Assembly: GCA_903884185.1 (NCBI GenBank)
Contig: CAISDV010000122.1
Coordinates: 62,001 to 126,000 of the forward strand
Source of the DNA: an uncultured Chitinophagaceae bacterium
Lineage (GTDB): Bacteria > Bacteroidota > Bacteroidia > Chitinophagales > Chitinophagaceae
Direction: 5' to 3'
DNA length: 64,000 nucleotides
Both the position numbers and the translations under genes were made by a program. How positions within the stretch are numbered: position 1 is the first letter of the stretch; each line of letters starts with the position of its first letter. Shown piece after piece: positions 1 through 64,000 of this stretch. The notes under the pieces are model-generated. The model did not search any database. It was not told where the DNA came from and saw nothing but the letters and a program-made list of their open reading frames with translations.

Positions 1-27
1 TTGTAAACACGCTGGTATTCTCTTTTA

Positions 28-414
28 GTGCATGTATCTTTAAAAAATATGCAAGCCTTATACAACCACGGCGGGGAATTGATCGCTTACCACCATCAAA
101 ATATGTTGCTTCATCCATATGATTTAGAGGTGTTAGGTCTTGTCCTTGGAAATTGCGTATTTGACCGGCAGGCCAGGATACTTGGCAAATTGGTGCATCA
201 AAAAATATACAATCTTTCAGGTGAAGTACTGGCCCGTCAATCTGATTCACCTGGTCCGCTACCCGAAAAATTTTCTGAGGATCATTGCGTCCAGCAAGCC
301 TGGCAAATACTTACAATGATCAAAGACCATAATTGCCCATGGGTCACTACCAGGGATACCTGGTCACGCGATTCCCTCGCGGGTTATTTGTACACACAGG
401 CTATGATCTATTAG
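28..414 (+). CDS. Conserved-looking hypothetical protein
   Basis: I do not recognise a named family. The 128-residue product has no signal peptide and no membrane segment, so it is probably cytosolic. It has a striking NHGGELIAYHH stretch at residues 13-23 and several Trp and Cys residues in the C-terminal half. The start may be GTG at 28 or ATG at 49; an in-frame TAA at 4-6 prevents a longer protein, so the gene is complete. Its stop overlaps the end of the convergent phosphodiesterase gene by four bases, so the two genes share no room for a separate terminator. Function unknown. Confidence 0.55.
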   Translation: MHVSLKNMQALYNHGGELIAYHHQNMLLHPYDLEVLGLVLGNCVFDRQARILGKLVHQKIYNLSGEVLARQSDSPGPLPEKFSEDHCVQQAWQILTMIKDHNCPWVTTRDTWSRDSLAGYLYTQAMIY

Positions 415-1976
415 CGAAGAGTGGTATCGGCAACTCTTGTAACCGTTGAATAATCTACATACTTATATTTTCCAAGAATGGTTCTTGCTACTTTCAAAGT
501 GTAAGTACCTCCGGGATATTTAGCAGTAGCTGTTATGGTTTCTTTTTTTGCTGTCATTGGAATTTCCCTGTTTTTCTCATTCAACAATTCATTCATCACT
601 CTTCCGTCCATCGTTGTGGGGACAGTCAAATGATGAATATGCAAAATTGTTGGAGCAATATCAACATTAGAAGTTGGCAATTCACTTTCTATTGCTTTTT
701 TAAAACTGGGTCCCGCTGCAAGCAGTGCAATATGCACTTCATAATAACTGAATCCCCCGTGCGATGCAACTCCCCTGCTGAAGGCATTGCCGGGATAACC
801 CAGCTTGTCTTTGCTGTCGTCCCATTCCCCATGAGTAATGATATCAGGCGCACGGTCGGGGTGATTGAGGTGTATGGCATCAAATGAAACTGTGCCTTCT
901 ACAAAACCCTTTGTATCACCGGGTTTCAGCGCTTTGGTGAAAATACCGCCAATGCCTTCCTGTGCCTGGAATGCTGCCACTACTTTCCTGATCAATTCTT
1001 CATCATGGCCTTTTACATAGATGCCCCCGCCAATAAAAGCAACATCATCACTTTCCCTGTCTTTCTTTAACCCCTTGCTGATCAAAAGTTCTGAAGCGCC
1101 AATATGTGTTTGTCCGTTGTGCGAAATAAATCCATGATCTGCAGATACGATGATGTTGAAATTGTTTGTTAGATGTTTTTCTTCGAGGTATGCAATGATC
1201 CTTCCAAATTGTTCATCCACAGATTTAATTGCAGCCATCGTTGTTGGAACGCCTACTCCATCGGTATGTTCAGTAGCATCGGGATCAGAGAACCAGATAG
1301 TGCTTACGAGCGGGCCATCCAGTGTTAATCCATATTTCATTAATGCATCGGTGATCCATTTATGTTGACCTGAGTTGGGAGAAGCCACCGGTGGTATGGG
1401 GCCGATCTCTTTTTCAAGTTCCGGTCTTAAACTGGCAGGCAATATTAAACTGGTATTGATAATAGCGCCACCGCTTACTTTATGATTCTGCAATAAAGCC
1501 TGCCCCGAAGTGCCTGAACTGAATACCATCATTTTATATCCTCGCTGTTGAAGTAGTTCACCCATTGTAATTGTAGTAAGCAAATGCCCATCAGTAGCTT
1601 CACTGATTTTGTCGAGTTCGGATGATTCTGCCGTGTTCAATGCTTTCTTTTTATCTACCTGCGGGAAGTAAACAAAATTATTCATCAGGCCATGAGTGGC
1701 AGGATAACTTCCGGTTGATAAGGAAGATGAATTGACCCTGGTAACCGTTGGAAAAATACTATGGTGCTGCTTTCCATAGCAGGCACGTTTACTAAATGCA
1801 TATAAATTGGGCATCGCTTCCGGCGTGATATAATCGGGCCGCAGGCCATCAAAAAATACAACAAGCGTCCTGATATCTTTATCAGCAGGCTTAGGTTGTG
1901 CTATGATGTTACCGGCAAAGAATTGAATGCCGCATATCACTACTAGAAGGCTCTTGGTTTTGTATAACATATTCAT
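411..1976 (-). CDS. Secreted type I phosphodiesterase / nucleotide pyrophosphatase (alkaline phosphatase superfamily)
   Basis: Predicted to hydrolyse phosphodiester or phosphomonoester bonds outside the cytoplasm with two metal ions. A signal peptide covers about residues 1-26. Family landmarks are present: Asp43 in FFDGLRPD, the nucleophile region FPTVTRVN (Thr79 aligns with the nucleophilic Thr of nucleotide pyrophosphatases), Asp233 and His237 in DPDATEHTDG, Asp280-His281 in SADHGF, and a C-terminal SHGGF His. At 521 residues it is somewhat longer than the catalytic core because of a C-terminal extension with a TYTLKV-like strand. It is the last gene of a minus-strand run with SusC and SusD, 27 bases after susD, so its substrate is probably linked to what that porin imports. 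Substrate not determinable from sequence. Confidence 0.85.
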   Translation of the reverse strand: MNMLYKTKSLLVVICGIQFFAGNIIAQPKPADKDIRTLVVFFDGLRPDYITPEAMPNLYAFSKRACYGKQHHSIFPTVTRVNSSSLSTGSYPATHGLMNNFVYFPQVDKKKALNTAESSELDKISEATDGHLLTTITMGELLQQRGYKMMVFSSGTSGQALLQNHKVSGGAIINTSLILPASLRPELEKEIGPIPPVASPNSGQHKWITDALMKYGLTLDGPLVSTIWFSDPDATEHTDGVGVPTTMAAIKSVDEQFGRIIAYLEEKHLTNNFNIIVSADHGFISHNGQTHIGASELLISKGLKKDRESDDVAFIGGGIYVKGHDEELIRKVVAAFQAQEGIGGIFTKALKPGDTKGFVEGTVSFDAIHLNHPDRAPDIITHGEWDDSKDKLGYPGNAFSRGVASHGGFSYYEVHIALLAAGPSFKKAIESELPTSNVDIAPTILHIHHLTVPTTMDGRVMNELLNEKNREIPMTAKKETITATAKYPGGTYTLKVARTILGKYKYVDYSTVTRVADTTLR

Positions 1977-2003
1977 TTGCTGGATGATTTACAATAACAC
2001 GTA

Positions 2004-3536
2004 CTAATAGCCCGGGTTCTGATACATTTTTACAGGGTCTAATCTTGTTTCAGTTAATGGAATCGGAAAATAGTAATCCTTGGTGGTGCAATTGGTCAAT
2101 GGTGAATTATCATAGTTGGCCTGGCTTTTTGACTGGATATAAGTCACCAATTCGGTAGGTGAAAAAAATCGTACAAGGTCATGCCAGCGATGGTGTTCAA
2201 ATGCCAGCTCCACACGCCTTTCATGTAATATAGCCAGTTTAAGCGTAGGATATTTTGCTGTATAAGCTGTATTGGTTTGCATCACTGCATAAGAAGGCAT
2301 CCCTGCCCTGGTGCGTGTCATATTCAGGTATTGAATGGCAGAAGTGTTATCATTCAGGTACATGGATACTTCAGCAAGATTGAGAATGATATCAGCATAC
2401 CGCATGAGGATAAAATCATTACCGCCATAACCTAATGTTCCTGCTGTTGCGGTTACATCCCTGAACTTGGTAATAAAATATGCCTGTACGGCAGTATTGG
2501 CAGCATACTTAATAGAATAATTGGTACGGATATCACCTGTTTCATAGTCATTCAGAAGATCTTTTGTAAGTGTTCCTCCGGCGCCTGTTGAAACCACTTG
2601 CGAGTTAATGGTTTCTCCCTTTGCCTGGTTACCCCTTGCGAGTGAAGAACTGTATGTAGGGTCGCCACCAAGATACACGATCTGCCAGATGATCTCCGGA
2701 CAAGTTGCCTTTTTGGTAACATCAAATACATCTGCATAAGGCACATCAGATAAATTATTAAACGTACGCTGATTATAACAAGCAGTTAAATAGGTCTTGG
2801 CATTGGCAAAATTTGCTGCTGCTGTAGAAGCATCCAAAGTAGCGCCCATGGTAAGATAGACCTGCCCCAATAAACCATTCGCAGCCTGCAAAGAAACCCT
2901 TCCTTTATTGGCAGCAGTTTGCACAACAGGTAGGTTGCTTGCAATGGCATCTTTCAGATCCTGTACTATCTGTGCGTAAACCTTATCTCTTGTTACACGA
3001 AAAGTATATGCCGCCACCTGGTCTGCACTCGATTGGGTATTTGTTACTACCGGCACATCACCAAATTCCCTAACTAAATTAAAATACATAAACGCCCTGA
3101 CGAATTTCATCTCTGCTTTGTATAATGTTTTAGTACTGTCGCTCGCAAACTTGATATTATCTATTACAGACAATACCTGATTTGCGCGGGAGATGGGCGT
3201 ATATAATGCTGTCCAGTGACTATAGAGATAAGTATTACTTGGCACTAATGAAAACGCAGTGAATTGAAACGGCTCTCCATTATTTGATTGGTTATCTGTG
3301 GTATTTACATCATCAGAACGGTCGTCCGTCCATGTCTGCGCGCCTTCCCCAACGCAATTGGAACTGCGTAATGACTGGTAGGTTCCATACACAGCCAATG
3401 CCACATCTCCTTCTGTCTGAAAATTTTGTGCAACAGAAATGGCATTGGGCGATACCTGTTCAAGAAAACTTTTCTGACAGGAGCTCAAAATAGCTACTGA
3501 GAAAAATGTTGCTATGATAATAATTTTATTTTTCAT
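2004..3536 (-). CDS. SusD/RagB-family outer-membrane substrate-binding lipoprotein
   Basis: Surface lipoprotein that captures substrate as lid of a SusC-type TonB-dependent porin. A lipobox ends at Cys20 (AILSSC), followed by the usual SusD N-terminal TPR-like region and a C-terminal SusD domain with RxGMPSYAV-like and HERRVELAFEHHRWHDLVRF segments (the latter typical of RagB/SusD near residue 445). The protein ends in YQNPGY, the usual end of this family. Length 510 residues is normal. It follows susC by 24 bases on the same strand, so they are certainly co-transcribed. Substrate class cannot be read from the sequence; the flanking phosphoesterases suggest a phosphorylated compound. Confidence 0.93.
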   Translation of the reverse strand: MKNKIIIIATFFSVAILSSCQKSFLEQVSPNAISVAQNFQTEGDVALAVYGTYQSLRSSNCVGEGAQTWTDDRSDDVNTTDNQSNNGEPFQFTAFSLVPSNTYLYSHWTALYTPISRANQVLSVIDNIKFASDSTKTLYKAEMKFVRAFMYFNLVREFGDVPVVTNTQSSADQVAAYTFRVTRDKVYAQIVQDLKDAIASNLPVVQTAANKGRVSLQAANGLLGQVYLTMGATLDASTAAANFANAKTYLTACYNQRTFNNLSDVPYADVFDVTKKATCPEIIWQIVYLGGDPTYSSSLARGNQAKGETINSQVVSTGAGGTLTKDLLNDYETGDIRTNYSIKYAANTAVQAYFITKFRDVTATAGTLGYGGNDFILMRYADIILNLAEVSMYLNDNTSAIQYLNMTRTRAGMPSYAVMQTNTAYTAKYPTLKLAILHERRVELAFEHHRWHDLVRFFSPTELVTYIQSKSQANYDNSPLTNCTTKDYYFPIPLTETRLDPVKMYQNPGY

Positions 3537-3560
3537 GATTGTGTTTTAAAATGGTGATAA

Positions 3561-6500
3561 TTAAAAGGAAATTTTAGCGCCTACGTTAAATGCACGTACC
3601 AATGGATATTTACCATAGTCAACACCCGGTGTAAGGTTGCTGCCATTATTATAATCCACTTCAGGATTATACCCTAAGTAATTGGTGATGGTGAAAAGAT
3701 TATCTATACCCGCGTATACCCTGATACCGCTGAACCCTAATTTCCTGACTGCTGCCGACATAGGAACATTACAACCCAAACTGATATTGGTGCACCTGAA
3801 ATAAGTACCGTCCTGGATATAATAATCTGATAAACGGGAACTGTTACTTTGTGTACCACCGCGTGATGCCCTGTAATCATGCCCATTGCCGGGCTCAGAT
3901 TCGTTGCGGTAACGGTTTGCAAGAAGTGCATAATTATTTCCTGATCCTTCCATGTTCCTGATATAATAATCCTGCCCATCTATGATCTGGTTTCCATAAG
4001 AACCATTAAAAGAAGCGCTCAGGTCTAATATTTTATAACTAAAGTTTAGATTGAATCCATAAGTAAATTTTGCATAAGGCGTACCTATCACACCTTTATC
4101 CGCTTCATTCACAATACCATCTCCATTCATGTCTTTAAAATAAATGTCACCTGGATTGAGTGGTGTACTTGAATAACCAATTGAGCGTGCCGGCCCTCTT
4201 AACTTATAACCTGCCGGAAAAGTATTGTTAGATAATAATGCTGCATTATCTAAAGCAATATTTGCCATATCAGACTGACGCACCATACCTGCTACTTTTA
4301 AACCATAAAACATTCCAATAGGCTGGCCTTCTTGCGTGATATGTGTGGTGTATGACCTCTCGGCACCTGCTACTGTAATGGCACTTGCTCCACCTAAACT
4401 TTTCACTTCATTTTTATTGGCTGTGATATTGGCGCTTAGGTTGAATGCAAAATCATGTTTGTTGATGACCTTTGCATCTACCTGCAGATCGAAGCCCTGG
4501 TTCCTGATGTCTGAATTTTTTAAATTGGTAAGAACGGAAGTGGAACCTGATAATGCTGAAATGTTTTCGCTGTATAAAAGATTAAACGATTTACTAATGT
4601 AGTAGTTGGCAATAATTCCCAACCTTCCATTGAACAAACTAATGTCGGCACCAATATTATATTGCGAGGTCGATTCCCATCCAAGGTTGGCATCTTTAAT
4701 ACTACCCGGGGCTGTGGTGGTATAAATAGTACCGGGGCTGCCTAATACAGTACCACCCGGATTGGAGATTAATTGTTCATACCCATAATTCCCAATATTA
4801 TTATTACCACTCAAACCCCAGCTCGCACGAAGTCTTAAAGTTGATTTTTTCCCTAACCAGTCATGGTAAAAAGATTCATTAGATACTGTCCATCCCCCTG
4901 CAACAGATGGGAATGTGCCCCATCGATTGGAAGGGCCAAAACGTGAAGAACCATCTGCACGGATAGAGCCTGAGAAAAAATACCTGTTGTTATATGTGTA
5001 GATCACGCGGGCCAGGTAAGAAACAAGTGTAGTGGTAGATTTACCCGTATTGGAGTTGATATAAAAATTGGATGCATTGGCGCCACGTGCTGTTATTTCC
5101 TGCACGATATCATTACTAAAACCATTTGCACCCACGCTTAGAACATCAGTAGTGGTTTGCTGCGCAGTATAACCTGCAATGGCATCTACTTTATGCTTGC
5201 CAAATTGTTTTTTATAATTGAGGGTGAACTCAGCCAGTTGGTCCAGGTTATTAATTGTCTGTGCCGAAGCATTGGCTGCAGCAATGGCCTGGGCCGATCC
5301 GGGTGGATTGGTACCACTGCTTAAGTTGGTTGGATAATAATACTCATACTTTTCATTGTATGTCTGTAAGCCGATGTTTACTTTGGCCGATAAACTTGGG
5401 ATCAACTGGTAAGTTGCGTTGGCATTGTATGTACCTCTTAAACCTGTGCGGGTGATCTTTACACGTTGTGCCAAAGCAACAGGATTTTCGATTGCTTGAA
5501 AACTGTAAGCGTATCCGTCTGTTTGCTGGGATGCCTGCCCAAGTTGCAGCGAACCATCCGTGTTATATTCAGGGAAGAATGGCATATATACCAGTGCTGC
5601 CAGGATAGCGCCGTGATCAAAGCGGCCTTCTTCTACTTCGCGGTTAGTGTTGGATGTAACAGCTACGTTAGCGCTCACTTTTAATTTGGGGCTCACATCT
5701 CCATCAATATTTGCCCTGAAATTGATACGCTTTACAGAAGTGGGGTCCAAGATACCGGGCTCATCCATGTAGCCTCCGCTGATCGCATATCTAAGGCCTT
5801 CCTTTCCACCTGAGAAAGAAAGGTTATGGCGTTGCACAAATACATTTTTATATAATGCATCCTGCCAGTCGGTATTGTATTGTGGTGTAATGAGTTTCTG
5901 TGAAGGAAAATCATACAATGATTTCAATATATTACTTGAAGTGCCTCCGCCTTTTGCAGTGCGGGTTGCATTGTCATCAGAATAAAAAGCATCGCTCCAG
6001 GCAACACCCTTTGCTACCAAAACATCATGATAATTATTATTGCGGCCATCAATAAAGAGTTGTGCAAACTGCGTGGCATTCATCATGTCAACTTTATGTG
6101 CCAGTTGATTCATGCCCACCTGGTAATCATATTCAAATTTTCCTTTCCCTGCTTTGCCCCGTTTAGTTGTAATGATCACTACTCCGCCTGATGCGCGCGA
6201 ACCATAGATCGCAGCAGAAGCTGCATCTTTTAGAATTTCTATCGACTCAATATCTTCCGGGTTTACAAAAATATCGTTACCCGCTGTGTTAGGATTATAG
6301 CCGTTAGTACCGTTGGTAGAATTGCCCGGGCCGGAACTCACATTACCACCCACTGCATAACCATCTATTACATATAATGGTTCTGAACTCGCGTTAATAG
6401 AGCCGATACCACGTACCCTGATCTTTGTGCCCGAATAAGGCGCCCCACTCACCTGTGATACCTGTACTCCTGCTACTTTGCCAACCATTGCCTGGCTGAT

Positions 6501-6950
6501 AGTAGGTGTAGAAAGATTTAGCTCTTTTGATCTCACACTGGAGATAGCGCCTGTAACATCACTTTTCCTCAATCGCTGGTAACCAACAGATACTTCTTCC
6601 AGTATTGCCACATCTTCTTTCAGTTTGATATTGATGGCTGACTTTGCAGCTGCTTCCTGCTCGATAAAACCTGTTGAAGAAAACACCAGGGTGCTACCTT
6701 CCTCAGCTTCCAAAGTATAATGCCCGTTTATATCAGTGACCGTTCCTTTCTTAGTATTTTTTATGGTAACGCTTACACCGCTGACCGGCTGACCGGCTTC
6801 ATTTGTTACATTGCCTGATACTTTTATCAAAGCGGCAAAGGCATAAAAATGATTGTTGGCTTCGGCACGATCTGCTGTTGTTACAGCTATCAAACTACTG
6901 GCGAGAAGCAGCGTGCATAGTTTCCGAAAAAGTAAAAATTTTGGTTGCAT
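3561..6950 (-). CDS. SusC/RagA-family TonB-dependent outer-membrane porin
   Basis: Energised outer-membrane importer that pairs with the SusD protein encoded just downstream. Signal peptide about residues 1-31, then a carboxypeptidase-regulatory-like beta domain (about 43-120, with VSGNVTNEAGQPVSGVSVTI), the SusC signature region SVGYQRLRKSDVTGAISSV, a plug domain with the YVIDGYAVGG and IYGSRASGGVVIITTKRG motifs, and a long beta-barrel ending in the usual terminal Phe (GAKISF). No extra STN signalling domain is visible at the N terminus and no sigma/anti-sigma pair lies beside it, so trans-envelope signalling control is unlikely. At 1129 residues it is full length. Confidence 0.95.
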   Translation of the reverse strand: MQPKFLLFRKLCTLLLASSLIAVTTADRAEANNHFYAFAALIKVSGNVTNEAGQPVSGVSVTIKNTKKGTVTDINGHYTLEAEEGSTLVFSSTGFIEQEAAAKSAINIKLKEDVAILEEVSVGYQRLRKSDVTGAISSVRSKELNLSTPTISQAMVGKVAGVQVSQVSGAPYSGTKIRVRGIGSINASSEPLYVIDGYAVGGNVSSGPGNSTNGTNGYNPNTAGNDIFVNPEDIESIEILKDAASAAIYGSRASGGVVIITTKRGKAGKGKFEYDYQVGMNQLAHKVDMMNATQFAQLFIDGRNNNYHDVLVAKGVAWSDAFYSDDNATRTAKGGGTSSNILKSLYDFPSQKLITPQYNTDWQDALYKNVFVQRHNLSFSGGKEGLRYAISGGYMDEPGILDPTSVKRINFRANIDGDVSPKLKVSANVAVTSNTNREVEEGRFDHGAILAALVYMPFFPEYNTDGSLQLGQASQQTDGYAYSFQAIENPVALAQRVKITRTGLRGTYNANATYQLIPSLSAKVNIGLQTYNEKYEYYYPTNLSSGTNPPGSAQAIAAANASAQTINNLDQLAEFTLNYKKQFGKHKVDAIAGYTAQQTTTDVLSVGANGFSNDIVQEITARGANASNFYINSNTGKSTTTLVSYLARVIYTYNNRYFFSGSIRADGSSRFGPSNRWGTFPSVAGGWTVSNESFYHDWLGKKSTLRLRASWGLSGNNNIGNYGYEQLISNPGGTVLGSPGTIYTTTAPGSIKDANLGWESTSQYNIGADISLFNGRLGIIANYYISKSFNLLYSENISALSGSTSVLTNLKNSDIRNQGFDLQVDAKVINKHDFAFNLSANITANKNEVKSLGGASAITVAGAERSYTTHITQEGQPIGMFYGLKVAGMVRQSDMANIALDNAALLSNNTFPAGYKLRGPARSIGYSSTPLNPGDIYFKDMNGDGIVNEADKGVIGTPYAKFTYGFNLNFSYKILDLSASFNGSYGNQIIDGQDYYIRNMEGSGNNYALLANRYRNESEPGNGHDYRASRGGTQSNSSRLSDYYIQDGTYFRCTNISLGCNVPMSAAVRKLGFSGIRVYAGIDNLFTITNYLGYNPEVDYNNGSNLTPGVDYGKYPLVRAFNVGAKISF

Positions 6951-6989
6951 ACGTTTTGGTTTTAGTTGTTAGTTTGTTTCATCAATATT

Positions 6990-7859
6990 TTACCAATGAA
7001 TATTCATCATATTCACATTGTTTCTTCTTGAAGAGGTAACGGCTATCCCCTTTGTATCGCTGTCTAAAAAGGCAAAGCCTTCCAGTTCATCAGCCCTGTC
7101 TATGTCCACTACTTTTATTACCTGCTGGCTGCCAGCTTCTATAGATTTAGCGAGGTCCACATATGTAAACCGCCACTTTCTTCCTTCAATTTGATTTTGG
7201 ATCAATACGAGAATTCCTTTTGCTGCGATCCAGTTCAGGTTTTGCACCCAGGGTGTGCAGGTAAATTTTTTATAGAGCACGCCTTTGTCGGTTGTCTTTT
7301 TTGCTTTTTGTAGTAGTGCAGGATCATAGAGCCTTACTTCATTTGCTTTACCGCCATAATCCGCAGTGGCTACATACCATTTGTTTTTATATTGTACATA
7401 TTCGGGCCTGGTGCCTTGTACACATGTATCATCATCAATAGTATTGATCAGGTTCCCATCTAATTTGCCAGTGCGCTGCAGGCCTTTCCAGTCAATACAA
7501 TAAATAACTGCTCTCCATAAAGTGCCTTCCTTATTCAGGCGGATACTGTTACCCATGAACACCTGGTTCTTTCCGTTATAAGCTATACCCGTTGGGTGAT
7601 TGATCACATCAGTATCATTGAGTGTGAGTTTCATTTCTTTATGCTGGTAAACAAGGCTGTCGCCATCGAGTTTGTATTCTCTTATCATTCCCACTTCCCT
7701 GTCGCCATACAAAAAGATCCTTCCGTTCTGATAAGATATTCCCTGGCAGGCGCCAAGAGAATCAACATTGAATGAGTGATTGATATTCATATCCACTTCC
7801 TTAGTAAAAGAAAATGACATAAAAACCAATAAGAGGAGAACAGCTATAAGTGTTTTCAT
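6990..7859 (-). CDS. Secreted hypothetical protein, probable beta-propeller
   Basis: The 289-residue protein starts with a clear signal peptide (about residues 1-19) and is then built from repeated short beta segments such as GISYQNGRIFLYGD, PTGIAYNGKNQVFMGN, YVQYKNKWYVATADYGG and ELEGFAFLDSDTKGIAV. This pattern resembles propeller proteins, including the esterase-like domain related to phytase-type propellers, but I cannot assign a family with confidence. It lies between the YdcF-like gene (20 bases downstream of it) and susC on the same strand, so it is likely part of the SusCD operon and periplasmic or surface exposed. A role in handling the imported substrate is an inference from position only. 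Confidence 0.7.
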   Translation of the reverse strand: MKTLIAVLLLLVFMSFSFTKEVDMNINHSFNVDSLGACQGISYQNGRIFLYGDREVGMIREYKLDGDSLVYQHKEMKLTLNDTDVINHPTGIAYNGKNQVFMGNSIRLNKEGTLWRAVIYCIDWKGLQRTGKLDGNLINTIDDDTCVQGTRPEYVQYKNKWYVATADYGGKANEVRLYDPALLQKAKKTTDKGVLYKKFTCTPWVQNLNWIAAKGILVLIQNQIEGRKWRFTYVDLAKSIEAGSQQVIKVVDIDRADELEGFAFLDSDTKGIAVTSSRRNNVNMMNIHW

Positions 7860-7879
7860 GATAGTTTGATTTAGGTGTA

Positions 7880-9160
7880 TTATGGATCAAGTGGCTCCAG
7901 TGGATTGATCTGCAGCGATGCGATCAAAGGATAAAACTCTACTTCAGTAACCGACAAACGTTTACCCACTTTAAAAGGCGTAGTATTAAATTCTTTTAAG
8001 CATCGCGCCGCTAACGTAGTTTCAATAGAAAGGCTTTGCCCGCGAGAGGTAGAAGTAAGCGCCGCTTTATTAAAAGGCATTCCATACCTGTATATCAACC
8101 TTGCACCGTTGCGGAGATTAGTAGTGGTATGCCTTGCGTGCGGATCCATGATCACAGCATTCTCAGGTACCTTCATTTTTTCCACCAGGTATTTTTTCAT
8201 TTCATACGCTTCACTATAAATGGTTTTATACGGATGCACCCGGCCACCTGAAGTAATAATAAAAGGCGCCAGGCCCTCGAAATATCGCTGTGCTGCAATG
8301 CGGCAACGCAACAGGCCTTCAGCGCTGAGAGGGACTTTCGGATCATCGGGGCCGGCACCGGGAATAAGGATGACGGAATATTTATAATTATTCCAGTTGA
8401 TCGTTTTGATCCTGTCGACAGCTGCTTTGTTCACAGTAGAAGCCATTGGCTCATAATCGGAAGCATTATATCTTTCATTCACTTCCAGGAACCGCAGGGC
8501 AGACATCATCGAAGGCAAAAAGAAAAGATTCGATCTTTTACAATCGTCTATAATAGTTTGTGTGGCAGTGAAGAGGAACTGGCTATAACCCACACCTTTA
8601 GTATTCAGGCTGCAGGAATCAATAAGCGGGTAGTTGGGTTTCTTTCCTTCGGCATATACACCAATGGTAAAATTGATACCGCCGGCATCCTGCTCCCAGG
8701 CTTTTTGCAATAATTCCTGCGGGGAGGACTCTTTATATAAGACGTAAGTTCCTGAAGCCGCGAGATGATCTTTCACAAGCGTGCCCAAAGCATTATTGGG
8801 TTGATATAATACAGTTAACCTTTCTCCCACTGCTTTGATCTCCTCATCAGAGAATTTCATTTTCCCTGTATAACAAAAAGCATCACGCTGGCAATCTTTC
8901 ATTGCAGTTGCCAGCATCTCTACCTTATTTCTTGCAATTCTTGTAAGAATAGAATCGCCCTGGATTAGTTTTTTCACTCCGGGTATTTCCTGTAACAGGG
9001 TAAGTAGGTAATAGTTCTTAGACTGAATGATACCATTGCCTGTAATGAGCCTGTATTTCTGATCCGGTTCGTTTTTCTGTGCGAATGTGCCCAGGGAAAT
9101 GGCCACAAATGCAACCAAGAGAAAGAGGTGTTTGATACGCAGTGCTTGTTTGGTGTGCAT
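7880..9160 (-). CDS. Secreted YdcF-like (DUF218) family protein
   Basis: Signal peptide about residues 1-27 (ends FAQ), a helical N-terminal half, then a DUF218/YdcF domain at about residues 255-400: VILIPGAGPDDPKVPLSAEG, FIITSGGRVHP, SEAYEMKKYLVEK, ENAVIMDPHARHTTTNLRNG and ALTSTSRGQS. In the family this Rossmann-like domain appears in envelope proteins of uncertain enzymatic role, some linked to cell-wall or S-adenosylmethionine binding. The protein (426 residues) is longer than plain YdcF because of the N-terminal half. It is the first gene of the minus-strand operon leading to susCD and the phosphodiesterase; the promoter must lie in the 242-base gap before the divergent gene at 9403. Confidence 0.8.
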   Translation of the reverse strand: MHTKQALRIKHLFLLVAFVAISLGTFAQKNEPDQKYRLITGNGIIQSKNYYLLTLLQEIPGVKKLIQGDSILTRIARNKVEMLATAMKDCQRDAFCYTGKMKFSDEEIKAVGERLTVLYQPNNALGTLVKDHLAASGTYVLYKESSPQELLQKAWEQDAGGINFTIGVYAEGKKPNYPLIDSCSLNTKGVGYSQFLFTATQTIIDDCKRSNLFFLPSMMSALRFLEVNERYNASDYEPMASTVNKAAVDRIKTINWNNYKYSVILIPGAGPDDPKVPLSAEGLLRCRIAAQRYFEGLAPFIITSGGRVHPYKTIYSEAYEMKKYLVEKMKVPENAVIMDPHARHTTTNLRNGARLIYRYGMPFNKAALTSTSRGQSLSIETTLAARCLKEFNTTPFKVGKRLSVTEVEFYPLIASLQINPLEPLDP

Positions 9161-9402
9161 ACATTTTTTTTGTGTGTTGCAAATGTTGGCTGCAATGGCG
9201 TATAAAAAAACAGCTGGTCAATCATTTAAAGATTTGATGGCAATAAAATCATCAAGAGATAATATTTTTTTTATGATGCGTTAACAATCGTGAATTATTT
9301 TTTACGGCTTTGAATACACGCGCAAGATTTTGGTAATCTTAACTTAATGCATGCTTCACGTGGAGTTGATATTGCAAAAGTTCCTTTGCAAAACCCATAC
9401 AA
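9161..9402. promoter_or_regulatory. Divergent promoter region between the SusCD-type operon and a phosphatase/sulfatase-like gene
   Basis: This 242-base, A/T-rich gap separates two divergent transcription units, so it must hold both promoters and possibly a shared operator. I could not find a convincing full Bacteroidota promoter (TTTG, about 19 bases, TAnnTTTG) on either strand. TTCCTTTGC at 9381-9389 resembles a minus-7 box for the rightward gene but would leave a very short leader and lacks a matching upstream TTTG. No clear inverted repeat was seen. Confidence 0.4.
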
Positions 9403-10596
9403 ATGAAAACCGCCATCAGCGTATTATTCATTCTTGCATGTATTCACCTCTCTGCCCAGCCTTCTGAAAAGATCAAAAACATTTTTATCATCACTACTGA
9501 TGGCTTCCGATGGCAGGAGCTTTTTACAGGCGCAGATTCCACCCTTATAAATAATCCTGCTTTAGTAAAGGACACCACTTTGATCAAGACCCAATACTGG
9601 GACCCGTCTGCAGATGTAAGGAAGAGAAAGCTGCTTCCTTTTTTCTGGAATACGATCGCGGAGAAGGGACAGTTGTTTGGTAACCGCCTGTACGAGAATA
9701 AAGTGAATGTTAGCAACATTTATAAAATATCATATCCTGGTTATAATGAGATCCTGACCGGGTATGCCGATAACCGGTTCATTCCAAATATCTCAGTGAA
9801 GAATAGGAACACCAATATTCTCGAATACCTGAATGAGCAGGAAGGATATGAAGGAAAAGTAGTTGCGTTTACTTCATGGAATGTTTTTCCTTTTATCCTG
9901 AATGAAAAGAGAAGCGGTTTTCCTATCAACAGCGGATATGAAATGCTAAATGAAAAAGAAGACAGCGGCAATACGGTCATTAACGAGGTGCAGGAAAATG
10001 TAGTGGAGAAAAAGCATACGAGGTATGATATGCTTACTTACCTGAGTGCGAAGGGGTATATTGAACAGAATCATCCAAAAGTGGTGTTTCTTGGTTTTGG
10101 CGAAACGGATGAGTCTGCGCACCAGGCCAAGTACGATATGTATTTGCAGAAAGCACACCAGTTTGATGAAATGGTATCTCAGCTATGGTATTATGTGCAA
10201 ACAGATCCTTTTTATAAAGACAATACTGTATTTCTTATTACCACTGATCATGGAAGAGGAAGCAAACCCAGTACCTGGAAAAGCCATGGTTTCTGGATAA
10301 AGGGCTCAGGTGAAGTTTGGCTTGCGATGCTCGGTGGCGGGATTGCCCCCGCAAGTGAAACAAAAGGCCCGCAACAATTATATCAAAAACAAATTGCTTC
10401 AACCATTGCCATGTTATTAGGAGAAGATTTTAAAGCTGAGCATCCAATAGGGAAGCCAATGAATGTGGCTTTTAATAAAGTGGAAGAGATCTCAACTACC
10501 GTTTCAGTTGCCACACCCAAACTCGTTTTGCCTGTGCTTTATTCACGGGAAAATAAAAACATACCGGATAGCACTATTACAGTGCGCCCGAGATAA
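9403..10596 (+). CDS. Secreted alkaline phosphatase / sulfatase-superfamily hydrolase
   Basis: Predicted metal-dependent phosphatase or sulfatase-like enzyme exported by a signal peptide (about residues 1-18). Superfamily landmarks are FIITTDGFRWQELFTGAD (first metal Asp), the PGYNEILTG segment after the expected nucleophile position, GFGETDESAHQAKYDMY (Asp/His metal ligands) and TTDHGRGSKPSTWKSHGFW (Asp-His pair and a later His). Length 397 residues fits a single catalytic domain. It is transcribed away from the SusCD operon, which also contains a member of this superfamily, so two such hydrolases bracket one importer. The nucleophile and hence phosphatase versus sulfatase activity cannot be settled by eye. 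Confidence 0.78.
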   Translation: MKTAISVLFILACIHLSAQPSEKIKNIFIITTDGFRWQELFTGADSTLINNPALVKDTTLIKTQYWDPSADVRKRKLLPFFWNTIAEKGQLFGNRLYENKVNVSNIYKISYPGYNEILTGYADNRFIPNISVKNRNTNILEYLNEQEGYEGKVVAFTSWNVFPFILNEKRSGFPINSGYEMLNEKEDSGNTVINEVQENVVEKKHTRYDMLTYLSAKGYIEQNHPKVVFLGFGETDESAHQAKYDMYLQKAHQFDEMVSQLWYYVQTDPFYKDNTVFLITTDHGRGSKPSTWKSHGFWIKGSGEVWLAMLGGGIAPASETKGPQQLYQKQIASTIAMLLGEDFKAEHPIGKPMNVAFNKVEEISTTVSVATPKLVLPVLYSRENKNIPDSTITVRPR

Positions 10597-10667
10597 TCTC
10601 CCTTGTCAGGTACATAGTACTTTAAAAAGGGTTTCTATTTTTTTTGAAGTCACAAAATTCATATAGA

Positions 10668-10850
10668 TAGCCACTTGCGGGGCTTTAATAAAAAATCAAT
10701 CAATTATTCTACAGGCAGGTTGCCCCGATGGGGCACAAAAAAATACATTTTGCCAGAGCTCCAATTTAGTACTCCGTAGGAGTACCCTGTCTGTAGAAAA
10801 CACAACAAAATGAATTATAGCCCCGTAGGTGGCTACCTGTTGCGCAGAAG
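10668..10850. repeat. Cluster of four short palindromic repeat units in an intergenic region
   Basis: The 293-base gap 10597-10889 is occupied by related repeat units. Two are in one orientation (TAGCCACTTGCGGGGCT at 10668-10684 and CTACAGGCAGGTTGCCCC at 10709-10726, the latter running into GGGGCAC) and two in the other (ACTCCGTAGGAGTACCCTGT at 10771-10790 followed by CTGTAGAAAA, and GCCCCGTAGGTGGCTACCTG at 10820-10839). The first and last are near-perfect reverse complements, as are the middle two in their CTACAG/CTGTAG parts, so the region could fold into a large hairpin. No gene is visible here. Confidence 0.7.
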
Positions 10851-10889
10851 AAATTATTTGGTAATAAACACGGAATCTGACAAAATGGA

Positions 10890-11084
10890 TTATGCCAACT
10901 CATATTCTACCTTAAGCGGCGTTTCCATTTTTTGTGATGCGTTCAATACTTCTATGCCAACTATATTTTTTGAACTATCATAATCAAGTATAATTCCGGG
11001 TTTATCGCTATCGCTCTCTGCCACAGGATGATCGCTGAACTGAATGTAGAGTATATCAACTTCCTTATCATATCTAAGTTTCAT
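10890..11084 (-). CDS. DUF2283 domain-containing small protein
   Basis: A 64-residue protein matching the DUF2283 pattern along its whole length: the start MKLRYDKEVDILYIQF, a central PGIILDYDS turn and the NIVGIEVLNAS strand. Members are small, probably cytosolic, and often lie beside toxin-antitoxin-like genes, but no biochemical function is established. Here it stands alone, with a repeat cluster immediately downstream and a 217-base gap upstream before a divergent gene, so it is probably a single-gene transcript. Confidence 0.85.
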   Translation of the reverse strand: MKLRYDKEVDILYIQFSDHPVAESDSDKPGIILDYDSSKNIVGIEVLNASQKMETPLKVEYELA

Positions 11085-11301
11085 GGCTGATAGTATTTAT
11101 TGATTTTAGAGGTTTTATACGCTGTAACCACTACAGGGGGCTGCTTTGCCTCATTCACAAATATACGCAGTAAGGTGTCGTTATTTTGTGTTACATAAAT
11201 ATTACTTCATGAAGATTTATTCATTAATAAATCGTGATCGAATTATTAATTCCACCGTTGGTTGTTTGATACCAGTTATTTTTCTTTAAGATTTGTAACG
11301 T
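11085..11301. other. A/T-rich divergent intergenic region
   Basis: This 217-base gap lies between the divergent DUF2283 and actin-like genes. It is A/T rich and must contain both promoters. A TTTG near 11264 and TAAGATTTG at 11287-11295 loosely resemble minus-33 and minus-7 boxes for the rightward gene, but the minus-7 has one base too many and sits too close to the ATG. An in-frame TAA at 11296-11298 directly precedes the actin-like start and fixes its N terminus. Confidence 0.4.
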
Positions 11302-12333
11302 ATGAAAATCCTCTCTAACAGTTTTCCCAGCGTTTTTGAAACTGCGTATGGGAACACAGAAAATACTGCCCGCAACCTGCTGAATGGTTTAAAGATAAAA
11401 AAAGACAATAGCTGGTACCTGGTGGGCAACCTCGCTAAAAAAGGCGGCGTCAATCCACAGCGAATCATCAATGCATCGCCCACAGAGAACAGTTATGATC
11501 TTTTATTTAAAGCTGCCATGGTAACGCTGGCTAACCAAATGCCTAACCCGGTTTGTATTACTACCGGCTTTCCACTTTCTGCGTATAATGCCTATAAACA
11601 GCCGGCGGAAACTTATTTGAATAAGAAACATTTTCTTATTGAATATGATACAAAGACCTTTAATAATGGAGGTAATATACAGCATGCTACCTTTGACCTT
11701 GACGTATTTGAAGTGATTCCTGAGATAGTAGGTTGTATTATCGGGCTGAAAAAGCTTCTTCATTATAAAGCTCCATCACAATTTATTGCCATCAGTCTTG
11801 GTTTTGGAACGGTGGAAGGTGGAATGGTATCGGAAGACGGGATGGTGTACAGGACATGCTTCAGTTCCCACGGTATTCAATATGCAGTGGGTAACCTGCA
11901 AAAAGAACTATCAAGGAAATTTTACCTGGAGATGAAAAATATTCATCAGATGGATGATGCCTTTGTGCGCGGCAATATTGTCATTAACCGGAAGAGAATG
12001 GATATTAAAGAGGTTAGGAAAGTTATTTTACAGCAATATTACCGTGAAGTGGTATCGCCTCTTATCCGAAAATATTTAAGTGATGCCGATTTTGAGAACT
12101 GTGAAAAGATATACCTGATGGGTGGTGGTGCATTATACCCTGAACTGGTAGATGCATTTGGTGAAGAGTTTGCAGAAACTATTCCAGTAGAGATAGTGCC
12201 TGAACCTGAAAAACTCGCGAGCATTGGCTACCTCTATAATTCTCTAAAAATTTCAGGCCAGTTTCCGGGCAAATGTGCGGGTGTTGACATAGGCAACTCA
12301 TCAACTGTCATATCCATTTTCGAGCAAACATAA
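11302..12333 (+). CDS. Actin-like (ParM/Alp-type) protein with apparent circular permutation
   Basis: Predicted nucleotide-binding filament protein of the actin/ParM superfamily. Motifs in order: FPSVF at 8-12, ITTGFPLSAY at 86-95 (like the Alp/ParM GLP segment), the phosphate-2 region ISLGFGTVEGG at 164-174, adenosine motif IYLMGGGALYPEL at 270-282, an ASIGYLYN segment near 306-313, and finally GVDIGNSSTVISIF at 327-340. The last is a textbook phosphate-1 hairpin, which in normal actin-like proteins is the first strand; here the N terminus lacks it and begins at the FPS segment that normally follows it. An in-frame TAA two codons before the ATG rules out a missed N-terminal extension. The usual phosphate-2 Asp is Ser165. 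A bactofilin gene follows after 10 bases. ParM-like assignment is firm; permutation is inferred from motif order. Confidence 0.8.
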   Translation: MKILSNSFPSVFETAYGNTENTARNLLNGLKIKKDNSWYLVGNLAKKGGVNPQRIINASPTENSYDLLFKAAMVTLANQMPNPVCITTGFPLSAYNAYKQPAETYLNKKHFLIEYDTKTFNNGGNIQHATFDLDVFEVIPEIVGCIIGLKKLLHYKAPSQFIAISLGFGTVEGGMVSEDGMVYRTCFSSHGIQYAVGNLQKELSRKFYLEMKNIHQMDDAFVRGNIVINRKRMDIKEVRKVILQQYYREVVSPLIRKYLSDADFENCEKIYLMGGGALYPELVDAFGEEFAETIPVEIVPEPEKLASIGYLYNSLKISGQFPGKCAGVDIGNSSTVISIFEQT

Positions 12334-12343
12334 ATCCTGTTGC

Positions 12344-12715
12344 ATGATCTTTTTCTTCCTTGCCAGGTTTTGCGTACCAAAAAAAATTGTTATCAAAGGA
12401 AATGTAGAAGCTAAATGTTCCTGCATTGTGAGAGGGAAGATCGAAGGTTCGCTGCATTGTTCAAGGTCAGTACACATAAAAAAAGGTGGGGTACTGGAAG
12501 GAAACCTTCATGCAAAAAAAGTAAAGATCAGGGGTGCTGTCTGGGGAGATGTACATGCAAATAAAATGAGTGTTTTCCCCGGTGGTTATGTGCGAGGGAA
12601 AATAATAGCCAACAAAATCACAGTTCATGAAAATGGCCTGGTAGAAGATGTGGAAGAAGTGCAGTCAATGAAACACACAGAGCCTGAGAAGCCAGATGTG
12701 CAAACGTGGTTTTAA
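12344..12715 (+). CDS. Bactofilin (polymer-forming cytoskeletal protein)
   Basis: Bactofilins assemble into nucleotide-free filaments that scaffold envelope enzymes. The 123-residue product has the regular beta-helix pattern of the family from about residue 15 to 103, with repeating turns such as IVIKGNVEAK, IVRGKIEGSL, VHIKKGGVLEGNLHAKKV, IRGAVWGDVHANKM and VRGKIIANKITVHENG. A short hydrophobic N-terminal segment (MIFFFLARF) may contact the membrane, as reported for some bactofilins, and the tail after residue 105 is polar. It begins 10 bases after the actin-like gene and is surely co-transcribed with it, which suggests the two polymers act together. Confidence 0.85.
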   Translation: MIFFFLARFCVPKKIVIKGNVEAKCSCIVRGKIEGSLHCSRSVHIKKGGVLEGNLHAKKVKIRGAVWGDVHANKMSVFPGGYVRGKIIANKITVHENGLVEDVEEVQSMKHTEPEKPDVQTWF

Positions 12716-12717
12716 GT

Positions 12718-12751
12718 AGTTGCTGGTTACCAGTTCCTGGTTGCTGGTTTC
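12718..12751. repeat. Dispersed GGTTACTGGTTGCT-type repeat, copy 1
   Basis: A short tract of alternating GTTGCTGGTTACCAGTT-like heptamers just after the bactofilin stop. The same degenerate words recur at about 20520, 23281, 31161, 34424 and 36367 in this window. The open frame of the next gene can be read back through this tract, but that extension is not supported as coding. Confidence 0.7.
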
Positions 12752-12845
12752 TGAAACATATTCTTCACACACGCTTTACCCTAACTTAATGTTTGCAGGA
12801 AGATTTTTCAACTACTTCGGAATAGTTTTACCAAAACAATTTATT

Positions 12846-13205
12846 ATGACAACAGAACAAATAGCACACCGCCTGGTGGAGCTTTGCCGTGAGGGCAAAT
12901 TTGAAATGGCCCAGGATGAACTTTTTGCACCCGATGCCATCAGTATTGAACCAAATGAATCTGAAGCATTTGCAAAAGAGACCAAAGGCCTCGAAGCCAT
13001 CATTCAAAAAGGGCATGAATTCGCGGCAATGGTAGAAGAAATGCATGGAGGATCGGTATCAGAGCCGTTGCTATCCGGCCATTCTTTTGCGGTAGTAATG
13101 ACCATGGACATGACGATGAAAGGAAAGGGGCGAATGAATATGTCTGAGCTATGCGTGTATGAAACAGAAGAAGGCAAGATCATTTCTGAGTCGTTTCATA
13201 TGTAG
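12846..13205 (+). CDS. SnoaL/NTF2-like fold protein
   Basis: A 119-residue cytosolic protein with the layout of the SnoaL-like branch of the NTF2 fold: N-terminal helices (IAHRLVELCREGKFEMAQDELFAPD at about 5-29), an acidic NESEAF turn, a second helix around GLEAIIQKGHEFAAMVEE, and C-terminal beta strands ending in EGKIISESFHM. The ATG at 12846 is chosen because homologous folds start near there; the frame stays open to 12720 but that part crosses a dispersed repeat. Such proteins are often ketosteroid-isomerase-like or binding proteins; no catalytic residue pattern is diagnostic here. Confidence 0.75.
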   Translation: MTTEQIAHRLVELCREGKFEMAQDELFAPDAISIEPNESEAFAKETKGLEAIIQKGHEFAAMVEEMHGGSVSEPLLSGHSFAVVMTMDMTMKGKGRMNMSELCVYETEEGKIISESFHM

Positions 13206-13870
13206 GGCCAATTATTTAAAACGTATTTACACTTCAGTCTTTCAACTCTCGTAACCAAGCAGTGCGAAGGTGGCAGCCCTTCGTTAGTAGCCATGGTCTA
13301 TATCCCTTCCGAAGGCAAGCGGGGGGATATTTTTTTGTCATTGAAGGCTCTTCGCCCTGCTTTTCTATACTCATCCTTCGCTCATCGTTCACTCAAGGTA
13401 TACTCAACCTATACTCAAAACCCGAAAATCCGGGTAGCCGGATGAGCCGTTTTTTAGCCCTTCGTTCACAGCAAACCCGGTTTCGTTCCAACTTCCTGTA
13501 CTGTTCGTTCCAGGTTCCTTAACCCTTCGTTACATTTTCATTTTTTCGCCCTTCCCAGGTGTTATGTTTGTTCCCGGTAAACATGATCAGGGAAATGCCC
13601 TGAAGCCGGAATGAAGCTTTGATGACGCCTTCATGACGCCTTGATGAGGCTTTGATGAGCACAGGATGAAGCAAGAAACAAGCTACAATGAAGCCAGAAT
13701 GAGCACAGGATGAAGCCGGAAACAGGCTACAACGAAGCAGGGATGACAAATAAAAAATTTAAGCACTTAACATGAATAAACACACAGGACAAGATTTTCA
13801 GCCAGGTAATTTAGGAGCAGGGCTTCGTTTGAAACGAAGTTTACTTAATTTCATCACCCAAACTACGCAC
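13206..13870. repeat. Gene-free, repeat-rich 665-base intergenic region
   Basis: No credible gene is seen; open frames here lack any protein-like composition. The left part is studded with CCTTCGTT and TTCGTTC words (near 13278, 13458, 13482, 13506, 13522). The right part (13598-13746) is a degenerate tandem array of GATGAAGC/GATGACGCC words, including two 44-base units at 13657-13700 and 13701-13744 that differ at about seven positions, each opening with GAGCACAGGATGAAGC. The array ends just before the D-aminoacylase leader, whose promoter should lie after about 13745. The composition (purine-rich on one strand) is unlike the flanking genes. Confidence 0.65.
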
Positions 13871-15442
13871 ATGAAGTTGATCCCCCTCCTGTTACTGCTG
13901 CTCAGCTCATTCGCCAATGCACAAAAAGCAGATATCCTTATCCGTAATGGCAGAATTTTAGACGGCACCGGCAACTCATGGGTATATGGAGATATAGCTG
14001 TGAAAGATGGGAAGATCATTAAAACAGGTAAGCTCGCTAACTGGGATGCGGCTAAAATCATTGATGCAGGCGGACTGATCGTTGCACCAGGTTTTATTGA
14101 TGTGCATACGCATATTGAAGGCGAGGAAAAAAGAGCGCCTGAAGCATCCAATTTTATTTATGATGGCGTGACCACGGTAATCACCGGCAACTGCGGTTCT
14201 TCGGAAGTGAATATGGGAAAATATTTTTCAATGCTGGACAGCCTGAAACTTTCTATCAACGTTGCTTCTTTGATCGGCCATAATGATGTACGCAAAGCAG
14301 TGATGGGTTCTGCTAACCGCGATCCTACAGAAGATGAAATGAAAAGAATGGAAGCGATCGTTGACCGTGCCATGAAAGACGGTGCAGTAGGGCTTTCCAC
14401 AGGCTTGATCTATATCCCGGGTACTTATTCCAAAACAGAAGAAGTGGTGCGCCTTGCTAAAGTGGCGTCAAAATACAATGGCATCTATACCAGTCACATG
14501 CGCGATGAAGGCGATAGTGTAACACAGGCAATAGAAGAGGCATTACATATTGGCCGTGAAGCAAAAATGCCGGTAGAAATTTCACATTTTAAATTGAGCG
14601 GACAACAAAACTGGGGCAGAAGCAAGGAAACATTACCGATGATCATGAAGGCTCGCGAAGAAGGACTGGATGTAACGATCGATCAGTATCCTTACACAGC
14701 CAGCAGCACTTCATTAAGCACGTTAATACCTGATTGGATACTGGCAGACGGACAGGACTCTATCAAAGCAAGATTGGAAAGGCCTGCCGTTAAAAAAGAA
14801 GTGGTGGCGTATATGCTGAAGAAACTGAAGAAAAGAAAGCTGAAACATTTTAGCTACCCGGTAGTAGCTTCTTACAGGGCAGATACTACTTTGAATGGCA
14901 AGAGTATTGAAGAAGCGAATCTTGTAAAAAATAGAAAACACGATGCAGCTACTGAAGCCGAAATGGTAATAGAGATGATGATGCAAGGTGGCGCAGGCAT
15001 GGTGTTTCATGGCATGAGCGAAGATGATGTAAAGAACATTATGAAATACCCGTTCAATATGTTTGCAAGTGATGCCAGCATCCGCATATTCGGGCAGGGC
15101 GCACCACATCCGCGTGGCTATGGCACCAACGCAAGGGTATTATCAAAATATGTGCGTGATGAAAAAGTGTTGAGCCTGGAAGAAGCAGTTAGAAGAATGA
15201 CCTCGCTACCCGCACAAAAATTTCAGTTGAAAGACCGTGGGCTACTGCGCGAGGGTTATGCTGCTGATATTGTGATATTTGATGAGAAAGAAGTGAAGGA
15301 CCTTTCTACTTATGATAAGCCGCATCAATATTCAACCGGTTTTAAATATGTTTTAGTCAACGGGAAACTGACAGTGGAAAATGGCAAACACAATGGAACA
15401 AGGAGCGGACAGGTATTGACCGGCCCGGGCAAATCATCCTAA
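13871..15442 (+). CDS. Secreted D-aminoacylase / N-acyl-D-amino-acid deacylase family amidohydrolase
   Basis: Predicted zinc amidohydrolase that removes N-acyl groups from D-amino acids or hydrolyses related amides. With the ATG at 13871 the product (523 residues) opens with a signal peptide ending at FANA; the frame is open to 13772 but that would bury the signal. Landmarks: ILIRNGRILDGTG, metal motif DVHTHIEG, DGVTTVITGNCGSSEVN typical of D-aminoacylases, TSHMRDEGD, ISHFKLSGQQNWG, and the C-terminal HPRGYGT and GYAADIVIFD segments. It leads a plus-strand series with a class C hydrolase, M19 dipeptidase and penicillin acylase-type amidase, all exported, pointing to extracytoplasmic degradation of acylated or D-amino-acid peptides. 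Confidence 0.88.
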   Translation: MKLIPLLLLLLSSFANAQKADILIRNGRILDGTGNSWVYGDIAVKDGKIIKTGKLANWDAAKIIDAGGLIVAPGFIDVHTHIEGEEKRAPEASNFIYDGVTTVITGNCGSSEVNMGKYFSMLDSLKLSINVASLIGHNDVRKAVMGSANRDPTEDEMKRMEAIVDRAMKDGAVGLSTGLIYIPGTYSKTEEVVRLAKVASKYNGIYTSHMRDEGDSVTQAIEEALHIGREAKMPVEISHFKLSGQQNWGRSKETLPMIMKAREEGLDVTIDQYPYTASSTSLSTLIPDWILADGQDSIKARLERPAVKKEVVAYMLKKLKKRKLKHFSYPVVASYRADTTLNGKSIEEANLVKNRKHDAATEAEMVIEMMMQGGAGMVFHGMSEDDVKNIMKYPFNMFASDASIRIFGQGAPHPRGYGTNARVLSKYVRDEKVLSLEEAVRRMTSLPAQKFQLKDRGLLREGYAADIVIFDEKEVKDLSTYDKPHQYSTGFKYVLVNGKLTVENGKHNGTRSGQVLTGPGKSS

Positions 15443-15468
15443 ATAAATCATACCCTAAAACAATACAC

Positions 15469-17001
15469 ATGAGAAAATTGATCCTCGCACTTTTATTTTT
15501 TCCTCTATTTTCTATTGGAAGAAATTTTTCTGACTCAGTCCCTTCATTTGTAAAAGATAGTTTGGACAAATATGTAAACACCGCTTTACAGTTGTGGAAG
15601 ATACCGGGCGTATCTGTATGCATAGTAAAAGATGGAAAGATCGTTGCCATGAAAGGATATGGCGTAACAGAACTAGGAACAAATAATAAAGTGGATGAAA
15701 ATACTTTATTCATGATCGGCTCCAACAGCAAAGCATTTACTGCTACCATTGTTGCGCTACTGGATGCAGAGAAGAAATTATCTTTTGAAGATAAGGTGAC
15801 TCAATGGGTACCTAATTTTAAAATGAAAGATCCCTGGGTGACCAAAGAAGCGATCATACGCGACCTGCTTTGCCACCGCCTGGGTATGCAAACTTTTCAG
15901 GGTGATTTTATGTTTTTTGATACCGACCTGAGCACAGATGATGTACTTCATAAATTTTCCTTGATGCAGCCTTCCTATAGTTTCCGTTCTAAATGGGGAT
16001 ATACAAATGCTGCTTTTTTAATGGCAGGACTGGCTTCGGGAAATGCCGCTCACAGCACCTGGCAGGATCTTGTGCGCACAAGAATATTTCAACCATTGGG
16101 CATGACAAGAAGCCTCGCTTTATCAAGTGAAATAACTTCTGCTACTAATAAAGCCACCGCACATTCAGTGGTGCATGGAGAGATCGTAAAAATTCCTTAC
16201 GGGCAATTAGATAACCTTGCACCTGCAGGTGCCATCAGTTCTTCCGTGAATGATATGAGCAAATGGGTAATGATGCAATTGAACAATGGAAAGTTTGACG
16301 GCAAGACAGTGATCCCTGCAAGCGCCATCCAGCAAACAAGGGTACCACAATCTATTCTGGGCGATGCGAATCATTTATATAACGGCGGCCATTTTGCTTT
16401 ATACGGAATGGGTTGGTTCCTGGAAGAATATGGCGGCAAGAAAATTGTTTCGCATACTGGCGGCGTAAATGGTTTTGTAACAAGCGTTACATTGATACCC
16501 GAAGAAAAATTAGGAATAGTTGTACTTACCAATACAGACCAGAACTCGTTTTATGAAGCATTGAAATGGGAGATCATGGATGCATATCTTGGATTCCCTT
16601 ATCGCAATTACAGTTCTGTGTACCACGGGTTTGCTGACCGTCAAACAAAAGCTGAAGAGGATATAGAAAAGAAAAAGCATGACACCATTAGCATGCATCC
16701 TGCAACTGCCTTACCGCTATCTGCTTACACAGGAGAATTTGAAAATGATATCTATGGTGGTTTGAAGATCACAGTGGAAGGAGATCATTTGCGTGCGGCC
16801 TTTCAGCACCATGTTATGACAGGCAAGCTGGAGGCATTGGGTGGTAATCGTTTTTTCTGCACCTACAGCAATCCTACCTGGGGTACCAGCACGATACCAT
16901 TTACGGTTACTAATGGCGCTGTTGAATCCGTTACGATTAAGGTTGCCGATTTTGTTGACTATATTCCTTATGAATTCAAAAAGAAAAAAGCCGGTAAATA
17001 A
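15469..17001 (+). CDS. Secreted class C beta-lactamase-family serine hydrolase
   Basis: Member of the serine beta-lactamase/D-Ala-D-Ala peptidase superfamily, class C type. A signal peptide spans about residues 1-18. The nucleophile motif SxxK is S85-N-S-K88 in FMIGSNSKAF, the YxN motif is in WGYTNAAF, and the third motif appears as HTGGVNGF. A C-terminal beta domain (about 405-505, DUF3471-like) follows the catalytic domain. Likely substrates are D-amino-acid peptides, esters or amides rather than beta-lactams. It starts 26 bases after the D-aminoacylase and its stop TAA overlaps the ATG of the dipeptidase by one base, so the three genes form an operon. Confidence 0.9.
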   Translation: MRKLILALLFFPLFSIGRNFSDSVPSFVKDSLDKYVNTALQLWKIPGVSVCIVKDGKIVAMKGYGVTELGTNNKVDENTLFMIGSNSKAFTATIVALLDAEKKLSFEDKVTQWVPNFKMKDPWVTKEAIIRDLLCHRLGMQTFQGDFMFFDTDLSTDDVLHKFSLMQPSYSFRSKWGYTNAAFLMAGLASGNAAHSTWQDLVRTRIFQPLGMTRSLALSSEITSATNKATAHSVVHGEIVKIPYGQLDNLAPAGAISSSVNDMSKWVMMQLNNGKFDGKTVIPASAIQQTRVPQSILGDANHLYNGGHFALYGMGWFLEEYGGKKIVSHTGGVNGFVTSVTLIPEEKLGIVVLTNTDQNSFYEALKWEIMDAYLGFPYRNYSSVYHGFADRQTKAEEDIEKKKHDTISMHPATALPLSAYTGEFENDIYGGLKITVEGDHLRAAFQHHVMTGKLEALGGNRFFCTYSNPTWGTSTIPFTVTNGAVESVTIKVADFVDYIPYEFKKKKAGK

Positions 17002-18173
17002 TGAAAAAGATAATTGTTTGTTTTCTATTGATCGCCGTTTGCAGAAACCTGTCTGCACAAGATGCAGAGAAATTGCATTTCAAATCGGTGCTGGCAGATA
17101 CACATAATGATTTCCTTTCCAAATCTGTTGAGAAAGGATATGCCATGGATGCCGACCTGCGCGGAAAAACAATGAGTGACCTTTCCCGCTGGAAAAAAGG
17201 TGGTGTGGACATACAGATCTTTTCGGTTTGGTGTGATGGCAACATGAAGAACCCTTTTTCTTATGCCAATATCCAAATGGATACTTTGTATGCAGTGATC
17301 AAAAGGAACCCGGATAAAATTGCATTGGCAGGAAATACCAAGGAATTGAAACGCGCTTTGAGAAAACATGAGCTTGCTGCGATGTTTGGTGTAGAAGGCG
17401 GCCACATGATTGAAAACAAACTGGAAAATCTCGACAGCTTATACAAACGAGGCGCTCGTTATATGACGCTTACCTGGAATAATTCCACTCCATGGGCAAC
17501 CTCCGCCATGCAGGAAACTAATGGCAAAAATCCTAATCCTAAAAAAGGGCTGAATGATTTTGGCAAGGAGGTAATTAAGAGAATGAATGACCTGGGGATG
17601 ATGGTAGATCTCTCACATGTGGGCGAGCAAACTTTCTGGGACGCGATCGCAACCACTACAAAACCTGTGATCGTTTCTCATAGCAGCGTGTATGCACTTT
17701 GCCCCGCTTTCAGAAATTTAAAAGACGACCAGATAAAAGCGGTGGCAAAGAATGGTGGCTTGATCAACGTAAATTTTTTCTCTGGCTTTATCGACAGCAA
17801 TTATGAAAAAAGAAATATTGCTTTTGGTTTGAAACACAAAACCGAAATGGATTCATTAAAGAAGATCAACCCCGAGCCTTATTTTACAGATGAGTTTTTG
17901 TATTTCAAATACCCCCAGGAAGTGCAGTATATACGCCCGCCATTGTCAATGCTGATAGATCATATTGATTATATCGTAAAAATGGTGGGTGCAGATTACG
18001 TAGGGTTAGGATCTGATTTTGATGGCATCAATTCCGGGCCGCAGCAGTTAGACGATGTAACGAGTTACCCGTTGATCACGAAAGCATTACTGGAAAGAGG
18101 TTATAGTAAAAAAGATATCAGGAAGATATTGGGCGAGAATTTTATGAGAGTGTTTAAGGCGAATTGCAAATAA
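17001..18173 (+). CDS. Secreted M19 family (renal dipeptidase-like) dipeptidase
   Basis: Zinc dipeptidase of family M19, which cleaves dipeptides including those with a C-terminal D-residue. Signal peptide about residues 1-19 (ends LSA). The HxD metal motif is His35-Asp37 in ADTHNDF, the bridging Glu is in FGVEGGHMIENK, later ligands are in DLSHVGEQTFWDAI and IVSHSSVYALCP, and the final Asp in GLGSDFDGI. Length 390 is typical. The start ATG overlaps the previous stop (TAATG), showing translational coupling to the class C hydrolase. Confidence 0.92.
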   Translation: MKKIIVCFLLIAVCRNLSAQDAEKLHFKSVLADTHNDFLSKSVEKGYAMDADLRGKTMSDLSRWKKGGVDIQIFSVWCDGNMKNPFSYANIQMDTLYAVIKRNPDKIALAGNTKELKRALRKHELAAMFGVEGGHMIENKLENLDSLYKRGARYMTLTWNNSTPWATSAMQETNGKNPNPKKGLNDFGKEVIKRMNDLGMMVDLSHVGEQTFWDAIATTTKPVIVSHSSVYALCPAFRNLKDDQIKAVAKNGGLINVNFFSGFIDSNYEKRNIAFGLKHKTEMDSLKKINPEPYFTDEFLYFKYPQEVQYIRPPLSMLIDHIDYIVKMVGADYVGLGSDFDGINSGPQQLDDVTSYPLITKALLERGYSKKDIRKILGENFMRVFKANCK

Positions 18174-18180
18174 AAAGAAT

Positions 18181-18303
18181 TACCGCAGAGGCGGGGAGAC
18201 AGGGAGAAACGCCCGTCCGAATGGCGTAGCCGGGCGGGCAGAGATAGGGCGCTATTCAATTTTAACTCTGCGAACCTCCCTGTCTCCCCGCCTCCCCGGT
18301 GAA
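18181..18303. repeat. Long imperfect inverted repeat (CCGCAGAG family) with a nested GGCGTAGCC hairpin
   Basis: Left arm ACCGCAGAGGCGGGGAGACA pairs with right arm TGTCTCCCCGCCTCCCCGGT after an internal region. Inside the left part sits a second palindromic element, CCGAATGGCGTAGCCGGGCGG (18217-18237, here split to fit: CCGAAT, GGCGTAGCC, GGGCGG). The element fills most of the gap between the dipeptidase and the penicillin acylase gene and ends about 30 bases before the chosen start of the latter. Related copies lie at 22174, 33351 and 41330. Confidence 0.75.
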
Positions 18304-18331
18304 AAATTTTTGCTTCAAAGAAATATCGATC

Positions 18332-20512
18332 ATGAAAAAAATACTTCTCTTAATCCTCCTTCCGCTTCAGCTAATCGCCCAAACTTCCAAAGAAGATATC
18401 CAGCGTTTTGAAAAAGAAGCAAAGCAAGTTACCATCATCCGCGACAACTGGGGCATTCCGCATATCTACGGAAAGACAGATGCCGACTGTGTATTTGGCC
18501 TGCTATATGCCCAATGCGAAGATGATTTTAAAAGAGTAGAAAGTAATTATATTGAACAACTGGGCAGAACCAGTGAAGTAAAAGGAGAAAGCAGTTTATA
18601 TGCCGACCTGCTGATGAAATTAGTAGTAGATTCTGCCGGCGCTGTGGCAGATTATCAAAAAAGCCCGGCCTGGTTAAAGCAATTATTAATCGCTTTTGCC
18701 GATGGCGTGAATTATTATCTCTACAAACATCCTGAAACAAAACCCGCGCTGCTTTATCATTTCAAACCCTGGTATCCATTGATGTTCACTGATGGAAGCA
18801 TTAACGCAATCAGTAGCGGCGGTGTGACAGCTAATGAACTAAGAAATTTTTATTCCGGTGATGCAACCCCTGTGGCAGTTATCGCACAACCCTACCAGGA
18901 TGAGAAACAGATCGGCTCAAACGGTTTTGCCATTGCACCTTCTAAAAGTGCATCGGGAAATGCGATCTTATATATTAACCCACATGTAACTTTTTATTTC
19001 CGTCCCGAAGTGCAGATGGTGAGTGAAGCAGGCTTGAATGTGTACGGTGCAGTTACCTGGGGGCAATTCTTCGTGTACCAGGGATTTAATGAACATTGTG
19101 GGTGGATGCATACTTCAAGCGCTACGGATGTATCTGATGCGTATATTGAAAAGACCCAGAAGAAAGGTGATTCATTATTTTACGAATATGACAAAACATT
19201 GCGCCCTGTTAAGCGCGAGACTATCATCATGAAATATAAAAGTGGTGATGCCATCCTGTCTAAATCAATCCCGGCATTGTTTACACACCACGGCCCCATC
19301 ATGGCAAAACGAAATGGCCAACTACTGAGCGTGAAAAGTTATAACCGTTCCATGAGCTCTTTGATTCAATCATGGCAACGTACCAAGAGCAAAGGTTTTG
19401 AAGATTATAAAAAAGCGATGGGACTTTTATCAAACACCTCTAATAATACTGTTTTCGCAGACGATAAAGGGAATATCGCTTACTGGCATGGCAATTTTAT
19501 GCCGAGAAGGGATACGGCTTATGATTGGTCGAAACCTGTGGACGGTTCTACCAGCGCTACCGAATGGAAGGGATTGCATACCGTTGATGAAGTGATACAT
19601 GTTTATAATCCTGCTTCTGGTTTTATTCAAAACTGTAACTCTACTCCTTTCACTGTGTCAGGCAGCAGCAGCCCCAAGAGAGAAAATTATCCTGCGTATA
19701 TGTCGCCCGATGAAGAAAATTTTCGTGCGCTGAATGCAGTAAGATTATTAAGTAACACCAATGGTTTTACAATTGATAAAATGATCAGCACCGGTTATGA
19801 TACACACCTCACTGCATTTGAATCGTTGATACCAGCCTTAATAAAAGCATACCAAACATTACCTGCAAATGATGCCACTGCCATTGCATTAAAAGAAGCG
19901 ATCGGAATATTGAAAGACTGGAACCTCGCGAGCAGCGAGCCTTCTATTGCCACTACACTCGCCATTGAATGGGCGCAAAAGCTAATGCAGAAGATACAGC
20001 AGTCAAGGCCTGCTGGAGTGCGTACAGGGTTTATTGAACGTGTGAACTTCTTTGCAAGCACTGCCAAGCCACAGGACCTGTTGCAACCACTACAAGCCGT
20101 ATTAAAAGAGTTGCAGCAGAAATTCGGCGGATGGAAAATAGCATGGGGCGAGATCAACCGTTACCAAAGGCTTACCGGAAATGTTGATGAGACATTTGAT
20201 GACAAGCAGCCAAGCATACCAGTTGGCAGGGTTTCTTCAACCTGGGGTTGCCTCCCCTCTTTCAACAGTCGCATTCTTCCTAACACACAAAAAAGATATG
20301 GCTACAACGGTAGCAGCTTTATTTGCGCCATAGAATTTGGAAAAAAAGTAAAAGCCAAATCATTGCTGACCGGTGGCGAAAGCGGGCATCCCGAATCAAA
20401 ACATTTTGGCGACCAGGCAGAGATGTATGCAAAAGGCGAGTTTAAAGAAGTGTTGTTTTATAAGGAGGATGTGTTGAAGCATATGGAGAAGACGTATCAT
20501 CCGGGGGAGTAG
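18332..20512 (+). CDS. Penicillin acylase-family N-terminal nucleophile amidase
   Basis: Predicted exported Ntn-hydrolase that self-cleaves into alpha and beta chains and hydrolyses amides such as N-acyl amino acids, acyl-homoserine lactones or beta-lactam side chains. With ATG 18332 the precursor has 726 residues and a signal peptide of about 16; the frame is open to 18299 but that start lies against a repeat. VTIIRDNWGIPHIYG opens the alpha chain. The beta-chain nucleophile should be Ser196 in QIGSNGFAIAPSKS, followed by family segments HVTFYFRPE, TWGQFFVYQGFNEH and HGPIM. It shares strand and context with the D-aminoacylase operon but is separated from it by a repeat, so it may have its own promoter. 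Confidence 0.9.
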   Translation: MKKILLLILLPLQLIAQTSKEDIQRFEKEAKQVTIIRDNWGIPHIYGKTDADCVFGLLYAQCEDDFKRVESNYIEQLGRTSEVKGESSLYADLLMKLVVDSAGAVADYQKSPAWLKQLLIAFADGVNYYLYKHPETKPALLYHFKPWYPLMFTDGSINAISSGGVTANELRNFYSGDATPVAVIAQPYQDEKQIGSNGFAIAPSKSASGNAILYINPHVTFYFRPEVQMVSEAGLNVYGAVTWGQFFVYQGFNEHCGWMHTSSATDVSDAYIEKTQKKGDSLFYEYDKTLRPVKRETIIMKYKSGDAILSKSIPALFTHHGPIMAKRNGQLLSVKSYNRSMSSLIQSWQRTKSKGFEDYKKAMGLLSNTSNNTVFADDKGNIAYWHGNFMPRRDTAYDWSKPVDGSTSATEWKGLHTVDEVIHVYNPASGFIQNCNSTPFTVSGSSSPKRENYPAYMSPDEENFRALNAVRLLSNTNGFTIDKMISTGYDTHLTAFESLIPALIKAYQTLPANDATAIALKEAIGILKDWNLASSEPSIATTLAIEWAQKLMQKIQQSRPAGVRTGFIERVNFFASTAKPQDLLQPLQAVLKELQQKFGGWKIAWGEINRYQRLTGNVDETFDDKQPSIPVGRVSSTWGCLPSFNSRILPNTQKRYGYNGSSFICAIEFGKKVKAKSLLTGGESGHPESKHFGDQAEMYAKGEFKEVLFYKEDVLKHMEKTYHPGE

Positions 20513-20519
20513 TCCAGGA

Positions 20520-20584
20520 AAGTTACCAGTTGCTGGTTGCTAGTTACCAGTTCGTAAGTACCGGTAACTGGCATCCGGGAACCA
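20520..20584. repeat. Dispersed GGTTACTGGTTGCT-type repeat, copy 2
   Basis: The 76-base gap between two convergent genes is almost wholly made of AGTTACCAGTTGCTGGTTGC-like words, then a reverse-oriented ACCGGTAACTGGCATCC segment, so the tract can fold back on itself. Same family as the tracts at 12718, 23281, 31161, 34424 and 36367. Confidence 0.75.
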
Positions 20585-20588
20585 ATGA

Positions 20589-22124
20589 TTATCTTTTTAC
20601 TTCCCTTATATGATACTCCTGAATCAACGCCGGTGTCTCAGGTGTTAATGTAAAACTCACTTGTATGTTTGCCTTCTCGCCTTCAATAATAAAATAACCG
20701 CGCATCTGGTTTTCGGGAACTACTTCTCCTACTCGAATGATCTTTCCTGCTTTATTGAAAATATCAGTCGCTTCTTTTTCTAATGATTCAGTAAAATAAT
20801 CCATAAAGAAGTTCACCGCGAAGATGCCACTGGCTTGTGCGTTTTTCCAATTGGGTAATAATTTCATCAACCCCGCCTGCCTTTCTTTTAATATGGCTGA
20901 AGCAGGCAATTGCCGTGGTTGCAATTGTGCAGCTCTCACCAATGTATCCAATACTCTTATGTTTACAACACCTGTTGGAGCATAAGTAACATTGGCAAAT
21001 AATATCACTCCAATACCATATTCCGGCATAATGCGCCAGTTGCTGCCAAAGCCGGGGAGTCCGCCGCTATGCGCGATCATTACTCGTCCATCACAGTCTT
21101 TTGTCCAACCCAAGCCATAACAATACCCCGTTGCTATCGGGCAAGTGCGCCCATCGGGATATTTATAATCGGCAGTTAAAGCACCAAAGCGCCAGGGCTG
21201 GTGCATCTCACGTATAGAGCTTCTTTTAACCGGGCCATTATCTGCATCATCACGCGGAGGCCATGCAGATTGATGCAAGGCAACGTATTTACTAAAAGAT
21301 TCTACTGAAGTGATCATACCGCCCATCGAACCATAAATACCATCGTGCAATAAAGCTTCTTCTCTCCAGTTATTATTGATCCAGCGGTAACCATGCGCCA
21401 ATTCATTGGCCGGAACTTTCGTGTATTCCCATTCTGCCTGCGGCATACCCAATGGCTTCCATATATTTTTTGCAATATATTCTTCGTAAGAAACGCCGGA
21501 TACTTTTTTAATGATATAACCCAGCATCGTAAATCCGAGATTACTGTATTCATACTGCAAGCCGGGATCATTGGAAAAAGAAATTCCTCTTTTGATCAGT
21601 TCAATTAATTGCGCATCAGTGTTAGCTAACTGGCGGTCGCCCCAGGGATTGTCTTCCGGGAAACCTGCCGAATGGCTCATCAGATTTTTTATGGTGATGG
21701 CTGGTGCGTCTGAAGTCAGCTGTTGCCCTTTCATTTCAGGGATATACATATATACCGGGTCATCCAGTTTCAGTTTTCCTTCATCGCGAAGTTTGAGGAT
21801 GGCCATGGCTGTAAAGCTTTTGGACATAGATGCAATGCGGAACATGGAACTGGTGGTGGCAGGTATTTTCTTGTCGATATCAGTATAGCCGCCGCTGCCG
21901 GAGTATACGAGTTTACCATCTAACATGATACCAAATGAATAACCCGGAAAATGATTCTTCTCGGCATACTCTTTATATATTTTTTCTACTGCCGAGAAGA
22001 GAGGTTCAATTTTCTTCAAACGGCTCTCATCGGTGAAATGTGGAGGTTGGTAAGATGTTTTTGTTTGACTGGTTGCATTTGACAGAATCATTAAAGAAAC
22101 TGCTGTTAAAATTGTCTTGAACAT
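20589..22124 (-). CDS. Secreted class C beta-lactamase-family serine hydrolase (second copy)
   Basis: A second serine beta-lactamase-like hydrolase, 511 residues with a signal peptide of about 20. SxxK is S99-M-S-K102 in FRIASMSKSF, YxN is in YEYSNLGF, and the third motif is HSGGLPGF. A C-terminal beta domain covers about residues 400-510. It differs clearly from the gene at 15469 in sequence, so this is not a recent duplication. It is convergent with the penicillin acylase gene, the two stops separated only by a dispersed repeat. Likely substrates are small peptides or esters. Confidence 0.9.
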   Translation of the reverse strand: MFKTILTAVSLMILSNATSQTKTSYQPPHFTDESRLKKIEPLFSAVEKIYKEYAEKNHFPGYSFGIMLDGKLVYSGSGGYTDIDKKIPATTSSMFRIASMSKSFTAMAILKLRDEGKLKLDDPVYMYIPEMKGQQLTSDAPAITIKNLMSHSAGFPEDNPWGDRQLANTDAQLIELIKRGISFSNDPGLQYEYSNLGFTMLGYIIKKVSGVSYEEYIAKNIWKPLGMPQAEWEYTKVPANELAHGYRWINNNWREEALLHDGIYGSMGGMITSVESFSKYVALHQSAWPPRDDADNGPVKRSSIREMHQPWRFGALTADYKYPDGRTCPIATGYCYGLGWTKDCDGRVMIAHSGGLPGFGSNWRIMPEYGIGVILFANVTYAPTGVVNIRVLDTLVRAAQLQPRQLPASAILKERQAGLMKLLPNWKNAQASGIFAVNFFMDYFTESLEKEATDIFNKAGKIIRVGEVVPENQMRGYFIIEGEKANIQVSFTLTPETPALIQEYHIREVKR

Positions 22125-22173
22125 GATTTGTTTGATTTAATGATTCGCTTGATTTTAAAATTACAGTTTGGTT

Positions 22174-22266
22174 CACCGCAGAGGCGGGGAGGCGGAGAGG
22201 TTCGCTGAGCTAAGACTCAGTCAAACATAATGATCTCTGCGCTTCTCTGCGTCTCTGCGGTAAAAA
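22174..22266. repeat. Long imperfect inverted repeat (CCGCAGAG family), copy 2
   Basis: Left arm CACCGCAGAGGCGGGGAGGC and right arm CTTCTCTGCGTCTCTGCGGT flank a variable centre containing GCTGAGCTAAGACTCAG. The element fills most of the gap between the class C hydrolase start and the end of the E1 gene, both on the minus strand. Confidence 0.75.
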
Positions 22267-22269
22267 TTA

Positions 22270-24282
22270 TTAATAAGCAACCAACTTCCTCACATATTCA
22301 TCCAACCTGCTCTTTGCTAAAAATTGTTTTTCCAATTCCAGATTAAATGGAACAGGTGTATCTAACGATGCACAGCGCAATACAGGCGCATCCAGTAATT
22401 CAAAGCAATGTTCACTGATCCAGGCGCTGACCTCTCCACCAATACCTCCTTCCAAAGTATCTTCATGCAGTATCAATACTTTACCTGTTTTAGCAACGGT
22501 TGCTTTTATTGCATCATGATCTAATGGTAACAATGTGCGCAGGTCGAGTATCTCTATTGAAATATCTGTATGCTGCTCTGAATATTCCATCGCCCAATGA
22601 ACACCTGCGCCATAAGTGATGATGCTGATATCCACTCCATCATTCACGATTTTAGCTTTCCCAATTTCTATTTCATAATATTCATCCGGCACCGGCCCGC
22701 TGATACTGCGGTATAATGCTTTGTGTTCAAAAAACAGAACGGGGTTGGGATCATTGATCGCAGCGATCAGCAAACCTTTTGCATCCTGCGGCGAAGAAGG
22801 ATACACCACTTTCAATCCCGGCACATGCGTGAACCATGCTTCATCGCTTTGCGAATGAAAAGGCCCGGCGCCCACACCTCCGCCTGTTGGCATTCGTATC
22901 ACAACATCTGCCGCTTGTCCCCAGCGATAATGGATCTTCGCTAAATTATTCACGATCTGGTTAAATCCCACCGTTACAAAATCAGCAAACTGCATTTCCA
23001 TCACGCTTTTATATCCTTCCAAACTCAGTCCCAGCGCCGCTCCTACAATAGCGCTTTCACAAAGTGGCGTATTGCGTACGCTTTCTTTTCCAAATTCTTC
23101 CACAAAACCTTCGGTGATCTTGAATGCACCGCCGTATTCTGCAATATCTTGTCCCATTAAGATCAGGTTCGGATGTTGTCGCATAGACTGACGTAATCCG
23201 TCTTGAATTGCGTTCACAAATCTCTTCTCTGAAACGGGGACTTCATGAACCGGCAACTCCTGCCCGACTATGTCATTCAGGCGGGGGTAACTGGTAACCG
23301 GCAACCGAAAGTAAACATCATTGAGCTCTTCTTGTATATCAGGCACAATCTCTTTCGCTTGCGCAGCTGTTTTCAATTCAGTTTCTATATATGCTTTGAG
23401 CTCATTCCTGATATCCGCCACTCCCATTTCATTGATCACACCTTCAGCCACTAAAAATTGTTCGTAATTTTTTACAGGGTCTTTTCTTCCCCATTCTTCA
23501 AATAATTCTGCAGGAACATATTTTGTACCGCTGGCTTCTTCATGCCCGCGCATACGGAACGTCATACATTCTACGAGATAAGGCTTTTGATTTTTGATGC
23601 AGTATTCACGCACGCCTTTAATGGTATCATACACGCCTAAAATATTATTGCCATCAATCCGCACACCTTCCATTCCATAGCCTTTGGCTTTATCAACTAA
23701 ATATTCGCAGCGGTATTGTTCGTTTACCGGAGTGCTTAAACCATATCCATTGTTTTCAATGATAAAGATCACAGGCAGGTTCCACACAGCAGCCACATTC
23801 AATGCCTCATGAAAATCTCCTTCGCTGGTACCGCCATCACCCGAGTAAGCAAGCGATACTTTATTTTCTTTTTTGAGTTGATAGGCCAGCGCCACTCCAT
23901 CTGCAATTGCTAACTGAGGGCCAAGGTGCGAGATCATCCCGCAGATAAAATGTTCCTTGCTTCCAAAATGAAAACTTCTTTCACGGCCTTTGCTATAACC
24001 TTCTTTGTTGCCCTGCCATTGCATGAATAACTGATGCAACGGCATCCCGCGTGAAGTAAAAACACCCAGGTTTCTGTGCAGGGGCATGATCCATTCATCT
24101 TTCTGCAGAGCAAGCGTGCTGCCCACTGCAATGGCTTCCTGCCCGATCCCACTAAACCATTTACTCACTTTACCCTGCCGCAATAACAGCAGCATCTTTT
24201 CTTCAATCATTCGTGGAAGAAGTAAGTGCCTGTAGATATTGATGAGCTCATCGTTGGATAAAGAAAATCTATCGAAGTGCAT
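22270..24282 (-). CDS. Fused 2-oxoacid dehydrogenase E1 component (alpha plus beta subunit)
   Basis: Thiamine-diphosphate-dependent E1 of a 2-oxoacid dehydrogenase complex (branched-chain or pyruvate type) in which the alpha and beta chains are one 670-residue protein. The alpha half (about 10-320) has the ThDP motif GDG at 148-150 through ENN at 176-178 and RMRGHEE near 248. The beta half begins near residue 350 (RFVNAIQDGLRQSMRQHPN) with MGQDIAEYGGAFKIT and PTGGGVGAGPFHSQS. Fused E1 proteins are known in this phylum. The linker (about 325-345) is encoded by a dispersed repeat element, read in frame. No E2 or E3 gene is adjacent. Substrate specificity is not assignable by eye. Confidence 0.92.
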   Translation of the reverse strand: MHFDRFSLSNDELINIYRHLLLPRMIEEKMLLLLRQGKVSKWFSGIGQEAIAVGSTLALQKDEWIMPLHRNLGVFTSRGMPLHQLFMQWQGNKEGYSKGRERSFHFGSKEHFICGMISHLGPQLAIADGVALAYQLKKENKVSLAYSGDGGTSEGDFHEALNVAAVWNLPVIFIIENNGYGLSTPVNEQYRCEYLVDKAKGYGMEGVRIDGNNILGVYDTIKGVREYCIKNQKPYLVECMTFRMRGHEEASGTKYVPAELFEEWGRKDPVKNYEQFLVAEGVINEMGVADIRNELKAYIETELKTAAQAKEIVPDIQEELNDVYFRLPVTSYPRLNDIVGQELPVHEVPVSEKRFVNAIQDGLRQSMRQHPNLILMGQDIAEYGGAFKITEGFVEEFGKESVRNTPLCESAIVGAALGLSLEGYKSVMEMQFADFVTVGFNQIVNNLAKIHYRWGQAADVVIRMPTGGGVGAGPFHSQSDEAWFTHVPGLKVVYPSSPQDAKGLLIAAINDPNPVLFFEHKALYRSISGPVPDEYYEIEIGKAKIVNDGVDISIITYGAGVHWAMEYSEQHTDISIEILDLRTLLPLDHDAIKATVAKTGKVLILHEDTLEGGIGGEVSAWISEHCFELLDAPVLRCASLDTPVPFNLELEKQFLAKSRLDEYVRKLVAY
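23250..23310. repeat. Dispersed palindromic repeat inside the E1 gene linker
   Basis: CCTGCCCGACTATGTCATTC followed by AGG (23259-23281) is the reverse complement, with one change, of the intergenic element at 31216-31238, and the flanking GGTAACTGGTAACCGGCAACC (split: GGTAACTGG, TAACCGGCAACC, 23286-23306) is the GGTTACTGGTT-type repeat. Read on the minus strand it encodes FRLPVTSYPRLNDIVGQELP, the segment joining the alpha and beta halves of the fused E1. Confidence 0.8.
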
Positions 24283-24410
24283 ATTTTTTGTTTAATTCTG
24301 TTTATAGCAGAAGGGACACAAAGGACATAAGGGACATTTATTGTTAACTGGATCAGGTAAACTTACAACTTCTAAGATACTTGTATTTTTTGTTTGACTT
24401 TATTCAAAAT

Positions 24411-24440
24411 AAAAAAGCCGCCCGGTATTAGGGAGCGGCT
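24411..24440 (-). terminator. Rho-independent terminator after the BI-1 family gene
   Basis: On the minus strand AGCCGCTCCC and CCGGGCGGCT form a G/C-rich hairpin around a short TAATA-type loop, followed directly by a run of six T. It begins about 20 bases after the stop of the BI-1 gene at 24462. The rest of the gap to the E1 start (24283-24410) is A/T rich and holds a short GGGACACAAAGGACATAAGG tract near 24315. Confidence 0.8.
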
Positions 24441-24461
24441 GTTTATATTATTTGAGTAAGA

Positions 24462-25241
24462 TCAATTCCTGTTATTGCCAAAACGCATCAGCAAACGCAG
24501 TATTTCCATGTACAGCCAAATAAGCGTTACCAATAAACCAAATGCCCCATACCATTCCATGAATTTTGGAGCGCCCTGTTCTGCGCCTTCTTCAATCAAA
24601 TTAAAATCCAGTATCAGCTTCAATGCAGCGATGCCTATTATAAACAAACTGATACCGATCCCTAATGCACTTGAATCATACATAAATGGCATATCCACTC
24701 CAAACAGCCTCAATACAAACCTCAGCATATAGAACATAAGGATACCCACCATCGACAAATAAATCACACTTTTCAATTTTTCTGTTGCCTTGATCACCCT
24801 GAAATTATACAAAATAAACATCGCAATAGCTACTCCGAAGGTGAGTCCTACTGCCTGCATAATAATGCCCGGATAGTTTTTGCTGAATGCACCATTCACC
24901 AAAGCAGATAGTCCTCCGATACACAGCCCTTGCAGCAAACCATACGCCGGGGATAGGTAAGGTGCCCACTCAGGTTTATTACGAATAACTATTGCCGTGA
25001 TTAATCCTCCAATAGCACCTACAATCATCCAAATTAAAACTGTTGAGTAAGAACCTGTAACATCAGCCTGGTATAAATGCCAGCTATATGCAGCGCCGCC
25101 AATTACCATCAGCATTAAAAAACCGAATTTATTTATTGCACCGCGAACACTCATTGTTCCCTGTAGTGTTGCTTCGCGTGCAGAGCTCCTGTCGAATATT
25201 TTTTGTGTGAGGGTAGGGTTCCCTGATTTAAAAAGTTCCAT
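24462..25241 (-). CDS. Bax inhibitor-1/YccA family integral membrane protein
   Basis: Seven-transmembrane protein of the BI-1/YccA family; members affect calcium leak and membrane protein turnover, but the physiological role in this phylum is not established. After a cytosolic stretch of about 30 residues, hydrophobic segments follow at roughly 37-55, 68-86, 97-117, 125-145, 155-172, 185-208 and 228-250. The N-terminal MELFKSGNPTLTQKIF and SSAREATLQGTMSVRGA segments are typical of the Bacteroidota branch, as is the WYGAFGLLVTLIWLYMEILR ending. Length 259 is usual. It is monocistronic with its own terminator. Confidence 0.9.
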   Translation of the reverse strand: MELFKSGNPTLTQKIFDRSSAREATLQGTMSVRGAINKFGFLMLMVIGGAAYSWHLYQADVTGSYSTVLIWMIVGAIGGLITAIVIRNKPEWAPYLSPAYGLLQGLCIGGLSALVNGAFSKNYPGIIMQAVGLTFGVAIAMFILYNFRVIKATEKLKSVIYLSMVGILMFYMLRFVLRLFGVDMPFMYDSSALGIGISLFIIGIAALKLILDFNLIEEGAEQGAPKFMEWYGAFGLLVTLIWLYMEILRLLMRFGNNRN

Positions 25242-25297
25242 ATTAAAATTTTAAGGATACAAAGTTAGCAGAAGTAAAATAAATTTCATCGTTAAAA

Positions 25298-26146
25298 CTA
25301 ATTCAAACGCTTGAGGCCGGGATAGTGATCCACCGTTTCAAAAACATAGTCGGGATGCTGCTTTAAAAGATTGATAAAGTGAGAAAGTGAATCTGCATAT
25401 GCAGGGTCGCGGAACATCCTGTCGTGCGTGAGTATCACCACATGGTTCCTGGTATGTACCTGGTGTTTTGAAAGAGCGCTATCCACCATGGCAGCCAGTT
25501 TTTCGGGGCTTTGCACGGGAAAGGCAGTCTTGCGGTTGAAATCCCATTCCACATCCCAACCTATCACATTATAACCTGCACTGTCTAACAGGTTGCAAAC
25601 ATTCTTTACCAGGTGTGTACTCTTCACTTCGCCGTTTCTTACCCAGGCACTATTACCCGGCAGCCGCACAATTTTATAGGGCACGTTGAGGCTTTCCTGG
25701 TTCTTCAAGAAATCTTCTTTTGCCATTTCGGGATGCTGGTAGAAGAACCTGTATTTTTCATTGGCATGTGTATAGCTATGGTTCGCCAGCAATAAATGCG
25801 GGTAGCTTTGCCTGATCATACTCACGATCTTAGCGCCGTCTGATTTGCCTGCTGCGTGTAATCCCACCATAAAAAAACTGGCTTTCACACCCAGTTGCCT
25901 GCATAGCTCAACACAAGTGGTGGTACCGTTTTGAGGGCCGTCATCAAAGGTCAGGTAGATATATTTTTTAGTGCTGTCATAGGTAACAGGCTTCCATACA
26001 AACTGGTTCATACTGTCGAGATGGGCCTTTTCAGCAGCAGCCTTCTTCTTCAGTTCAGTCTCATCCCTGAACGTGTTGTTGCAGGCCACAATGCCCACAA
26101 AAACCACCAGTGCCATCCATTGCATCCTGTTCATCCCTACGATCAT
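25298..26146 (-). CDS. Polysaccharide deacetylase (NodB-like) lipoprotein
   Basis: Predicted envelope-located carbohydrate esterase family 4 enzyme, removing N- or O-acetyl groups from a polysaccharide or peptidoglycan. A lipobox-like VFVGIVACNN near residues 14-23 suggests a lipoprotein. NodB motifs: YLTFDDGPQNG (motif 1, catalytic and metal Asp), NHSYTHAN (motif 2, His ligands), VRLPGNSAW (motif 3), GWDVEWDF (motif 4) and VVILTHDRM (motif 5). At 282 residues it is one domain. It is divergent from korA, with 118 bases between the starts. Confidence 0.88.
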   Translation of the reverse strand: MIVGMNRMQWMALVVFVGIVACNNTFRDETELKKKAAAEKAHLDSMNQFVWKPVTYDSTKKYIYLTFDDGPQNGTTTCVELCRQLGVKASFFMVGLHAAGKSDGAKIVSMIRQSYPHLLLANHSYTHANEKYRFFYQHPEMAKEDFLKNQESLNVPYKIVRLPGNSAWVRNGEVKSTHLVKNVCNLLDSAGYNVIGWDVEWDFNRKTAFPVQSPEKLAAMVDSALSKHQVHTRNHVVILTHDRMFRDPAYADSLSHFINLLKQHPDYVFETVDHYPGLKRLN

Positions 26147-26264
26147 TATCTCAAAAATTTGAGGCTAAGTTAGTGTTTGAACGGTTTAACTGTTCATAAA
26201 AAGGGAAAATACGCTGTTAATTGAACGCTTCATATACTTAACTTAGCTGCCAACAATTTTTACG

Positions 26265-28112
26265 ATGAGCAGAAACGAGCAATTATTACAGGATGTGGTG
26301 ATCAAGTTTGCGGGCGACAGTGGCGATGGAATGCAACTGACGGGGCAGCAATTCACGAACAATACAGCCATGCTGGGAATTGACCTGGCAACTTTCCCGG
26401 ATTTTCCGGCGGAGATACGTGCACCACAAGGCACACTGCCGGGCGTGAGTGGATTCCAGATACATTTTTCATCCAATAAAGTTTTTACGCCCGGTGATCT
26501 TTGCGATGTATTGGTGGCGATGAATGCTGCTGCATTGAAATCAAATTTACACGGGCTGAAACCCGGCGGTAAGATCATTGCCAATATTGATGGGTTTGAT
26601 ACGAAGAATTTGAGGTTGGCCAATTATTCCGATGGTATCAACCCATTGGAAGACGGCAGCCTTGATAGTTATGAAGTGACGAGAGTGGATGTGACAAAAC
26701 TTACACGCGAGTCTTTAAAAGATTTTACCGACCTGGGTACAAAAGAACGCGATCGTGCCAAGAACATGTTTGTATTGGGTTTTATTTACTGGATGTATAA
26801 CCGCGACCTGGACAATACGATTGGTTTCTTAAAAGAAAAATTCGGGAAGAAAGAAACGATCCTGCAAAGCAATATCAAAGTGTTGCAGGCGGGTTATAAT
26901 TATGGCGACACGACAGAAACATTTACTTCGAGATACCGCGTAGAAAAAGCAAAGATGCCTCCTGGTTCTTATCGCAGCATCATGGGCAACCAGGCATTGA
27001 CCTATGGGTTGATTGCAGCCAGCGAAAAAAGTGGGCTTCCTATATTTTTAGGTAGTTATCCTATTACACCTGCTTCTGATATTTTACATGAGCTGAGCAA
27101 GTATAAGAATTTTAATGTGCGCACTTTCCAGGCCGAAGATGAAATTGCGGCCATCACTTCAGCCATTGGTGCGAGTTATGGCGGATTGATTGGAATCACT
27201 ACTACCAGCGGACCGGGCATGGCATTAAAAGCGGAGGCCATGGGATTGGCGGTGATGCTTGAGATACCATTACTCATTATTAATATTCAACGCGGAGGCC
27301 CATCAACAGGATTACCAACAAAGACAGAGCAAAGCGACCTGTTACAGGCATATTATGGAAGGAATGGCGAATGCCCAATGCCTATTATTGCTTCTTCTAC
27401 TCCGAGCGATTGTTTTGATGTAGCATATGAAGCTATTCGCATTGCGGTTCAGCATATGACACCCGTTATTTTATTGAGTGATGGATTTATTGCCAATGGA
27501 GCCGAGCCCTGGAAATTTCCAGCGAGTGCCGACCTTCCAAAAATCGAAGTGAAGTTTAAAACCGAACTAGGACATGGTGAAGAAAAATTCATGCCTTATT
27601 TACGCGATGAAAAATTAGCTCGTCCATGGGCTATTCCAGGAACACCGGGATTGGAGCATCGCATTGGCGGATTGGAAAAACAAAATATCACAGGTAATGT
27701 AAGTTATGAACCTGATAACCATCAACTGATGGTGAAGATCAGGCAGGAGAAAGTAGATAAGATAGCAGATTATATTCCTGAGCAGAAAATTGATAGTGGC
27801 CCTGAAAAAGGAAAAGTATTGGTGGTGGGCTGGGGTTCAACATATGGTGCTATTAAGAGTGCTGTGCTGGAATTGCAGGCTGAAGGGCATTCTGTGAGCC
27901 ATGCACATATTCGTTATATGCGGCCTTTCCCAAAAAACCTTGGAGATATATTAAAGAATTTTGAACACATCCTAATGCCCGAGATCAATAACGGGCAACT
28001 GATCAAGATCATCCGCGATCAATATATGGTAGATGCAAAAGGATATCATAAGATCATGGGTATTCCTATTACAAAAACGGAGTTAGTGGATGTGTTGAAG
28101 AAGATGTTGTAA
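26265..28112 (+). CDS. korA: 2-oxoacid:ferredoxin oxidoreductase subunit alpha (gamma-alpha fusion, KorA type)
   Basis: Alpha subunit of a 2-oxoglutarate- or other 2-oxoacid:ferredoxin oxidoreductase, which makes acyl-CoA, CO2 and reduced ferredoxin. The gamma domain (about 1-195) starts VVIKFAGDSGDGMQLTGQQF and is fused to the alpha domain, which has GNQALTYGLIAASEKSGLP, SYPITPASDILHEL, FQAEDEIAAITSAIGASYGG and TTSGPGMALKAEAMGLAV. Length 615 matches the fused form. The beta subunit carrying the ThDP motif is normally encoded next to this gene but is absent here; the following DNA holds a broken DUF3800 gene. The subunit must pair with a KorB encoded elsewhere or be non-functional. Confidence 0.92.
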   Translation: MSRNEQLLQDVVIKFAGDSGDGMQLTGQQFTNNTAMLGIDLATFPDFPAEIRAPQGTLPGVSGFQIHFSSNKVFTPGDLCDVLVAMNAAALKSNLHGLKPGGKIIANIDGFDTKNLRLANYSDGINPLEDGSLDSYEVTRVDVTKLTRESLKDFTDLGTKERDRAKNMFVLGFIYWMYNRDLDNTIGFLKEKFGKKETILQSNIKVLQAGYNYGDTTETFTSRYRVEKAKMPPGSYRSIMGNQALTYGLIAASEKSGLPIFLGSYPITPASDILHELSKYKNFNVRTFQAEDEIAAITSAIGASYGGLIGITTTSGPGMALKAEAMGLAVMLEIPLLIINIQRGGPSTGLPTKTEQSDLLQAYYGRNGECPMPIIASSTPSDCFDVAYEAIRIAVQHMTPVILLSDGFIANGAEPWKFPASADLPKIEVKFKTELGHGEEKFMPYLRDEKLARPWAIPGTPGLEHRIGGLEKQNITGNVSYEPDNHQLMVKIRQEKVDKIADYIPEQKIDSGPEKGKVLVVGWGSTYGAIKSAVLELQAEGHSVSHAHIRYMRPFPKNLGDILKNFEHILMPEINNGQLIKIIRDQYMVDAKGYHKIMGIPITKTELVDVLKKML

Positions 28113-28306
28113 TCAACCGCTTGTTCAACTTTTGATCCTAAATTAGCGTTTCAGTAATTTTGTAAAGTTCATCCCTCCTGAATATCTGCGTAACGATATT
28201 TTATTTATGCGCAGGGTAAAATACCTCTCATTTGTATTAAGCATTTTGTTTGAAGGCGAACAATAGCATTCGTTTTCACTACAGATAATTAAACATTTGA
28301 AAGTAA
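28113..28306. other. Intergenic region after korA, expected site of korB
   Basis: These 194 A/T-rich bases hold no gene or clear terminator. No remnant of a ThDP-type beta subunit is recognisable in any frame. Base composition is lower in G+C than in korA, like the DUF3800 region that follows, so the boundary between old and newly gained DNA may lie close to 28113. Confidence 0.4.
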
Positions 28307-29038
28307 ATGCCCGATCATAAGCCTATATATAAGACATATTTTTTTATTGATGAAAGTGGCGATCCTGTTTTCTATGGTAACCATAAAAAAATACTTTCTG
28401 GCACAAAAGGGTTTCAGCCTTATCTCATAATTGGCATGATAGAGACTACCAATAGAAAAGTGTTGCGCAAAGCTGTAATGGGCTTCATAAATAATATCAA
28501 AGCCGATAGCTTATACAATACGATTTCGTCTGTTGCTGTTGACAAAAACTGGTATGTTCACGCTCGCAATGATCATCCCGAAATCAGGGCTAAATTCTTT
28601 GAGCTAATCCGGAACATAAAAGGATATAAAGCTCATATTGTAATAGCTAAAAAAGATCTGGGCATTTTTAATAGTAACCATAACAATGATCCAACTAAAT
28701 TTTACTTTGATGTTTTACATCATTTATTAAACGGCAGATTACATAACACTCAATGCCAATAGATGTTATATTTATCCCAACGGGGTAATAATTCAATGCA
28801 TAAATTTCAAAATGCAGTTGACAAAGCATTGTCAGCCCGAGAAACAGGCACAGCAGGCAACATTTCATACAACCTGAAAATTGTGCCAAGCGCTGAAATG
28901 CCTGAACTAAGCATTATTGATTATTTGATTTGGGCAGTACAGAGAAAATTATTGAAGGGGGAAAGCAGGTATTTTGATGCCCTTAAAAGCAAATATGAAA
29001 CTATCCTTAACTTGTATAACGAGGATGAGGAACAATAA
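28307..29038 (+). pseudogene. DUF3800 gene interrupted by an in-frame amber codon
   Basis: Two open frames in the same phase, 28307-28762 and 28763-29038, together give the roughly 243 residues expected for a DUF3800 protein. The first has the family's opening TYFFIDESGDPVFYG; the second continues with MLYLSQRGNNSMHKFQNAVD and SIIDYLIWAVQRKL, typical of the C-terminal half. They are separated only by TAG at 28760-28762, so a single nonsense change (or a read error) splits the gene. Restart at the adjacent ATG (28763) would give only the C-terminal half. DUF3800 proteins are common in defence and mobile regions, with no settled function. The gene is more A/T rich than its neighbours and its 3' end runs into a truncated FUSC gene. 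Confidence 0.75.
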
Positions 29039-29608
29039 AATAAAAAAGCTAAAAAATTTTTTTGCCCCCGTGCCAGCAGCCATCACATATTCGCCCAGTG
29101 CCTGCTGCATCAAACGGTACGGGCGGATACTATACAATGCCAAACTCAATATCATATACCAGGTTCCACCAGCAAGTAGGTATAAAGCGTTGTAAACAAT
29201 ATCCCATCCCGTGTATAAATGTTGTGTAGTTAATACCAGCACCAGCAAGGCGGCAATGCCGATAGAGGTGGCACGCGCGCCATATACCCCGATCATTGAA
29301 AAGAAAAAGCAGGACGCTATCAGTAAAACGCCAAACAGCCAATGAACATGAATGGCAAAGCCGGCCATCAACGCAACGATAAAAATAATTCCATTGCAGA
29401 TGAGCAGGCCATTGCGCCGATGATGAATAGGCCCTGGATTATCGGTAACGCTTGCCGACAATGCCCCCAGGGAAACAGCGAGTCCCGGTAACAGAAGATC
29501 ATAATACCCGAACACAAGCGCAGGAAGCAATATGGCTACCGTCATCCTGATGCCTTCGCTTAGGTAATGACTGCTAATAAAACTTCGGTATTCTTTTATA
29601 TAATCCAT
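28949..29608 (-). pseudogene. FUSC-family membrane protein truncated to its N-terminal membrane domain
   Basis: The first 178 residues match the N terminus of FUSC/YccS-like inner-membrane proteins of this phylum: MDYIKEYRSFISSHYLSEGI, several hydrophobic helices, TDNPGPIHHRRNG at 55-67, IGVYGARATSIGIAAL and YSIRPYRLMQQALGEY. Full-length members have about 700 residues, with a second membrane domain. Here the frame leaves the family after about residue 178 (near 29074) and ends in about 40 unrelated residues, FFSFFILLFLILVIQVKDSF and onward, read antisense through the end of the DUF3800 gene. The gene was therefore cut by the event that brought in the DUF3800 segment. A stable partial protein is unlikely. 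Confidence 0.75.
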
Positions 29609-29681
29609 GCCTGCATAAAGATAGTTTCAAATTATTTTTGATATTTATGAAACTTCCGTGCCGGAAGCTGAAAACATTTAT

Positions 29682-30011
29682 ATGGATATAGAACAACTCC
29701 GGGAATATGCACTGAGCAAACCCGATGCCGAAGAAACGCTTCCCTTTGGGCCCGATACACTGGTGTTTAAAGTAAATGGCAAAGCGTTTTTATTAGCAGG
29801 ATTGGAACACGAGCCTTTGCAGTTCAATGTAAAATGCGATCCCGATGAAGCCATTGAATTAAGAGAAAGATATCCAGCCGTTATTCCAGGCTATCACATG
29901 AATAAAAAACACTGGAACAGCATCATTGTAGATGGCAGCTTGTCCACCAAACAATTGCGCCAGTTCATTGATGCATCTTACGATCTTGTAAAAGGCAATA
30001 AAAAGAAATAA
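29682..30011 (+). CDS. MmcQ/YjbR family protein
   Basis: Small cytosolic protein (109 residues) of the MmcQ/YjbR family, which has a CyaY-like double-wing fold and is often called DNA-binding without firm evidence. Recognisable segments are MDIEQLREYALSKPDAEETLP (split here: MDIEQLREYAL, SKPDAEETLP), FKVNGKAFLL, FNVKCDPDEAIELRERY, PGYHMNKKHWNSI and the C-terminal LIDxSYDLV-like helix. The ATG at 29682 matches the usual family start; GTG at 29658 is an alternative. It is followed 36 bases later by a DUF1569 gene on the same strand. Confidence 0.87.
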   Translation: MDIEQLREYALSKPDAEETLPFGPDTLVFKVNGKAFLLAGLEHEPLQFNVKCDPDEAIELRERYPAVIPGYHMNKKHWNSIIVDGSLSTKQLRQFIDASYDLVKGNKKK

Positions 30012-30047
30012 TAAACCACTATTTTTAGTTCTCCTAAAACAATACAC

Positions 30048-30497
30048 ATGAAAGAACTTTTCGCTGCCACCGATTTACAAGAAGTATTGCAAAGAATTGA
30101 CAAACTAAAGCCTGATACGCAAAGGCTATGGGGCAAAATGGATGCATCACAAATGCTGGCACATTGCAATGCTGCGATGGAAGTAGCCATTGGAGAAAAG
30201 TTTCCGCCACAGGTATTTATTGGAAAACTATTGGGAGGCCTTGTGAAAAAATCATACCTGGGCGAAAAGCCTTTTCCAAAGAACAGCCCTACAGATAAAA
30301 GTTTCATCATGACCGGAAAAAAAGATTTTCAAAAAGAAAAAGAAAATCTGAAACAAATCCTTACCCGATTTTCTGAAGGCGGTGCAGCAAAATGCACTAC
30401 ACACCGTCATTCTTTTTTTGGAAAGATGACTTCCGAAGAATGGAGCATCTTAATGTACAAACACATCGACCACCATTTGAGGCAGTTTGGTGTTTGA
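30048..30497 (+). CDS. DUF1569 / DinB-like four-helix protein
   Basis: A 149-residue protein resembling DUF1569, a DinB-like four-helix bundle that may bind a metal through three histidines. Visible features are the helix RIDKLKPDTQRLWGKMDASQ, QMLAHCNAAMEVAIG (His ligand), THRHSFFGKMTSEEW and the C-terminal YKHIDHHLRQFG with further His residues. Members are sometimes thiol-dependent transferases, but most have no known function. It probably shares a transcript with the MmcQ gene. Its stop abuts the stop of the convergent nth gene with no spacer. Confidence 0.8.
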   Translation: MKELFAATDLQEVLQRIDKLKPDTQRLWGKMDASQMLAHCNAAMEVAIGEKFPPQVFIGKLLGGLVKKSYLGEKPFPKNSPTDKSFIMTGKKDFQKEKENLKQILTRFSEGGAAKCTTHRHSFFGKMTSEEWSILMYKHIDHHLRQFGV

Positions 30498-31145
30498 TCA
30501 CTTCTTTTTTTCCAACGCTTTATAATATTTGCAAACAGGTTTTATTCCGCAGGTATCGCACTTGGGGCTCCGCGCCACGCAAACATAGCGCCCATGCAGG
30601 ATGAGCCAGTGATGGGCTTTATGGATCAATGCTTCCGGTATATTTTCTATCAATTGTTTTTCTGTTGCCAACGGCGTTTTTGCACCAACGGTTAAGCCAA
30701 TCCTTGCGCTTACGCGGAATACATGCGTATCAACAGCCATATTGGGCTGTTGGTCGATCACACTCGTGATCACATTTGCTGTTTTTCTTCCAACACCGGG
30801 TAGCTCCACTAATTCATCCACTGTCATTGGCACTTCGCCATGAAACTTTTTCATGAGCATCTGTGCCATACCGATCAGGTGTTTGGTCTTATTGTTTGGA
30901 TAAGAAATACTTTTGATCAACGGGAACAATTCATCAATTGTGGCAGCCGCTAATTTTTGCGGAGTAGGATATTTTTTAAAGATGGCGGGAGTGGTCATGT
31001 TCACACGAACATCTGTGCATTGCGCCGAAAGAATAACAGATACTAATAATTGAAAGGGGCTATCATACACCAGTTCTGTTTCCGCATTGGGTGCCTGGTG
31101 CTGGAAATAATCGATTACAAAATCGTAGCGCTCTTTCTTTGTCAT
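30498..31145 (-). CDS. nth: Endonuclease III (DNA glycosylase/AP lyase)
   Basis: Bifunctional base-excision repair enzyme removing oxidised pyrimidines. The helix-hairpin-helix ELVELPGVGRKTANVI contains catalytic Lys121, and catalytic Asp139 is in AVDTHVFRV. The C-terminal iron-sulfur loop has Cys189, Cys196, Cys199 and Cys205, with the canonical 6-2-5 spacing. At 215 residues it is complete. It is convergent with the DUF1569 gene, stop codons adjacent. Upstream lies a dispersed repeat (31161-31252). Confidence 0.96.
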   Translation of the reverse strand: MTKKERYDFVIDYFQHQAPNAETELVYDSPFQLLVSVILSAQCTDVRVNMTTPAIFKKYPTPQKLAAATIDELFPLIKSISYPNNKTKHLIGMAQMLMKKFHGEVPMTVDELVELPGVGRKTANVITSVIDQQPNMAVDTHVFRVSARIGLTVGAKTPLATEKQLIENIPEALIHKAHHWLILHGRYVCVARSPKCDTCGIKPVCKYYKALEKKK

Positions 31146-31160
31146 AGAGCTAAGATAGTA

Positions 31161-31252
31161 TCAGTTGCCGGTTACTGGTTACTAGTTAAGAGGGACTGGA
31201 AACTGGTAACCCCCTCCTGAATGACGTAGTCGGGCAGGAGTAACTGGCAACC
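31161..31252. repeat. Dispersed GGTTACTGGTTGCT-type repeat with a nested GACGTAGTC hairpin, copy 4
   Basis: The left part is TCAGTTGCCGGTTACTGGTT-like, the right part GGAAACTGGTAACC and GTAACTGGCAACCG in opposite orientation. Between the latter two lies the palindromic element CTCCTGAATGACGTAGTCGG followed by GCAGGAG (31214-31240): outer arms CTCCTG/CAGGAG and inner stem GAC/GTC around GTA. The repeat fills the spacer between nth and the small gene at 31257. Confidence 0.8.
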
Positions 31253-31256
31253 GATT

Positions 31257-31487
31257 TTATTTCTTTCCGTCCTTGGCGTATTTTAATATCGCATCAATAG
31301 ACGCCTGGCCGGGAGAACGGCTCTTCTTCTTCAACTCACTCAACTGCTTCATACCACGCCTGAACATATCCATCTCTTTCCGAAGCTCGGGGTCTTCTTT
31401 GAGTGTTTGTTCGATCGCCAGTTGTAATATGGGCGAAGCCTCCCCATGAAGGAATAGCATCAATTGTTCCTCTGTAAATTTCTCCAT
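31257..31487 (-). CDS. Small hypothetical protein
   Basis: A 76-residue, charged, probably helical protein with no signal or membrane segment. The opening MEKFTEEQLMLFLHGEASPI resembles the short N-terminal helices of anti-sigma-like regulators in this phylum, but no membrane segment or zinc motif follows, so I assign no function. The C-terminal half is rich in Lys. It lies 100 bases downstream of the FtsB/DivIC-like gene on the same strand. Confidence 0.65.
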   Translation of the reverse strand: MEKFTEEQLMLFLHGEASPILQLAIEQTLKEDPELRKEMDMFRRGMKQLSELKKKSRSPGQASIDAILKYAKDGKK

Positions 31488-31586
31488 AAAAAAATTGAAA
31501 ATGCAATACTAAATATACCGTTTCCGGATGTATTGGGGGTTAGCTATCCTTAAAACGGTAGGAAGTATAAATTATTGCTGAAAAGC

Positions 31587-31886
31587 TCAGTTTTTTGGGG
31601 TTGGGTCATCCATCATATAGATGTCTTCCCCGTCTTTTTTCATCATATAACGCTCTCTGGCAAACTTCTCCAATGCGGCGGCATTATTCTGCAGGTCGCC
31701 AAGCTCTTTTTTGGCTTTTTCGATCTCCTGTTCGTAGTAGTGTTTCTTGGTTTCAAGGCCTTTCAGCTCTTGTTTTCTATCCCATTGGGTAAACACATCT
31801 TTCTGGTCGAAGAATAACATCCATACCACGAAGAAGGCTGCACACAGCAGGTACTTGTTCATGAGTATGGATGTTATTTTTTTCAT
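31587..31886 (-). CDS. FtsB/DivIC-like septum formation initiator protein
   Basis: Small bitopic division protein expected to act in the FtsB-FtsL-FtsQ (DivIC) complex. Layout is classic: short cytosolic N terminus, one membrane helix at about 11-25 (YLLCAAFFVVWMLFF), then a coiled coil at about 38-72 (RKQELKGLETKKHYYEQEI and onward) and a conserved end FARERYMMKKDGEDIYMMDD. Length 99 is usual. It follows eno on the same strand by 64 bases, a neighbourhood often seen in this phylum and likely one transcript. Confidence 0.9.
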   Translation of the reverse strand: MKKITSILMNKYLLCAAFFVVWMLFFDQKDVFTQWDRKQELKGLETKKHYYEQEIEKAKKELGDLQNNAAALEKFARERYMMKKDGEDIYMMDDPTPKN

Positions 31887-31950
31887 ATTATCTAATCAAC
31901 AAAACTCGTATGAATGATCGCAACTGCCAAGAGGCAATTATCAACAGCTG

Positions 31951-33294
<1,344 letters not shown>

Positions 33295-33350
33295 TCATGG
33301 CGACTGTGTTGCGTCGCACTCTTCAGGTTTTTGTTCATTGTTGCTCTTTT

Positions 33351-33443
33351 TTTACCGGAGAGACAGGGATCCCGAAATTTCGGGAGGAGAGAGACGCAGA
33401 GTATATCTCCCCGAAACTCCCCGCCTCTGCGGCTCTGCGCTAA
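33351..33443. repeat. Long imperfect inverted repeat (CCGCAGAG family), copy 3
   Basis: TTTACCGGAGAGACAGGGAT on the left and CCCCGCCTCTGCGGCTCTGC on the right are the arms, with GAGAGACGCAGAG words between. Inside the left part is a perfect 16-base palindrome, TCCCGAAATTTCGGGA (33369-33384). The element lies in the 205-base gap between eno and gldA; the left portion of that gap (33241-33350) should hold the eno promoter. Confidence 0.7.
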
Positions 33444-33445
33444 AA

Positions 33446-34348
33446 CTATTTTGTCAATTCTCTAAACACTTCTTCCAGGCTCTGCCCTTCGGTTTGCAAA
33501 GAAACAATATTCAGGTTGTGTTGCAAAGCCAGTTCCAGTAATTGCCTGCGCACCTTCTCAGGCTGCATGGTGCGTATCACAAAATAAGAGCCTCGCGGCT
33601 GTTCTATGCTGATCACATCATTCAATGCTTTTAATTTATCTACAGCCTCTTCCCTGAACTCCACTTTTACCACATGCGTTTCATTGTTTCCCTGTTGCAG
33701 GTTGGCCAATGTATCATTCGCAGCAATCTCTCCTTTATTGATAATAATAACACGGTCGCACACTGCTTCCACTTCCTGGAGTATATGCGAAGAGAACAAT
33801 ACCGTTTTATTTTTCCCTTGTTGTTTAATCACATTCCTGATCTCGATGATCTGGTTCGGATCCAGTCCGCTGGTGGGTTCATCAAGTATCAATACTTCCG
33901 GATCATGTACCAATGCCGCTGCCAGTCCTGTTCTTTGTTTGTATCCTTTGGAAAGTTGCCCGATCTTTTTTTTGCTTTCGGTAGCTAAGCCCGTCAATGC
34001 TATTACTTCTTCGATCTTTTTTTTACTGTCCTTTATTTTATGCACTCCTGCAACAAAAGCAAGGTATTCCCTCACATACATATCATAATACAATGGGTTG
34101 GATTCGGGCAGATAGCCGATCTTTTTCTTTACAGTGATGGGGTCTTGCTGTACATCCAATCCGCAGACTTTGGCGGTACCTCCATCAGCTTGCAGGTAAC
34201 CGGTAATGATCTTCATGGTGGTACTCTTCCCGGCGCCGTTAGGTCCAAGAAAGCCAACGATCTCTCCCTTATTTACTTTGAAGGAAATATCATTCACTGC
34301 TTTCTGTGCGCCATAAATTTTCAGTAAACCTGCCACTTCAATCGACAT
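33446..34348 (-). CDS. gldA: Gliding motility-type ABC transporter ATP-binding protein GldA
   Basis: Cytosolic ATPase of an ABC exporter; GldA is linked to gliding motility in flavobacteria, although many non-gliding relatives keep it. With ATG at 34348 (MSIEVAGLLKIYG) the protein has 300 residues; the frame is open upstream to 34432 but that part is not family-like. Walker A is GPNGAGKST, the Q-loop region GYLPESNPLYYDMYVREYL, the signature LSKGYKQRTGLAAAL and Walker B VLILDEPTSGLDPNQ. The C-terminal region VVSLQTEGQSLEEVFRELT is typical of GldA. Its membrane partners (GldF/GldG) are not in this window. Confidence 0.88.
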   Translation of the reverse strand: MSIEVAGLLKIYGAQKAVNDISFKVNKGEIVGFLGPNGAGKSTTMKIITGYLQADGGTAKVCGLDVQQDPITVKKKIGYLPESNPLYYDMYVREYLAFVAGVHKIKDSKKKIEEVIALTGLATESKKKIGQLSKGYKQRTGLAAALVHDPEVLILDEPTSGLDPNQIIEIRNVIKQQGKNKTVLFSSHILQEVEAVCDRVIIINKGEIAANDTLANLQQGNNETHVVKVEFREEAVDKLKALNDVISIEQPRGSYFVIRTMQPEKVRRQLLELALQHNLNIVSLQTEGQSLEEVFRELTK

Positions 34349-34423
34349 TTTCCGGGAAATTTTTTCAAACCTACAGTAATTGTGGCATTGAAGGAAATAG
34401 AGATGGTAAAGAAAGGTTATAAT

Positions 34424-34526
34424 CGGTTGCATCTGGTTGCTAGTTACCGGTTACCAGTTGCTGGTTACTGGTTACTAGTTTGTATCGATTTCTTAACCAG
34501 TAACTAGAAACTAGCAACCAGTAACT
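34424..34526. repeat. Dispersed GGTTACTGGTTGCT-type repeat, copy 5, forming a long imperfect palindrome
   Basis: GGTTGCTAGTTACCGGTTAC and CTGGTTACTGGTTACTAGTT on the left face AACCAGTAACTAGAAACTAG and CAACCAGTAAC on the right, around a TGTATCGATTTCTT centre, so the tract can form a long hairpin. It ends exactly at the stop of the small membrane-protein gene at 34526 and may act as its terminator-like 3' structure. Confidence 0.8.
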
Positions 34527-34744
34527 TATTCCTCAGTATATTCTCCTTTTAAAGCGTAATATCCAAATATCACCAACCCAATAGCGATCGGTATAAAAAC
34601 AATAATAAACACTCCCCACTGGATCTTGGTATCTATCACAGGTTTTTTTGCGATCTCACTGGCAGCAGTTTTGATCAGGTAATAAATGGCCAATGGCCCT
34701 GCCACCATCCACAAAACACCCAATGCTTTTTTTAACTGGTTCAT
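34526..34744 (-). CDS. Small two-helix membrane protein next to an MFS transporter
   Basis: A 72-residue protein with two hydrophobic helices (about 7-25 and 43-64) separated by a polar loop IKTAASEIAKKPVIDTKIQW, both ends polar. I cannot name a family with certainty. It starts 24 bases after the MFS transporter gene on the same strand, so it is co-transcribed and may be a small accessory subunit. Function unknown. Confidence 0.75.
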   Translation of the reverse strand: MNQLKKALGVLWMVAGPLAIYYLIKTAASEIAKKPVIDTKIQWGVFIIVFIPIAIGLVIFGYYALKGEYTEE

Positions 34745-34768
34745 ATAATTATTTTAAAAGATTTTGAA

Positions 34769-36304
34769 TTAGTCGGTTGTATTGGGTTTTATTTTTTCAC
34801 TGATATATACTGCTCCGATCACAAGGCAGATGGATGCAACGATAACAGGATACATCAACCCCGCCAGTTTATTATCACTGTACATTGTTGCGAGCAGTGT
34901 TGCAATAAACGGCGTTAATCCGCCAAACACACCATTACCAATATGGTACGGCAGACTCATAGATGTATAACGTATCCTTGTTGGGAAGAGTTCTACCAGG
35001 AATGCCGCGATAGGACCATAGACCATGGTGACATACAATATCATAATAAATACAATGAATACCAGCCTCCAGTAATCTCCATTACCCATTGTTTTGGCGA
35101 TCTTAATATCGGGCTTTAGTGTTTTTTTGCCTTCCATTGCATACGCTGTATCCGTCTTTGTTTCAGCTACCGACATACCATCTTCATACACTGTTTTGGT
35201 AATTGTTTTTACCAGTGTATCGTTTGCATTAGGAAGAATAGTGAACACTTTTTTGATCTCTTTTTTCTGTGTGAGTTCCACTCTTGCACCAACATCTGTG
35301 GTAGTCAATAATTGCCCAAAGAGTAAATGATAACTAATGATAGCGAGGAACATCCCACTCAGCATGATCCACTTTCGTCCTATCTTATCGCTCAACGCGC
35401 CAAACACTACAAAGAATGGAGTGGCAAATAATATGGCCCAGATAATAATAGTACGTGATTGATCAAAATCAACTTTACATGAATTTTCAATAAATGATTG
35501 TGCGTAGAATTGTCCGGTGTACCATACAACACCTTGTCCCATAGCTGCGCCAAACAATGCCAGCAATACAATTTTCAAATTGGTTTTATTTCCAAAACTT
35601 TCTTTGAGTGGGTTGAGGCTTGTCTTGCCCGCTTCTTTCAATTTGCTGAACAGTGGAGATTCTTTCATCTTCAAGCGGATGTAGATCGATACGCCCACTA
35701 ACACGATCGAAACAAGAAAAGGAATTCTCCAGCCCCAATCGTTGAATTTAGCAATAGATTTTGCTGGATCAGCATCGAGGCTATGACGCGTAAGCAATAT
35801 CACCCCCAATGAAATGAATAAGCCAAGTGTGGCGGTGGTCTGTATCCAGGAAGTAAAATATCCACGTCTTCCCGCAGGTGAATGTTCTGCTACATATGTT
35901 GCGGCGCCTCCATATTCGCCACCCAGTGCAAGCCCCTGCATTAAACGCAATATCAAAACAATTATAGGTGCAGCAAAACCAATGCTTTCATAATTGGGTA
36001 CACAACCAATGGCAAATGTGGAACCGCCCATGATGACAAGCGTGAGCAGGAAAGTATATTTTCTTCCAACAATATCACCGATCCTTCCAAACACCAGCGC
36101 GCCAAAAGGCCGTACAATAAAGCCCGCAGCAAACGTTGCCAATGTAGAAAGTAACGCAGCCGTTGGGTTTGTCTTCGGAAAAAATTGCCCCGCAATAACG
36201 GTAGCAAGGCTTCCGAAAATATAGAAGTCGTACCACTCTATTAACGTGCCCACAGATGAGGCGGTAATTACTTTCCAGATGCCTTTGGTATTGGTTGCTG
36301 CCAT
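34769..36304 (-). CDS. MFS transporter, metabolite:H+ symporter (ProP-like) type, with a large loop insertion
   Basis: Twelve-helix major facilitator of the metabolite:proton symporter group, which imports organic acids or osmolytes. Family marks: GTLIEWYDFYIFGSLA near 19-34, the loop 2-3 motif FGRIGDIVGRKYTF at 72-84, RLMQGLALGGEYGGA at 120-134 and the repeated motif GALSDKIGRKWIM at 302-314. Between helices 8 and 9, residues about 332-411 form an unusually long polar segment rich in Lys, Thr and Asp that is expected to face the periplasm. A small membrane protein gene follows 24 bases downstream. Confidence 0.88.
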   Translation of the reverse strand: MAATNTKGIWKVITASSVGTLIEWYDFYIFGSLATVIAGQFFPKTNPTAALLSTLATFAAGFIVRPFGALVFGRIGDIVGRKYTFLLTLVIMGGSTFAIGCVPNYESIGFAAPIIVLILRLMQGLALGGEYGGAATYVAEHSPAGRRGYFTSWIQTTATLGLFISLGVILLTRHSLDADPAKSIAKFNDWGWRIPFLVSIVLVGVSIYIRLKMKESPLFSKLKEAGKTSLNPLKESFGNKTNLKIVLLALFGAAMGQGVVWYTGQFYAQSFIENSCKVDFDQSRTIIIWAILFATPFFVVFGALSDKIGRKWIMLSGMFLAIISYHLLFGQLLTTTDVGARVELTQKKEIKKVFTILPNANDTLVKTITKTVYEDGMSVAETKTDTAYAMEGKKTLKPDIKIAKTMGNGDYWRLVFIVFIMILYVTMVYGPIAAFLVELFPTRIRYTSMSLPYHIGNGVFGGLTPFIATLLATMYSDNKLAGLMYPVIVASICLVIGAVYISEKIKPNTTD

Positions 36305-36366
36305 GGAGTGTGTTTTACGAAGTTCTAACTTAGTCCATAAATGTTGATTTACAAAGAGTTTGTTTT

Positions 36367-36400
36367 AGTTACCGGTTACTGGTTGCTGGTTGCCAGTTAC
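36367..36400. repeat. Dispersed GGTTACTGGTTGCT-type repeat, copy 6
   Basis: AGTTACCGGTTACTGGTTGC followed by TGGTTGCCAGTTAC lies between the MFS transporter start and the VapC stop. Same word family as the tracts at 12718, 20520, 23281, 31161 and 34424. Confidence 0.72.
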
Positions 36401-36461
36401 AGTCCGTTCGCATTTGGTGATCGGGGGCTTAATATTGAGCCGATATTCCGAATAAAGTTTT

Positions 36462-36860
36462 TTAAGTAACAATACTCAATCCTTCCGACACATATTTTTG
36501 AACGGTTGCGTCGGCGCTAACGAAAGTATATTTATTACAGATGGCTTGCCAGATCAGCATACGGTCAAAAGGATCTTTGTGATAAGCCGCTTTTAATTGA
36601 TGGTATGTGCTACTCTCTTCAGAAGAAAGTTCTTTTATCTCAAAACCCATTTGCAAACAGCCTTCGGGCAGGTCTTCGGGTTTGAACCCGGTGATCCGCA
36701 ATTTACCCAAAGACACTTTAAGTGAGACTTCCCAAAAACTTATAGCGCTAACAATGACCTGGTGGCGAGGATCAGTAATAATGGCTTTTGCTTGCTTTGA
36801 CAATTTTTTTGAATCTGCCAGCGCCCAAAGCATATAATGGGTATCTAACAGGTAGTTCAT
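36462..36860 (-). CDS. vapC: PIN-domain toxin, VapC type
   Basis: Probable ribonuclease toxin of a type II toxin-antitoxin pair. The PIN acidic residues are all present: Asp6 in YLLDTHYMLWAL, Glu44 in SAISFWEVSLK, Asp96/Asp99 in HKDPFDRMLIWQA and Asp117 in FVSADATVQKY. Length 132 is typical. Its ATG overlaps the stop of the upstream antitoxin gene (ATGA arrangement), giving coupled translation, the usual design of such modules. Confidence 0.92.
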   Translation of the reverse strand: MNYLLDTHYMLWALADSKKLSKQAKAIITDPRHQVIVSAISFWEVSLKVSLGKLRITGFKPEDLPEGCLQMGFEIKELSSEESSTYHQLKAAYHKDPFDRMLIWQAICNKYTFVSADATVQKYVSEGLSIVT

Positions 36861-37093
36861 ATTCCTAAAAATTCTTCTTCGGTCATTTTGAAATCAGGAG
36901 CAAATTTTATCCTGGCCTTGGCATCCCAAATACCTATTTTTCTCTTGGCCTTTTTTACTGACACCTTAGGAGTAAGTGTAGCCACGATCTCTTTGTTCCT
37001 GCCAAAAGATATATCTATTTGCTCACCAGCCTGCACCCTCTTTAAAGCCTCAGAAAAATGGGTCTTGAATTCTCCAACGCTCATGACTTTCAT
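36857..37093 (-). CDS. Phd/YefM-type antitoxin
   Basis: Antitoxin partner of the PIN toxin, expected to bind the toxin and repress its own promoter. With ATG at 37093 the protein has 78 residues: MKVMSVGEFKTHFSEALKRV is the typical Phd/YefM N-terminal DNA-binding fold, followed by GEQIDISFGRNKEIVATLTP and a basic then acidic tail ending MTEEEFLGI that should bind the toxin. The frame is open to 37132, but the extra residues are unlike the family. Confidence 0.9.
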   Translation of the reverse strand: MKVMSVGEFKTHFSEALKRVQAGEQIDISFGRNKEIVATLTPKVSVKKAKRKIGIWDAKARIKFAPDFKMTEEEFLGI

Positions 37094-37244
37094 AAAATAT
37101 ATGTTTATACAAAAATAATGACTTCTTGACAAGTTGACAAGATAAATTTAGCTACTGATAGGCCACCCCTTTGGGATTTCTTCAACCCGAATTTGCCCTA
37201 TTCCCTAATCAACCTTAATTTCACTATCCCAAATAGCATACGCC

Positions 37245-39161
37245 ATGCCATATCCCTACCAAATAAAGACCTACGATCAATACAAACAGGCTTATCAAAA
37301 AAGCGTGGAAGATCCCGAAGCTTTCTGGGCGGATATTGCAGAACATTTTTACTGGAGAAAAAAACCTTCAGGCAAAATACTGAACTGGAATTTTAAAGAA
37401 CCAAAGATCGAATGGTTCAAAGGCGCGAAACTGAATATCACTGAAAACTGCCTTGACAGGCATCTCGAAAAAAATGGCAATACACCTGCTATTATCTGGG
37501 AGCCCAATGACCCGGATGAGAAGCCACGCATCATATCCTATAAAAAACTGCATGAACATGTTTGCCGCTTTGCCCATGTACTTAAAAATAATGGTGTACA
37601 AAAGGGCGATCGCGTTTGTATATACATGGGCATGATACCAGAGCTGGCAATTGCCATTCTTGCTTGCGCGAGGATTGGCGCCATTCATTCAGTTGTGTTT
37701 GGTGGCTTCTCTGCACAAAGTATTTCTGACAGATTAATGGATGCTCAAGCAACATTTATCATTACCTGCGATGGCGCTTATCGCGGAGCAAAAGATATTC
37801 CTCTTAAAAATGTGATCGATGATGCTCTGATAGGCAACAAGACCGTGAAGCGTGTTATTGTTTGTACGCGCACACGCATTCCGGTTTCCATGATCAAGGG
37901 AAGAGATGTGTGGTGGGAAGAAGAAATGAAACGCGTGGAAGAACAGGGGCTAAATTTTATTGAAGCGGAAGAAATGGATGCAGAAGACCCGCTCTTTATT
38001 TTATATACTTCGGGGTCTACTGGCAAACCTAAAGGTGTAGTGCATACATCCGGTGGCTATATGGTCTATACCAATTACAGTTTTGTAAATGTGTTTCAGT
38101 ACCAGCCGGGGCAAGTTCATTTCTGCACGGCAGATATTGGCTGGATCACTGGGCATAGTTATATTGTCTATGGCCCATTGAGTGCAGGCGCTACTTCATT
38201 AATGTTTGAAGGTGTTCCCACCTGGCCAGATGCGGGAAGATTCTGGAACATCATTGATAAATTCAAAGTAAATATTTTATACACGGCACCTACTGCCATC
38301 CGCAGCCTGATGGGTTTTGGAACAGCACCTTTGGACCGAAAAGATCTTTCCTCTTTACAAATACTGGGTACTGTTGGCGAGCCCATCAATGAAGAAGCCT
38401 GGCATTGGTACGATGAAAATGTTGGAAAAAAACATTGCCCTATTGTAGATACCTGGTGGCAGACAGAAAACGGCGGAATACTTATTTCCAACCTCGCAGG
38501 CGTTACTCCGGCAAAACCTTCTTATGCTACGCTTCCTCTTCCGGGTGTGCAACCAATATTGGTTGATGAAAATGGAAAAGAAGTAGAAGGAAATAATGTG
38601 AGCGGTAACTTATGTATCAAATTTCCGTGGCCTGGAATGTTGCGCACCACTTACGGCGATCATGAACGTTGTCGAACGAATTATTTTGCTACCTACGAAA
38701 ATTTATATTTCACCGGTGATGGCGCATTGAGAGATGAAAATGGTTTTTACCGCATCACAGGGCGCGTAGATGATGTATTAAATGTAAGCGGCCATCGCAT
38801 TGGGACCGCCGAAGTAGAGAATGCGATCAATATGCATGCGGGTGTGGTAGAAAGTGCTGTGGTAGGCTATCCGCACGATATCAAAGGACAAGGCATTTAT
38901 GCTTACGTGATCTTTAAAGGAGAAGGCATTGAAGAATCATTGGCGAAAAAAGATATTCTGCAAACTGTTACGCGCGTGATTGGCGCTATCGCGAAACCTG
39001 ATAAAATTCAATTCGTGAGTGGCTTGCCAAAAACAAGATCGGGCAAGATCATGCGAAGGATCTTACGCAAGATCGCAGAAGGCGAAACACAAAACCTGGG
39101 TGATACAAGTACTTTGTTAGATCCGGGAGTTGTGGATGAGATTAAAAAAGGGAAGATATAA
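37245..39161 (+). CDS. acs: Acetyl-CoA synthetase (acetate--CoA ligase)
   Basis: AMP-forming acetate--CoA ligase that activates acetate to acetyl-CoA. Complete 638-residue protein. The N-terminal acetyl-CoA-synthetase domain contains FWADIAEHFYWRKKP and WFKGAKLNITENCLDRHL. The AMP-binding core includes YTSGSTGKPKGVVHT, TADIGWITGHSYIVYGPL and DTWWQTENGG, and the C-terminal domain GRVDDVLNVSGHRIGTAEVE and PKTRSGKIMRRILRKIA, whose Lys in SGK is the residue acetylated in well-studied homologues. The gene stands alone between the toxin-antitoxin pair and a bidirectional terminator. Confidence 0.97.
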   Translation: MPYPYQIKTYDQYKQAYQKSVEDPEAFWADIAEHFYWRKKPSGKILNWNFKEPKIEWFKGAKLNITENCLDRHLEKNGNTPAIIWEPNDPDEKPRIISYKKLHEHVCRFAHVLKNNGVQKGDRVCIYMGMIPELAIAILACARIGAIHSVVFGGFSAQSISDRLMDAQATFIITCDGAYRGAKDIPLKNVIDDALIGNKTVKRVIVCTRTRIPVSMIKGRDVWWEEEMKRVEEQGLNFIEAEEMDAEDPLFILYTSGSTGKPKGVVHTSGGYMVYTNYSFVNVFQYQPGQVHFCTADIGWITGHSYIVYGPLSAGATSLMFEGVPTWPDAGRFWNIIDKFKVNILYTAPTAIRSLMGFGTAPLDRKDLSSLQILGTVGEPINEEAWHWYDENVGKKHCPIVDTWWQTENGGILISNLAGVTPAKPSYATLPLPGVQPILVDENGKEVEGNNVSGNLCIKFPWPGMLRTTYGDHERCRTNYFATYENLYFTGDGALRDENGFYRITGRVDDVLNVSGHRIGTAEVENAINMHAGVVESAVVGYPHDIKGQGIYAYVIFKGEGIEESLAKKDILQTVTRVIGAIAKPDKIQFVSGLPKTRSGKIMRRILRKIAEGETQNLGDTSTLLDPGVVDEIKKGKI

Positions 39162-39166
39162 TTTAA

Positions 39167-39199
39167 AAACCCCGAGGGATTTAAAATCCCTCGGGGTTT
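39167..39199. terminator. Bidirectional rho-independent terminator between acs and the OPT transporter gene
   Basis: A perfect 14-base inverted repeat, AAACCCCGAGGGAT (39167-39180) and ATCCCTCGGGGTTT (39186-39199), with a TTAAA loop. A-rich sequence on the left and T-rich on the right let it work for both convergent genes. Confidence 0.93.
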
Positions 39200-39203
39200 G
39201 ATT

Positions 39204-41255
39204 TTAACCCTCCTCCATCTTACTCTTCTTCATCGCCATTCTATACAAGGTCATTCCCATCACTGCGAAGAAAGCAACACCTAAAAAGAAGAATCCTGTT
39301 TGCCCGAGTGCGCCAACCATTCCATGCTCTACACTCCATTTGGCTACAGTATCACTTACTCCGCCTGGGATTGCGAAGAGTATTGCGACGACTACTCCAC
39401 CAACAGCTCCGCCCGCTACCAATCCCGTCGCAAATAAATTTCCTTTGCCAAGATCTTCTTCTTCCACTACTTCTTTTTTCTTTTTCTTGCGCATATCAAC
39501 GATACCACGAATAGCGCCACCAATAAAGATCGGGAGAGTAGTACTCAATGGTAAATAAATACCTATTGCAAAACTGAGAGCTTTTATATTACATAGTTCC
39601 AGTACAATCGCGATAGCTACTCCTACCAAAACAAATTGCCAGTCAAGATTAAAAGACAAAATCCCTTTAACCAGTGTAGCCATCAAAGTGCCTTGTGGCG
39701 CAGGATATTGATCAGTACCTATTGCATGATGAATACCCTGTGCCAGCATTTGCTGTGTAGGAGTATCAAGAATTTTTACAGTACCGCCAATTGCAAACGA
39801 AGAAACGATCACACCAATAAATAAAGCGATCTGCTGGTATTTGGGCGTGGCACCAACAAGGTAACCTGTCTTTAGATCCTGCGAAGTAGCACCCGCATTG
39901 GCCGCGGCAATACAGATCATTCCACCCACTACCAATGCCATGGGTTCAAATACTTTGCCTGTCCAACCAACTGCAATAAACACCAAACAGGTTCCCATCA
40001 ATGTAGCGATCGTCATACCACTGATAGGGTTATTGGAATTGCCTATCAATCCAACAATCCTTGAAGACACGGTTACAAAGAATGCTCCGAATATAATTAC
40101 CAATACACCCAATAATAATTTGCTTAAAATGCTATCACCCGGTACCTGTGGTAATATTGTCATCAATAAAACCAAGACCACGCTTCCGATACCAACAATT
40201 TTTATAGAAAGGTCTCTGTCTGTGCGCGCAATTGCGGCTTCGCCACCACCTTTTTTTAATGAGCTGATACTTCCTTTGAATGATGAAATAATAGTTGGAA
40301 TAGTTTTAAACAAAGTGATAAAACCTCCTGCCGCCACAGCGCCTGCACCTATCTGCCGGATATATGCGCGGTACAATGCCACCGCAGTATCATTAAATGT
40401 ATGCGTAGCTGCGCTCCATCCACCGGGCCCGCCATCTTTACCCAACCCGCCTAAATACCCCAGCTTCACTAATTGAGTAGCGATCACATCAGGATGCACC
40501 AAAGTAGCAAGCAACGGAATAAAAACAAACCAACTCAATACCCCACCTGCAACAAGTACGCCTGCGATCTTTGGCCCGATGATATATCCCACACCCATAT
40601 ATTCAGGAGTGATATCAGCGCTGATCTTTGCTGAAGGAAAGAAACGATTCGTCTGTTTGGTCATGAACGTTGGCGTTTCCGCGATCACATGAAATACTTT
40701 CTGTAGGAGTGCATAGACAAATGCAAAACACACACCCAGCAAAGCAGTCACAGCCAGGTCGCCCCCTTTTTCACCAGCTTTTAAAACACTGGCACAAGCT
40801 GTTCCTTCGGGGTATGGCAAAGTATCATGTTCCTTCACGATCAATGAACGCCGCAAAGGAATCATCATTAATGTTCCCAATATCCCGCCAAAAATGGCCA
40901 GCGTTAAAATGGTCATGTAATTAAAGAAATTGGCGCTGGAAGGTTCACTTAAAAACAGGAACCCCGGGAGCGTAAATACCACGCCCGCAGCGATGCTTTC
41001 ACTCGCCGATCCTGTTGTTTGAATGATATTATTTTCGAGAATAGTGGTGCGAAGGAATAATTTGCCCAGCAAAATAGACATCACTGCAATGGGTATCGAG
41101 GCAGAGACAGTCAACCCTGCCCTTAAAGCAAGATAAACTGTAGCAGCGCCGAATATGATACCAAAAATGCAACCTACAAGGATCGCTTTGATCGTAAACT
41201 CCTTCATATTGGTCTCAGGAGCAACAAAGGGGCGAAAGGATTTCTGTTCGGGCAT
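39204..41255 (-). CDS. OPT-family oligopeptide transporter
   Basis: Large integral membrane transporter of the OPT family, which imports peptides, metal chelates or related compounds. With ATG at 41255 (MPEQKSFRPFVAPET) the product has 683 residues and about 15 hydrophobic helices; ATG at 41273 would add six residues. Family segments are GIIFGAATVYLALRAGLTVSASIP (split: GIIFGAATVYLALRAG, LTVSASIPIAVMS), IIQTTGSASESIAAGVVFTL, LPYPEGTACASVLKAGEKGG and LVGATPKYQQ. The first and third are characteristic of the bacterial OPT branch. Together with the POT transporter upstream, divergently transcribed, it gives this region two peptide importers. Confidence 0.93.
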   Translation of the reverse strand: MPEQKSFRPFVAPETNMKEFTIKAILVGCIFGIIFGAATVYLALRAGLTVSASIPIAVMSILLGKLFLRTTILENNIIQTTGSASESIAAGVVFTLPGFLFLSEPSSANFFNYMTILTLAIFGGILGTLMMIPLRRSLIVKEHDTLPYPEGTACASVLKAGEKGGDLAVTALLGVCFAFVYALLQKVFHVIAETPTFMTKQTNRFFPSAKISADITPEYMGVGYIIGPKIAGVLVAGGVLSWFVFIPLLATLVHPDVIATQLVKLGYLGGLGKDGGPGGWSAATHTFNDTAVALYRAYIRQIGAGAVAAGGFITLFKTIPTIISSFKGSISSLKKGGGEAAIARTDRDLSIKIVGIGSVVLVLLMTILPQVPGDSILSKLLLGVLVIIFGAFFVTVSSRIVGLIGNSNNPISGMTIATLMGTCLVFIAVGWTGKVFEPMALVVGGMICIAAANAGATSQDLKTGYLVGATPKYQQIALFIGVIVSSFAIGGTVKILDTPTQQMLAQGIHHAIGTDQYPAPQGTLMATLVKGILSFNLDWQFVLVGVAIAIVLELCNIKALSFAIGIYLPLSTTLPIFIGGAIRGIVDMRKKKKKEVVEEEDLGKGNLFATGLVAGGAVGGVVVAILFAIPGGVSDTVAKWSVEHGMVGALGQTGFFFLGVAFFAVMGMTLYRMAMKKSKMEEG

Positions 41256-41329
41256 GGTATAAATTTTATACAATATAGACTGTTGTGGACAAGGACAAAA
41301 AAGTTTCGGGAAGTATTTTGCAAAGCATT

Positions 41330-41439
41330 AACCGCAGAGACGGGGAGACAGAGAGATTCGCAGAGATAAAATACTTGGTTTTGATTTAATTAAAATTGCC
41401 TCCCCGTTTCTCCCTGTCTCTGCGTCTCTGCGGTGAAAA
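41330..41439. repeat. Long imperfect inverted repeat (CCGCAGAG family), copy 4
   Basis: The best-preserved copy: left arm AACCGCAGAGACGGGGAGAC, right arm TCTCTGCGTCTCTGCGGTGA, with CTCCCCGTTTCTCCCTGTC on the inner right side and an A/T-rich centre. It occupies the 239-base divergent gap between the OPT and POT transporter genes, so promoters must lie on either side of it. Confidence 0.8.
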
Positions 41440-41494
41440 TATCAATAGCCAACACGTTATTTTCTAATATCTTTAAGAACCCAAAACACCAATT

Positions 41495-42931
41495 ATGAGT
41501 GAAACACAGGAAGTTACCAAGAGTAACAAGATGCCTAAAGCCATTCCTTTTATCATAGGTAATGAAGCGGCAGAACGTTTTAGTTTTTATGGGATACGTT
41601 CTATTCTCGTCACTTTTCTCGTTGCGCAGTTCTTCAATCCAACATTGAATCCCGCATTACAAGGTGTTGCCGAAGCCCAGGCAAATGAAAAAGTGCACAT
41701 GTTTGTTACTCTTGCCTATTTCATGCCGCTGGTAGGTGGCATCCTCGCGGATTGGTTCTTTGGAAAATACAAAGTGATATTATATGTATCTGTTTTATAC
41801 GCCGGTGGTAACCTGGTGATGGCGATGTTTAACCACAACTATACACTGTTTATGACAGGCCTTATTATTATAGCTATTGCAGCGGGTGGTATTAAGTCTT
41901 GCGTATCGGCCAATGTGGGCGACCAGTTTGATAAATCAAACCAGCATCTGCTTTCAAAAATGTATGGCTGGTTTTATTTTACGATCAATACTGGTTCATT
42001 GGTTGCTACTGCCTGCATTCCCATTGTTTATCACAAATTCGGGGCTGAAGTGGCTTTTGGTATTCCGGGTATTTTGATGTGCCTGGCAACGATCATATTT
42101 TTTATGGGAAGAAAGAAATATGTGCGTGTTCCGCCAACAGGTGTCAAAAAAGAAAATTTTATGGTGATCACTTTTCATGTGATCGCAAAATTGTTCAGCA
42201 GGCCTAAGGGGTTAACAGTATGGCAGGCGGTTGCACAAAAATATTCTGCCGAAGCAATTGACGGCGTACAGGCAGTGTACCGGATACTTTTGATCTTCGC
42301 ATTTACCCCGATATTCTGGGCCATGTGGGACCAGAATCTTTCTGAATGGATATTACAGGCTGGTAAAATGGACCTGCATGTTTTTGGCTTTCAATTGTTG
42401 CCTGAGCAAATGTCTACAGTAAATACCATTTTCTTAGTAAGCATGATCCCTGTTTTTACTTATTTCGTTTATCCATTCTTTGAAAAGATCGGATGGAAGG
42501 CAACACCTTTAAAAAGGATCGGCGCGGGACTCCTGCTTACTGGTTTATGTTTTGTGATCATTGCTTTGATACAAACAGCTGTTGATTCAGGAGCACATCC
42601 AACCATCTGGTGGCAAATTCTGGCTTATTTTATTTTATCGGCAGCCGAGATACTTGTTTCCATTACCTGCCTGGAGTATGCGTACACACATTCGCCTAAA
42701 TCCATGAAAAGTACTATGAGTGCCATATACCTGCTGACCATTTCTGTTGGAAACCTTTTCGATACACTCGTAAATAACAGTATTGCCAACAAGGGGTTCT
42801 TCTCTAAATTCCAGGGAGCTGCGTACGACTGGCTCTTCGTAAAAATATTGGTGGTATTCTTCGTTATCTACCTGCTGGTGGCCAAAAGGCTTCCCGAGAA
42901 AAGCTATGTGGGTGAAGATGCGAAAGCCTAA
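41495..42931 (+). CDS. POT/PTR-family proton-dependent peptide transporter
   Basis: Proton-coupled di- and tripeptide importer of the major facilitator superfamily. Typical features are GNEAAERFSFYGIRSILVTFL at 22-42 (split: GNEAAERFSFYG, IRSILVTFL, containing the ExxERF motif), GGILADWFFGKYKVIL and the PTR signature region GGIKSCVSANVGDQFD followed by YGWFYFTINTGSL. Length 478 and about 12 helices fit. It is divergent from the OPT transporter and ends in its own terminator. Confidence 0.93.
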   Translation: MSETQEVTKSNKMPKAIPFIIGNEAAERFSFYGIRSILVTFLVAQFFNPTLNPALQGVAEAQANEKVHMFVTLAYFMPLVGGILADWFFGKYKVILYVSVLYAGGNLVMAMFNHNYTLFMTGLIIIAIAAGGIKSCVSANVGDQFDKSNQHLLSKMYGWFYFTINTGSLVATACIPIVYHKFGAEVAFGIPGILMCLATIIFFMGRKKYVRVPPTGVKKENFMVITFHVIAKLFSRPKGLTVWQAVAQKYSAEAIDGVQAVYRILLIFAFTPIFWAMWDQNLSEWILQAGKMDLHVFGFQLLPEQMSTVNTIFLVSMIPVFTYFVYPFFEKIGWKATPLKRIGAGLLLTGLCFVIIALIQTAVDSGAHPTIWWQILAYFILSAAEILVSITCLEYAYTHSPKSMKSTMSAIYLLTISVGNLFDTLVNNSIANKGFFSKFQGAAYDWLFVKILVVFFVIYLLVAKRLPEKSYVGEDAKA

Positions 42932-42947
42932 AAGATAGTTTGTACAC

Positions 42948-42975
42948 AGGGCGCCCGAAAATGGCGCTCTTTTTA
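42948..42975 (+). terminator. Rho-independent terminator after the POT transporter gene
   Basis: AGGGCGCC (42948-42955) pairs with GGCGCTCT (42963-42970), including one G-T wobble, around a CGAAAAT loop, and is followed by TTTTAT. It lies 17 bases after the POT stop codon and before purD. Confidence 0.85.
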
Positions 42976-43013
42976 TTTGAGAAGGGTAGTACATTCGCTG
43001 CAATTATTTCTAC

Positions 43014-44297
43014 ATGAATATTCTTTTATTGGGTTCCGGCGGCCGCGAACATGCACTGGCGTGGAAGATGGTACAGAGCCATCACTGCAGCCAGTTATTT
43101 ATTGCACCGGGTAATGCGGGCACTTCACAATATGGCACCAATGTGGACTTAGGTATCACCGATTTTGAAGCGCAGAAAAAATTTTGTGTCGACAATAAAA
43201 TAAATATGGTGGTGGTTGGGCCCGAAGAGCCTTTGGTAAAAGGCGTATTTGATTTTTATAGCGCCGATACTTCCTTACAAAATATCGTTGTTGTTGGGCC
43301 TTCTGCAAAAGCCGCGCAACTGGAAGGCAGCAAAGCCTTCTCAAAAAAATTCATGCAGCGGCATCATATTCCAACTGCAGGCTATGCAGAGTTCACGCAG
43401 GATAATTTTGAAGAAGGAAAAAAATATATCGCGCAACATTCATTACCTATTGTTTTAAAAGCTGATGGATTGGCTGCCGGTAAAGGTGTGGTCATTTGTC
43501 AAACATGTGATGAAGCATTGCTTTCATTCGAACAAATGATCGTTCATCATCAGTTTGGCGAAGCTGGAAATAAAGTGGTGATTGAAGAATTTTTAGATGG
43601 GATTGAAGTGAGTGTATTTGTTTTGACCGATGGGGAAGCATACCAGGTGATCGGCCACGCAAAAGATTACAAAAGAATTGGTGAAGGAGATACAGGCCCC
43701 AACACTGGCGGAATGGGTTGCGTAAGCCCCGTGCCTTTTATGGATGATGGCTTCATGAAAAAAGTAGAAGAAAGAATTATTCGCCCAACAGTGAATGGAT
43801 TGAAGCAGGAAGGTCTGGTATATCACGGTTTTATTTTTTTTGGTTTAATGAATGTGAAAGGTGAACCATGGGTGATCGAATACAATTGCCGCATGGGTGA
43901 TCCCGAAACAGAAGTAGTGATACCAAGATTGCAAACCGACCTTGTTGCTTTATTTGCGGCGATGGATAATGGCACACTCGCCGATACAAATATTTCGTTT
44001 GATGAAAGAAGTTGTGCAACGATCGTTGCTGTGAGTGGTGGTTACCCTGGCGAATACAAAAAAAATATAGCTATTACACTACCAGACAATATTCATACAA
44101 ATGATTCGTTCATCTTTCATGCAGGTACGAAACAAACTGAACAAGCCATTGTTACAAATGGTGGCAGGGTTTTGGCAGTGAGTTCGTTCGGAAATAATAT
44201 AGCTGACGCAGTGGATCGATCCAAAGAAATACTGGAGCAAATTCACTTTGAAGGGATGTATTACAGAAAGGATATCGGGTATGAATTTGGGGCCTAA
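43014..44297 (+). CDS. purD: Phosphoribosylamine--glycine ligase
   Basis: Second step of de novo purine synthesis: ATP-dependent joining of glycine to phosphoribosylamine. Complete 427-residue protein with an ATP-grasp fold. Landmarks are the opening MNILLLGSGGREHALAWKM, VVGPEEPLVKGVFD, VLKADGLAAGKGVVIC (ATP-grasp loop), KDYKRIGEGDTGPNTGGMG, the metal-binding FGLMNVKGEPWVIEYNCRMGDPE region (split: VKGEPWVIEYN, CRMGDPE) and a C-terminal DRSKEILEQIHFEGMYYRKD. It sits just upstream of mreB on the same strand but a promoter-like sequence precedes mreB. Confidence 0.97.
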   Translation: MNILLLGSGGREHALAWKMVQSHHCSQLFIAPGNAGTSQYGTNVDLGITDFEAQKKFCVDNKINMVVVGPEEPLVKGVFDFYSADTSLQNIVVVGPSAKAAQLEGSKAFSKKFMQRHHIPTAGYAEFTQDNFEEGKKYIAQHSLPIVLKADGLAAGKGVVICQTCDEALLSFEQMIVHHQFGEAGNKVVIEEFLDGIEVSVFVLTDGEAYQVIGHAKDYKRIGEGDTGPNTGGMGCVSPVPFMDDGFMKKVEERIIRPTVNGLKQEGLVYHGFIFFGLMNVKGEPWVIEYNCRMGDPETEVVIPRLQTDLVALFAAMDNGTLADTNISFDERSCATIVAVSGGYPGEYKKNIAITLPDNIHTNDSFIFHAGTKQTEQAIVTNGGRVLAVSSFGNNIADAVDRSKEILEQIHFEGMYYRKDIGYEFGA

Positions 44298-44406
44298 AGC
44301 CTTACAGGGAGTTAAATCGAGTATTACAGCAAAATAACCCTTCCTGTCCAAAAGGGGGCTTCCCCCCGGCAAAAGCCCTAATCCCCTAAAAATCAGCATT
44401 TTTGGC

Positions 44407-44438
44407 TTTGTTAATTCCATTAATTTCGTTCACCTTTG
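44407..44438 (+). promoter_or_regulatory. Probable Bacteroidota-type promoter of the mreBCD-pbp2-rodA operon
   Basis: TTTG at 44407-44410 is followed after 20 bases by CACCTTTG at 44431-44438, close to the phylum consensus TTTG, 19-21 bases, TAnnTTTG. Transcription would start near 44445, about 28 bases before the mreB ATG. Upstream, a C/G-rich GGGGGCTTCCCCCC tract near 44354-44367 may end purD transcription. Confidence 0.5.
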
Positions 44439-44473
44439 CAAGCATTGATCACATATATTGATATTTAACATAC

Positions 44474-45499
44474 ATGGGACTGTTCAACTTTTTTACGCAG
44501 GAAATTGCGATCGATCTGGGTACCGCCAATACCCTGATCATACATAACGATGAAGTGGTAGTGAATGAGCCATCTATTGTTGCCCTCGACAGAAATAATC
44601 CAAAAAATGTTTTGGCTGTTGGCAAGAAGGCATTGATGATGCACGAAAAAACAAATGAGAGTATTCGCACAGTGCGTCCATTGAAAGATGGAGTGATCGC
44701 AGATTTTAATGCTGCAGAATTAATGATCAGGGAACTGATCAAATTGGTGTATCCAAAAAAACCTTTGTTTCCCCCAAGCTGGAGAATGGTAATATGTATT
44801 CCTTCTTCCATTACCGAAGTAGAAAAACGTGCGGTGCGCGATAGTGCTGAGCAAGCCGGCGCCAAAGAAGTATATATGATTCACGAACCTATGGCTGCAG
44901 CTTTAGGTATTGGTATTGATGTAGAAGAACCTGTTGGTAATATGATCATTGATATTGGTGGTGGTACAACAGGTATTACTGTAATTGCATTGGCAGGTAT
45001 TGTGTGCGATCAATCTATCAGAATTGCAGGTGATGAATTCACCGCAGACATTATGGAAGCATTGCGCCGTTATCATAGTTTATTAATTGGTGAAAGAACC
45101 GCTGAACAGATAAAGATCAATGTGGGCGCGGCTACCAAGGACCTCGACAATCCGCCAGATGACCTTCCTGTAAATGGACGTGACCTTGTAACGGGTATTC
45201 CAAAACAAGTAATGGTAAGCTACCAGGAAATTGCAGAAGCATTGGACAAAAGTATTTTTAAGATAGAAGAAGCGATATTGAAAGCACTGGAAACCACTCC
45301 ACCTGAACTGGCTTCGGATATTTACCGCCGCGGATTATATCTAACAGGAGGCGGCGCTTTACTGCGCGGATTGGATAAACGCCTGGGCGCTAAAATAAAA
45401 TTGCCGGTGCATATTGCCGATGATCCTCTGAAGAGTGTGGTGCGTGGTACCGGTATTGCATTGAAAAATTACCAGCGCTTTCCATTTATCATGAGATAA
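44474..45499 (+). CDS. mreB: Rod shape-determining protein MreB
   Basis: Bacterial actin that organises the lateral cell-wall synthesis machinery under the inner membrane. All actin-fold motifs are in the standard order: phosphate 1 IAIDLGTANTLI at 11-22, phosphate 2 MIIDIGGGTTGITVIAL near 156-172 and the adenosine motif LYLTGGGALLRGLDKRL near 288-304. It opens with a short hydrophobic segment (MGLFNFFTQ) that may aid membrane contact. Length 341 is normal. It provides a useful contrast to the other actin-like gene in this window, at 11302. First gene of the elongation operon. Confidence 0.98.
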   Translation: MGLFNFFTQEIAIDLGTANTLIIHNDEVVVNEPSIVALDRNNPKNVLAVGKKALMMHEKTNESIRTVRPLKDGVIADFNAAELMIRELIKLVYPKKPLFPPSWRMVICIPSSITEVEKRAVRDSAEQAGAKEVYMIHEPMAAALGIGIDVEEPVGNMIIDIGGGTTGITVIALAGIVCDQSIRIAGDEFTADIMEALRRYHSLLIGERTAEQIKINVGAATKDLDNPPDDLPVNGRDLVTGIPKQVMVSYQEIAEALDKSIFKIEEAILKALETTPPELASDIYRRGLYLTGGGALLRGLDKRLGAKIKLPVHIADDPLKSVVRGTGIALKNYQRFPFIMR

Positions 45500-45542
45500 T
45501 AATGACAGGCACTGCATCCATTGCATTTAACCAGCGTTTTGC

Positions 45543-46397
45543 GTGAAGAACATTTTTATATTCATACGCCGCAACTTCAATTTTCTCTGCTTCATTGTGT
45601 TGCAGGTACTTTGTATCACCATGCTGACACGCTACAGCAAAACACACGAAGCTTTTTTTGCATCAGCAGCAAATGAAATTACAGGCAAGATCAATAAACA
45701 ATACAGCGGTTTCAGTTCCTACTTCACATTAAAAGAAACCAACCGCCAACTGGCTGAAGAAAATGCCAGATTGCGGAACATGCTGAAAAATAATTTTGTT
45801 GCGCCCGATAGCTCCAGGAAGTTTGTCACCGACTCCCTTACAAAAGATTCCACAGGCCGTTACCGCAAGTTCACTTTCTTACTTGCTGAAGTGGTGGGAA
45901 ACACCGTTACCTCTCAAACCAATTACCTGATGCTGGAAAGGGGTTCCCTGCAGGGAGTGAAAAAAGGCATGAGCGTAGTCTCACCACAAGGTATCGTGGG
46001 TGTGGTGGTAACTGTGAGTGATAACTACAGCACTGTTATGAGCCTTCTTCACCGCAACAGCAAAGTGAGCGCCATGCTAAAGAAGGATAAAAATGCCGGC
46101 AGCATTGACTGGGATGGCAGTGACCCCTCCTATCTTACACTGAAAAATATTTCAAAGAGTGCGAAAGTGGCAAAAGGCGATACGGTTCTGACCAGTACCT
46201 ACTCGGCCAATTTCCCTCCCAACCTTCCCATAGGTACAGTGGCAGGCATTAGCTCGGATCCCGCTTCCAATTTTTATACGCTCAAAATAAAAACAGCCAC
46301 AGATTTTTTCACACTGCAATATGTGTACATCGTGGAGAACTCCAGGTATGCTGAGCAGGCAAGGTTAGAAAGCATGTCCCAGAAAACCAATGACTAA
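45543..46397 (+). CDS. mreC: Rod shape-determining protein MreC
   Basis: Bitopic periplasmic scaffold that connects MreB with PBP2 and RodA. GTG start at 45543; one membrane helix at about 10-28 (FNFLCFIVLQVLCITML), a coiled coil at about 55-80 (ETNRQLAEENARLRNML), then the two beta-barrel lobes, including LMLERGSLQGVKKGMSVVSPQGIVG (split: LMLERGSLQGV, KKGMSVVSPQGIVG) and DTVLTSTYSANFPPNLPIGT. Length 284 is usual. It overlaps mreD by eight bases. Confidence 0.95.
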   Translation: MKNIFIFIRRNFNFLCFIVLQVLCITMLTRYSKTHEAFFASAANEITGKINKQYSGFSSYFTLKETNRQLAEENARLRNMLKNNFVAPDSSRKFVTDSLTKDSTGRYRKFTFLLAEVVGNTVTSQTNYLMLERGSLQGVKKGMSVVSPQGIVGVVVTVSDNYSTVMSLLHRNSKVSAMLKKDKNAGSIDWDGSDPSYLTLKNISKSAKVAKGDTVLTSTYSANFPPNLPIGTVAGISSDPASNFYTLKIKTATDFFTLQYVYIVENSRYAEQARLESMSQKTND

Positions 46398-46923
46398 CCT
46401 CATAAGAAATATCATCCGCTTTATTTTCTTCCTGCTGTTGCAGGTATTTGTGCTGAATAAAGTACCACCCCTGCACCAGCATATAGTACCCTACCTGTAT
46501 TTCCTGTTCATTCTCTGGATGCCTTTTAACATGAATCGCCTGGTATTGCTACTGGCAGGATTTGCAATGGGGTTAAGCCTCGACTATTTTACTAATTCGC
46601 CCGGCCTGCATGCCGCAGCCTGTACCCTGATCGCTTACCTGCGCCCATTCCTGTTGAATTTGTTGATACCGCAGGACACCACCGAATCAAGTTATGCCGA
46701 GCCTTCCATCAAAAGCATGGGCTGGGCACCTTATAGTTTATACATCATACTGCTCACATTCATCCACCACTTTTACCTCGTATTGCTGGAATTGCTGCAC
46801 TACGGGAACTTCTGGTACTTCCTTGGCAAGGTGACTTCCATTACCGTCATCAGCGTTTTATTGATCGCCATCACTGAAATACTCTTTTTCCGGAAAGGCA
46901 GGCACAAGACAAATACCGCTTAA
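46390..46923 (+). CDS. mreD: Rod shape-determining protein MreD
   Basis: Inner-membrane subunit of the elongasome, 177 residues with about five or six hydrophobic helices (around 7-25, 32-55, 60-85, 113-135, 140-165). MreD sequences are poorly conserved; the assignment rests on membrane topology, size and position between mreC and the PBP2 gene. Its ATG lies eight bases inside mreC, implying coupled translation. The 98-base gap that follows may contain a secondary promoter for pbp2. Confidence 0.9.
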   Translation: MTNLIRNIIRFIFFLLLQVFVLNKVPPLHQHIVPYLYFLFILWMPFNMNRLVLLLAGFAMGLSLDYFTNSPGLHAAACTLIAYLRPFLLNLLIPQDTTESSYAEPSIKSMGWAPYSLYIILLTFIHHFYLVLLELLHYGNFWYFLGKVTSITVISVLLIAITEILFFRKGRHKTNTA

Positions 46924-47021
46924 TCTTTAGGTAGTTTTTTTAAAATTCTATTGCAGTATCAGTTTACAATCGGCAACTTTGCAAGAGCATTCACTCCCAC
47001 ACATTTTGTATATTTATTTAT

Positions 47022-49094
47022 ATGCCCGTATCTAATCAAAGCAGGAGTACTTTTATAAAAATAATTTTTGCTTCCGTATTTATCATCATTGCTTTGCAAT
47101 TAGTAAACCTGCAGGTATTTTCTTCAAAATATAAACGCGCTGCAGAAAGCAATGCCATCTTCCGGAAAATTGTTTACCCGGATCGCGGTATCATCTTCGA
47201 CAGGAAAAGCCGCAGCCTTTTGCAGAACACCATTATGTTCGACCTGATGGTTACTCCTTCTGAATCCAAAGGAACTGACACACTTGCTCTTTGCAATCTC
47301 TTAGGAATTGATACAATAGAATACCGGAAGAGAATGCACGATGTGATCATAAAAAATACAAGCGTAAGGCCAAGTGTTTTCGAAGCGCTGCTTTCACCTG
47401 AATTGTATGCGCGGCTGAATGAGAACATGTATAAGTTCCCCGGCTTCCTGATCAATGACCGTTCAGCAAGATCTTATCCGTATAATACTGCCGCACAAGT
47501 ACTCGGGTATATTTCTGAAGTTGACACCGCATTTTTACGAAGACATAAAGAAGAAGGTTATGAAATGGGCGACTATGCCGGTCAGAATGGATTGGAACGC
47601 ACTTATGAAAAAGTATTGATGGGACAACGCGGAATTAAAATGTATATCCGCGATAATAAGAGCCGCATACAGGGCGCTTATGAAAACGGAATGTTTGATA
47701 CAGCAGCCATCGCAGGCCGCAATTTATATACCAGCATGGATGTGGAAGTGCAGCAGCTGGCAGAAAAATTATTACAAAATAAAATTGGCAGCGCTGTTGC
47801 GATCAATCCAAAAACAGGTGGCATCATTGCAATGGTTTCCAGCCCGGGTTATAATCCGAATGTATTAACAGGGAGTGCAAGAAAAAAGAATTTTGCAAGA
47901 ATGAATGTGGATACAGCGGGCCCCATGTACAACAGGGCCATTAAAGGAATGTATCCACCCGGTTCTACTTTTAAGCCTTTAGGAGGATTGATAGCACTGG
48001 ATGAAGGTGTGATCACCCCGAAATATGGTTATCCCTGTTTTGGCGTGTACAATGCATGTGGTGATGGGAAACCAAAATGCCTTCATTCCGGCAACGGGCA
48101 TGCAGATAACCTTCGTTTGGCTTTGGCCAATTCATGCAACTCATATTTCTCGAATGTATTCAGGATGGCGATAGACAATCCAAAATATAAAAATGCTGAA
48201 CAAGGTTATATAAAATGGAAAGAGTACATGAACAGTTTTGGTTTTGGTGTAAAACTGGATGTTGACCTGCCGAGTGAGAACAAAGGAAGCATCCCAGCCG
48301 TTGCAGGTTATAATAAAGATTTCGGAGGTGCCGGGAGATGGAACAGTTGCAGTATCCATACTTTAGGGATTGGCCAGGACAGGATGACCGCAACTCCATT
48401 GCAAATGGCCAATGTGATGTGCATCATCGCCAACAAAGGATATTATTACACGCCACACTTTGTTGACAGTATAGAAAATGAATTGACCGAAGATTCTGTT
48501 TATCTCGGCAAATACCGCCGCAAACATGAGGTGCTGCATATTTCAGATACTGCATTCGAAGCGGTGCATGACGGCATGCACGATGTGACAATTTATGGTA
48601 CTGCAGCAGGTATCAAGGTTCCCGGCACTGATTTTTGTGCAAAAACAGGGACCGCTCAAAACCCTCATGGGAAAGAACATTCAATTTTTGTTTGCTTTGC
48701 TCCTAAGAATGATCCAAAGATCGCCGTTGCCGTGGTAGTGGAGAATGCGGGCTATGGCGCTACCTGGGCCGGGCCTATTGCTGCTTTCATGATGGAAAAA
48801 TATTTGAATGATACAATAGCGAAGGACAGGCTGGAAGAAGTAGAGAGAATATCCAAGGCAGACCTGATCCCCGCGGCCATCAAACAATGGTATGCTTCAA
48901 AAGATTCTGCAAGGCTTGCTAAAATACCGGCTATAAACAATACAGAATTTGAAAATAATATAGAAGCGCCGAAAGTAACTTTTGATCCTGAAACTGAATC
49001 GCACAAAAAGGCTCCGGAAAAAAATGATACCGGAAAACAGAAAGCCGCTTTAATCAATCCCGAAGAAAAGAAAACAAGAAAAGGGCAGAGATAA
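47022..49094 (+). CDS. mrdA: Penicillin-binding protein 2 (elongation-specific peptidoglycan transpeptidase)
   Basis: Class B PBP that cross-links peptidoglycan in cell elongation with RodA. A membrane helix lies at about 9-28, then the pedestal domain with RKIVYPDRGIIFDRKSRSLL and GYISEVDTAFLRRH. The transpeptidase domain (about 255-600) has the nucleophile motif PPGSTFKPLG (SxxK), SCNSYFSN (SxN) and CAKTGTAQNPHG (KTG). A charged, probably disordered tail of about 60 residues ends the protein. Length 690 fits PBP2 of this phylum. Four bases separate its stop from the rodA start. Confidence 0.96.
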   Translation: MPVSNQSRSTFIKIIFASVFIIIALQLVNLQVFSSKYKRAAESNAIFRKIVYPDRGIIFDRKSRSLLQNTIMFDLMVTPSESKGTDTLALCNLLGIDTIEYRKRMHDVIIKNTSVRPSVFEALLSPELYARLNENMYKFPGFLINDRSARSYPYNTAAQVLGYISEVDTAFLRRHKEEGYEMGDYAGQNGLERTYEKVLMGQRGIKMYIRDNKSRIQGAYENGMFDTAAIAGRNLYTSMDVEVQQLAEKLLQNKIGSAVAINPKTGGIIAMVSSPGYNPNVLTGSARKKNFARMNVDTAGPMYNRAIKGMYPPGSTFKPLGGLIALDEGVITPKYGYPCFGVYNACGDGKPKCLHSGNGHADNLRLALANSCNSYFSNVFRMAIDNPKYKNAEQGYIKWKEYMNSFGFGVKLDVDLPSENKGSIPAVAGYNKDFGGAGRWNSCSIHTLGIGQDRMTATPLQMANVMCIIANKGYYYTPHFVDSIENELTEDSVYLGKYRRKHEVLHISDTAFEAVHDGMHDVTIYGTAAGIKVPGTDFCAKTGTAQNPHGKEHSIFVCFAPKNDPKIAVAVVVENAGYGATWAGPIAAFMMEKYLNDTIAKDRLEEVERISKADLIPAAIKQWYASKDSARLAKIPAINNTEFENNIEAPKVTFDPETESHKKAPEKNDTGKQKAALINPEEKKTRKGQR

Positions 49095-49098
49095 TATA

Positions 49099-50442
49099 AT
49101 GAACAGCAATAAAAACACCATAACACAAGGCGCCGACTGGACAGTTGTTTGGCTCTATGCTATACTTGTGACTTTGGGTATCGTCTGCATTTTTATGGTG
49201 GAGTACAGGCCGGTAAGTGGTTCTGATTGGTGGCAAACATTTATTCCAGGGAAAACAAATTACAGTAAACAATTTTATTTCGCATTGTTATGTACGCTGA
49301 TCGCCACTTTTATTTTATTGGCCGATAGTAAACTCTTCACTGCTTTTGCAAATCTTTTGTATGCATTTGGTATTGTACTGATGCTTGCCACTTTTGTGAT
49401 AGGAAAAAATGTGAACGGTTCTAAAAGCTGGATACCGATCGCAGGTGGGTTTAATTTACAACCCGCTGAGTTATGTAAAATATTTACTGCATTAGCGCTC
49501 GCAAAATTTCTTTCACGGCAGCAAACCGATTTTACCAAATTCCGCTCACAATTGATCGGAGCTGTTATTGCACTGTCCCCCGCTATACTCTCTGTTCTGC
49601 AAAATGAAACCGGCCTGGCACTGGTATACCTTTCTTTTTTTATTGTGATGTACCGCGAAGGCTTACCACCCATATTACTGATCATTGGATTTTCCTTTGG
49701 TGTATTGGTAGTGGCAACATTGCTGGTAGAGCCAAATAAGCTGGCCATCGCATTAACGGCCATCGCTGCACTGACAATATATTTTCTGAAACGGCAGATC
49801 AAAAGACAAAAGAGGTTATTGACATTGATCGTGTTTGCATGGGTGGTCTGCGTGGGCGTTCAGCGTTTTGCTGTGCCTTATATTTTTAATCATGTATTCC
49901 AATGTTATCAAAGCACCCGCATTTACAGCATGGTGGGAAAGGACTATGATTGCAGCTTAAATCATCATAATAGTAAAATTTCTTTGAAGCCTTCAAAGAA
50001 ACCGGATGATTATAATGTGCGCCAGAGCATGATCGCCATTGGTTCGGGCAGGCTTACAGGAAGCGGCTTTATGAAAGGCACACAGACAAGAGGACGTTAT
50101 GTTCCCGAACAACATACCGATTTTATTTTTACTTCCATTGGCGAAGCTTTTGGTTTTGCAGGTTGCATAGCATTTTTAGGCGTGTACCTTTTTCTTTTAT
50201 TCAGGATCATCCGCATAGCCGAAAGGCAACGAAGTACTTTCAGCAGGGTGTATGCGTATAGTGTAGCAAGCATCATGTTCTTTCATATTGCAGTGAATGT
50301 TTGTATGACGATAGGGCTCTTCCCTATTATTGGCATTCCCCTTCCATTGATCAGTTATGGCGGATCATCATTGCTTACTTTCACCATCCTCATCTTTATC
50401 ATGATACGCCTCGATGCCGACAGGCAAATGGTTTTAAGATAA
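49099..50442 (+). CDS. rodA: Rod shape-determining protein RodA (SEDS glycosyltransferase)
   Basis: Polytopic SEDS-family peptidoglycan polymerase that works with PBP2. About ten hydrophobic helices; conserved segments include IGKNVNGSKSWIPIAGGFNLQPAELCK (split: GSKSWIPIAGG, FNLQPAELCKIF), QNETGLALVYLSFF, and the C-terminal GRLTGSGFMKGTQT, PEQHTDFIFTSIGEAFGF and GIPLPLISYGGSSLLTF, which are diagnostic. Between the halves is a soluble loop of about 90 residues with two Cys. Length 447 is usual for this phylum. Last gene of the mreBCD-pbp2-rodA operon. Confidence 0.96.
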   Translation: MNSNKNTITQGADWTVVWLYAILVTLGIVCIFMVEYRPVSGSDWWQTFIPGKTNYSKQFYFALLCTLIATFILLADSKLFTAFANLLYAFGIVLMLATFVIGKNVNGSKSWIPIAGGFNLQPAELCKIFTALALAKFLSRQQTDFTKFRSQLIGAVIALSPAILSVLQNETGLALVYLSFFIVMYREGLPPILLIIGFSFGVLVVATLLVEPNKLAIALTAIAALTIYFLKRQIKRQKRLLTLIVFAWVVCVGVQRFAVPYIFNHVFQCYQSTRIYSMVGKDYDCSLNHHNSKISLKPSKKPDDYNVRQSMIAIGSGRLTGSGFMKGTQTRGRYVPEQHTDFIFTSIGEAFGFAGCIAFLGVYLFLLFRIIRIAERQRSTFSRVYAYSVASIMFFHIAVNVCMTIGLFPIIGIPLPLISYGGSSLLTFTILIFIMIRLDADRQMVLR

Positions 50443-50500
50443 AGTTTTCTATAACTTCGTTTCGAAATCAGGCAGTTTTTATCCAGGATCAAAATAAGCA

Positions 50501-51253
50501 ATGACCATTCATCCTCTCTCAGAAGGCGCTTTCACAATTGATAAAACAAAGATCTTCGTCCCCTTCGACGCTACTAAAGACGATCTGCAAAAACGTTCCG
50601 TTGGAAGTTTACTCGTAGAAGTACAACCTTTTGCTGTTACCACTGAAAAAGACATTCTTCTTTTTGATACAGGGCTTGGCTTTACCACGAATGGCGAATT
50701 ACAAATACATGCCAACTTAAAGTCTATTGGCATTCAGCCTGAACAAGTAACCAAGGTATTGATGAGCCACCTGCACAAAGATCATGCTGGCGGGATTTCA
50801 TGGAAAGACAATGCAGGAAATTACCATCTCTCTTTTCCAAATGCCACTTATTATGTGCATCGGAAAGAATTTGAATTTGCCATAACAACAGGTTTTCCTT
50901 CTTTTATCATCGAAGAATTAAATTTGTTGGAGAATAACCCACAAGTGCATTGGCTGGAAGGTGATGGAATGATAGATGGTTATATCGCGCACGAAACAAC
51001 CTCAGCCCATACACCATTTCACCAGGTATTCCGGGTAAATGAAACCGGACAGGAAATATTTTTTGGAGGTGATGATGCACCGCAACTTCAACAGATGAAA
51101 AACAAATTCATTGCCAAGTATGATTACAACGGGAAAAAATGTATGGAACTACGCAGGCAATGGTGGCAGCAGGGACAGGTGGAAGGCTGGACATTCCTCT
51201 TCTATCATGATATTAAAACACCAGTATTTTCGTTTGGGAAAAATGCGGGGTAA
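50501..51253 (+). CDS. MBL-fold metallo-hydrolase
   Basis: Cytosolic metallo-beta-lactamase-fold hydrolase. The zinc motif HxHxDH is His90, His92, Asp94, His95 in MSHLHKDHAGG, with DTGLGF at 56-61, a probable third-ligand His in TSAHTPFHQVF and the metal-bridging Asp in FFGGDDAP. There is no signal peptide. Length 250 fits lactonase- or glyoxalase-like members; lactonase-type hydrolysis is possible but not diagnosable. It follows rodA by 58 bases on the same strand and may be read through from that operon. Confidence 0.88.
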   Translation: MTIHPLSEGAFTIDKTKIFVPFDATKDDLQKRSVGSLLVEVQPFAVTTEKDILLFDTGLGFTTNGELQIHANLKSIGIQPEQVTKVLMSHLHKDHAGGISWKDNAGNYHLSFPNATYYVHRKEFEFAITTGFPSFIIEELNLLENNPQVHWLEGDGMIDGYIAHETTSAHTPFHQVFRVNETGQEIFFGGDDAPQLQQMKNKFIAKYDYNGKKCMELRRQWWQQGQVEGWTFLFYHDIKTPVFSFGKNAG

Positions 51254-51268
51254 CACCCACGGATGAGG

Positions 51269-51673
51269 TTATTTCTGGCCCGGCCTTTTCATTCTCTTTT
51301 GCAATTCGCCGCGCATCATGCTGCCAAAACCTCTTTCTAACTGGTAAAATGAATTTACTCTTTCATCAGTACCCAATATCCTTTTAAAACTATCTATGTA
51401 TTTTTTTCTGACATTCAATATCGCTTCATCAGAAATAACAACACCAGCTTTGTTTTCCTGTCTTGCTTTTTTCAGATCAGCTATATAACTATTGTAAACA
51501 GGCCAGAATTTTTGTGATTCCTCTACAGTAAGCGTCAAACCTCTTGTGATATAAGCTTCTTTAAGTACCTCAACATTGTTTGCATTATTGCCATTAGGCT
51601 GCTGCCTGAGCTGGCAGGAACCTGCAGAAGCAAACACTAAAATAAAACCAGCTATAATGATCGATCCTTTCAT
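51269..51673 (-). CDS. Small exported protein of an ECF sigma operon, Spy/CpxP-like layout
   Basis: A 134-residue product with a signal sequence or lipobox near Cys20 (VFASAGSC) followed by a helical, charged domain: LKEAYITRGLTLTVEESQKFW, YNSYIADLKKARQEN, RKKYIDSFKRILGTDERVNSF and a basic tail. The layout (helical hairpin, helix-to-helix LTxEE motif) recalls periplasmic Spy/CpxP-like sensors. It is last in the sigma/anti-sigma operon, 14 bases after the anti-sigma-like gene, so it probably senses or buffers the envelope stress handled by that system. Assignment by layout only. Confidence 0.65.
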   Translation of the reverse strand: MKGSIIIAGFILVFASAGSCQLRQQPNGNNANNVEVLKEAYITRGLTLTVEESQKFWPVYNSYIADLKKARQENKAGVVISDEAILNVRKKYIDSFKRILGTDERVNSFYQLERGFGSMMRGELQKRMKRPGQK

Positions 51674-51687
51674 CCTATGTAAAAAAT

Positions 51688-52395
51688 TTAACTGCCATCA
51701 GAAGCTGTTTCAACTTCTTCTCCATTTTCTTTCAAATATTCTTTTAACTCATCATCACTCACCGTTTGCAAGTGGTCTTTCACGGAAGGAAATTCCTGTC
51801 CTGCAAGACTGGTTGCATCATCCAGGTTAGCTACAGGCGATGTTACATTATCAACGTAATTGATCACCTCCTCGTCCGAAAGCTTATTCAATTCTTTTTC
51901 AAAATTACTGCTTTTATCCGTGTATAGAAAAGCGCCTGTTACCAATACTCCCGCCATCACAGCTGCAGCAGCATAACTCACCCATTTTCTTGTCATGGAT
52001 ATTACTTTCCCTGCAGGCCTGTTTGCTTTTTGTAAATTGATGGCAAGCTTTGAAAAATATCCAACCGGCACAGAAAATACATTTCGCTTATCGATCGTAT
52101 TCAGCAAAGGAGCGATCGCTTCCAGTTCTTCAAATACTTCTGTATGTGTTTGTGATTGCCCTTTTATTTTAAGAAGAACAGAACCAGCCAACTGGTCAAA
52201 GTAACCCTTGGGTACAGTAAAAGAATTTCCTTTTGCTTCTGCCAGTAATTCTTCTGCTTTGATTTTTTCCATCATTTCAACAGGAAACTGGTCAAAATAA
52301 GCTGCAGGAACTACATAGACATTCCCCTCGCCCATTCCGGCAAGTATGGGGCTGATCGCCTCTAACTCATTCAATATCACATCTCTATTGTTCAT
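51688..52395 (-). CDS. Probable membrane anti-sigma factor with three internal repeats
   Basis: The 235-residue protein is encoded immediately downstream of an ECF sigma factor (35 bases). It has a cytosolic part of about 130 residues, one membrane helix at about 146-166 (WVSYAAAAVMAGVLVTGAFL) and an acidic periplasmic tail. The cytosolic part contains three copies of a short motif, NVYVVPAAYFDQF, NSFTVPKGYFDQL and NVFSVPVGYFSKL, two of them preceded by ELEAISPIL/ELEAIAPLL. There is no zinc-type anti-sigma motif. I infer an anti-sigma role from position and topology; the repeats look like sigma- or partner-binding units. Confidence 0.65.
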   Translation of the reverse strand: MNNRDVILNELEAISPILAGMGEGNVYVVPAAYFDQFPVEMMEKIKAEELLAEAKGNSFTVPKGYFDQLAGSVLLKIKGQSQTHTEVFEELEAIAPLLNTIDKRNVFSVPVGYFSKLAINLQKANRPAGKVISMTRKWVSYAAAAVMAGVLVTGAFLYTDKSSNFEKELNKLSDEEVINYVDNVTSPVANLDDATSLAGQEFPSVKDHLQTVSDDELKEYLKENGEEVETASDGS

Positions 52396-52430
52396 TTTCT
52401 TCTTGTAAGACCCTTGGCCAGGTAAAATGT

Positions 52431-52976
52431 TTAATGATTTTTTATAAAATCCTCGATTTTCTTGGCTGCATGGTGATAACTGGCCTTTAAAGCCCCCTCA
52501 CTTGTTTCCAGCACACGGCTCATTTCTTCATAAGGCATTTCGTCGTAGTACCTGAGATTAAACACAATTCTTTGTTTTTCAGGCAATTGCTGGATAGCAA
52601 GTTGCAGTTTCCACTCCAGCCTGTTGGCATCAAAATTCTGGTCTGCCTTTACTTTATTACTCAGCCCGCTTTCGTCGTCACTTAAACTGGTAGTTGCCCT
52701 TTTTTTCTGCTGCTCAAGAAAAGTGAGGCTTTCATTGGTAGCAATACGGTATAACCAGGTATATAGTTGGCTGTCCTCTCTGAAATTCACAAGCCCGTTC
52801 CAGACTTTAATGAATACGTTTTGCAATACATCATTTGCATCGTCATGGTCCACTACCATTCTTCTTACATGCCAGTATAATTTTTCCTGGTATTTTTTAA
52901 TGATATCAGTGAAGGCCCGCTCTTTGCTTGCCGGTTGCTTGAAATCGTACAGTAACTGTTTATCATCAGTCAGCAT
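52431..52976 (-). CDS. ECF-type RNA polymerase sigma-70 factor
   Basis: Alternative sigma factor of 181 residues with region 2 (about 20-90; DDANDVLQNVFIKVWNGLVNF and TWLYRIATNESLTFLEQQKK) and region 4 (about 125-178; IQQLPEKQRIVFNLRYYDEM and EMSRVLETSEGALKASYHHA), and no region 3. It heads a three-gene minus-strand operon with the putative anti-sigma and a Spy-like exported protein, a self-contained envelope stress unit. The promoter should lie in the 34-base gap before the glycosylase gene or within that gene's 3' end. Confidence 0.93.
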   Translation of the reverse strand: MLTDDKQLLYDFKQPASKERAFTDIIKKYQEKLYWHVRRMVVDHDDANDVLQNVFIKVWNGLVNFREDSQLYTWLYRIATNESLTFLEQQKKRATTSLSDDESGLSNKVKADQNFDANRLEWKLQLAIQQLPEKQRIVFNLRYYDEMPYEEMSRVLETSEGALKASYHHAAKKIEDFIKNH

Positions 52977-53010
52977 GCAGGATCAGTTTTATAAGGTATA
53001 TGCTCATTAA

Positions 53011-53622
53011 TTATTTTTTTGGATCAGGCGTATTATCCTTCCATCTCCACAAATGGATGCAAGCGTAGGTTCTGAAAGGTGTCCACTTTGCCGATATCTT
53101 CAGCATCTGTTCTTTCATTTTCTTCTTGTCGTTAGCATCCAGCTTGTACAATTTCATCATCGCCTGCTGTATCCCCAGGTCATCCACTGCAAATATATCT
53201 TCCCTTCCCAAAGTAAACATCAACAACATTTCTACCGTCCACTTGCCTACACCTTTTACATCTGTCAGCAATTCAATGATCTTTTCATTATCCAGTGCCA
53301 GCAATTTTTTATCCGTGATCTTATGTTCTATACAAAACCGTGCTACATTTTGTACGTAGGAAACTTTTGCGTTCGACAACCCTATTCCGCGTAATTTCTC
53401 AAATGGCGTAGCCAATACCTGCTGTGGTTTAGGCTCTTTTCCACCATAAAGATCCAGGAAACGGCGAAAGATCACCCTCGCCACTTTTGTGCTTAATTGC
53501 TGGCCCATAATACTGGCCATTAATCGTAATGGGATATTGGGATGAAGCGTCAGTTCATGCGTTTCTTCGCCGATCGTCCGGGCCAGTTTCTTGTCTTTTT
53601 GCAGGTGTGCGATATACTTCAT
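53011..53622 (-). CDS. DNA-3-methyladenine glycosylase II-like (AlkA family) HhH-GPD protein
   Basis: Cytosolic DNA glycosylase for alkylated bases. The HhH-GPD core includes SIMGQQLSTKVARVIFRRFL at about 38-57, LRGIGLSNAKVSYVQNVARF, the hairpin LTDVKGVGKWTVEMLLMFTL, and the catalytic Asp in FAVDDLGIQQAMMKLY. At 203 residues it lacks the N-terminal beta domain of E. coli AlkA, the usual case for this subgroup. No iron-sulfur cysteines. It precedes the sigma operon by 34 bases on the same strand. Confidence 0.92.
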   Translation of the reverse strand: MKYIAHLQKDKKLARTIGEETHELTLHPNIPLRLMASIMGQQLSTKVARVIFRRFLDLYGGKEPKPQQVLATPFEKLRGIGLSNAKVSYVQNVARFCIEHKITDKKLLALDNEKIIELLTDVKGVGKWTVEMLLMFTLGREDIFAVDDLGIQQAMMKLYKLDANDKKKMKEQMLKISAKWTPFRTYACIHLWRWKDNTPDPKK

Positions 53623-53735
53623 CTCAGTTCAGCCGGGTTTATGCTCAGCAGGCTTCTTACCTGCTAAAGATAACCAATACAAAGAGAAATCATCACATCA
53701 AAAAGAAGTGTAATTTCATCATCAAACCATACAAA

Positions 53736-54161
53736 ATGAAATACCTTTTTACTGTTTTGATGATTACCCTTTTCACTGCCGGTGCCACCGCGCAGGATCG
53801 TGATGAACAATCCATCCGCAAAATGCTTACGGCCCAGGAAACGCAATGGAACAAGGGTAACCTGGACCTTTTTATGAAAGGATATTGGGTAAACGATAGC
53901 CTCATGTTCATCGGAAAAAATGGCCCCACTTATGGCTACCAGAAAACACTCGACAATTATAAAAAAGGGTATCCCGATACAGCACACATGGGTAAATTCA
54001 CATCAACCGTACTCAGTATTAAAAAATTATCTCCTGAATATTGTTTTGTTATTGGCAAATGGCTCCTCAAAAGAAGTGTGGGCGATGTCTCAGGTTCTTA
54101 TACTTTGCTTTTGAGAAAGATCAAAGGTGAGTGGGTGATTATTGCAGATCATAGCAGCTGA
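53736..54161 (+). CDS. Exported DUF4440/SnoaL-like (NTF2-fold) protein
   Basis: With ATG at 53736 the product has 141 residues and a signal peptide of about 19 (MKYLFTVLMITLFTAGATAQ). The mature part has the DUF4440 pattern: EQSIRKMLTAQETQWNKGNL, DLFMKGYWVNDSLMFIGKNG, a helix around TLDNYKKGYPD and strands ending TLLLRKIKGEWVIIADHSS. Such proteins often bind small ligands or have isomerase-like activity; here the function is unknown. The longer open frame from 53529 overlaps the divergent glycosylase gene antisense and is not used. Confidence 0.82.
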   Translation: MKYLFTVLMITLFTAGATAQDRDEQSIRKMLTAQETQWNKGNLDLFMKGYWVNDSLMFIGKNGPTYGYQKTLDNYKKGYPDTAHMGKFTSTVLSIKKLSPEYCFVIGKWLLKRSVGDVSGSYTLLLRKIKGEWVIIADHSS

Positions 54162-54198
54162 TGGAGATGCGGGATACGAGATGCAAGATGCGAGATTC

Positions 54199-54429
54199 TT
54201 ACATGGGAATGTTCAACGGTTTTTTCCAAATCCTGATGAGAAACCAAAGAAATACTACAAAGCTTGCTACCAGCCAGATATAAAAAATAATATTCCCCAC
54301 ACTGATCTTTCCGTGAATAAATGCATAGTCATACATGATTCCTACCGTGGCATTAACAGCCATCCATAAAACAGTCACAGACAAACTGGTTAGGATGCGC
54401 CGTAAAAATGCAGCTATTTCAGGTTCCAC
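54199..54429 (-). CDS. Small two-helix membrane protein
   Basis: A 76-residue protein with two hydrophobic helices (about 13-30 and 43-66) and a short polar loop YDYAFIHGKISVG, ending in a basic WKKPLNIPM tail. It starts with GTG at 54427-54429; no ATG is available nearby. I do not recognise the family. It lies 32 bases downstream of the M23 peptidase gene on the same strand and may share its transcript. Small size and atypical start lower confidence. Confidence 0.5.
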   Translation of the reverse strand: MEPEIAAFLRRILTSLSVTVLWMAVNATVGIMYDYAFIHGKISVGNIIFYIWLVASFVVFLWFLIRIWKKPLNIPM

Positions 54430-54461
54430 TGGTATTATTGATAGTTGAGAAAATTACCTGG

Positions 54462-55433
54462 TTAGTCAAGGCTCTGGTTGCTTGCAGCCGCCAGTTTCAC
54501 AATACGGTCAAACTGTGCCGCAGTAAGATCGTTATAAAAATAATAGATCGGGTCAACAGGAACACCATTCCTGTGCACCTCATAATGGCAATGCGATCCC
54601 GTACTCTTTCCTGAATTGCCAACATATCCTATTACTTCCCCACGCTTCACGGTCTCACCCACTTTTGCCTTTATTTTATACATATGCCCGTATAAAGTTT
54701 CATAACCATAACCATGATTGATCACTACTCGGTTGCCAAATCCGCCGGTATTAAATCCCGCATCTTTGACAACCCCATCTGCTGTTGCATAAATGGGCGT
54801 ACCAATAGGTGCAGTAAAATCGAGCCCTTCATGCAATCGCCGGTCTTTAAACACCGGGTCTATCCTGTATCCATATCCTGAAGCAACGCGGGTAAGATTT
54901 TTATTGCTCACAGGTTGCATTGCAGGAATAGCAGACAGTAATTTCTCTTTGTGCTTTACCATATCCTCGATATCGCCATAACTTTTTGATTGATACGCTA
55001 ACCGCAGCGATAAATTATTCAACTGCCCGCTCATGCTTTTTACCAGTTCATCTTCTCCCATACTCTGCACCAGTTTCACTTCTTTTTTTGCTTCCATGTC
55101 TTTCACACGTGCACTATCAGGTACAGGCTGCGATTCAAAGATGGAACGGTACACATTATTATCGCGGCTTTCCAATTCATCCATCTGCAGTTCCAACTGC
55201 TTCACCCTTTCCTGCATCACGGTATAATTTTCCTTCATATCGCTGTTCTCCTGGCGCAATAATTTTTCTTTCGGACTGTCAATATAATGAAACGCAATGG
55301 ACACAATGATCAGTCCCGTAACAATGGAAGCAGCGATAAAGCCAAACAACTGCAACAACCGCACACGCAACGGCGTCTCCAGCTTATCATAGCGGAGCGT
55401 GTGGGTGTTGTAATAGTATTTTATCTTCTTCAT
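54462..55433 (-). CDS. M23-family (LytM) peptidoglycan endopeptidase, membrane-anchored
   Basis: Zinc endopeptidase predicted to cleave peptide cross-links in the wall. With ATG at 55433 (MKKIKYYYNTHTLRYDKLE) the protein has 323 residues; the frame upstream is not family-like. A membrane helix lies at about 32-55, then a coiled coil at about 65-105 (QENSDMKENYTVMQERVKQL and onward), and a C-terminal M23 domain with RLHEGLDFTAPIGTPIYATA (His and Asp ligands), VINHGYGYETLYGHMYK and SHCHYEVHRNG (HxH). All catalytic residues are present. It is divergent from alaS. Confidence 0.93.
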   Translation of the reverse strand: MKKIKYYYNTHTLRYDKLETPLRVRLLQLFGFIAASIVTGLIIVSIAFHYIDSPKEKLLRQENSDMKENYTVMQERVKQLELQMDELESRDNNVYRSIFESQPVPDSARVKDMEAKKEVKLVQSMGEDELVKSMSGQLNNLSLRLAYQSKSYGDIEDMVKHKEKLLSAIPAMQPVSNKNLTRVASGYGYRIDPVFKDRRLHEGLDFTAPIGTPIYATADGVVKDAGFNTGGFGNRVVINHGYGYETLYGHMYKIKAKVGETVKRGEVIGYVGNSGKSTGSHCHYEVHRNGVPVDPIYYFYNDLTAAQFDRIVKLAAASNQSLD

Positions 55434-55558
55434 TGTTTTCTTTCTGCTCTTTACCCGGCACTCACTTCGCCTCAATCCCTTACCTTTGAAGCCTTTGCCA
55501 GAGCGGACAAAGATAATTTTAATCATCCCAAATAATATTGTAAAATTTTTAGCCTTTT

Positions 55559-58261
55559 ATGATGAAAAGCGCTGATATACGGCAGCAGTTCCTTGATTTT
55601 TTCAGGGATAAACAACACCAGGTGGTGCCATCTGCACCGATCGTGGTAAAGAACGATCCCACTCTCCTGTTCACCAATGCTGGCATGAACCAATTCAAGG
55701 ATTATTTTCTCGGAAATAAAAAACCTGAATATCCCCGTGTGGTAGATACCCAAAAATGTTTACGCGTAAGCGGTAAACACAATGACCTGGAAGAAGTAGG
55801 TGTAGATACCTATCATCATACCATGTTTGAAATGCTTGGCAACTGGAGCTTTGGCGATTACTTTAAAAAAGAAGCTATTGCATGGAGCTGGGAATTATTG
55901 ACTGATAAATACAAATTGGATAAAGATCGTTTATACGTGACCGTTTTTGAAGGCGATGCAAAAGAAAATTTACCCAAAGACGAAGAAGCATATAATGAAT
56001 GGAAAAAAGTAATTGCAGAGGACAGGATATTACCCGGAAATAAAAAAGATAATTTCTGGGAGATGGGCGATACCGGCCCCTGTGGCCCTTGCACCGAAAT
56101 TCATGTGGACTGCCGTAGCGATGAGGAAAGAAAAAAAGTAGATGGCAAAACATTGGTCAATAATGATCATCCGCAGGTGATAGAGATCTGGAACAATGTA
56201 TTCATCCAGTTCAACCGGCAGAAAGACGGCAGCCTGCAACCCCTTCCTGCCAAACATGTGGATACTGGTATGGGGCTTGAACGCCTGGTGCGAGTGATAC
56301 AGGGAAAGAATAGTAATTATGATACGGATGTTTTTACCGGAACAATTGAAGCAACAGAAAAGATCACAGGTAAAAAATACGATTTCAGCGATAGTAAAGA
56401 AGCTGTTGCATTCCGTGTGATTGCAGATCATATACGCGCCATTGCTTTTACGATTGCCGATGGACAGTTACCATCCAATACTGGCGCGGGTTACGTGATA
56501 CGCCGCATCCTAAGGCGTGCTGCACGTTATTATTTTTCATACCTGGGTTATAAGCAACCATTGTTACACCAACTACTTCCTGTTATTGCAAAGCAATTTG
56601 AAAATGTGTTTCCTGAACTGAATAAACAATCTGATTTTGTAATGAAAGTGGTGAAGGAAGAAGAAGAAGCTTTTTTGAAAACTTTGGATCGAGGACTTTC
56701 TATTTTTAATGGCTATATCGTTGAAGACGGCAAATTCACTTACATTGGCAATTCTAGCCAAGGCGAAGCTATCTTAGATTCGCGACTCGATAAAGATGAA
56801 CAACAGTTTAGAGAAAAGAAAATCATATCGGGAAAATTTGCTTTTAAATTAAATGACACATTTGGCTTTCCTATTGATCTCACAGCTTTAATAGCTCGTG
56901 AAAATGGTTGGACCATTGATGAGCCAGGGTTTGAGGCAGAGATGCAACAGCAAAAATCCCGTTCCCGCGCTGCTGGCACCGTTGATACAGAAGACTGGAT
57001 CAATGTAAATAAACATTCCATCACCGAGTTTGTTGGATACGATTCTTTAGAAGTCCGCACCAAACTCGTTAAATACCGGAAGGTAAAAGCAAAAGGCAAA
57101 GAGGGTTTCCAATTGGTATTGGCAGCTACCCCATTTTACGCTGAAAGTGGCGGCCAGGTGGGCGATACGGGCATCCTTGATTTTGAGGGCGAAAAAATTG
57201 AAGTAACAGGAACAAAGAAAGAAAACGACCTCATCATTCAATTCACAGATCAATTGCCTGCAAACATTGCAGCAACAGTGATCGCAAAAGTGGATGGAAC
57301 AAGAAGAAAACATACCGAAGCACACCATAGCGCCACGCATTTACTGCATGCAGCATTGCGCAAAACATTGGGCACACATGTAGCGCAAAAAGGAAGCCTG
57401 GTAAATGAAGAACACCTTCGTTTTGATTTTTCTCATTTTGCAAAAATGAGTGAAGAAGAAATTTCTGGCGTTGAAGAAATAGTCAATGAAAAGATCAGGG
57501 AGAATATTCCTGTGGTCATAAAGGAAATGCATAAGGATGAAGCCATCAAACTTGGAGCTATGGCACTTTTTGGAGAAAAGTATGGCGACCGTGTTCGCGT
57601 GGTGATCATCGACCCAAAATATTCCATTGAATTATGCGGAGGTACGCATGTGGGTTCAACAGGCGAACTTGGTTTCTTTAAAATAAAACACGAATCCGCA
57701 GTTGCAGCAGGTGTGCGCCGTATTGAAGCTGTTTCTGGAAAACCGGCAGAAGAATATTTGCGTGAGCAGTCGGGGACATTACATTCAATCCGCGAGAATT
57801 TAAAAAATCCAAAAGAGCTGGCAAAGGCGGTAGAAAATATCCTTTCTGAAAACAGTGAATTAAAAAAACGCATCGAAAGTTTAGAAGCAAAACAATTAAT
57901 ACTTACTAAGAACGAATTGTTGAAGAAAGCCGAAATGGTCAATGGCATTTCTTTTACCGGCGCTATTGTGGAAGTAAGCAATGCAGATGCTCTAAAAAAA
58001 TTGTGTTTCGAACTAAAGAATGAGGCTGGAAATTATGTGGTTGTACTGGCCGCCAATATTGAAGGCAAGGCACAGGTAGCTGTTTTGCTGGATGAGAAAG
58101 TAGCTACTACTAAAGACCTGGATGCTGTAAAGATTATCAAAGAGCATATCTCTACCCTTATCAAAGGCGGCGGAGGCGGACAAAAGACCTTTGCTACAGC
58201 CGGTGGACAAGATGCTTCCAACCTGGGACAGGTCATTGAGAAGGTCAGGTCATTATTATAG
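55559..58261 (+). CDS. alaS: Alanine--tRNA ligase
   Basis: Charges tRNA-Ala and edits mischarged Ser and Gly. Complete 900-residue class II synthetase: the aminoacylation domain opens with SADIRQQFLDFFRDKQHQVV and has TLLFTNAGMNQFKDYFLG, WEMGDTGPCGPCTEIH and DTGMGLERLVRVIQG. The editing domain has the zinc ligands HHSATHLLH and the later CGGTH. The C-Ala domain ends in GGGGGQKTFATAGGQD. ATG at 55559 or 55562 may be used. Monocistronic, divergent from the M23 peptidase. Confidence 0.98.
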   Translation: MMKSADIRQQFLDFFRDKQHQVVPSAPIVVKNDPTLLFTNAGMNQFKDYFLGNKKPEYPRVVDTQKCLRVSGKHNDLEEVGVDTYHHTMFEMLGNWSFGDYFKKEAIAWSWELLTDKYKLDKDRLYVTVFEGDAKENLPKDEEAYNEWKKVIAEDRILPGNKKDNFWEMGDTGPCGPCTEIHVDCRSDEERKKVDGKTLVNNDHPQVIEIWNNVFIQFNRQKDGSLQPLPAKHVDTGMGLERLVRVIQGKNSNYDTDVFTGTIEATEKITGKKYDFSDSKEAVAFRVIADHIRAIAFTIADGQLPSNTGAGYVIRRILRRAARYYFSYLGYKQPLLHQLLPVIAKQFENVFPELNKQSDFVMKVVKEEEEAFLKTLDRGLSIFNGYIVEDGKFTYIGNSSQGEAILDSRLDKDEQQFREKKIISGKFAFKLNDTFGFPIDLTALIARENGWTIDEPGFEAEMQQQKSRSRAAGTVDTEDWINVNKHSITEFVGYDSLEVRTKLVKYRKVKAKGKEGFQLVLAATPFYAESGGQVGDTGILDFEGEKIEVTGTKKENDLIIQFTDQLPANIAATVIAKVDGTRRKHTEAHHSATHLLHAALRKTLGTHVAQKGSLVNEEHLRFDFSHFAKMSEEEISGVEEIVNEKIRENIPVVIKEMHKDEAIKLGAMALFGEKYGDRVRVVIIDPKYSIELCGGTHVGSTGELGFFKIKHESAVAAGVRRIEAVSGKPAEEYLREQSGTLHSIRENLKNPKELAKAVENILSENSELKKRIESLEAKQLILTKNELLKKAEMVNGISFTGAIVEVSNADALKKLCFELKNEAGNYVVVLAANIEGKAQVAVLLDEKVATTKDLDAVKIIKEHISTLIKGGGGGQKTFATAGGQDASNLGQVIEKVRSLL

Positions 58262-58367
58262 GCGTCTCGTCCCCGTCTCCGACGGGGATGCCCTGGTCCT
58301 CCGACTGCGTCGGAATACAGTGCCCAGGCACGGTGAAAAAGCTAAAATTTATTAACCTTTTTTAACA
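58262..58367. other. Structured intergenic segment after alaS
   Basis: Two G/C-rich foldbacks lie here: CCCCGTCTCCGACGGGG (58270-58286) and the perfect arms TCCGAC/GTCGGA around TGC (58298-58312), the latter enclosed by TGCCCTGG/CCCAGGCA-like outer arms. They could terminate alaS transcription, although no clear T-run follows. They are also similar in style to the palindromic elements elsewhere in the window. Confidence 0.5.
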
Positions 58368-58400
58368 TTTGCGAAATGCTTCGTATGTCGGATTCTTTAT

Positions 58401-58408
58401 TATATTTG
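58401..58408 (+). promoter_or_regulatory. Minus-7 box (TATATTTG) of the double-PDZ gene
   Basis: TATATTTG is a perfect match to the Bacteroidota minus-7 consensus TAnnTTTG, 38 bases before the ATG at 58446. The upstream element is weaker: TTCG at 58380-58383, 17 bases away; a full TTTG at 58368 is too far (29 bases). Confidence 0.45.
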
Positions 58409-58445
58409 ATCTACTAAAAATTTCGTACACCAAAAACTTTACATC

Positions 58446-59444
58446 ATGAATAAGAAATGGATGATCACCCCGCTACTTGTTTTATCAATGGCCGGTACTG
58501 CTGTTGCACAGCAAAAAGAAGAAAAAACAAAAGAAAAGAAATCAGAAAGCATCACCATCAGAAAAAATGGCGATAGCAAAGAAAAACTCACCATCGTGGT
58601 AGATGGCGACAAAGTAACTGTGAATGGAAAGCCTCTTGACGAATTCAAAGATGGCAATGTTAGTATTATTCATGGAGATAATACGATCCGTGCCATGGTA
58701 AGTCCGCGTGTGAGCGTGAATGGCCTCAACAGGTTGCAGGGAATTGAGATGGAAAGAGGTGGTGCAAAAGCCCTACTAGGACAGCTTTCCGCCGCGGGTG
58801 GTAACAAAGCTTTATTAGGTGTAACAACTGAAAAAGACGACAAAGGTGCAAAAGTGACTGAGATCACAAAAGAAAGCGCTGCTGAAAAAACCGGGTTGAA
58901 AATAGGAGATGTCATTACCAAAGTAGGCGATTCAAAGATTGAAGATGCAAGCAGCTTATACAAAGCCGTTGGTAAATACAAACCAGAAGACAAAGCAGAA
59001 ATTACTTACCTGCGTGATGGCAAGGAAGGCAAGACAACTGCCACTTTAGGGAAAAATAAAGAAGCTGGTACTATGACTTTGTTTGGCGACAATAATTTCA
59101 ATTTTGAAATGCCAAGGGTAACCACTCAGGGAATGGATGGTTTTAATTTTAATTATATGACCCGCAAAGGCAGGCTGGGATTACAAATCCAGGACCTGGA
59201 AGATGGTAAAGGCGTAAAAGTATTGGACGTTGATGAAGATACTCCTGCCGCAAAAGCAGGCCTGAAAAAAGACGACGTGATCACTGAAATAGATGGCAAA
59301 GAATTGAAAAGCGTGGATGACCTGAGGACAAAGGCCCGCGACATGAAAGAAGGTGATTCTTTCAAAGTACAATATAAAAGAGATGGAAAAACACAATCAG
59401 CAGAAATAAAATTTCCAAGGAAATTAAAGACTGCTGACCTGTAA
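58446..59444 (+). CDS. Exported protein with two PDZ domains
   Basis: A 332-residue protein with a signal peptide (about 1-21, ending VAQ), a charged region of about 90 residues, then two PDZ domains: about 115-205 (GVTTEKDDKGAKVTEITKES, AEKTGLKIGDVITKVGDSKI) and about 238-325 (GRLGLQIQDLEDGKGVKVLD, PAAKAGLKKDDVITEIDGKE). They resemble the PDZ pair of DegP/HtrA, but no trypsin-like protease domain or catalytic triad is present. It probably serves as a periplasmic peptide-binding adaptor. Monocistronic: own promoter and terminator. Confidence 0.85.
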   Translation: MNKKWMITPLLVLSMAGTAVAQQKEEKTKEKKSESITIRKNGDSKEKLTIVVDGDKVTVNGKPLDEFKDGNVSIIHGDNTIRAMVSPRVSVNGLNRLQGIEMERGGAKALLGQLSAAGGNKALLGVTTEKDDKGAKVTEITKESAAEKTGLKIGDVITKVGDSKIEDASSLYKAVGKYKPEDKAEITYLRDGKEGKTTATLGKNKEAGTMTLFGDNNFNFEMPRVTTQGMDGFNFNYMTRKGRLGLQIQDLEDGKGVKVLDVDEDTPAAKAGLKKDDVITEIDGKELKSVDDLRTKARDMKEGDSFKVQYKRDGKTQSAEIKFPRKLKTADL

Positions 59445-59470
59445 TTCTTTTTTTCTCATGTGCATATAAA

Positions 59471-59498
59471 CGTCCCGATTCTTCGGGATGTTTTTTTT
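59471..59498 (+). terminator. Rho-independent terminator after the double-PDZ gene
   Basis: CGTCCCGA (59471-59478) and TCGGGATG (59483-59490) form a hairpin around TTCT with one G-T wobble, followed by eight T. It lies 27 bases after the stop codon and before the DUF1028 gene start. Confidence 0.92.
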
Positions 59499-59549
59499 GT
59501 GGGATACTGCAACCGCAAGAACTGTTATCTTTATTCTTCAACCGTTTTT

Positions 59550-60533
59550 ATGAAAAGATCGTGTATATCCCTGCTGGCTCTTTTGATGGCACTAAATTCT
59601 TTTTCACAGGTATTTCGTTCCAATGAACCACTCGTTCATACATTCTCCATTGTGGCAAGGGATAGCCTTACCGGTGAGATGGCTGTAGGTGTACAAAGCC
59701 ATTGGTTTAGTGTGGGAACCAGTGTTCCATGGGCCGAAGCAGGCGTGGGAGCTATTGCCACACAATCATTCGTTGATAAATCATACGGACCCAAAGGCCT
59801 CGAATTACTAAAGAAAGGATTTACTGCCAAACAGGCGCTTGACAGTCTCACAAAAGCAGACCCAGGAAGGGATGTAAGGCAGGTGGCCATCGTAGATAAC
59901 AAAGGAAATGTAGCGGCACATACTGGTAAGAGTTGTATTCAATATGCAAAGCAGATCATGGGTATAGGCTTCAGTGTGCAAAGCAATATGATGCTGGGGC
60001 CGATGGTTTGTGAAAATATGGCAAGAGCATTCAGGGCTGCTGCGGGCAAGCCTTTAGCAGAGCGCGTGTTGCTTGCATTAGAAGCCGCGCAGGAAGCAGG
60101 TGGCGACATTCGCGGGATGCAGGCCGCAGCATTGATCGTTGTTCCCGGCACTCACACAGAGATATGGAATAACAAAACGGTTGACCTGCGGATAGATGAT
60201 GATCCACACCCCATAAAAGAATTAAGAAGGTTATACAATGTGCATCTTGCTTACCAGCACATGAACAATGGCGACCTGGCAGTTGAAAAAAATAATATGC
60301 AGCTGGCAATGAATGAATACAATTCTGCTATGAAGATGTTCCCATCCAACCTGGAAATGCAATACTGGACCGCCATCACGCTTGCCAATAACAAACAGGT
60401 TGATAAAGCCTTGCCCATGCTCAAAAAAATATTTACCCAGGATAAAAATTGGAAAGAATTGACCAGGCGGCTCCCTGCTGTTGCACTGCTGACTGTAAGT
60501 GAAGCAGACCTAAAAAAAATATTGAGTGAATGA
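59550..60533 (+). CDS. Exported DUF1028 (Ntn-like) protein with C-terminal TPR-like helices
   Basis: With ATG at 59550 the product has 327 residues and a signal peptide of about 19 (ends FSQ). Residues 30-220 match DUF1028: TFSIVARDSLTGEMAVGVQS, VPWAEAGVGAIATQSFVDKS, YGPKGLELLKKGFTAKQALD and AHTGKSCIQYAKQIMGIGFS; this domain has an Ntn-hydrolase-like fold and no firmly known activity. Residues about 235-325 form TPR-like helices (NNGDLAVEKNNMQLAMNEYN, ALPMLKKIFTQDKNWKELTR). The open frame to 59460 crosses a terminator and is not used. Its stop overlaps the gatB ATG (ATGA). Confidence 0.87.
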   Translation: MKRSCISLLALLMALNSFSQVFRSNEPLVHTFSIVARDSLTGEMAVGVQSHWFSVGTSVPWAEAGVGAIATQSFVDKSYGPKGLELLKKGFTAKQALDSLTKADPGRDVRQVAIVDNKGNVAAHTGKSCIQYAKQIMGIGFSVQSNMMLGPMVCENMARAFRAAAGKPLAERVLLALEAAQEAGGDIRGMQAAALIVVPGTHTEIWNNKTVDLRIDDDPHPIKELRRLYNVHLAYQHMNNGDLAVEKNNMQLAMNEYNSAMKMFPSNLEMQYWTAITLANNKQVDKALPMLKKIFTQDKNWKELTRRLPAVALLTVSEADLKKILSE

Positions 60534-61987
60534 CGATAGCAGGTAAATATGAAGTAGTCATTGGCCTTGAAGTACATGCGCAATTACAAACAGCCAGTAA
60601 ATTATTTTCTGGCGACAGTGCCTCTTTTGGTGCATCGCCCAATACACATATCAGCCCAATCACAATGGGCCACCCGGGCGTTTTACCAAGAACAAATAGG
60701 AAAGCTATTGAGTATGCAGTGAAGATGGGGCTGGCCTGTCATTGTGAAATTGAAGAAGACAATTATTTTGCACGAAAAAATTATTTCTATCCCGATCTTC
60801 CAAAAGGTTACCAGGTAACACAACATACAACACCTGTTTGCAAAGGTGGTTATGTCACCATTAACACTCCCACAGGTAAAAAAAATATCCAGCTCAACCG
60901 TATCCATTTGGAAGAAGATGCCGGCAAAAGCATTCACGACCTGGATGAAAATTATACCTGCATCGACCTGAACCGCGCCGGGGTTCCATTGATCGAAATA
61001 GTAACAGAGCCAGTATTACAAAGCAGCGAAGAAGCCTGGCAATATGTGACAGTATTGAGAAAACTGGTTAAATGGATCGGTGTTTGTGATGGCAATATGG
61101 AAGAAGGCAGCCTTCGTTGTGATGCAAATATTTCTATCCGCCTGCAAGGCGAAAAAAAGCTAGGAACAAGAGTGGAAGTAAAAAACCTTAACTCCATACG
61201 CAATGTAAAAAAAGCGATAGATTATGAAGTGGAAAGAATGATAGCCATCGTTGAAAGCGGTGGTACTATTATACAACAGACCCGGAGTTTTGATGCAGGC
61301 AATGATACTACGTTTGCCCTTCGTGATAAAGAGGAAGCAAATGATTACAGGTATTTTGCTGACCCCGATCTACCGCCATTTCATTTGACCAAAGATTTTA
61401 TTAAAACAATGCAGGTGTCTTTGCCATCACTGCCGGAGCAGCTGGCCACTCAATACCAGCAAGAGTTTGGATTAAGTGAATATGATGCGGCCCAGTTATG
61501 TGATGAAAAAGCTACTGCCGATTATTTTGAATCTGTTACACATTTTTGTAAAAATTATAAAGCTGTTGCCAACTGGATGCTTGGCCCCATCAGGGAATAT
61601 CTCAACGGAAACAATTTCAGCTTCGATCAATTGAGTTTGCATCCGGAGGTTTTAGCTGAATTGATAAAACTGGTGGAGGAAGGCCAATTGAATTTTTCCG
61701 TTGCATCATCACGTATCTTGCCGTCATTAATAAATGGGAAGAGATCTCCTTTACAGGTCGCGGAAGAAATGGACCTGTTGCAGGTGAGTGACAGCACTGA
61801 GTTGGAAATATGGGTGAACGAAGCCATCAGGTCCATGCCCGATAAAGTTGCAGAATACAAAAAAGGCAAAAAGAACCTTATTGGTTTATTTGTTGGGGAA
61901 GTAAAAAAAATAAGCAAAGGAAAAGCTGATCCAAGATCGGTGAAGACTTTGCTGGAACAGAAACTGGATGAGAACACAATCATTTAA
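60530..61987 (+). CDS. gatB: Aspartyl/glutamyl-tRNA amidotransferase subunit B
   Basis: Subunit of GatCAB, which converts Glu-tRNA(Gln) and Asp-tRNA(Asn) to the amidated forms. Complete 485-residue protein. The catalytic cradle domain opens with YEVVIGLEVHAQLQTASKLF and includes the signature LPKGYQVTQHTTPVCKGG, LEEDAGKSIHDL, NRAGVPLIEIVTEP and DGNMEEGSLRCDANIS. The C-terminal YqeY-like tail ends KKNLIGLFVGEVKKISKGKA. It overlaps the DUF1028 gene by four bases, so its translation is coupled to it. gatA and gatC are not in this window. Confidence 0.97.
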   Translation: MTIAGKYEVVIGLEVHAQLQTASKLFSGDSASFGASPNTHISPITMGHPGVLPRTNRKAIEYAVKMGLACHCEIEEDNYFARKNYFYPDLPKGYQVTQHTTPVCKGGYVTINTPTGKKNIQLNRIHLEEDAGKSIHDLDENYTCIDLNRAGVPLIEIVTEPVLQSSEEAWQYVTVLRKLVKWIGVCDGNMEEGSLRCDANISIRLQGEKKLGTRVEVKNLNSIRNVKKAIDYEVERMIAIVESGGTIIQQTRSFDAGNDTTFALRDKEEANDYRYFADPDLPPFHLTKDFIKTMQVSLPSLPEQLATQYQQEFGLSEYDAAQLCDEKATADYFESVTHFCKNYKAVANWMLGPIREYLNGNNFSFDQLSLHPEVLAELIKLVEEGQLNFSVASSRILPSLINGKRSPLQVAEEMDLLQVSDSTELEIWVNEAIRSMPDKVAEYKKGKKNLIGLFVGEVKKISKGKADPRSVKTLLEQKLDENTII

Positions 61988-62003
61988 TTGCTCAAAGAAT
62001 AAT

Positions 62004-63125
62004 ATGAAAAAGATATTAATAGGATTTATCGCAATGGCAGCTATCAGCTCTTGCACAGAAAAAAAAGCTGGTGTTTTTACAGTAGAGGGAAAGATCGAGC
62101 ATGCCCCTTCTTCTAAAATATTTTTGGAAGAACTACCATTTGGTGGCGAGCAGCCGGTTGTATTGGATTCCACTTCTCTTGGCGCCGGCGGAAAATTTGA
62201 ATTAAAAGCTATCGGAAAAGAGCAAGGCCTATACGCTCTTGCGATTCAGGACGGCCCTGAAGTATTATTGGTGAACGACAGCAAAAGCATTCATCTAAAA
62301 ATGGATGTTGCTAATTATAAGGCTTATACAACAGAGGGCTCAGATGCATCTGCTGCACTCCACGATTTCCTCGAAAAATACAATACAAAATTTGAATCTT
62401 TGGCAGGGGCATACATGAAAGCAGATTCCATGCAAAAAGCAAAAGCGACAGATAGCGCCATAACGGTTGCCAACCTTGAGAAAGATATGCAGTTAAAGAA
62501 ATTCAATATATTTTTATCAGGCTCAGTAACAAATTCTCCTTATCCCGCTGTTCGTTATTTTGTTTTAGGCAAATCATTTAAGACCATGGAACCTGCAGAG
62601 ATACAGAAATTGGCAAATGCTTCTTCTATGCAGTTCCTGGATCATAGCGGGCTTGCAAAAATGAAGGTGATCATTGACAAGCAGATGGGTTCTGACCCGC
62701 GCATCTTATTACTAAACAAACCTGCTCCTGAGATCAATCTGCCCGATACATCCGGCAAATTGCTTAGCCTTAGCAGCTTTAAAGGCAAATATGTACTGGT
62801 TGATTTCTGGGCAAGCTGGTGCGGCCCCTGCAGGCAAGAAAATCCAAATGTGGTGGCTGCTTATAACAAGTTTAAGGATAAGAATTTTACCATTCTTGGT
62901 GTATCACTTGATAAAGACAAAACCTCCTGGATCGCTGCCATTAAACAGGATAAACTAAACTGGAACCATATCAGCGATCTGAAACAGTGGGAAACCTCCG
63001 TGATCGGCAGTTACAAATTTGATGGTATACCATTTAATGTGCTGGTTGATCCGCAGGGAAAAATCATTTCCATAGGCCTCCGAGGCAACGATCTTGAAAC
63101 AAAACTGGAAGAAGTATTAAAGTAA
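62004..63125 (+). CDS. TlpA-like thiol-disulfide oxidoreductase lipoprotein
   Basis: Envelope thioredoxin-like protein of a type abundant in this phylum. With ATG at 62004 the product has 373 residues, a lipobox at about residue 17 (AAISSC), an N-terminal DUF4369-like beta domain (FTVEGKIEHAPSSKIFLEEL), a helical middle, and a C-terminal AhpC/TlpA domain with the redox motif WASWCGPCRQEN and the cis-Pro segment DGIPFNVLVDPQGKII. It starts 16 bases after gatB on the same strand. Likely reduces periplasmic disulfides; partner unknown. Confidence 0.92.
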   Translation: MKKILIGFIAMAAISSCTEKKAGVFTVEGKIEHAPSSKIFLEELPFGGEQPVVLDSTSLGAGGKFELKAIGKEQGLYALAIQDGPEVLLVNDSKSIHLKMDVANYKAYTTEGSDASAALHDFLEKYNTKFESLAGAYMKADSMQKAKATDSAITVANLEKDMQLKKFNIFLSGSVTNSPYPAVRYFVLGKSFKTMEPAEIQKLANASSMQFLDHSGLAKMKVIIDKQMGSDPRILLLNKPAPEINLPDTSGKLLSLSSFKGKYVLVDFWASWCGPCRQENPNVVAAYNKFKDKNFTILGVSLDKDKTSWIAAIKQDKLNWNHISDLKQWETSVIGSYKFDGIPFNVLVDPQGKIISIGLRGNDLETKLEEVLK

Positions 63126-63140
63126 ACCTCTTTCTCTACC

Positions 63141-63821
63141 CTACAGCGAATTATAATATGCAATGGCAGAAGCCCACCCAGCTTCGTCTTTACCTGATAT
63201 ATTATTCTGTTTCAAAAAGGGCTCTAACTGTTTCCATTTGGGCTCGAGGAAAGTTTCAAGATTTTTTCTGTTTAACACAATGGGGTTAGACCGTCCGCCT
63301 TTTTCTAGTAAATAAAAGGTCTCCGAATCTCTCAACCGTTTAAATTTTGTAGCATTGCCATACTCTGTAAACTCTTCCGCATCCTTTTGATAAAGTTTCA
63401 ATAAAGAGATATTCCCCTCCGCCAATACCTGGAAAAATTTATCGCCGCCAAGATGCGCACTGATATAATATCCATTTTTGAAGATAAGTTGTTTGCTGGT
63501 ATCTTCTCTCTTTGGATATAGATGCACACACACGATCTCGGGCCCTATTTCAAAAGATGTATCATGCAGATTGAAAATAAATTTATTGTTATAAGTATCA
63601 AATTTGAACCGGACATTTTTAAAGATGACCCCATTTTTTGCAATCGCCTCTCCATAGGTCCAGTTATCTTTTAAAAATTGGGAGCCCTGCAAGTTTTCAG
63701 CCTGGAAAAAATAAGTCACGTATCCTTTACCCCTGTCATACATCTGGTGTTCAATGGTCTGCTGCGCAGATGCTTCCAGCACCATAAACAGGGCAAATAT
63801 GGAAATAACAAATTGCTTCAT
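63141..63821 (-). CDS. Exported hypothetical protein
   Basis: A 226-residue protein with a signal peptide of about 19 (MKQFVISIFALFMVLEASA) and a mainly beta and alpha/beta mature part, including IAKNGVIFKNVRFKFDTYNN, FEIGPEIVCVHLYPKRED and a C-terminal basic segment NPIVLNRKNLETFLEPKWKQ. The pattern of short strands ending in a helix recalls small exported proteins widespread in this phylum, but I cannot assign a function. It is convergent with the TlpA-like gene. Confidence 0.75.
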   Translation of the reverse strand: MKQFVISIFALFMVLEASAQQTIEHQMYDRGKGYVTYFFQAENLQGSQFLKDNWTYGEAIAKNGVIFKNVRFKFDTYNNKFIFNLHDTSFEIGPEIVCVHLYPKREDTSKQLIFKNGYYISAHLGGDKFFQVLAEGNISLLKLYQKDAEEFTEYGNATKFKRLRDSETFYLLEKGGRSNPIVLNRKNLETFLEPKWKQLEPFLKQNNISGKDEAGWASAIAYYNSL

Positions 63822-63863
63822 TTTTCAATATTTAGTTTAAAGAATACTATGTAATTTAAATAA

Positions 63864-63896
63864 AAAAGCCACACCGCGCTATGCGATGTGGCTTTT
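63864..63896. terminator. Rho-independent terminator next to the partial SusD gene
   Basis: AAAAGCCACACCGC (63864-63877) and GCGATGTGGCTTTT (63883-63896) form a hairpin with one mismatch around GCTAT, with A-rich and T-rich flanks. On the minus strand it follows the SusD stop (63919) directly, so it most likely ends that operon. Confidence 0.9.
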
Positions 63897-63918
63897 AAGT
63901 TTTTATACCTAATTCTAA

Positions 63919-64000
63919 TTAGTACCCAGGATTCTGTACAATATTAGGATTTGCATTTATTTCGTTAGTAGGAATAGGCAGTATCAATTGCGTGTTAGTA
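63919..64000 (-). CDS. SusD/RagB-family lipoprotein, C-terminal end only (partial)
   Basis: The last 26 codons of a minus-strand gene that continues beyond the window. Read backwards from 64000 the frame gives QLILPIPTNEINANPNIVQN then PGY and a TAA stop at 63919-63921. The LPIPxNEI segment and the NPGY end are hallmarks of the SusD/RagB family and match the end of the complete SusD at 2004-3536. A second SusCD pair therefore begins just right of this window. Confidence 0.85.
   Translation of the reverse strand, partial: TNTQLILPIPTNEINANPNIVQNPGY

Follow-up and report, generated by a model that had tools for sequence, protein, structure and literature searches.

A family of actin-like proteins in Bacteroidota with a C-terminal phosphate-1 motif, a bactofilin neighbour and the features of a circular permutation

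Results

An actin-like gene with its phosphate-1 motif at the C terminus

The window analysed here, a stretch of 64,000 nucleotides from an uncultured Chitinophagaceae bacterium, contains a gene for an actin-like protein followed on the same strand by a bactofilin gene. The features of the locus are as follows.

10890-11084, minus strand: small DUF2283 protein (E 9.2e-19), upstream of the actin-like gene
11296..11298, plus strand: in-frame TAA in the sequence, closing the frame one codon (CGT) before the ATG
11302..12333, plus strand: actin-like (ParM/Alp-type) protein of 343 aa, read as circularly permuted from the ORF, profiles and homologues
11323..11337, plus strand: FPSVF, residues 8-12, at the N terminus here and after the phosphate-1 hairpin in normal-order ParMs
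11722..11724, plus strand: Glu141, at what we take to be the connect-1 position; Glu in 59/59 by family alignment
11788..11817, plus strand: phosphate-2 segment AISLGFGTVE (residues 163-172), in which Ser165 (codon 11794-11796) replaces the Asp of normal-order ParMs
12109..12144, plus strand: adenosine motif IYLMGGGALYPE, residues 270-281; GGG in 59/59
12268..12330, plus strand: C-terminal beta hairpin (residues 323-343) with the phosphate-1 motif, placed by profiles, rotation and the homologue model
12280-12306, plus strand: phosphate-1 motif GVDIGNSST, residues 327-335
12344..12715, plus strand: bactofilin (Pfam PF04519, E 3.9e-19, 69.1 bits, cut-off 27.9)

In the actin fold the motifs follow a fixed textbook order: phosphate-1 (P1), connect-1, phosphate-2 and adenosine. 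The initial annotation had placed the P1 motif of this protein near its C terminus and FPSVF at its start, and both placements were correct: GVDIGNSSTVISIF occupies residues 327-340, past the adenosine motif, and the N terminus reads MKILSNSFPSVFETAYG, the final segment being GVDIGNSSTVISIFEQT. The MreB encoded in the same window (44474-45499) carries its P1 motif at the N terminus, IAIDLGTANTLI at residues 11-22, as had also been described.

The window protein matched the Pfam families ALP_N (39.8 bits, cut-off 26.3; profile positions 19-145 of 148) and MreB-like_C (31.4 bits, cut-off 27.8). Its best PHROG profile was phrog_691, 'partition protein' (71.2 bits, positions 27-303 of 329). In the native order, the first 18 positions of ALP_N and the first 26 of phrog_691 were left without a match. 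NCBIfam gave no match at E 0.01, and a PDB search with the single window sequence returned nothing useful.

The motif order is conserved in a family of Bacteroidota

Homologue searches yielded 64 distinct sequences, 59 of them full length including that of the window, several being closely related to one another. The search for homologues with the same motif order, proposed in the initial annotation, gave a uniform answer: all 59 full-length members, the window's included, have the permuted order, with G-x-D-x-G-N near the C terminus. The arrangement is not a product of chance, since it recurs in every one of these distinct sequences. None of them combines a normal N-terminal P1 motif with an extra C-terminal one, a pattern that had been named as a counter-indication. 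A missed N-terminal strand was ruled out, as the annotation had argued from the in-frame TAA of the window gene: 1-72 open residues precede model position 1 in the 59 members, and a P1-like pattern occurs in none of these stop-to-stop N-terminal heads.

Residues D329, G331, N332, E141, G167, G169 and E172 and the glycines of GGG 274-276 are invariant in the 59 members. The phosphate-2 Asp position is occupied by Ser in 54, Gly in four and Asn in one, and by Asp in none; among ten normal-order ParMs, Asp was present in five and the pattern was not found in the other five. Some homologues (L007, L023 and L024) carry proline-rich tails of about 20-40 residues after the P1 hairpin, which indicates that extensions are tolerated at the new C terminus.

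The members span at least three classes of Bacteroidota. In overlapping sets of searched genomes, the window's own being counted, matches were present in 5 of 99 relatives, 21 of 394 genomes of the window's family, 15 of 396 of its order, 24 of 395 of the phylum (including G980, whose local match is unrelated), 24 of 195 in a second class (two with fragments only) and 4 of 159 in a third class (one a fragment). Named Chitinophaga records also carry the gene. In the tree, 30 rows of other classes grouped with L044 on one branch (support 91/100), and 28 rows of the window's own family fell outside it; the tree contains some long branches of uncertain placement. Together, the tree and the spread over classes indicate that the permuted order is old within the phylum, with a patchy distribution. 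L044 (G974) is the sole member found in the window's class outside its family, and its grouping with the other classes might reflect transfer. Four genomes hold two copies of the gene (L010/L022 in G254, L059/L068 in G809, L060/L067 in G853 and L087/L093 in G1061).

Moving the hairpin to the front improves the match to normal-order ParM/Alp proteins

A 26-row family alignment was rotated at many cut points and scored against ten normal-order ParM/Alp proteins of phage and plasmid origin, selected from the matches listed, all ten of which have an N-terminal P1 motif. With hhalign, the native order scored 167.4 over 306 columns. P1 begins at column 323, and the highest scores, 185.9-186.7 over 315-321 columns, came from cuts 315-321, immediately ahead of the P1 strand, with 186.5 at cut 321. 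A cut within the P1 motif, at 327, gave 169.2, and cuts elsewhere brought the score down to as little as 96.3. Deleting the hairpin gave 167.0. None of 200 shuffled hairpins placed in front reached 186.5 (maximum 175.9), nor did any of 43 other segments moved to the front (maximum 176.0). In the alignment at cut 321, the GIDIGN hairpin of the family lay on the IGSDLGYG hairpin of the phage G protein and the match continued to FPSV. A control normal-order pair in the same scan peaked at cut 0. A HMMER scan against the same ten ParMs peaked at the same place (318), with a gain of only 4.3 bits in total (from 280.9 to 285.2).

Profile searches of individual proteins behaved in the same manner. 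Moving the hairpin to the front raised the ALP_N score of the window protein from 39.8 to 47.4 bits and extended the matched profile range from 19-145 to 1-145; the scores of L044 and L058 rose from 40.7 to 49.1 and from 52.6 to 61.0 bits, a gain of 7.6-8.4 bits in three of three proteins. Against phrog_691, the window protein rose from 71.2 to 80.6 bits, with the match then starting at profile position 6, and a shuffled hairpin in front gave 72.3 bits. The corresponding changes were 74.0 to 81.3 for L044, 100.4 to 110.7 for L058 and 73.5 to 80.2 for L018, so that all four Bacteroidota proteins gained 6.7-10.3 bits. L069, a divergent relative described below, showed no phrog_691 gain when un-permuted (24.1 to 24.2 bits). 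In the Pfam control, the shuffled-hairpin construct lost ALP_N wholly and the construct lacking the hairpin kept 39.2 bits, probably a HMMER filter effect; the controls therefore rest on PHROG and hhalign. PDB searches with ten-row native and rotated profiles were mostly alike, although B. thuringiensis ParM and, weakly, AlfA entered the list with the rotated profile.

Predicted structure of a homologue

The prediction for the window protein itself, made with seven close sequences, had a pLDDT of 40.5 and was not used. The usable model is that of the Chitinophaga homologue L023, 62% identical to the window protein, built from eight rows including L069 (pLDDT 70.3, pTM 0.73). The homologue is predicted to have the two-lobed actin fold. 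In this model, strands 325-330 and 335-340 come after the last helix (305-317), and the pLDDT of the hairpin region runs from 85 to 46.

Foldseek placed Ta0583, MreB, ParM and Alp12 within the first seven matches. Structural alignment with VIA-align gave, among others, the following rows.

Ta0583 (2fsn): Z 18.5, rmsd 3.7, 262 aligned, model 1..317 on chain 18..325
Dh-cParM1 (8x1i): Z 18.3, rmsd 3.7, 282 aligned, model 2..324 on 23..364
pCBH ParM (6ixw): Z 18.1, rmsd 4.0, 271 aligned, model 1..317 on 20..349
CorM (9rmi): Z 17.1, rmsd 3.8, 266 aligned, model 1..321 on 60..378

Hsp70 proteins followed at Z 16-17. In all 50 rows listed, the aligned stretch opens with model residue 1 or 2 and stops no later than 324. 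The C-terminal hairpin of the model and the N-terminal stretch of the partner were both left unpaired, which is the pattern expected of a circular permutation.

A bactofilin gene lies downstream at most loci

The bactofilin gene of the window starts 10 nt after the actin stop, and the two genes are probably in the same operon. A bactofilin profile built up from the window's gene across these same loci (the Pfam check applies to the window's bactofilin) found a match downstream on the same strand within 1.3 kb at 52 of 59 loci. The start lay within 450 nt of the actin stop at 46 loci and at 467-1250 nt at six; the remaining seven showed no bactofilin in the 1.45-1.5 kb downstream. Bactofilin matches number three in the 2.9 Mb of the window's own genome, the one in the window included, a density that makes such frequent adjacency very unlikely to arise by chance. 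The other two (L109 and L110) sit on opposite strands of the short contig G000:C98, separated by about 320 nt. Judged by eye, the window, L002 and L024 do not share their other neighbours, and at L062, L064 and L065 a gene of about 380-400 codons that resembles TPR genes stands between actin and bactofilin. The conservation of a bactofilin downstream points to joint action of the two proteins.

A divergent relative on a viral-collection contig

A search with the 26-row alignment identified one divergent permuted relative, L069, on a contig of the IMG/VR viral collection (E 4e-11, relative to candidate stretches; 24% identity over query residues 28-336).

L069:4905-5981: permuted ParM-like gene, 358 aa
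L069:5981-6367: small ORF of 128 aa, overlapping the end of the preceding gene by one base, ParR-like by position only

An in-frame TAG one codon before the ATG closes the reading frame of the ParM-like gene, GVDVGNSSS lies near the C terminus of its product, and Ser occupies the phosphate-2 position. A VapE-like gene and a RES/Xre-like pair are nearby (the Xre match being below the Pfam cut-off), and the small next ORF matched nothing in Pfam or PHROG. Several normal-order phage ParMs also have a small gene directly downstream, in the place where the permuted family has a bactofilin instead. These features suggest, and do no more than suggest, that mobile elements also carry the permuted form as a segregation gene. 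Among the viral contigs scanned, the window protein matched none, the 26-row alignment matched L069 only, and the L069 protein recovered the same contig. The L069 protein had no match in plasmids and phages at E 0.01. L058 and L044 gave four weak matches at E 0.1 (three phage and no plasmid records for L058, one plasmid record for L044); the three distinct proteins retrieved from these records all have an N-terminal P1 motif.

Discussion

The family order, the rotation scan, the profile matches and the predicted fold of the homologue bear out the central proposal of the initial annotation, that the first hairpin was moved to the end of the protein by circular permutation, and we regard this event as well supported. 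The order of the motifs is given directly by the sequence; the placement of the hairpin comes from the profile fit and a predicted fold of medium confidence. The new termini would fall between canonical strands 2 and 3, and the first two canonical strands, the phosphate-1 strand and its hairpin partner, would be made last in the permutant. The hairpin would then fold back in cis after the final helix, beside the strand that begins with FPSVF, and rebuild a single nucleotide pocket. With the P1 Asp, the connect-1 Glu and the GGG kept and the phosphate-2 Asp lost, nucleotide binding with weak or altered hydrolysis would be expected. The actin presumably polymerises. This nucleotide-dependent protein may assemble on, or regulate, a nucleotide-independent, membrane-bound bactofilin scaffold, probably with a role in cell shape or envelope positioning. 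A permuted ParM/Alp actin with a cis hairpin, altered hydrolysis and bactofilin cooperation is the best explanation of the data, and we consider it, as one joint reading, quite probable.

The hairpin might instead be given to a neighbouring subunit, which would complete the pocket in trans and make polymerisation part of nucleotide binding itself; its position as the last element after a variable linker, and the free tails of some homologues, would allow such a strand swap, and the present results fit either arrangement, but only 7 residues connect helix 305-317 to strand 325-330 in the predicted model, which favours the cis arrangement, and we hold the swap to be improbable. The protein could alternatively be a non-polymerising nucleotide binder, acting as a switch or adaptor in the loading or positioning of bactofilin. 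The absence of the phosphate-2 Asp from all 59 members fits this possibility, as does the frequent partner, which is itself a polymer; Hsp70 chaperones, which are not known as filament proteins, also match the model (Z 16-17). The best PDB sequence-profile matches and several of the best folds, however, are the filament formers ParM, CorM and MreB, and a protein of this kind seems rather unlikely.

An ordinary plasmid or phage segregation ParM would agree with the phrog_691 'partition protein' profile and with the surroundings of L069, namely its VapE-like gene, RES/Xre-like pair and overlapping small ORF. Against it, the window protein found no match at E 1e-5 in 72,556 plasmid and 50,697 phage records, and homologues are present in single-contig genomes and mostly beside a bactofilin. 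As to a ParMRC organisation, the next gene in the window encodes a bactofilin rather than a ParR adaptor, matching the 46 loci with a bactofilin at close range. A role as a segregation ParM is thus very unlikely for the window protein. A normal-order or truncated Alp, having lost its N-terminal hairpin and carrying the C-terminal motif as an unrelated extra, could account for native profile matches that begin past the P1 hairpin. It was rejected on the invariance of the C-terminal motif, the rotation and shuffle tests and the lack of an N-terminal P1 in any member, and is hardly credible.

The window protein is actin-like by fold and motifs and is not a canonical ParM by motif order, phosphate-2 residue or partner. 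It resembles the ParM/Alp proteins (pCBH ParM 6ixw/6izr, Dh-cParM1 8x1i, phage G gp506; PHROG 691, ALP_N) over about 270-320 residues, both by profile and in the predicted fold, and has the connect-1 Glu and adenosine motif in common with them; it differs in the C-terminal position of the first hairpin and the replaced phosphate-2 Asp. The archaeal actin homologue Ta0583 (2fsj, 2fsk, 2fsn) is the best structural match among the rows listed, but its first 17 residues, which presumably contain its P1 motif, have no partner at the N terminus of the model. CorM of Anabaena is a further structural match, with model residue 1 on chain residue 60. FcmB of Nostoc is described as a plasmid-partition actin that now serves in cell shape, and the abstract mentions neither permutation nor a bactofilin link (PMC12645912). 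We would tentatively suggest a ParM of a mobile element as the likely ancestor of the permuted family, and L069 may be what remains of that lineage.

We are aware of no actin-family protein that is a natural circular permutant. The GTPase fold of YRG and cpRAS is unrelated to the actin fold. In those permuted GTPases, the same kind of natural change in motif order has affected a nucleotide-binding fold (PMC2430557). In line with the statement of the initial annotation that it was aware of no described example, none of the papers listed by our literature searches was seen to describe a permuted actin, and the accessible sections of PMC12667903, PMC7824862 and PMC1079889 describe none. The last of these does state, in general terms, that circular permutation may relate families within one kinase fold group, and its ribonuclease H-like group contains the actin superfamily (PMC1079889). 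The pairing of an actin-like gene with a bactofilin gene was likewise not among the literature matches listed, and the bactofilin linkage of the permuted actin is new here.

More broadly, and tentatively, the family may represent a deep lineage of permuted actins, spread over at least three classes of a single phylum and present on at least one contig resembling a mobile element, that forms a two-component cytoskeleton with a co-transcribed bactofilin; we regard this wider picture as possible rather than probable. In such a system, the free C-terminal P1 hairpin and the completion of the pocket, in cis or by strand swap, could gate assembly. A conserved natural permutant would mean that the motif order of actin is not essential, and it would open a new way to study how the protein folds and its polymers assemble. 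Searches that rely on an N-terminal motif would miss permuted actins. Because bactofilins assemble without nucleotides, as stated in the accessible part of PMC12448750, the linkage of the two genes provides a testable route to the function of both the actin and the bactofilin.
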